The translations under genes were made by a program, and so were the position numbers. Shown in pieces: positions 1-15,140 of a stretch of 15,140 bases of DNA. The stretch comes from Alistipes sp. (GTDB lineage Bacteria; Bacteroidota; Bacteroidia; Bacteroidales; Rikenellaceae), in assembly GCA_017391185.1 (NCBI GenBank), contig JAFOZN010000224.1, positions 1-15,140 of the forward strand. The letters run 5' to 3'. The notes below the pieces were generated by a model. It did no database searches, was not told the origin of the DNA, and saw nothing but the letters and a program-made list of their open reading frames with translations. Position 1 is the stretch's first letter; each line of letters starts with the position of its first letter.

Positions 1-769
1 CGGCATATATCTTAGCACCACGCTTCTGAGCACTCTCTAATGACTCGAAAATCAAGACACCAGCACCTTCACCCATAACAAAGCCTTGACGGTTGATATT
101 AAACGGAATAGACGCTTTCAGAGGATCCTCCTCACGACTGAGAGCTTTACTATTGGCAAATCCTCCAATAGCCAATGGATGCACCGAAGCCTCTGCGCCA
201 CCTGTGATAATCGCATCGGCATAACCATGCTTGATAGCTCTATACGCCTCACCCGCTGCATGAGTACCCGTAGCACAAGCCGTAACCACAGGCAAGCATA
301 CACCCTGAGCATTATATTTAATGGCGACATTTCCCGCCGCAATATTTCCGATCATCATAGGGACAAAGAGTGGAGATACACGGCGAATACCCTCGTTGTA
401 TAACTTCTGAGTCTCATCGACAAAAGTATTCATACCACCGATACCCGAACCGATATATGTTCCCAAACGCTCAGGCGCGATATTCTCGCCACTGACCAAA
501 CCGCTATCCTGCATAGCCTGATAGGCCGCAGCTAATGCAAATTGGCAATAGATGTCGTTACGGCGGATATCATTTCGCTCCAAACCGCACTCCTCAGGCT
601 TAAAATCCTTGACCTGACCTGCGACATGGATTGGGAGTTCCCAATCCTCGAAGCCTTTAATCTTCTCTATACCGCAATGGCCTGCTACAAGGTTATCCCA
701 AAACTCTGATATATTGTTGCCGACAGGAGAGATAACTCCCACTCCGGTAATTACAACTCTTCTTTCCAT
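1..769 (-). CDS. fabF: 3-oxoacyl-ACP synthase II (FabF), 3' part cut off by window edge
   Basis: This is beta-ketoacyl-ACP synthase II, which condenses malonyl-ACP with a growing acyl-ACP in cytoplasmic type II fatty-acid elongation. I translated the complement by hand: 256 codons read without a stop from ATG at 769 to the window edge. The protein starts MERRVVITGVGVISPVG, has ISEFWDNLVAG near residue 20, the nucleophile motif VTACATGTHAAGEAY with Cys165 (E. coli Cys163) and the later GEGAGVLIFE motif. The two catalytic histidines should lie in the missing C-terminal third. AAGGA lies about 7 nt before the ATG, a rather clear ribosome site for this phylum. It starts 13 nt after the fabH stop, so the two genes are almost certainly co-transcribed. 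A specialised ketosynthase is less likely because the visible motifs are canonical. Confidence 0.95.
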   Translation of the reverse strand, partial: MERRVVITGVGVISPVGNNISEFWDNLVAGHCGIEKIKGFEDWELPIHVAGQVKDFKPEECGLERNDIRRNDIYCQFALAAAYQAMQDSGLVSGENIAPERLGTYIGSGIGGMNTFVDETQKLYNEGIRRVSPLFVPMMIGNIAAGNVAIKYNAQGVCLPVVTACATGTHAAGEAYRAIKHGYADAIITGGAEASVHPLAIGGFANSKALSREEDPLKASIPFNINRQGFVMGEGAGVLIFESLESAQKRGAKIYA

Positions 770-782
770 ATAAAATTCCTTT

Positions 783-1736
783 TTACTTTGTCCACTCAAT
801 AATGCATGCTGCGGTAGTAAATCCTGCTCCGAAAGCACTCATCAAAATTTTATCACCACGCTGCAACTTTCCATCTCGATGCAACTCATCCAAGAGCAAT
901 GCCACACTCGCCGAAGAGGTATTACCACAACGCTCAACATTAGTAGGGAAGTACGACATATCGAGCTTCAGATAATTAGCCACAGCCTCGATGATACGCA
1001 TATTGGCCTGATGCAAGATATAATACTTCAAATCCGATGGTTGCAAACCAGCCTGTTTCAAAAGTTTGGTGATATCCTTTGCTGATGATAGCACTGCAGT
1101 CTTGAAAACCTCTCGGCCATTCATATACATCGGGCCTGCCGTCTCCTCCTTGGTAATATAAGGGGTAGGCTCTAACATACGCTTATAATAGAGGCATGAG
1201 GTCTTACTCTGAGTCGTAAGGCGCGAGCAGATCATACCTTCGCCCTGGGTAACAACAACGGCACCCGCACCATCACCAAACAACACACAAGTGCTACGAT
1301 CTGACCAATCGACCATACGTGTAGGCTCCTCGGCCGCTACGACCAAAATATTTCGAGCCTTACCACTCTTGAGTCTATCGTCTGCCATATCCAAAGCGTA
1401 GATAAAACCTGAGCAAGCCGCATTAACATCCACGCAAGCACACTTTGCGCCAACTCCACCCTGAATAATACAACTCAAGGAAGGAGTCACATATTCATTC
1501 ACTACATTGGAACAGATGATATAATCTATATCCGTAGCCTTCAACCCCGCATCTTCTATCGCCTTTATAGAAGCTTCGATTGCCAAGTCCTCAAGTTTTT
1601 CATCTGAGATAACCTTCCTCACGGACATTCCAGTTCTCTCCTTGATCCACTCATCGCTTGTATCCAAAAACTCCTCAAGCATCGCATTCGTAACCACCTT
1701 TGCAGGATGTGCCCTGCCGGTTCCGATAATCTTCAT
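783..1736 (-). CDS. fabH: 3-oxoacyl-ACP synthase III (FabH)
   Basis: FabH starts fatty-acid synthesis by condensing an acyl-CoA primer with malonyl-ACP. The protein has 317 residues, normal for the family, and the full thiolase-fold triad: Cys108 in VNAACSGF, His242 in YILHQANMRII and Asn272 in CGNTSSAS, close to E. coli Cys112/His244/Asn274. I chose ATG 1736 because MKIIGTGRAHPAKVVTN matches the family N-terminus. An in-frame upstream ATG at 1775 would add 13 residues unlike the family (MGYLIEYYLKLIT), although it also lies inside the predicted transcript. It is the first gene after a good promoter and is followed 13 nt later by fabF. No plsX, rpmF or acpP is visible beside it. Primer preference (acetyl or branched) cannot be read from the sequence. 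Confidence 0.94.
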   Translation of the reverse strand: MKIIGTGRAHPAKVVTNAMLEEFLDTSDEWIKERTGMSVRKVISDEKLEDLAIEASIKAIEDAGLKATDIDYIICSNVVNEYVTPSLSCIIQGGVGAKCACVDVNAACSGFIYALDMADDRLKSGKARNILVVAAEEPTRMVDWSDRSTCVLFGDGAGAVVVTQGEGMICSRLTTQSKTSCLYYKRMLEPTPYITKEETAGPMYMNGREVFKTAVLSSAKDITKLLKQAGLQPSDLKYYILHQANMRIIEAVANYLKLDMSYFPTNVERCGNTSSASVALLLDELHRDGKLQRGDKILMSAFGAGFTTAACIIEWTK

Positions 1737-1815
1737 AGTAATTAATTTTAGGTAATATTCAATCAAGTATCCCATAAAAGGGAACTACATTAGCATGACT
1801 AAAACTTAGCCAGCG

Positions 1816-1848
1816 CAAAAATATCCCTTACCTGATCTATGTCACAAA
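1816..1848 (-). promoter_or_regulatory. Bacteroidota-type promoter for fabH-fabF
   Basis: On the minus strand TTTG (1848-1845) is followed after 21 nt by TATTTTTG (1823-1816), a full match to the phylum consensus TTTG / TAnnTTTG. Transcription would start near 1809, leaving a leader of about 70 nt before ATG 1736. The upstream TTTG lies inside one arm of the dyad at 1841-1877. Confidence 0.7.
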
Positions 1849-1877
1849 ATATGGGGTTAATAAAATATTTTTGTGAC
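1841..1877. repeat. Inverted repeat in the fabH / lytTR divergent region (possible operator)
   Basis: GTCACAAAATAT (1841-1852) is mirrored by ATATTTTTGTGAC (1865-1877), which has one extra T. The half-site is GTCACAAAA with the arm centres about 25 nt apart. The left arm covers the upstream TTTG element of the fabH promoter, and the right arm contains TATTTTTG (1866-1873), a full TAnnTTTG match on the plus strand towards the LytTR gene. There is no T-tract and no adjacent gene end, so a terminator is unlikely. A repressor or activator site acting on both directions is an inference. Confidence 0.5.
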
Positions 1878-1927
1878 CAAACTCGCAATATCTGTGGTAA
1901 AAGTTAGGCTTTTTAAACTAAAATCAC

Positions 1928-1935
1928 GATATTTG
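1928..1935 (+). promoter_or_regulatory. Candidate -7 element for the LytTR gene
   Basis: GATATTTG followed by CA matches TAnnTTTG at seven of eight positions and would start transcription about 18 nt before ATG 1959. No convincing TTTG lies upstream. The alternative is TATTTTTG at 1866-1873 within the dyad, which would give a leader of about 80 nt. Confidence 0.4.
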
Positions 1936-1958
1936 CACAGCAACTTAATTGAATTCCT

Positions 1959-2897
1959 ATGACAAATTTACATAAAAACCGAGAAATACCAAAGTTTCTG
2001 TTGGACAAACGTTACCTCATAGGATCCGTTTTGTTCATATTGACTTTCTCTATATTATTCATGTTGGTATATAGCCCATTTTCCAATACCGCATGGTTTT
2101 CGCTCAATACACCACAAGGTTTTGGTCTCACATCGGCTTTTTACATCGTGGCTTTGGCAATCTTGTTCGTGAGCAAGATACTTATGTCTAATCTGGAGAG
2201 TAAGATCAGATTCACATTCCCGATATATATTATTTGGATCATAGCCGAGGTGGTAATTATCTCACTCTTTTATACTTTTTTCACCGTTATTGCCATTCCA
2301 TCGTTTGAGGATAGTCTTGGGCAAATTATGTTCAAAGCAGTAGGGTGTATGATACTGATTATGGCCTTGCCATATACCATTCTCACATTGTATGCGGCAT
2401 ATAAATCCAAGACCGAAGAGCTACAACTCCTGCAATATGAGCTTTCGCTCACTAACGGCCCTGCCAAGACATATCCTTCGCTTGTTAATCTCTACGACTA
2501 CAACGGCACGCTGAAACTCACCATAAACTCTGACTCGTTGTATTATATCGAGTCTCAAGATAACTACGTCAAGATATACTACGAAAATCAAGAGAAATTA
2601 CTCTCATATATGTTGCGTTGTCGCACCAAGGCCATAGAGGAGAATTTGGCAGATACAAGTATGGTGCGCTGCCATCGCTCATTTATGGTCAATGTGATGA
2701 AAATTAACCATATCAAGAAGGGTGGCAAGGCTCGTTACATCGTTCTCAACAACAACGAGATTAAGCCAATACCTGTATCGAAGAGTTACTTCAAGAATTT
2801 GATCGAGAAGATAGACAAGTTCAACGCTTCAGCAGTAGCGACCACCACTACTCAAGCAATAGACGAGAACATTATCACCCCCAACCAAGAGGGATAA
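1959..2897 (+). CDS. Membrane-anchored LytTR-family DNA-binding regulator
   Basis: A 312-residue protein with four predicted membrane helices (about residues 19-40, 56-76, 85-112 and 124-148), a short linker, and a LytTR DNA-binding domain at about 182-285. The domain is recognisable from SDSLYYIESQDNYVKIYY, the central MVRCHRSFMVNV and the closing KPIPVSKSYFKNLIEKI. The last 25 residues are a Thr-rich low-complexity tail. LytTR domains usually sit behind a response-regulator receiver domain. Here that domain is replaced by a membrane module, and no histidine kinase is adjacent, so the signal may be sensed in the membrane itself (inference). The gene is divergent from fabH and may share control through the dyad between them. 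It is monocistronic and ends at a strong hairpin. The target genes are unknown. Confidence 0.88.
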   Translation: MTNLHKNREIPKFLLDKRYLIGSVLFILTFSILFMLVYSPFSNTAWFSLNTPQGFGLTSAFYIVALAILFVSKILMSNLESKIRFTFPIYIIWIIAEVVIISLFYTFFTVIAIPSFEDSLGQIMFKAVGCMILIMALPYTILTLYAAYKSKTEELQLLQYELSLTNGPAKTYPSLVNLYDYNGTLKLTINSDSLYYIESQDNYVKIYYENQEKLLSYMLRCRTKAIEENLADTSMVRCHRSFMVNVMKINHIKKGGKARYIVLNNNEIKPIPVSKSYFKNLIEKIDKFNASAVATTTTQAIDENIITPNQEG

Positions 2898-2912
2898 GGT
2901 AATATAACGACA

Positions 2913-2961
2913 AAGTAAATGGGGCTGTACAACAGATTAGTTGCGACAGCCCCATTTACTT
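2913..2961. terminator. Strong hairpin between convergent LytTR gene and pyr operon end
   Basis: AAGTAAATGGGGCTGT (2913-2928) pairs perfectly over 16 bp with ACAGCCCCATTTACTT (2946-2961). A second short stem, CAAC/GTTG, lies inside the loop. It begins 15 nt after the LytTR stop and ends 12 nt before the stop of the convergent small gene, so it probably terminates both directions. Neither side has a pure T-tract; both sides are AT-rich. Confidence 0.8.
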
Positions 2962-2973
2962 ATATAATTATCT

Positions 2974-3180
2974 CTACTTCTTTCTACGCTTCGACCACCA
3001 TGCCATCATAAGATCTGACACAAACAGGGCCAAACATAGAATAGTAGCATGACCAATGTAGTCGAGAATAGGGCGAGGCTCTTTGATTATGACATGATAA
3101 CCGACCTCGAAGAGTATCACAAATGATGAGAATGCCACATAGAGCATTATATGTCGTATGACTTGCTTCACCTCACTCAT
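2974..3180 (-). CDS. Small two-helix membrane protein, unknown function
   Basis: A 68-residue hydrophobic protein starting MSEVKQVIRHIM. It has two predicted membrane helices (about residues 11-29 and 40-60) separated by a charged VIIKEPRPILDY loop and ends in the basic tail WWSKRRKK. I do not recognise a family. ATG 3180 is chosen because the longer frame, beginning at 3195, starts with TTG and adds only five residues. It starts 24 nt after the pyrD stop on the same strand with no terminator between, so it is probably the last gene of the pyrimidine operon. The frame is open and the hydrophobic pattern is coherent, but a gene this short could be missed or mis-started. A membrane anchor or transport helper for the pathway would be speculation. 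Confidence 0.65.
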   Translation of the reverse strand: MSEVKQVIRHIMLYVAFSSFVILFEVGYHVIIKEPRPILDYIGHATILCLALFVSDLMMAWWSKRRKK

Positions 3181-3204
3181 AACTACGTTGACCAATATTG
3201 AAGA

Positions 3205-4125
3205 TTACTCTACCACACCGATAATATCGCTCAGGCGCTCGATACCTAATCTCTCCATCTCCTGAGGCAAATCCTCAATGATACGCTTACAAGCATATGG
3301 ATCTTTAAGATTAGCAGCACCAACCTGCACCGCAGTAGCTCCAGCCATCATCATCTCTATAACATCCGATGCCGATTCAACGCCACCACAACCCATCACA
3401 GGCACAGAACAAGCCTTAGAGACCTGATAAACCATGCGCACAGCTACAGGAAATACTGCAGGGCCTGAGAAACCACCCATCTTATTGGCAATAACAGGTC
3501 TGCGGCGTTTAGTGTCGATACGCATACCCAAAAGCGTATTGATCAGACAGATACCATCAGCACCCGCTTCCTCACACGCCTTAGCGATAGCTACGATATC
3601 GGTAACATTTGGACTCAGCTTAATGAATACAGGCTTAGTCGTCACCGCCTTCACCGCACGAGTAACCTCTGCCGCCATCTTAGGATCGGTACCGAAACTC
3701 ATACCTCCATTGTGCACATTAGGACATGAGACATTCACCTCGATGATAGCGACCTGCTCCTGCTTATCAATCTTCTCGCAACACTCGGCATATTCATCAA
3801 TCGAGAAACCACTGATATTGGCCACAATCGGCTTACGGAAAATCTTACGCAACTCAGGCAACTCATGCTCAACAACGGCATCCACACCAGGATTCTGCAA
3901 ACCCACAGAATTGATCATACCCGAACGACACTCAGCGATACGTGGGGTAGGATTACCAAAGCGTGCCTCGCGTGTAGTACCCTTAACAGAGATAGAGCCG
4001 AGGATATTAATATCATAGAACTCATTATGCTCGCGGCCAAAACCAAACGTGCCACTTGCTGGAATGATAGGGTTGTCGAGCTTCACGCCACACAACTCAA
4101 CTGATAGATCAAAATTCTTTGCCAT
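3205..4125 (-). CDS. pyrD: Dihydroorotate dehydrogenase, class 1B catalytic subunit (PyrD/PyrDB)
   Basis: This cytoplasmic FMN enzyme oxidises dihydroorotate to orotate, the fourth step of UMP synthesis. The 306-residue TIM-barrel protein has the substrate motif INSVGLQNPG (about 71-80), the catalytic base Cys134 in VNVSCPN (Cys is diagnostic of class 1; class 2 uses Ser), FIKLSPN (167-173) and the FMN-phosphate loops VMGCGGVESASD and AVQVGAANL near the C-terminus. A PyrK subunit encoded 12 nt upstream makes this class 1B, the NAD-linked heterotetramer. There is no N-terminal membrane extension of the class 2 type. The start MAKNFDLSVELCGVKLDNP fits the family. Confidence 0.95.
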   Translation of the reverse strand: MAKNFDLSVELCGVKLDNPIIPASGTFGFGREHNEFYDINILGSISVKGTTREARFGNPTPRIAECRSGMINSVGLQNPGVDAVVEHELPELRKIFRKPIVANISGFSIDEYAECCEKIDKQEQVAIIEVNVSCPNVHNGGMSFGTDPKMAAEVTRAVKAVTTKPVFIKLSPNVTDIVAIAKACEEAGADGICLINTLLGMRIDTKRRRPVIANKMGGFSGPAVFPVAVRMVYQVSKACSVPVMGCGGVESASDVIEMMMAGATAVQVGAANLKDPYACKRIIEDLPQEMERLGIERLSDIIGVVE

Positions 4126-4137
4126 ACTCTGCTTTAG

Positions 4138-4878
4138 TTACCAAATTATCTCCTCTCGCTTCATCACAGGGCCATCCTTGCAGATACGCTTATTACCAGC
4201 CAAAGTCTTACAACTACAACCCATACAAGCTCCGAAACCACAACCCATACGCTCCTCAAACGAAAGCTCGCCCGACACCTCGCAGCAGTCGCACAAAGCC
4301 TTCAACATTGGCAACGGACCACACGAGTAGAAGTAATCGAACTTAATCTCAGCCTTACGGATAGCATCCGTAACAAAGCCCTTGACACCCATCGAGCCAT
4401 CAGCCGTAGAGATATATAGATCTACACCCAAAGCCTTAAACTCATCGGCATAGAAGATCTCTGACGAAGTATTGAAGCCCAATACCACCGATACCTGCTT
4501 ACCCTGAGCCAAAAGATCCTTCGCCAAGCGATAGAGTGGTGGAACACCTACGCCACCGCCAACAAGCAACGGACGCTCAGACTCAATACTTGTATCGAAA
4601 CCATTACCAAGACCTGTCAGAAGATCGAGCTTTACGCCCTGAGCCATCTTAGACATCTGCTCGGTGCCTCGACCTACGACTTTATATATAATGGTAATAG
4701 TACGCTCATCCCAATCTGAGATAGAGATCGGGCGGCGCAGATACAACCCCTCCAGTTCGATATTAACGAACTGGCCGGGGCGTGTAATCCACTCGGTATC
4801 TCCCTCCAAAACCATGCGATAGACATCTTTGGTCAAAGGAGTATTGGAGATAACGGTATATATATCCTTTTTATACAT
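4138..4878 (-). CDS. pyrK: Dihydroorotate dehydrogenase electron-transfer subunit (PyrK)
   Basis: PyrK passes electrons from FMN in PyrD to NAD+ through a [2Fe-2S] cluster and FAD. The 246-residue protein has a ferredoxin-reductase-like FAD domain with the flavin motif RRPISI (about 49-54), a nucleotide-binding loop LLVGGGVGVPPLY (104-116) and SCGPLPML (185-192). The cluster ligands near the C-terminus are Cys213, Cys218, Cys221 and Cys233, spaced C-x4-C-x2-C-x11-C, as expected for PyrK. The gene starts 2 nt after the carB stop and ends 12 nt before pyrD, a spacing that suggests coupled translation and stoichiometric production with PyrD. Confidence 0.94.
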   Translation of the reverse strand: MYKKDIYTVISNTPLTKDVYRMVLEGDTEWITRPGQFVNIELEGLYLRRPISISDWDERTITIIYKVVGRGTEQMSKMAQGVKLDLLTGLGNGFDTSIESERPLLVGGGVGVPPLYRLAKDLLAQGKQVSVVLGFNTSSEIFYADEFKALGVDLYISTADGSMGVKGFVTDAIRKAEIKFDYFYSCGPLPMLKALCDCCEVSGELSFEERMGCGFGACMGCSCKTLAGNKRICKDGPVMKREEIIW

Positions 4879-4880
4879 AA

Positions 4881-7800
4881 TTACTCTGCATCAATAGTCG
4901 ATACACCCAAAGTAATCTCCTCCAAGACGTTGAGCAATACGCTCACAGTCTCCAACGCGGTAAAGAGTGTCACATTGTTCTCTGCCGCAGCACGGCGGAT
5001 ATCGTATCCGTCACGGCGGTTACTATGCTGATTTACATCGATAGTATTGATAACGTATGTAACGTGGCCCTTACGCAACTCATCATAGATCTCTGTGCTA
5101 CCCTCGCTGAGCTTACGCAAGTAGCGTGTACGCACGCCATGGCTACGAAGGAACTCACAAGTGCCCTTAGTGGCCTCGATATTGAAACCAAGATCGTAGA
5201 AACGCTTGATGAGTGGCAATGCACGCTCCTTATCTGCATCCGACAAAGTAACGAAGATAGTACCGTAGTTTGCTACCGCAACACCCGAAGAGCGCAATGA
5301 CTTATACAACGCACGATTCAAGCTCTTGTCATAACCGATAGCCTCACCCGTAGACTTCATCTCTGGCGAGAGGTATGAATCCAAACCGCGAATCTTAGCA
5401 AATGAGAAGGCTGGAGACTTAACAAACCAGCGAGTGCTCTCCTTACCATACATCTCTGTAATGCCCTGCTCACGGAGTGAGTGGCCGAGGATAACCATAG
5501 TAGCGATCTTGGCCATAGGGATACCTGTTGACTTCGAGAGGAATGGTACGGTACGCGAAGAACGTGGGTTAACCTCGATAACGAATACCTTATCGTTCTC
5601 ATCCACAATAAACTGGATATTGAACAGACCGATGATACCGATTGCCATACCCAACTGCTTGGTGTATTCGATGATGGTATCCTTCACCTGCTGGCTTACG
5701 CTGAAAGTAGGGTAGACACTAATACTATCACCAGAGTGCACACCTGTACGCTCCACGTGCTCCATGATGCCTGGGATAAATACATCCTTACCATCACAAA
5801 TAGCATCAACCTCCAACTCCTTACCGATAATATACTTATCAACCAAGACTGGTGACTTCTCGTTGATCTCCACAGCCGAGCGCAAGTAGTGACGCAAAGT
5901 CTCCTCATTACCTACGATCTGCATAGCACGACCACCCAACACGAAACTTGGGCGCACCAAAACAGGGTAACCAATACGCTCTGCCGCAGCAACACCTGTC
6001 TCGATATCTGTCACAGCCTGAGCATCTGGCTGAGGAATACCTACCTCGTTCATAATACGCTCGAAGCACTTACGATCCTCTGCGTTATTGATAGCATCGA
6101 TACCTGTACCGATAATCTTCACGCCCAAATCAGCCAATGGCTCTGCAAGGTTGATAGCTGTCTGACCACCCAAAGAGACTACAATACCCTCTGGATTCTC
6201 CAACTCTACGACATTCATCACATCCTCCACGGTCAATGGCTCGAAGTAGAGCTTGTCGCTGATGGTATAGTCAGTAGATACGGTCTCAGGGTTATTGTTG
6301 ATGATGATAGCCTCGTAGCCAGCCTCCTTAATAGTCCAAATAGCGTGTACTGTCGAATAATCAAACTCCACACCCTGACCGATACGGATAGGGCCCGAAC
6401 CGAGTACCAAAATCTTCTTACGATCGCTACGCTTAGACTCATTCTCCACCTCATATGTAGAGTAGAAGTATGGAACGTATGTATCAATCTCACCTGCACA
6501 AGAGTCAATAATCTTATATACAGGGAAGATACCCTCTGCCTTACGCAGATAATACATCTCTGCCTCGCTCTTACCCCAAAGCTGACCTATATACTTATCG
6601 CTGAAGCCCATACGCTTAGCCTCCTTCAAGGTAGCGATATCGCCTACGTTAGTCTTAACCAACTTCTCCATCTCAACGATATTCTTGAACTTCTCCAAGA
6701 ACAACATATCAATCTTGGTATGATTATAGATAATAAGTAGATCAACACCCAAGCGAATCAACTGTGCGATAGCATAGATTCTATCATCGGTACCCTTACG
6801 GATATACTCCAACATCTGAGCTACAGTCCAATCATCGAACTTCTTGTGATAGATGTGGCATACACCCGTCTCCAACGAACGGATAGCCTTCAAAAGGCCC
6901 TCCTCAAGTGTACGGCCAATACTCATCACCTCACCCGTAGCCTTCATCTGAGTACCCAACTCATTTGAAGCATCGCTAAACTTATCGAATGGGAAGCGAG
7001 CGACCTTCAATACTACATAATCCAACGCTGGCTCAAAGCATGCAGGACGATCTGCGATCATGATCTCATCCAAAGTAAGACCAATGGCGATCTTGGCTGT
7101 TACGCGTGCGATAGGGAAACCGCTGGCCTTAGAAGCCAAAGCCGAAGAACGAGAAACTCGTGGGTTAACCTCGATGATATAATACTTGAATGAAAGTGGA
7201 TCCAACGCAAACTGCACGTTACAACCACCCTCAATCTTCAATGCACGGATAATCTTGAGGGCGCTATTACGCAAGAGTTGATACTCCTTATCGGTAAGAG
7301 TCTGAGCTGGAGCAACAACCATACTATCACCTGTATGGATACCTACAGGGTCGATATTCTCCATACTACAGATAGCGATAGCGGTATCATTCTTATCGCG
7401 CATCACCTCAAACTCAATCTCCTTATAGCCCTTGATACTCTTCTCGACCAAAACCTGATGCACAGGCGAAAGGATCAAAGCGTTACGCATAATCTCGCGC
7501 AACTCCTCCTCATTGTCGGCAAAACCGCCACCTGTACCACCCAAAGTAAAGGCTGGACGCAACACTACTGGATAACCGATCTGCTCAGCAGCCTTGACAC
7601 CATCCTCCATAGAGTTCACCACGAGCGAAGGCAATACTGGCTCACCGATACGTACACACAAATCCTTGAAGAGCTCACGATCCTCAGCCTCCTCGATACT
7701 TGTAAACGAAGTACCCAAGATCTCGACATGGCACTCATCCAAAACGCCCTTCTTAGCAAGCTGTACAGCCAAGTTAAGACCAGTCTGACCACCCAAACCT

Positions 7801-8063
7801 GGAACGATAGCATCAGGACGCTCATAGCGCACGATCTTAGCTACATACTCCAATGTAAGTGGCTCCATATACACCTTGTCGGCGATATTGGTATCGGTCA
7901 TAATAGTTGCAGGGTTAGAGTTTACGAGGATAACCTCATAACCCTCCTCCTTCAATGCCAAACAAGCCTGAGTTCCTGCATAGTCAAACTCCGCTGCCTG
8001 ACCAATGACAATCGGACCTGAGCCGATCACCATCACTTTCTTAATATCTGTTCTTTTAGGCAT
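4881..8063 (-). CDS. carB: Carbamoyl-phosphate synthase large subunit (CarB)
   Basis: CarB makes carbamoyl phosphate from bicarbonate, ammonia and two ATP. The 1060-residue protein has the full architecture: first ATP-grasp half (about 1-400), oligomerisation domain (400-550), second ATP-grasp half (550-925) and an MGS-like allosteric domain (about 930-1060). Active-site residues known from E. coli are present in the first half: Arg129, Arg169 in VLRPAFTLGG, Glu215, and Glu298/Asn300 in IIEVNPRVSRSSALASK. The second half repeats them (VLVRPSFVLGG, VFVIEVNPRSSRT). The C-terminal domain, the usual site of UMP or ornithine control, is intact. The ATG overlaps the carA stop by 8 nt (ATGCCTAA), implying translational coupling. 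Because CarA appears to lack its glutaminase nucleophile, the ammonia used here may come from solution. Confidence 0.97.
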   Translation of the reverse strand: MPKRTDIKKVMVIGSGPIVIGQAAEFDYAGTQACLALKEEGYEVILVNSNPATIMTDTNIADKVYMEPLTLEYVAKIVRYERPDAIVPGLGGQTGLNLAVQLAKKGVLDECHVEILGTSFTSIEEAEDRELFKDLCVRIGEPVLPSLVVNSMEDGVKAAEQIGYPVVLRPAFTLGGTGGGFADNEEELREIMRNALILSPVHQVLVEKSIKGYKEIEFEVMRDKNDTAIAICSMENIDPVGIHTGDSMVVAPAQTLTDKEYQLLRNSALKIIRALKIEGGCNVQFALDPLSFKYYIIEVNPRVSRSSALASKASGFPIARVTAKIAIGLTLDEIMIADRPACFEPALDYVVLKVARFPFDKFSDASNELGTQMKATGEVMSIGRTLEEGLLKAIRSLETGVCHIYHKKFDDWTVAQMLEYIRKGTDDRIYAIAQLIRLGVDLLIIYNHTKIDMLFLEKFKNIVEMEKLVKTNVGDIATLKEAKRMGFSDKYIGQLWGKSEAEMYYLRKAEGIFPVYKIIDSCAGEIDTYVPYFYSTYEVENESKRSDRKKILVLGSGPIRIGQGVEFDYSTVHAIWTIKEAGYEAIIINNNPETVSTDYTISDKLYFEPLTVEDVMNVVELENPEGIVVSLGGQTAINLAEPLADLGVKIIGTGIDAINNAEDRKCFERIMNEVGIPQPDAQAVTDIETGVAAAERIGYPVLVRPSFVLGGRAMQIVGNEETLRHYLRSAVEINEKSPVLVDKYIIGKELEVDAICDGKDVFIPGIMEHVERTGVHSGDSISVYPTFSVSQQVKDTIIEYTKQLGMAIGIIGLFNIQFIVDENDKVFVIEVNPRSSRTVPFLSKSTGIPMAKIATMVILGHSLREQGITEMYGKESTRWFVKSPAFSFAKIRGLDSYLSPEMKSTGEAIGYDKSLNRALYKSLRSSGVAVANYGTIFVTLSDADKERALPLIKRFYDLGFNIEATKGTCEFLRSHGVRTRYLRKLSEGSTEIYDELRKGHVTYVINTIDVNQHSNRRDGYDIRRAAAENNVTLFTALETVSVLLNVLEEITLGVSTIDAE

Positions 8064-9144
8064 TTTGATACTCCTCCATCAATTTAATAAATTTATCGAA
8101 AAGATATGTGCTGTCCTGTGGACCTGGTGCGCTCTCTGGGTGGAACTGCACGCCATACATTCTGTCACGTACACACTCTACACCCTCGATGGTACCATCC
8201 AATACATTCTCATGGGTAACGCTGAGGCGTGTAGGACGGATAGAGTCAGCATCTACCACATAGCCATGTCCCTGAGATGTCATGTCGATTCTACCCGATG
8301 TAATATCACGGACCGCCGAACCACCATGGTGACCACACTTCATCTTCTTTATCTTGGCTCCGTATGCCAAAGCGATAAGCTCCATACCGAGTGATATACC
8401 AAAGAGAGGAATCTTACCATCAATCTGACGAATCAACTCCACTACCTCTGGCAACTGCTCAGGGCTACCTGGACCATCCGAAATAAAGATACCGTCTGGA
8501 TTGAAGGCCTTGATCTCATCCAAAGTAGTGTTGTAAGGTACGATTGTCACATTGCAACCACGCTTAGTGAATTGGCTGATGATAGATGTCTTGATACCGC
8601 AATCCACAGCTACGATGTCATACTTGTGGTTAGGTGTACGAGAGAACCAACGCTTGCGGCAGCTTACCTTCTTAACCTGATTCTCAGGCAGTGGGGTATT
8701 CTTAATCATCTCCAAAGCCTGCTCCAAAGTAGTATCAACATTAACAATAGCAGCACGCTGAGAACCCTCATCGCGAATGATGCGTACAATCTGACGAGTA
8801 TCTACTCCTGCTACGCAAGGGATACCAGCCTCCTCCAAAGTCTCTGAGAAGGTCTTGGTGTAACGGAAGTTACTTGGATTCTCATTACACTCCCTCACTA
8901 CCATACCACCAATCTGTGGCACCTTAGACTCAAAATCCTCATCGGTAATACCATAGTTACCAATCAGCGGATAGGCCATCACCACAATCTGATCAACACA
9001 CGAAGGATCAGAGAGAATCTCCTGATATCCTACCACCGAAGTGTTGAAAACGATCTCACACACTCGCTCAACATTGGCACCATAGCCATAGCCGAGGAAC
9101 TCAGAGCCGTTCTCAAGGACTAATTTTTTTGTAAATGGTTTCAT
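8056..9144 (-). CDS. carA: Carbamoyl-phosphate synthase small subunit (CarA) with Cys-to-Ser in the glutaminase site
   Basis: CarA normally hydrolyses glutamine and channels ammonia to CarB. The 362 residues show the CPSase small-chain N-terminal domain (VVGYQEILSDPS at 38-48, IGNYGI, GVDTRQIVR) and a class I glutamine amidotransferase domain (DGPGSPE near 223-229, VQFHPES with His335 and Glu337). The nucleophile elbow, normally FGICLG, reads FGISLG: Ser251, codon TCA at 8394-8392, replaces the catalytic Cys (E. coli Cys269). Positions equivalent to glutamine-binding Gln273 and Asn311 look like Glu255 and Gly292. The frame is intact and the rest is well conserved, so this is not a decaying gene. 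Vertebrate CPS1, which uses ammonia, has the same Cys-to-Ser change. The gene lies 28 nt after pyrC and overlaps carB by 8 nt. Identity is certain; loss of glutaminase activity is an inference. Confidence 0.95.
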   Translation of the reverse strand: MKPFTKKLVLENGSEFLGYGYGANVERVCEIVFNTSVVGYQEILSDPSCVDQIVVMAYPLIGNYGITDEDFESKVPQIGGMVVRECNENPSNFRYTKTFSETLEEAGIPCVAGVDTRQIVRIIRDEGSQRAAIVNVDTTLEQALEMIKNTPLPENQVKKVSCRKRWFSRTPNHKYDIVAVDCGIKTSIISQFTKRGCNVTIVPYNTTLDEIKAFNPDGIFISDGPGSPEQLPEVVELIRQIDGKIPLFGISLGMELIALAYGAKIKKMKCGHHGGSAVRDITSGRIDMTSQGHGYVVDADSIRPTRLSVTHENVLDGTIEGVECVRDRMYGVQFHPESAPGPQDSTYLFDKFIKLMEEYQNA

Positions 9145-9172
9145 TCTCTAAATTGATTTATATTATTAATTA

Positions 9173-10441
9173 TTATTTTTCATACACAACTTTACCATCG
9201 ACCAAGGTCATCACACACTCACCTTCGAGCTCCCACCCCTTAAAAGGAGTACTACGGCCCATAGAGTGGAATGTATCTGGATCTACCGTAAATTGGCTCT
9301 CAAGATCAAAAACTGCAATATCGGCAGCCTCACCGACCAACATACCGCCACCCATCTTAAAGAGTTTGCGAGGATTCTCCGACATAAGCTCGATAGCCTT
9401 TTCAAGCGAGATTATGCCTCCCTTCACAAGTTTGGTATAGATCACCGCAAACGAGGTCTCCAAACCAACAACACCCATTGCACTCAAAGCCAAACCACGA
9501 GATTTTTCATCGGCTGTATGTGGTGCATGATCTGTCGCAATCACCTCGATTGTACCATCCTTAATACCCTCAATCAAAGCATCTCGATCCTGAGCCGAGC
9601 GAATAGGTGGATTCATCTTGAAACGGCCATCCTCCTGCAGATCCATATCACACATTGTCAAGTAATGAGGAGCTGTCTCACACGAAACCTTCAAACCTCT
9701 GCGTTTTGCCTCGCGGACCAAAGCCACTCCCTCCTTAGTCGAGATATGGCAAACATGATATTGACAAGAAGTCTCTGCCACAAGTTCTATATCGCGCTTA
9801 ATCTGCGCCCACTCGCTCTCTGAGCAGATACCCTTATGACCATTCTTGGCAGCATACTCTCCATCGTGGATATATCCACCCTTTAGTAGATCATTCACCT
9901 CGCAATGAGCTGCGATAATAGTATCATTCTTAGCAGCCTCAGCCATCGCTTGACGCATCATATCGTCATCTTGGACACCACTTCCATCATCCGAAAATCC
10001 AGCAACTTTCTTCGTAAGCGAAGCAAAGTCCACCAACTCTCGACCATAGCGTTTACGAGTAATTGTAGCGTAAGGCAGAACCTTAACTTTGGCGTCACGC
10101 TCTATAATCTCCAATTGCTTCTCCAGATTCTCTACACTATCGGGAGCTGGGCTAAGATTAGGCATAGAGCAGACCGCTGTAAAACCACCATGCGCCGCAG
10201 CTGCACTACCCGTAGCAATGGTCTCCTTAGCCGAAAATCCAGGTTCACGCAAATGGACATGCACATCCACCAAACCACTGGTAACTATCTTACCCTCACA
10301 ATCCACAACTCTATCCTGAGTTGTAGCCTCTATATCTTGCTCGATGGCAACAATTTTACCACCACATATAGCCACATCAGCCTTGCGAGATACGCCTTGG
10401 CCGACCACTACACCGCCTTTAAGAATTATTCGCTGCTCCAT
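9173..10441 (-). CDS. pyrC: Dihydroorotase, class I (PyrC)
   Basis: Dihydroorotase cyclises carbamoyl aspartate to dihydroorotate, the third step of UMP synthesis. The 422-residue amidohydrolase has zinc ligands His61 and His63 in DVHVHLREPG, Asp151 in GFSDDG, His179 in AAHCE and His232 in CHISTKE, plus catalytic Asp304 in IATDHAPHT. Aspartate at 151 in place of a carbamylated lysine, and this length, are typical of class I enzymes such as those of Bacillus and Aquifex. ATG 10441 is preferred because a longer frame starting at 10453 uses TTG and would begin within the T-tract of the upstream hairpin. It is the first structural gene of the operon and lies directly downstream of a terminator-like hairpin, so its expression probably depends on read-through. 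Confidence 0.96.
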   Translation of the reverse strand: MEQRIILKGGVVVGQGVSRKADVAICGGKIVAIEQDIEATTQDRVVDCEGKIVTSGLVDVHVHLREPGFSAKETIATGSAAAAHGGFTAVCSMPNLSPAPDSVENLEKQLEIIERDAKVKVLPYATITRKRYGRELVDFASLTKKVAGFSDDGSGVQDDDMMRQAMAEAAKNDTIIAAHCEVNDLLKGGYIHDGEYAAKNGHKGICSESEWAQIKRDIELVAETSCQYHVCHISTKEGVALVREAKRRGLKVSCETAPHYLTMCDMDLQEDGRFKMNPPIRSAQDRDALIEGIKDGTIEVIATDHAPHTADEKSRGLALSAMGVVGLETSFAVIYTKLVKGGIISLEKAIELMSENPRKLFKMGGGMLVGEAADIAVFDLESQFTVDPDTFHSMGRSTPFKGWELEGECVMTLVDGKVVYEK

Positions 10442-10451
10442 ATTTATGCAC

Positions 10452-10477
10452 AAAAAGGGCGACTAAATAAGCCGCCC
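10452..10477 (-). terminator. Intrinsic terminator / putative attenuator in front of pyrC
   Basis: On the minus strand GGGCGGCT (10477-10470), loop TATTT, AGTCGCCC (10464-10457) forms an 8-bp GC-rich stem with one G-U pair, followed at once by TTTTT (10456-10452). The T-tract ends 10 nt before the pyrC ATG at 10441, too close for another promoter in between. Read-through must therefore be allowed and is probably regulated. The stop codon of the leader ORF lies 5 nt upstream of the stem, so a terminating ribosome would cover the 5' arm. Confidence 0.8.
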
Positions 10478-10482
10478 ATATA

Positions 10483-10620
10483 TCAACAAAAGAAAACAGT
10501 TGTAACGTCATTCTGACAAGAATCACAAACAATCGAAAAACAAGAATCCCAGCGCTTCATCACTTGATGCTTCGCCATCGACTTATCAACCGACTGAGAT
10601 ATCTGAACTTGATCAGGCAT
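10483..10620 (-). CDS. 45-codon leader ORF of the pyr operon (putative leader peptide)
   Basis: ATG at 10620 opens a 45-codon frame ending in TGA at 10485-10483. The peptide begins MPDQVQISQSVDKS, has cysteines at 27, 32, 35 and 45, and ends VTTVFFC. It lies between a consensus -7 element (10648-10641) and the terminator-like hairpin before pyrC, with the stop 5 nt from the hairpin. The second half of its RNA is rich in U (UUGUUUUUCG, UUGUUUGUG, and UGUUUUCUUUUGUUG just before the hairpin). This layout matches the E. coli pyrBI leader (44 codons), where UTP-dependent RNA polymerase pausing controls ribosome-assisted read-through. It could instead encode a functional small Cys-containing protein; I recognise no family. 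The position is clear, the function inferred. Confidence 0.6.
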   Translation of the reverse strand: MPDQVQISQSVDKSMAKHQVMKRWDSCFSIVCDSCQNDVTTVFFC

Positions 10621-10640
10621 AACTATATATTTATTTCGTA

Positions 10641-10648
10641 CAAAGGTA
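10641..10648 (-). promoter_or_regulatory. Promoter -7 element for the pyr operon
   Basis: TACCTTTG on the minus strand (10648-10641) is an exact TAnnTTTG match, about 20 nt before the leader ATG at 10620. No TTTG at ideal spacing is seen upstream. TTG triplets occur at 10663-10661 and 10678-10676. I found no other TAnnTTTG match on this strand between here and pyrC, so this is the best promoter for the whole operon. Confidence 0.6.
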
Positions 10649-10742
10649 AGAAAAATATCTCAATTTTCACTCTCACAAGACAATCTTTTTACAATATTTT
10701 TCATATAAAATCCCATCTCTTCATTTCATAGCAAAAAATTCG

Positions 10743-10770
10743 TTGCAAAAGAAAAAAAGCACTATTTTTG
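10743..10770 (+). promoter_or_regulatory. Promoter for the YqaA-like gene
   Basis: TTG (10743-10745) and an exact TAnnTTTG match, TATTTTTG (10763-10770), are 17 nt apart, slightly shorter than the 21 nt of the other promoters here. The start of transcription would be near 10777, leaving about 10 nt before ATG 10787. The promoter is divergent from the pyr operon promoter. Confidence 0.6.
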
Positions 10771-10786
10771 CAGACAAATTTTTCTC

Positions 10787-11248
10787 ATGGATGCATTAAT
10801 ACAATTTTTCATCGATTGGGGTTATATTGGACTCTTTTTTTCTGCCATCTTAGCAGGAAGCATCATCCCATTTAGTTCGGAAGTGGTATTGACTGTACTT
10901 GTCGAAATGGGAGCCGACTCCACTCTTTGTCTTATCTCTGCCACACTCGGAAATACCTTCGGAGGACTACTCTGTTACTATTTGGGCTATCTGGGTGACA
11001 TGCAGAAAATCGAGAAATGGCTCGGAATAGGCAATGAGAAGATGGATAAAGTCGAACGTTTCGTACGTAAATATGGCGCATGGATGGGATTCTTCGGGTT
11101 CCTTCCTCTGGTCGGCGGAGCTATCATTGTGGTCTTGGGTTTGATGCGCGCCAATCTGCATATTACCACATTCATGATGATTTTGGGTAAATTTATCCGC
11201 TATATGCTTCTTCTGCTCGCTTTACAAGGCGTAACATCGCTTTTCTAA
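10787..11248 (+). CDS. YqaA/DedA-type (VTT domain) membrane protein
   Basis: A 153-residue integral membrane protein of the SNARE-associated / VTT superfamily, short YqaA-like branch. It shows four to five hydrophobic segments, with GSIIPFSSEVVL (about 24-35) forming the first re-entrant motif, LGNTFGGLLCYYLG (54-67), a short polar loop, FVRKYGAWMGFFGFLPLVGG (92-111) and a C-terminal GKFIRYMLLLLALQG. E. coli YqaA has about 142 residues and the same order of motifs (PGNSEVVL, TMGNSLGG, KRYGA, GKALRY). Proteins of this superfamily are linked to lipid scrambling or flipping and envelope integrity; for the YqaA branch the substrate is unknown. It stands alone between the pyr operon and the DUF3575 pair. 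Confidence 0.85.
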   Translation: MDALIQFFIDWGYIGLFFSAILAGSIIPFSSEVVLTVLVEMGADSTLCLISATLGNTFGGLLCYYLGYLGDMQKIEKWLGIGNEKMDKVERFVRKYGAWMGFFGFLPLVGGAIIVVLGLMRANLHITTFMMILGKFIRYMLLLLALQGVTSLF

Positions 11249-11301
11249 TGGGTTAATCGGATAAAAATCTACCCATCCACACCTTTCTCAGAGCCCTCAC
11301 A

Positions 11302-11357
11302 CAATTTTGGTGCGAAGTTTGAAGATTTACACCCATGTGTAATTAGATAATCTTCAA
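11302..11357 (+). promoter_or_regulatory. Candidate promoter and 5'-leader hairpin of the DUF3575 gene
   Basis: CAATTTTG (11302-11309) matches TAnnTTTG at seven of eight positions and puts the transcript start near 11316. The RNA would then begin almost directly with TTGAAGATT (11319-11327), which pairs with AATCTTCAA (11349-11357) 3 nt before the ATG. Between them TTACAC-CCAT-GTGTAA forms a second stem. The hairpin occupies nearly the whole leader and the ribosome landing site. No T-tract follows, so it is not a terminator. Confidence 0.45.
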
Positions 11358-11360
11358 GCT

Positions 11361-11933
11361 ATGAGAAAAATTCTACTTATCGTGCTGATTCTGACAGCAT
11401 TTTCTGTAAAAATCAATGCCCAAAATGTGGGCTTAAAGACCAATCTGCTCTATTGGGCAACAACATCCCCTAATTTAGGCTTAGAAATTGGTATGGGAGA
11501 GCAGACCACACTTGACATCTCAGCGGGATTTAATCCATTTAAATTCTCTCACTCTCGCCAATGGAAACATTGGCTTGTTCAGCCAGAGTTCCGCTATTGG
11601 ACCTGCGAGCGTTTCAACGGACATTTCTTGGCTGCGCATCTAATCGGAGGAGGTTACAATCTCTGCAATCTATCAGCATTTCCTTTCTCAATATGGGAAG
11701 GATTAGATGATGCACGCTACAAAGGTCACACCTTCGGCGGAGGTATAGCTTACGGTTACGCTTGGATGTTGGGCAAACATTGGAATCTCGAAGCCGAAGT
11801 AGGCGTGGGATATGCTCACTCTTGGTATGATCGCTACACAGGAGAGGATTACAACCAGAAAGTCGTAGACTCTGGCAACAAGAATTATTGGGGTATCACT
11901 AAGCTCGCAATATCATTTGTTTATCTATTCTAA
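11361..11933 (+). CDS. DUF3575 outer-membrane-type protein
   Basis: A 190-residue secreted protein with a cleavable signal peptide (MRKILLIVLILTAFSVKINA, cut near residue 20). The mature start NVGLKTNLLYWATTSPNLGLE is the hallmark of DUF3575, a Bacteroidota family that looks like a small outer-membrane beta-barrel: alternating aromatic strands, many glycines and the terminal aromatic LAISFVYLF. Family members are often encoded beside DUF3868 proteins in fimbriae-related loci. Here a DUF3868 gene follows after 12 nt, which supports a joint role. The biochemical function is unknown. It is preceded by a leader hairpin and a candidate promoter. Confidence 0.85.
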   Translation: MRKILLIVLILTAFSVKINAQNVGLKTNLLYWATTSPNLGLEIGMGEQTTLDISAGFNPFKFSHSRQWKHWLVQPEFRYWTCERFNGHFLAAHLIGGGYNLCNLSAFPFSIWEGLDDARYKGHTFGGGIAYGYAWMLGKHWNLEAEVGVGYAHSWYDRYTGEDYNQKVVDSGNKNYWGITKLAISFVYLF

Positions 11934-11945
11934 AACTTTGACCAA

Positions 11946-13388
11946 ATGAAAACACTCATAAAACAATTTTTCACTCTCGCAGCCTTACTTATATTCCAAA
12001 ATATCGAGGCTCAGATTATAATTTCGGACAACGGTATCATGGTGTCTGATATCAAAACGCAACAGACAGGTAACCGCATGGATGTGATGATGAGGGTAGA
12101 TATGAGTCAACTCAAAATCAAATCTAACCGCTCACTTCGAGTAACACCATACCTAACAAACGGACAGGAGTTGATACAGATGCCAGCCATCATCATAGAT
12201 GGCCGCAGACGCTCTATCGTACACCTCAGAGAGAGCGATGATCAATTCCCAAGCTCGGATATCTATGTACGCCGACACAACAACAAAGAGCAAGTCATTA
12301 CATACGAGTATGATATGCCATACGAGAGTTGGATGCAGAGTGCGGAATTTGCCATGCGAGAGGAGTGGTGCGCCTGCCACGACATACCTTACAGCGAGGA
12401 TATCATAACCATCGCAAAATCGCTCACCACCCCAAAGCAGACTACAACAGAGATAAAGAATCTTATCCCTCAGATGAAATTCGCTTATGCAATTCCTAAA
12501 CAAGAAAGCATAGCGCAAACCACCACTCTAAACATCTATTTCCCTGTTAGCAAGAGTCAGATTGATCCGAATTTCATGGGTAATTCTGACACATTTGAAC
12601 AACTACGCAAAGCGATGCAGACCCAAGATATAGAGTCAGCAAAGTTAATAGGATATGCTTCGCCCGAAGGCCCATACCCATTCAACACAGAGTTAGCTCT
12701 TGCACGCGCAGAACATACAAACAAATATCTAACAAACAATAATTTATCATTGCCTAATTCAACAATCACTTCAGGCTCTGTAGATTGGGCTAAACTCAGA
12801 GAGATGCTACAAACAAATTATATCAGTAACCATCTAAAAATCATCGCAATTATTGATGATGTGAACATAAAAGCTGAGGATAAAAACAAGGTAATCCGTG
12901 AGCAATACCCATTGGAGTATAACTTCATGCTACACACATGGTATCCTAAGTTGCGCACAACAGCCATAACACTCAACCACAAGGCCAAAGTAAAGACCTT
13001 AAGCGAAGCAAAATCTACACTACAAAGCAATCCTAAGGAGTTATCATTGGCTGATTTATATATGGTTGCGCTGAGCTATGAAAAGGGTAGCAAGGAGTGG
13101 AACGATATAATAATATTAGCGGTAGAGAACTACCCAAATTCCAATGAAGCAAAGGTAAATGCCGCAAATGTAGCGATAGCAAATGGCAACTACGCCAAAG
13201 CTGCCGAATATCTAAATACTCTACCACAAGAGATGCCAGAGGCAATGAATTCACGAGGCATATTGGCTATGGCCAACGGCGACTACAATGAGGCTATGAC
13301 TCTATTTGAGAAGGCTCAGAAAGCTGGTATCAGCGAAGCGACTTACAATCTCTCACTACTCAAAGAGCTAATAAAAGCGACTGCATAA
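11946..13388 (+). CDS. DUF3868 protein with OmpA-like and repeat-type C-terminal regions
   Basis: A 480-residue exported protein with a signal peptide (about 1-22, ending NIEAQ). Residues about 24-150 fit DUF3868: a beta-rich segment with TPYLTNGQELIQMPAIIIDGRRR and a double-Cys WCAC at 141-144. Residues about 192-300 resemble an OmpA-like peptidoglycan-associated fold (TLNIYFPVSKSQIDPNF, then LIGYASPEGPYPFNTELALARA). About 355-480 is helical and TPR-like (NGNYAKAAEYLNTLP, NGDYNEAMTLFEKAQKAG). Such proteins may link a surface structure to the cell wall in the periplasm. The gene follows the DUF3575 gene after 12 nt. The usual fimbrillin-type downstream genes are absent: a terminator follows the stop and the next gene is on the other strand. 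Confidence 0.82.
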   Translation: MKTLIKQFFTLAALLIFQNIEAQIIISDNGIMVSDIKTQQTGNRMDVMMRVDMSQLKIKSNRSLRVTPYLTNGQELIQMPAIIIDGRRRSIVHLRESDDQFPSSDIYVRRHNNKEQVITYEYDMPYESWMQSAEFAMREEWCACHDIPYSEDIITIAKSLTTPKQTTTEIKNLIPQMKFAYAIPKQESIAQTTTLNIYFPVSKSQIDPNFMGNSDTFEQLRKAMQTQDIESAKLIGYASPEGPYPFNTELALARAEHTNKYLTNNNLSLPNSTITSGSVDWAKLREMLQTNYISNHLKIIAIIDDVNIKAEDKNKVIREQYPLEYNFMLHTWYPKLRTTAITLNHKAKVKTLSEAKSTLQSNPKELSLADLYMVALSYEKGSKEWNDIIILAVENYPNSNEAKVNAANVAIANGNYAKAAEYLNTLPQEMPEAMNSRGILAMANGDYNEAMTLFEKAQKAGISEATYNLSLLKELIKATA

Positions 13389-13411
13389 AACCTAAGTGCC
13401 AACAAAAAACA

Positions 13412-13447
13412 AGAGAGGGTGCGACTTCATCGGTCTGCACCCTCTCT
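13412..13447. terminator. Bidirectional terminator between DUF3868 and FISUMP genes
   Basis: AGAGAGGGTGC (13412-13422) and GCACCCTCTCT (13437-13447) form a perfect 11-bp stem with a 14-nt loop. On the minus strand it is followed by TTGTTTTTTGTT (13411-13400), a good U-tract for the lipoprotein gene. On the plus strand the sequence after it is only AT-rich (ATATTTATATA). It lies 23 nt after the DUF3868 stop. Confidence 0.85.
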
Positions 13448-13467
13448 ATATTTATATATAAAGTATT

Positions 13468-14970
13468 TTACTCTCTTACACAACGCACCTGCATTGCATT
13501 GGCACGATACATCTTTTTGGCTGGTTCATAACGATTATTCACCGCACGAGTAGTGTTCAAATCAAAGAACATAGACTCAGCCTGTGTTCCAATTACACCT
13601 GCAGTCCAATAGTGACCAACCCAAGGCATAGGAACATTGTCATAACCATAGTTATTCATATTGGTCAAGACACCTGTCTGGTAACTTCTACGACCAGCAC
13701 CCGGCATAAACATACTAACGCCAGAATACTTATCTACCAAATTCCAACCATATGCACCACGTACAGCCTCCAAATCAGCCAAATCCTCCGACTCGGCAAT
13801 ATCAAACGAAGCGAAAGCACCAGCCTTAGGCACTCGCCATCCACGAGGACATGGGTCATTGATACTCTTCTGAGAAGAATTCCACAACGAGTTATCGTGC
13901 GAAGAGTAGATCCAATCGAAATCATTATCCTCCGAGCCCAAAACAAACGAAAGTGGGTTAGCTACGGCATACTCCATAGTACCTACCTGATATTTCGAGC
14001 CCTCGGTATCGGTCTTGGCATCTACATATTTAATATTAGCATAACCGCCACCCGCTGTATATACATAGTGATCGCTATTAGCATAGAAGTTATAATCGCG
14101 AGGACCTACAAACGGATCCTTACGTCCCCACTGATAGAACAGACCGTATGAATTAAAGATATCTTCACCCACCTTAGAGCCTGCACTATTGCTATATGCG
14201 CCCAAATTGCGATCCATAAATACATCCGAAGATGCTACGATGAGATTCTCCTCTACAATCTCTGGTGTGAGCCACAAATGCCAGCTCCAAAGGATATTTC
14301 CGTCATTATCATACGCTGCAACAACAGCATTACCTTCAGGGACAACCAATTTCTCTACTCTGCCGTATGAGTCCTTAATCTCCTTTGAGCCCACAAAGAA
14401 TGAGAATGTACCATCCTCTGGCTTAAACTCGCAATAATTAATCAATTTACTATCTGACTGCCACAAAATTTTAGCATCGGCAGGTGTAATCTTCTGAGAA
14501 GTCTCGCCGATATGAGTTACATCAATAATGTAACGAGTATCTGGCTCTGAGATAATATAACTATTAGAGTAGATACCGGTAATATCAATAGCCTTGTTCT
14601 GCAATGAGAGGTATGATGATATATATATGACAGTACCAGCTGCAGTATATCCCGTAACCTTCAACAGACCATTCTCCTCATATTTGTTACTATCATCAGC
14701 ATAAGCATCAGGAGCAGTAACAGTGATAGTCCAATTCTGCATATCGACCTTATCTACATTCCAACCTTTAGGCTTAGAGGAAACCGACATACTCGTGATA
14801 TTATGAGCAATAAATGGAATCACTTGTGTAGCTCCAGGCTTACTGTAGATACGGCCTGGTGCTTCAAACTTAAAATCATATTTTTCTTCTTTATCACACG
14901 AACAAAGTGCTGTAATACAAAGCATTACAACCACCGCAAAAGAGAAAAATCCTCGAAAAAGAGTCTTCAT
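13468..14970 (-). CDS. Surface-type lipoprotein with C-terminal FISUMP domain
   Basis: A 500-residue lipoprotein. The signal peptide MKTLFRGFFSFAVVVMLCITALCSC ends in the lipobox L-C-S-C with Cys25, followed by DKEEK, an acidic stretch like the Bacteroidota surface-export signal, so an outer-face location is likely. Residues about 30-240 are beta-rich and may form one or two Ig-like or BACON-like domains (not firmly recognised). Residues about 245-500 are a Fibrobacter succinogenes major paralogous (FISUMP) domain: VFMDRNLGA, SYGLFYQWGRKDPF, NDPCPRGWRVPKAGAF, WTAG and the ending ANAMQVRCVRE. ATG 14970 is chosen because it begins the signal peptide and because the longer frame, from 15027, starts upstream of the promoter. 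It appears to be a single-gene unit. Ligand and function are unknown. Confidence 0.88.
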   Translation of the reverse strand: MKTLFRGFFSFAVVVMLCITALCSCDKEEKYDFKFEAPGRIYSKPGATQVIPFIAHNITSMSVSSKPKGWNVDKVDMQNWTITVTAPDAYADDSNKYEENGLLKVTGYTAAGTVIYISSYLSLQNKAIDITGIYSNSYIISEPDTRYIIDVTHIGETSQKITPADAKILWQSDSKLINYCEFKPEDGTFSFFVGSKEIKDSYGRVEKLVVPEGNAVVAAYDNDGNILWSWHLWLTPEIVEENLIVASSDVFMDRNLGAYSNSAGSKVGEDIFNSYGLFYQWGRKDPFVGPRDYNFYANSDHYVYTAGGGYANIKYVDAKTDTEGSKYQVGTMEYAVANPLSFVLGSEDNDFDWIYSSHDNSLWNSSQKSINDPCPRGWRVPKAGAFASFDIAESEDLADLEAVRGAYGWNLVDKYSGVSMFMPGAGRRSYQTGVLTNMNNYGYDNVPMPWVGHYWTAGVIGTQAESMFFDLNTTRAVNNRYEPAKKMYRANAMQVRCVRE

Positions 14971-15008
14971 ATCTGTTTTATTATCTATATTCACGTTCAA
15001 AATATTTG

Positions 15009-15048
15009 CAAATATACCAAAAAGCAATGATTTTCAGCAAACATTGCT
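15009..15048 (-). promoter_or_regulatory. Promoter of the FISUMP lipoprotein gene with overlapping inverted repeat
   Basis: On the minus strand TTTG (15041-15038) and TATATTTG (15016-15009) are separated by 21 nt, a full consensus match with the same spacing as the fabH promoter. Transcription would start near 15002, about 30 nt before ATG 14970. AGCAATG (15023-15029) and CATTGCT (15042-15048) form a perfect 7-bp inverted repeat with a 12-nt spacer around the TTTG element, a possible operator. From 15049 to 15140 I see no gene or other structure. Confidence 0.65.
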
Positions 15049-15140
15049 CAAATAATTTCAAAATAAATCCAAACAAAATCTTAAAATAAGAACGCAGTTC
15101 ATTTAGAATTATTATATCGCAGATATAGTAAAATTCCACC

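Follow-up and report, generated by a model that had tools for sequence, protein, structure and literature searches.

In Escherichia coli, carbamoyl phosphate is made by a two-subunit, class II, glutamine-dependent synthetase (CarAB). Cys-269 and His-353 of its small subunit are described as essential for glutamine hydrolysis via a thioester, and the large subunit is stated to catalyse synthesis from ammonia (PMC6245113). According to the same source, very high and likely physiologically irrelevant concentrations are needed when E. coli CPSase works on ammonia (PMC6245113), and a review names glutamine as the physiologically relevant donor for E. coli. Human CPS1 is reported to carry an inactive GATase-like domain with Ser294 and to be unable to use glutamine; its tunnel is also described as altered, with an alternative entry being possible (PMC4655335). 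CPS I is listed as the ammonia-only type (PMC6022934). Among rumen Bacteroidales, Prevotella ruminicola is reported to grow on ammonium, with methionine (PMC5552732).

The car locus of the window

The window, i.e. the whole stretch of DNA analysed, comprises 15,140 nucleotides of an Alistipes genome. Its carA adjoins an intact carB, with which it shares an 8 bp overlap, in a row of pyr-like genes (Table 1). The reading frame is open across all 362 codons, and the product matches the CarA model TIGR01368 over its full length (417 bits, curated cut-off 307), with both the N-terminal CPSase domain (PF00988) and the class I GATase domain (PF00117) present. A first, sequence-only reading of this DNA, which had called the gene otherwise intact, in frame and part of an operon, is borne out.

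Table 1. Coordinates of the genes, domains and CarA residues in the window
Feature	Position	Strand	Basis
carA, CarA small subunit, 362 aa, glutaminase site inactivated (predicted)	8056..9144	(-)	ORF; TIGR01368; PF00988 + PF00117
CarA N-terminal CPSase_sm_chain domain, residues 8-133	8746..9123	(-)	PF00988
CarA class I glutamine amidotransferase domain, residues 179-354, fold kept (predicted)	8083..8610	(-)	PF00117; AlphaFold model
CarA nucleophile codon TCA, Ser251 (E. coli Cys269)	8392..8394	(-)	alignment
CarA Glu255 (E. coli Gln273, glutamine pocket)	8380..8382	(-)	alignment
CarA Gly292 (E. coli Asn311, glutamine pocket)	8269..8271	(-)	alignment
CarA His335 (E. coli His353), kept	8140..8142	(-)	alignment
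CarA Glu337 (E. coli Glu355), kept	8134..8136	(-)	alignment
carB, synthetase subunit, 1060 aa, sampled catalytic residues intact	4881..8063	(-)	ORF, residue comparison
pyrC-like dihydroorotase, upstream of carA	9173..10453	(-)	named by sequence and operon context, no family scan
pyrK-like electron-transfer subunit of dihydroorotate dehydrogenase	4138..4878	(-)	named by sequence, no family scan
pyrD-like dihydroorotate dehydrogenase	3205..4125	(-)	named by sequence, no family scan

The nucleophile region G-I-S-L-G-M-E is encoded by ggtatatcactcggtatggag (minus strand, 8400-8380). Aligned with E. coli K-12 CarA, the window protein has Ser251 for Cys269, Met254 for His272, Glu255 for Gln273 and Gly292 for Asn311, and it shares Gly224 (Gly241), Gly294 (Gly313), His335 (His353) and Glu337 (Glu355); the Cys-His-Glu triad is represented by Ser251, His335 and Glu337. 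In the profile of a 21-row alignment (A1), Ser251 likewise aligns with Cys269 of the E. coli CarA deposited in the PDB. Codon and alignment confirm the proposal that serine replaces cysteine at the glutaminase nucleophile, and the five residues that the first reading had named (window Ser251, Glu255, Gly292, His335 and Glu337) are all right against the K-12 protein.

The AlphaFold model computed from alignment A1 (mean pLDDT 86, pTM 0.87) has E. coli CarA as its nearest PDB chain (TM by query length about 0.9), followed by human CPS1. Matches include 1a9x of E. coli CarAB as well as 5dot, 5dou, 6uel and 6w2j of CPS1. The substitution itself, at the same site, is known from the C269S variant of E. 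coli CarA (PDB 1c30/1c3o; chain 1c30_B reads GISLGHQ); that variant is laboratory-made and differs in one residue, whereas the window CarA is natural and has further changes in the pocket.

TCA is two changes away from either Cys codon. Serine also occupies the nucleophile site in two independent sequences in which a Cys was looked for, namely the CarA of genome G126 of the same genus (L144) and the protein database entry P0031, each 97% identical to the window CarA. The other Ser holders of the genus use TCG, AGC, AGT or TCT, i.e. five Ser codons occur overall. A single read error had been judged unlikely, rightly in view of the independent sequences; because these carry Ser and omega is low in the clade (see below), a read or assembly error and a pseudogene are both ruled out for the window carA. 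A second, canonical carA was likewise sought: none was found in the window genome, which is 84.8% complete, and each of the other 24 genomes in the Ser/Ala clade to which the window belongs gives a single CarA match at E <= 1e-20.

The nucleophile site across the genus

The genus of the window, taken to be Alistipes as defined by GTDB, is represented here by 180 genomes, 161 of which possess a CarA of the window's type. The nucleophile residue in these 161 is Cys (56), Gly (34), Ser (32), Asp (32), Ala (3), Asn (2) or Glu (2). All 56 Cys types keep both His and Glu. The 105 non-Cys types comprise 37 with both residues, 67 without one or both, and one sequence that is cut off before the site. 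Among the 32 Ser types, 25 retain the His and the Glu; His is replaced by Tyr in six and by Asn in one. The Ala types (L006, L009, L142) are close relatives of the window. Two Gly-type CarAs (G140, G156) have one stop codon crossed by the alignment.

The loop that bears the tunnel residue Gly293 reads GH[RH]G[GA]NHP in all 56 Cys types; among the dead (non-Cys) types it occurs in many variants, and it is one residue shorter in all 25 members of the window's Ser/Ala clade. Among the best 80 of 588 loci found in public records, 12 lack the Cys, all titled Alistipes, Rikenellaceae or Tidjanibacter, and Cys is present in 14 Alistipes-titled loci and in all 54 titled as other groups. The closest public relatives among these 80 (L059-L065) are MAGs, obtained from the colon and rectum of dairy cattle, the rectum of water buffalo and of water deer, the colon and cecum of yak and the cecum of goat.

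Besides their Gly-type CarA, four genomes (G166, G172, G201, G202; second loci L271-L274) hold a canonical Bacteroidales-type CarA with Cys, next to a Bacteroidales-type carB in G166, G172 and G201; two CPS systems may share the work in these four genomes. The second, Bacteroidales-type CarA of G149 (L275) has Gly for Cys and has also lost the His; with 8% contamination in this assembly, L275 possibly derives from a contaminating genome.

Changes at the nucleophile site and selection on CarA

A tree of 185 CarAs, built without the active-site columns, requires the site to switch between Cys and non-Cys 8 times, with at least 5 of the switches forced by starred branches. The more careful tree of 78 of these CarAs, picked across clades and including 42 non-Cys rows, also gives 8 changes (7-8 in bootstrap replicates; at least 5 forced), and the tree of the N-domain gives 8 with at least 3 forced. 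An AU test against one clade of the 42 non-Cys rows rejects a single ancestral loss (p 3e-32). Such counts do not separate gain from loss; we take the changes as losses, since a return of the Cys along with the pocket is unlikely. On these sequence trees the Cys thus appears to have been lost repeatedly and independently among the CarAs of the genus and family. The window falls in a dead group of 29 CarAs (25 Ser/Ala, 4 Gly). Other dead lineages include a group of 36 with Asp or Gly next to three Cys species, a group of 29 with Gly, Glu, Asn or Ser next to Cys rows, and 10 Gly types that lie within a set of Cys species, as well as single cases.

CarA of the dead clades is under purifying selection. 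Median omega in these clades is 0.07-0.15 for the N-domain and 0.07-0.22 for the GATase domain, the latter being 0.16 in the window's clade. The ratio of dN(GATase) to dN(N-domain) is 1.45-1.88 in four dead clades and 0.62 in the fifth (5 pairs), against 1.00-1.60 in four Cys clades; the extra relaxation of the GATase domain is modest and overlaps with the Cys clades. The ratio of CarA to CarB differences is 2.45-4.05 in six sequences of the window group and 0.84-2.75 in seven Cys-type sequences (three Cys-type loci being left out), with overlapping ranges. The earlier description of this CarA as structurally retained and glutaminase-dead fits the intact fold predicted by the model, the low omega of the GATase domain and the frequent loss of His or Glu that would have followed that of Cys.

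Genomes without carA and the state of carB

CarA is absent from 19 genomes of the genus. Eight of these possess a full-length carB inside a contig; in the other 11, carB is cut at a contig end (three), present as a half (one) or a fragment (one), or not found (six). In G090, pyrC ends at 1425 and carB starts at 1498, followed by pyrK and pyrD, which leaves no room for carA, and G031, G148 and G151 have the same gene order. The window CarA as query gives no match on these four pyrC-carB-pyrK-pyrD operons (L277, L278, L283, L284). The remaining four (G018, G095, G108, G110) have a Bacteroidales-type carB alone, without carA.

At 22 positions that we take to be catalytic or nucleotide-binding, the CarBs of E. 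coli and the window were set against 27 others, of which eight come from CarA-less genomes. Seventeen positions are invariant, the one exception being a gap at 715 in the Cys-type row L116; variation at the other five (208, 210, 242, 754 and 787) is seen among Cys types as well. Identity of CarB among five members of the window's clade is 93-98%.

Other genera of the family and order

Within the order but outside the family, 24 genomes were searched; 18 have a full-length CarA, always with Cys-His-Glu. Extending the comparison of the Cys269 site to close relatives and other Bacteroidota, as the sequence-only reading had proposed, yields Cys in every full-length CarA from the other families and a different residue in 105 of the 161 genus CarAs. 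In other genera of the same family, a search that excluded nine genomes found CarA in 58 of 79 genomes, at 60 places. Fifty of these places were read, and 35 have Cys-His-Glu. Genus g44 contains six CarAs of the window's type with Ser or Gly, and its member G272 has a Ser-type CarA plus a Bacteroidales-type CarA with Cys.

Nine Bacteroidales-type CarAs are eroded (L320, L321, L325, L327, L328 and L329 in genus g45; L323, L324 and L326 in genus g44). Two of them lack the Cys; the seven that keep it have a broken oxyanion loop and/or have lost His or Glu, three being cut at the C-terminus. The other CarA type is therefore decaying too, separately. Seven g44 genomes that are 98-99% complete (G251, G252, G253, G269, G270, G271, G273) give no CarA match at E <= 1e-25 and weak CarB matches, and probably have no carbamoyl-phosphate synthetase of this kind.

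The window-type CarA is about 60% identical to many CarAs from Clostridia-titled MAGs and about 34-38% identical to CarAs from the other families in its order. This closer resemblance suggests that the car genes of the window's type were acquired from outside.

Further glutamine amidotransferases

GuaA and PyrG were searched in 30 genomes, 26 of them CarA-dead and four CarA-less. The synthetase half of GuaA was found in 26; in 18 of these the glutaminase half is a remnant without nucleophile or HPE. GuaA is intact in the other eight, i.e. four of the Asp group, three with a lone Bacteroidales-type carB, and G172 with its second, canonical CarA. The GuaA of the window genome (L385, contig 53, 1498-2805(-)) is 435 aa long and lacks most of the GATase: compared with single-chain GMP synthetase its synthetase half is intact, and its GATase half matches positions 1-74 of a 188-position profile, with neither nucleophile nor HPE. 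The motif QFHPE or QYHPE before the synthetase half occurs in none of the 120 best database matches of this GuaA. In a contig-end open frame of the window genome (L396, contig 108), part of the GuaA C-terminal domain is joined to a stretch that is acidic and repetitive.

PyrG was found in 22 of the 30 genomes and not found in eight at E <= 1e-50. Its triad is intact in 12 and broken in 10 (Cys to Gly and/or His to Asn or Leu); the CTP synthase of the window genome (L357, contig 239, 1468-3093(-)) keeps the Cys and has LPQ for HPE. Intact GuaA is present in five Cys-CarA genomes (seven regions, two of them without GuaA), but these five were picked by resemblance to the GATase profile and are biased to intact copies, and the PyrG counts cover CarA-dead and CarA-less genomes. 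Because Cys-CarA genomes were not sampled without bias, we make no claim that decay of GuaA and PyrG follows that of CarA.

PurF of the window genome (L413, contig 247, 1348-2769(+)) starts with MSGFFG and has neither Cys1 nor the Asn-Gly motif of the pocket. A similar start without Cys1 is present in 112 of its 120 best database matches; the few named matches are Alistipes, Rikenellaceae, Bacteroidia or Bacteroidales. In a set of 12 genomes, of which ten are CarA-dead or CarA-less and two are Cys-type, seven have a PurF without Cys1. In the same set the Cys is kept in PurL (12/12), in HisH (4/4 found) and in GlmS (3/3 found). Loss of every glutaminase in the window genome is ruled out by its intact PurL.

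Glutamine synthetase (PF00120) is present in 161 of the 180 genus genomes, with two in the window genome, and was not found with this profile in 19, among them G019, which is 99% complete and has a Cys-type CarA. A lost glutamine synthesis is not supported as the cause. Since PurL and HisH keep their Cys and the window genome has two glutamine synthetases, glutamine is still made and probably used.

Discussion

As Cys-269 and His-353 are needed in E. coli, no thioester could form in the window CarA, and as the large subunit works from ammonia, the simplest reading is an ammonia-dependent CPS with a structural CarA. Judged from its sequence, the window CarA is very likely a glutaminase-dead structural subunit, and carbamoyl phosphate would be made from free ammonia as in vertebrate CPS1. 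CarA would still fold and sit with an intact CarB encoded in the pyr operon; lacking the Cys nucleophile, it would form no glutamyl thioester. Free ammonia would reach the carboxyphosphate site of CarB directly or via a remnant tunnel, as in CPS1. CarA would be kept for structure, and some lineages would later have dispensed with it. We infer that the glutaminase is inactive, that ammonia serves as the donor and that the ammonia-rich ruminant hindgut is the reason. Given the very high ammonia needed by the E. coli enzyme, the Alistipes enzyme or its habitat must differ: either the gut would supply the ammonia or these enzymes would bind it better.

In common with CPS1, the window system retains an inactive GATase-like domain with Ser at the nucleophile, the synthetase half of CPS1 being active. 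CPS1, however, is one fused chain, activated by N-acetylglutamate, of the urea cycle, whereas the window CarA and CarB are separate, bacterial and encoded in a pyrimidine operon. The replaced nucleophile of CPS I is thus found, its single fused polypeptide is not. With E. coli CarAB the window shares the same two subunits, the TIGR01368 match and 17 of the 22 sampled CarB positions, bar one gap; it differs in the replaced Cys269, His272, Gln273 and Asn311. The window system is functionally CPS1-like but not CPS I, being a variant of CarAB with separate subunits in a bacterial host, and the Alistipes system and CPS1 would be of independent origin.

A separate glutaminase or amidase might instead pass ammonia to CarAB, with CarA as its docking platform. 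Retained glutamine synthetases and purifying selection on CarA are in keeping with such an arrangement; eight genomes with carB but without carA argue against it, as does the lack of an obvious partner among the ORFs read in the window (no family scan), and we regard it as improbable. Marginally less probable still is a second, canonical glutamine-dependent CPS that supplies arginine or pyrimidines. It has its precedent in the Cys-bearing Bacteroidales-type CarAs of G166, G172, G201 and G202, three with carB beside them, and in the paired Ser and Cys types of G272, but no counterpart was found in the window genome, at its stated completeness, or in the 24 others of the Ser/Ala clade.

Serine could also be a working nucleophile in place of Cys, leaving CarA a (slow) glutaminase, and the window CarA, like most Ser types of the genus, does keep His335 and Glu337. 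Its equivalents of Gln273 and Asn311 are changed, however, the nucleophile site is Ala in close relatives and Gly, Asp, Asn or Glu in others, seven of the 32 Ser types have replaced the His, and carA is absent in other relatives, so that we give this reading very little credence. Equally hard to credit is a decay of the car genes in cells living on salvaged pyrimidines, with the enzyme in no present role: the weak CarB matches in several g44 genomes, the 6 of 180 genus genomes without both carA and carB at E <= 1e-20 and the stop codon crossed in G140 and G156 speak for it, but the CarBs of the window's clade are highly identical with their sampled catalytic residues intact, omega of CarA is well below 1, and pyrC-, pyrK- and pyrD-like genes are open beside carAB.

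With the ammonia-dependent reading, we consider it rather probable that a gut group of the Rikenellaceae has for the most part given up glutamine as the nitrogen donor for nucleotides, having lost the glutaminase sites of CarA, GuaA, PurF and PyrG, that of CarA several times, down to a CarB working without its small subunit, and that this is, as far as the literature searched goes, the first bacterial CPS described as ammonia-run in the cell. No prior report of an ammonia-run or glutaminase-dead bacterial CarAB was found in that literature, which comprises titles and the starts of abstracts, subscription journals and preprints lying outside. The family model TIGR01368 of NCBI labels such CarAs "glutamine-hydrolyzing", as does the record P0022 (84% identical to the window CarA); pathway and flux models based on annotation would therefore assign the wrong nitrogen donor.

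These genomes suggest an exception to glutamine as the donor that has arisen repeatedly, and a bacterial counterpart of the vertebrate switch from glutamine to ammonia. If this is true, the decay of a small subunit, of Cys, then of His or Glu, then of the gene, is visible inside one genus. With Cys-type, dead and absent CarA side by side in that genus, the role of CarA without glutaminase would be testable by comparison, and so would a lowering of the Km for ammonia.
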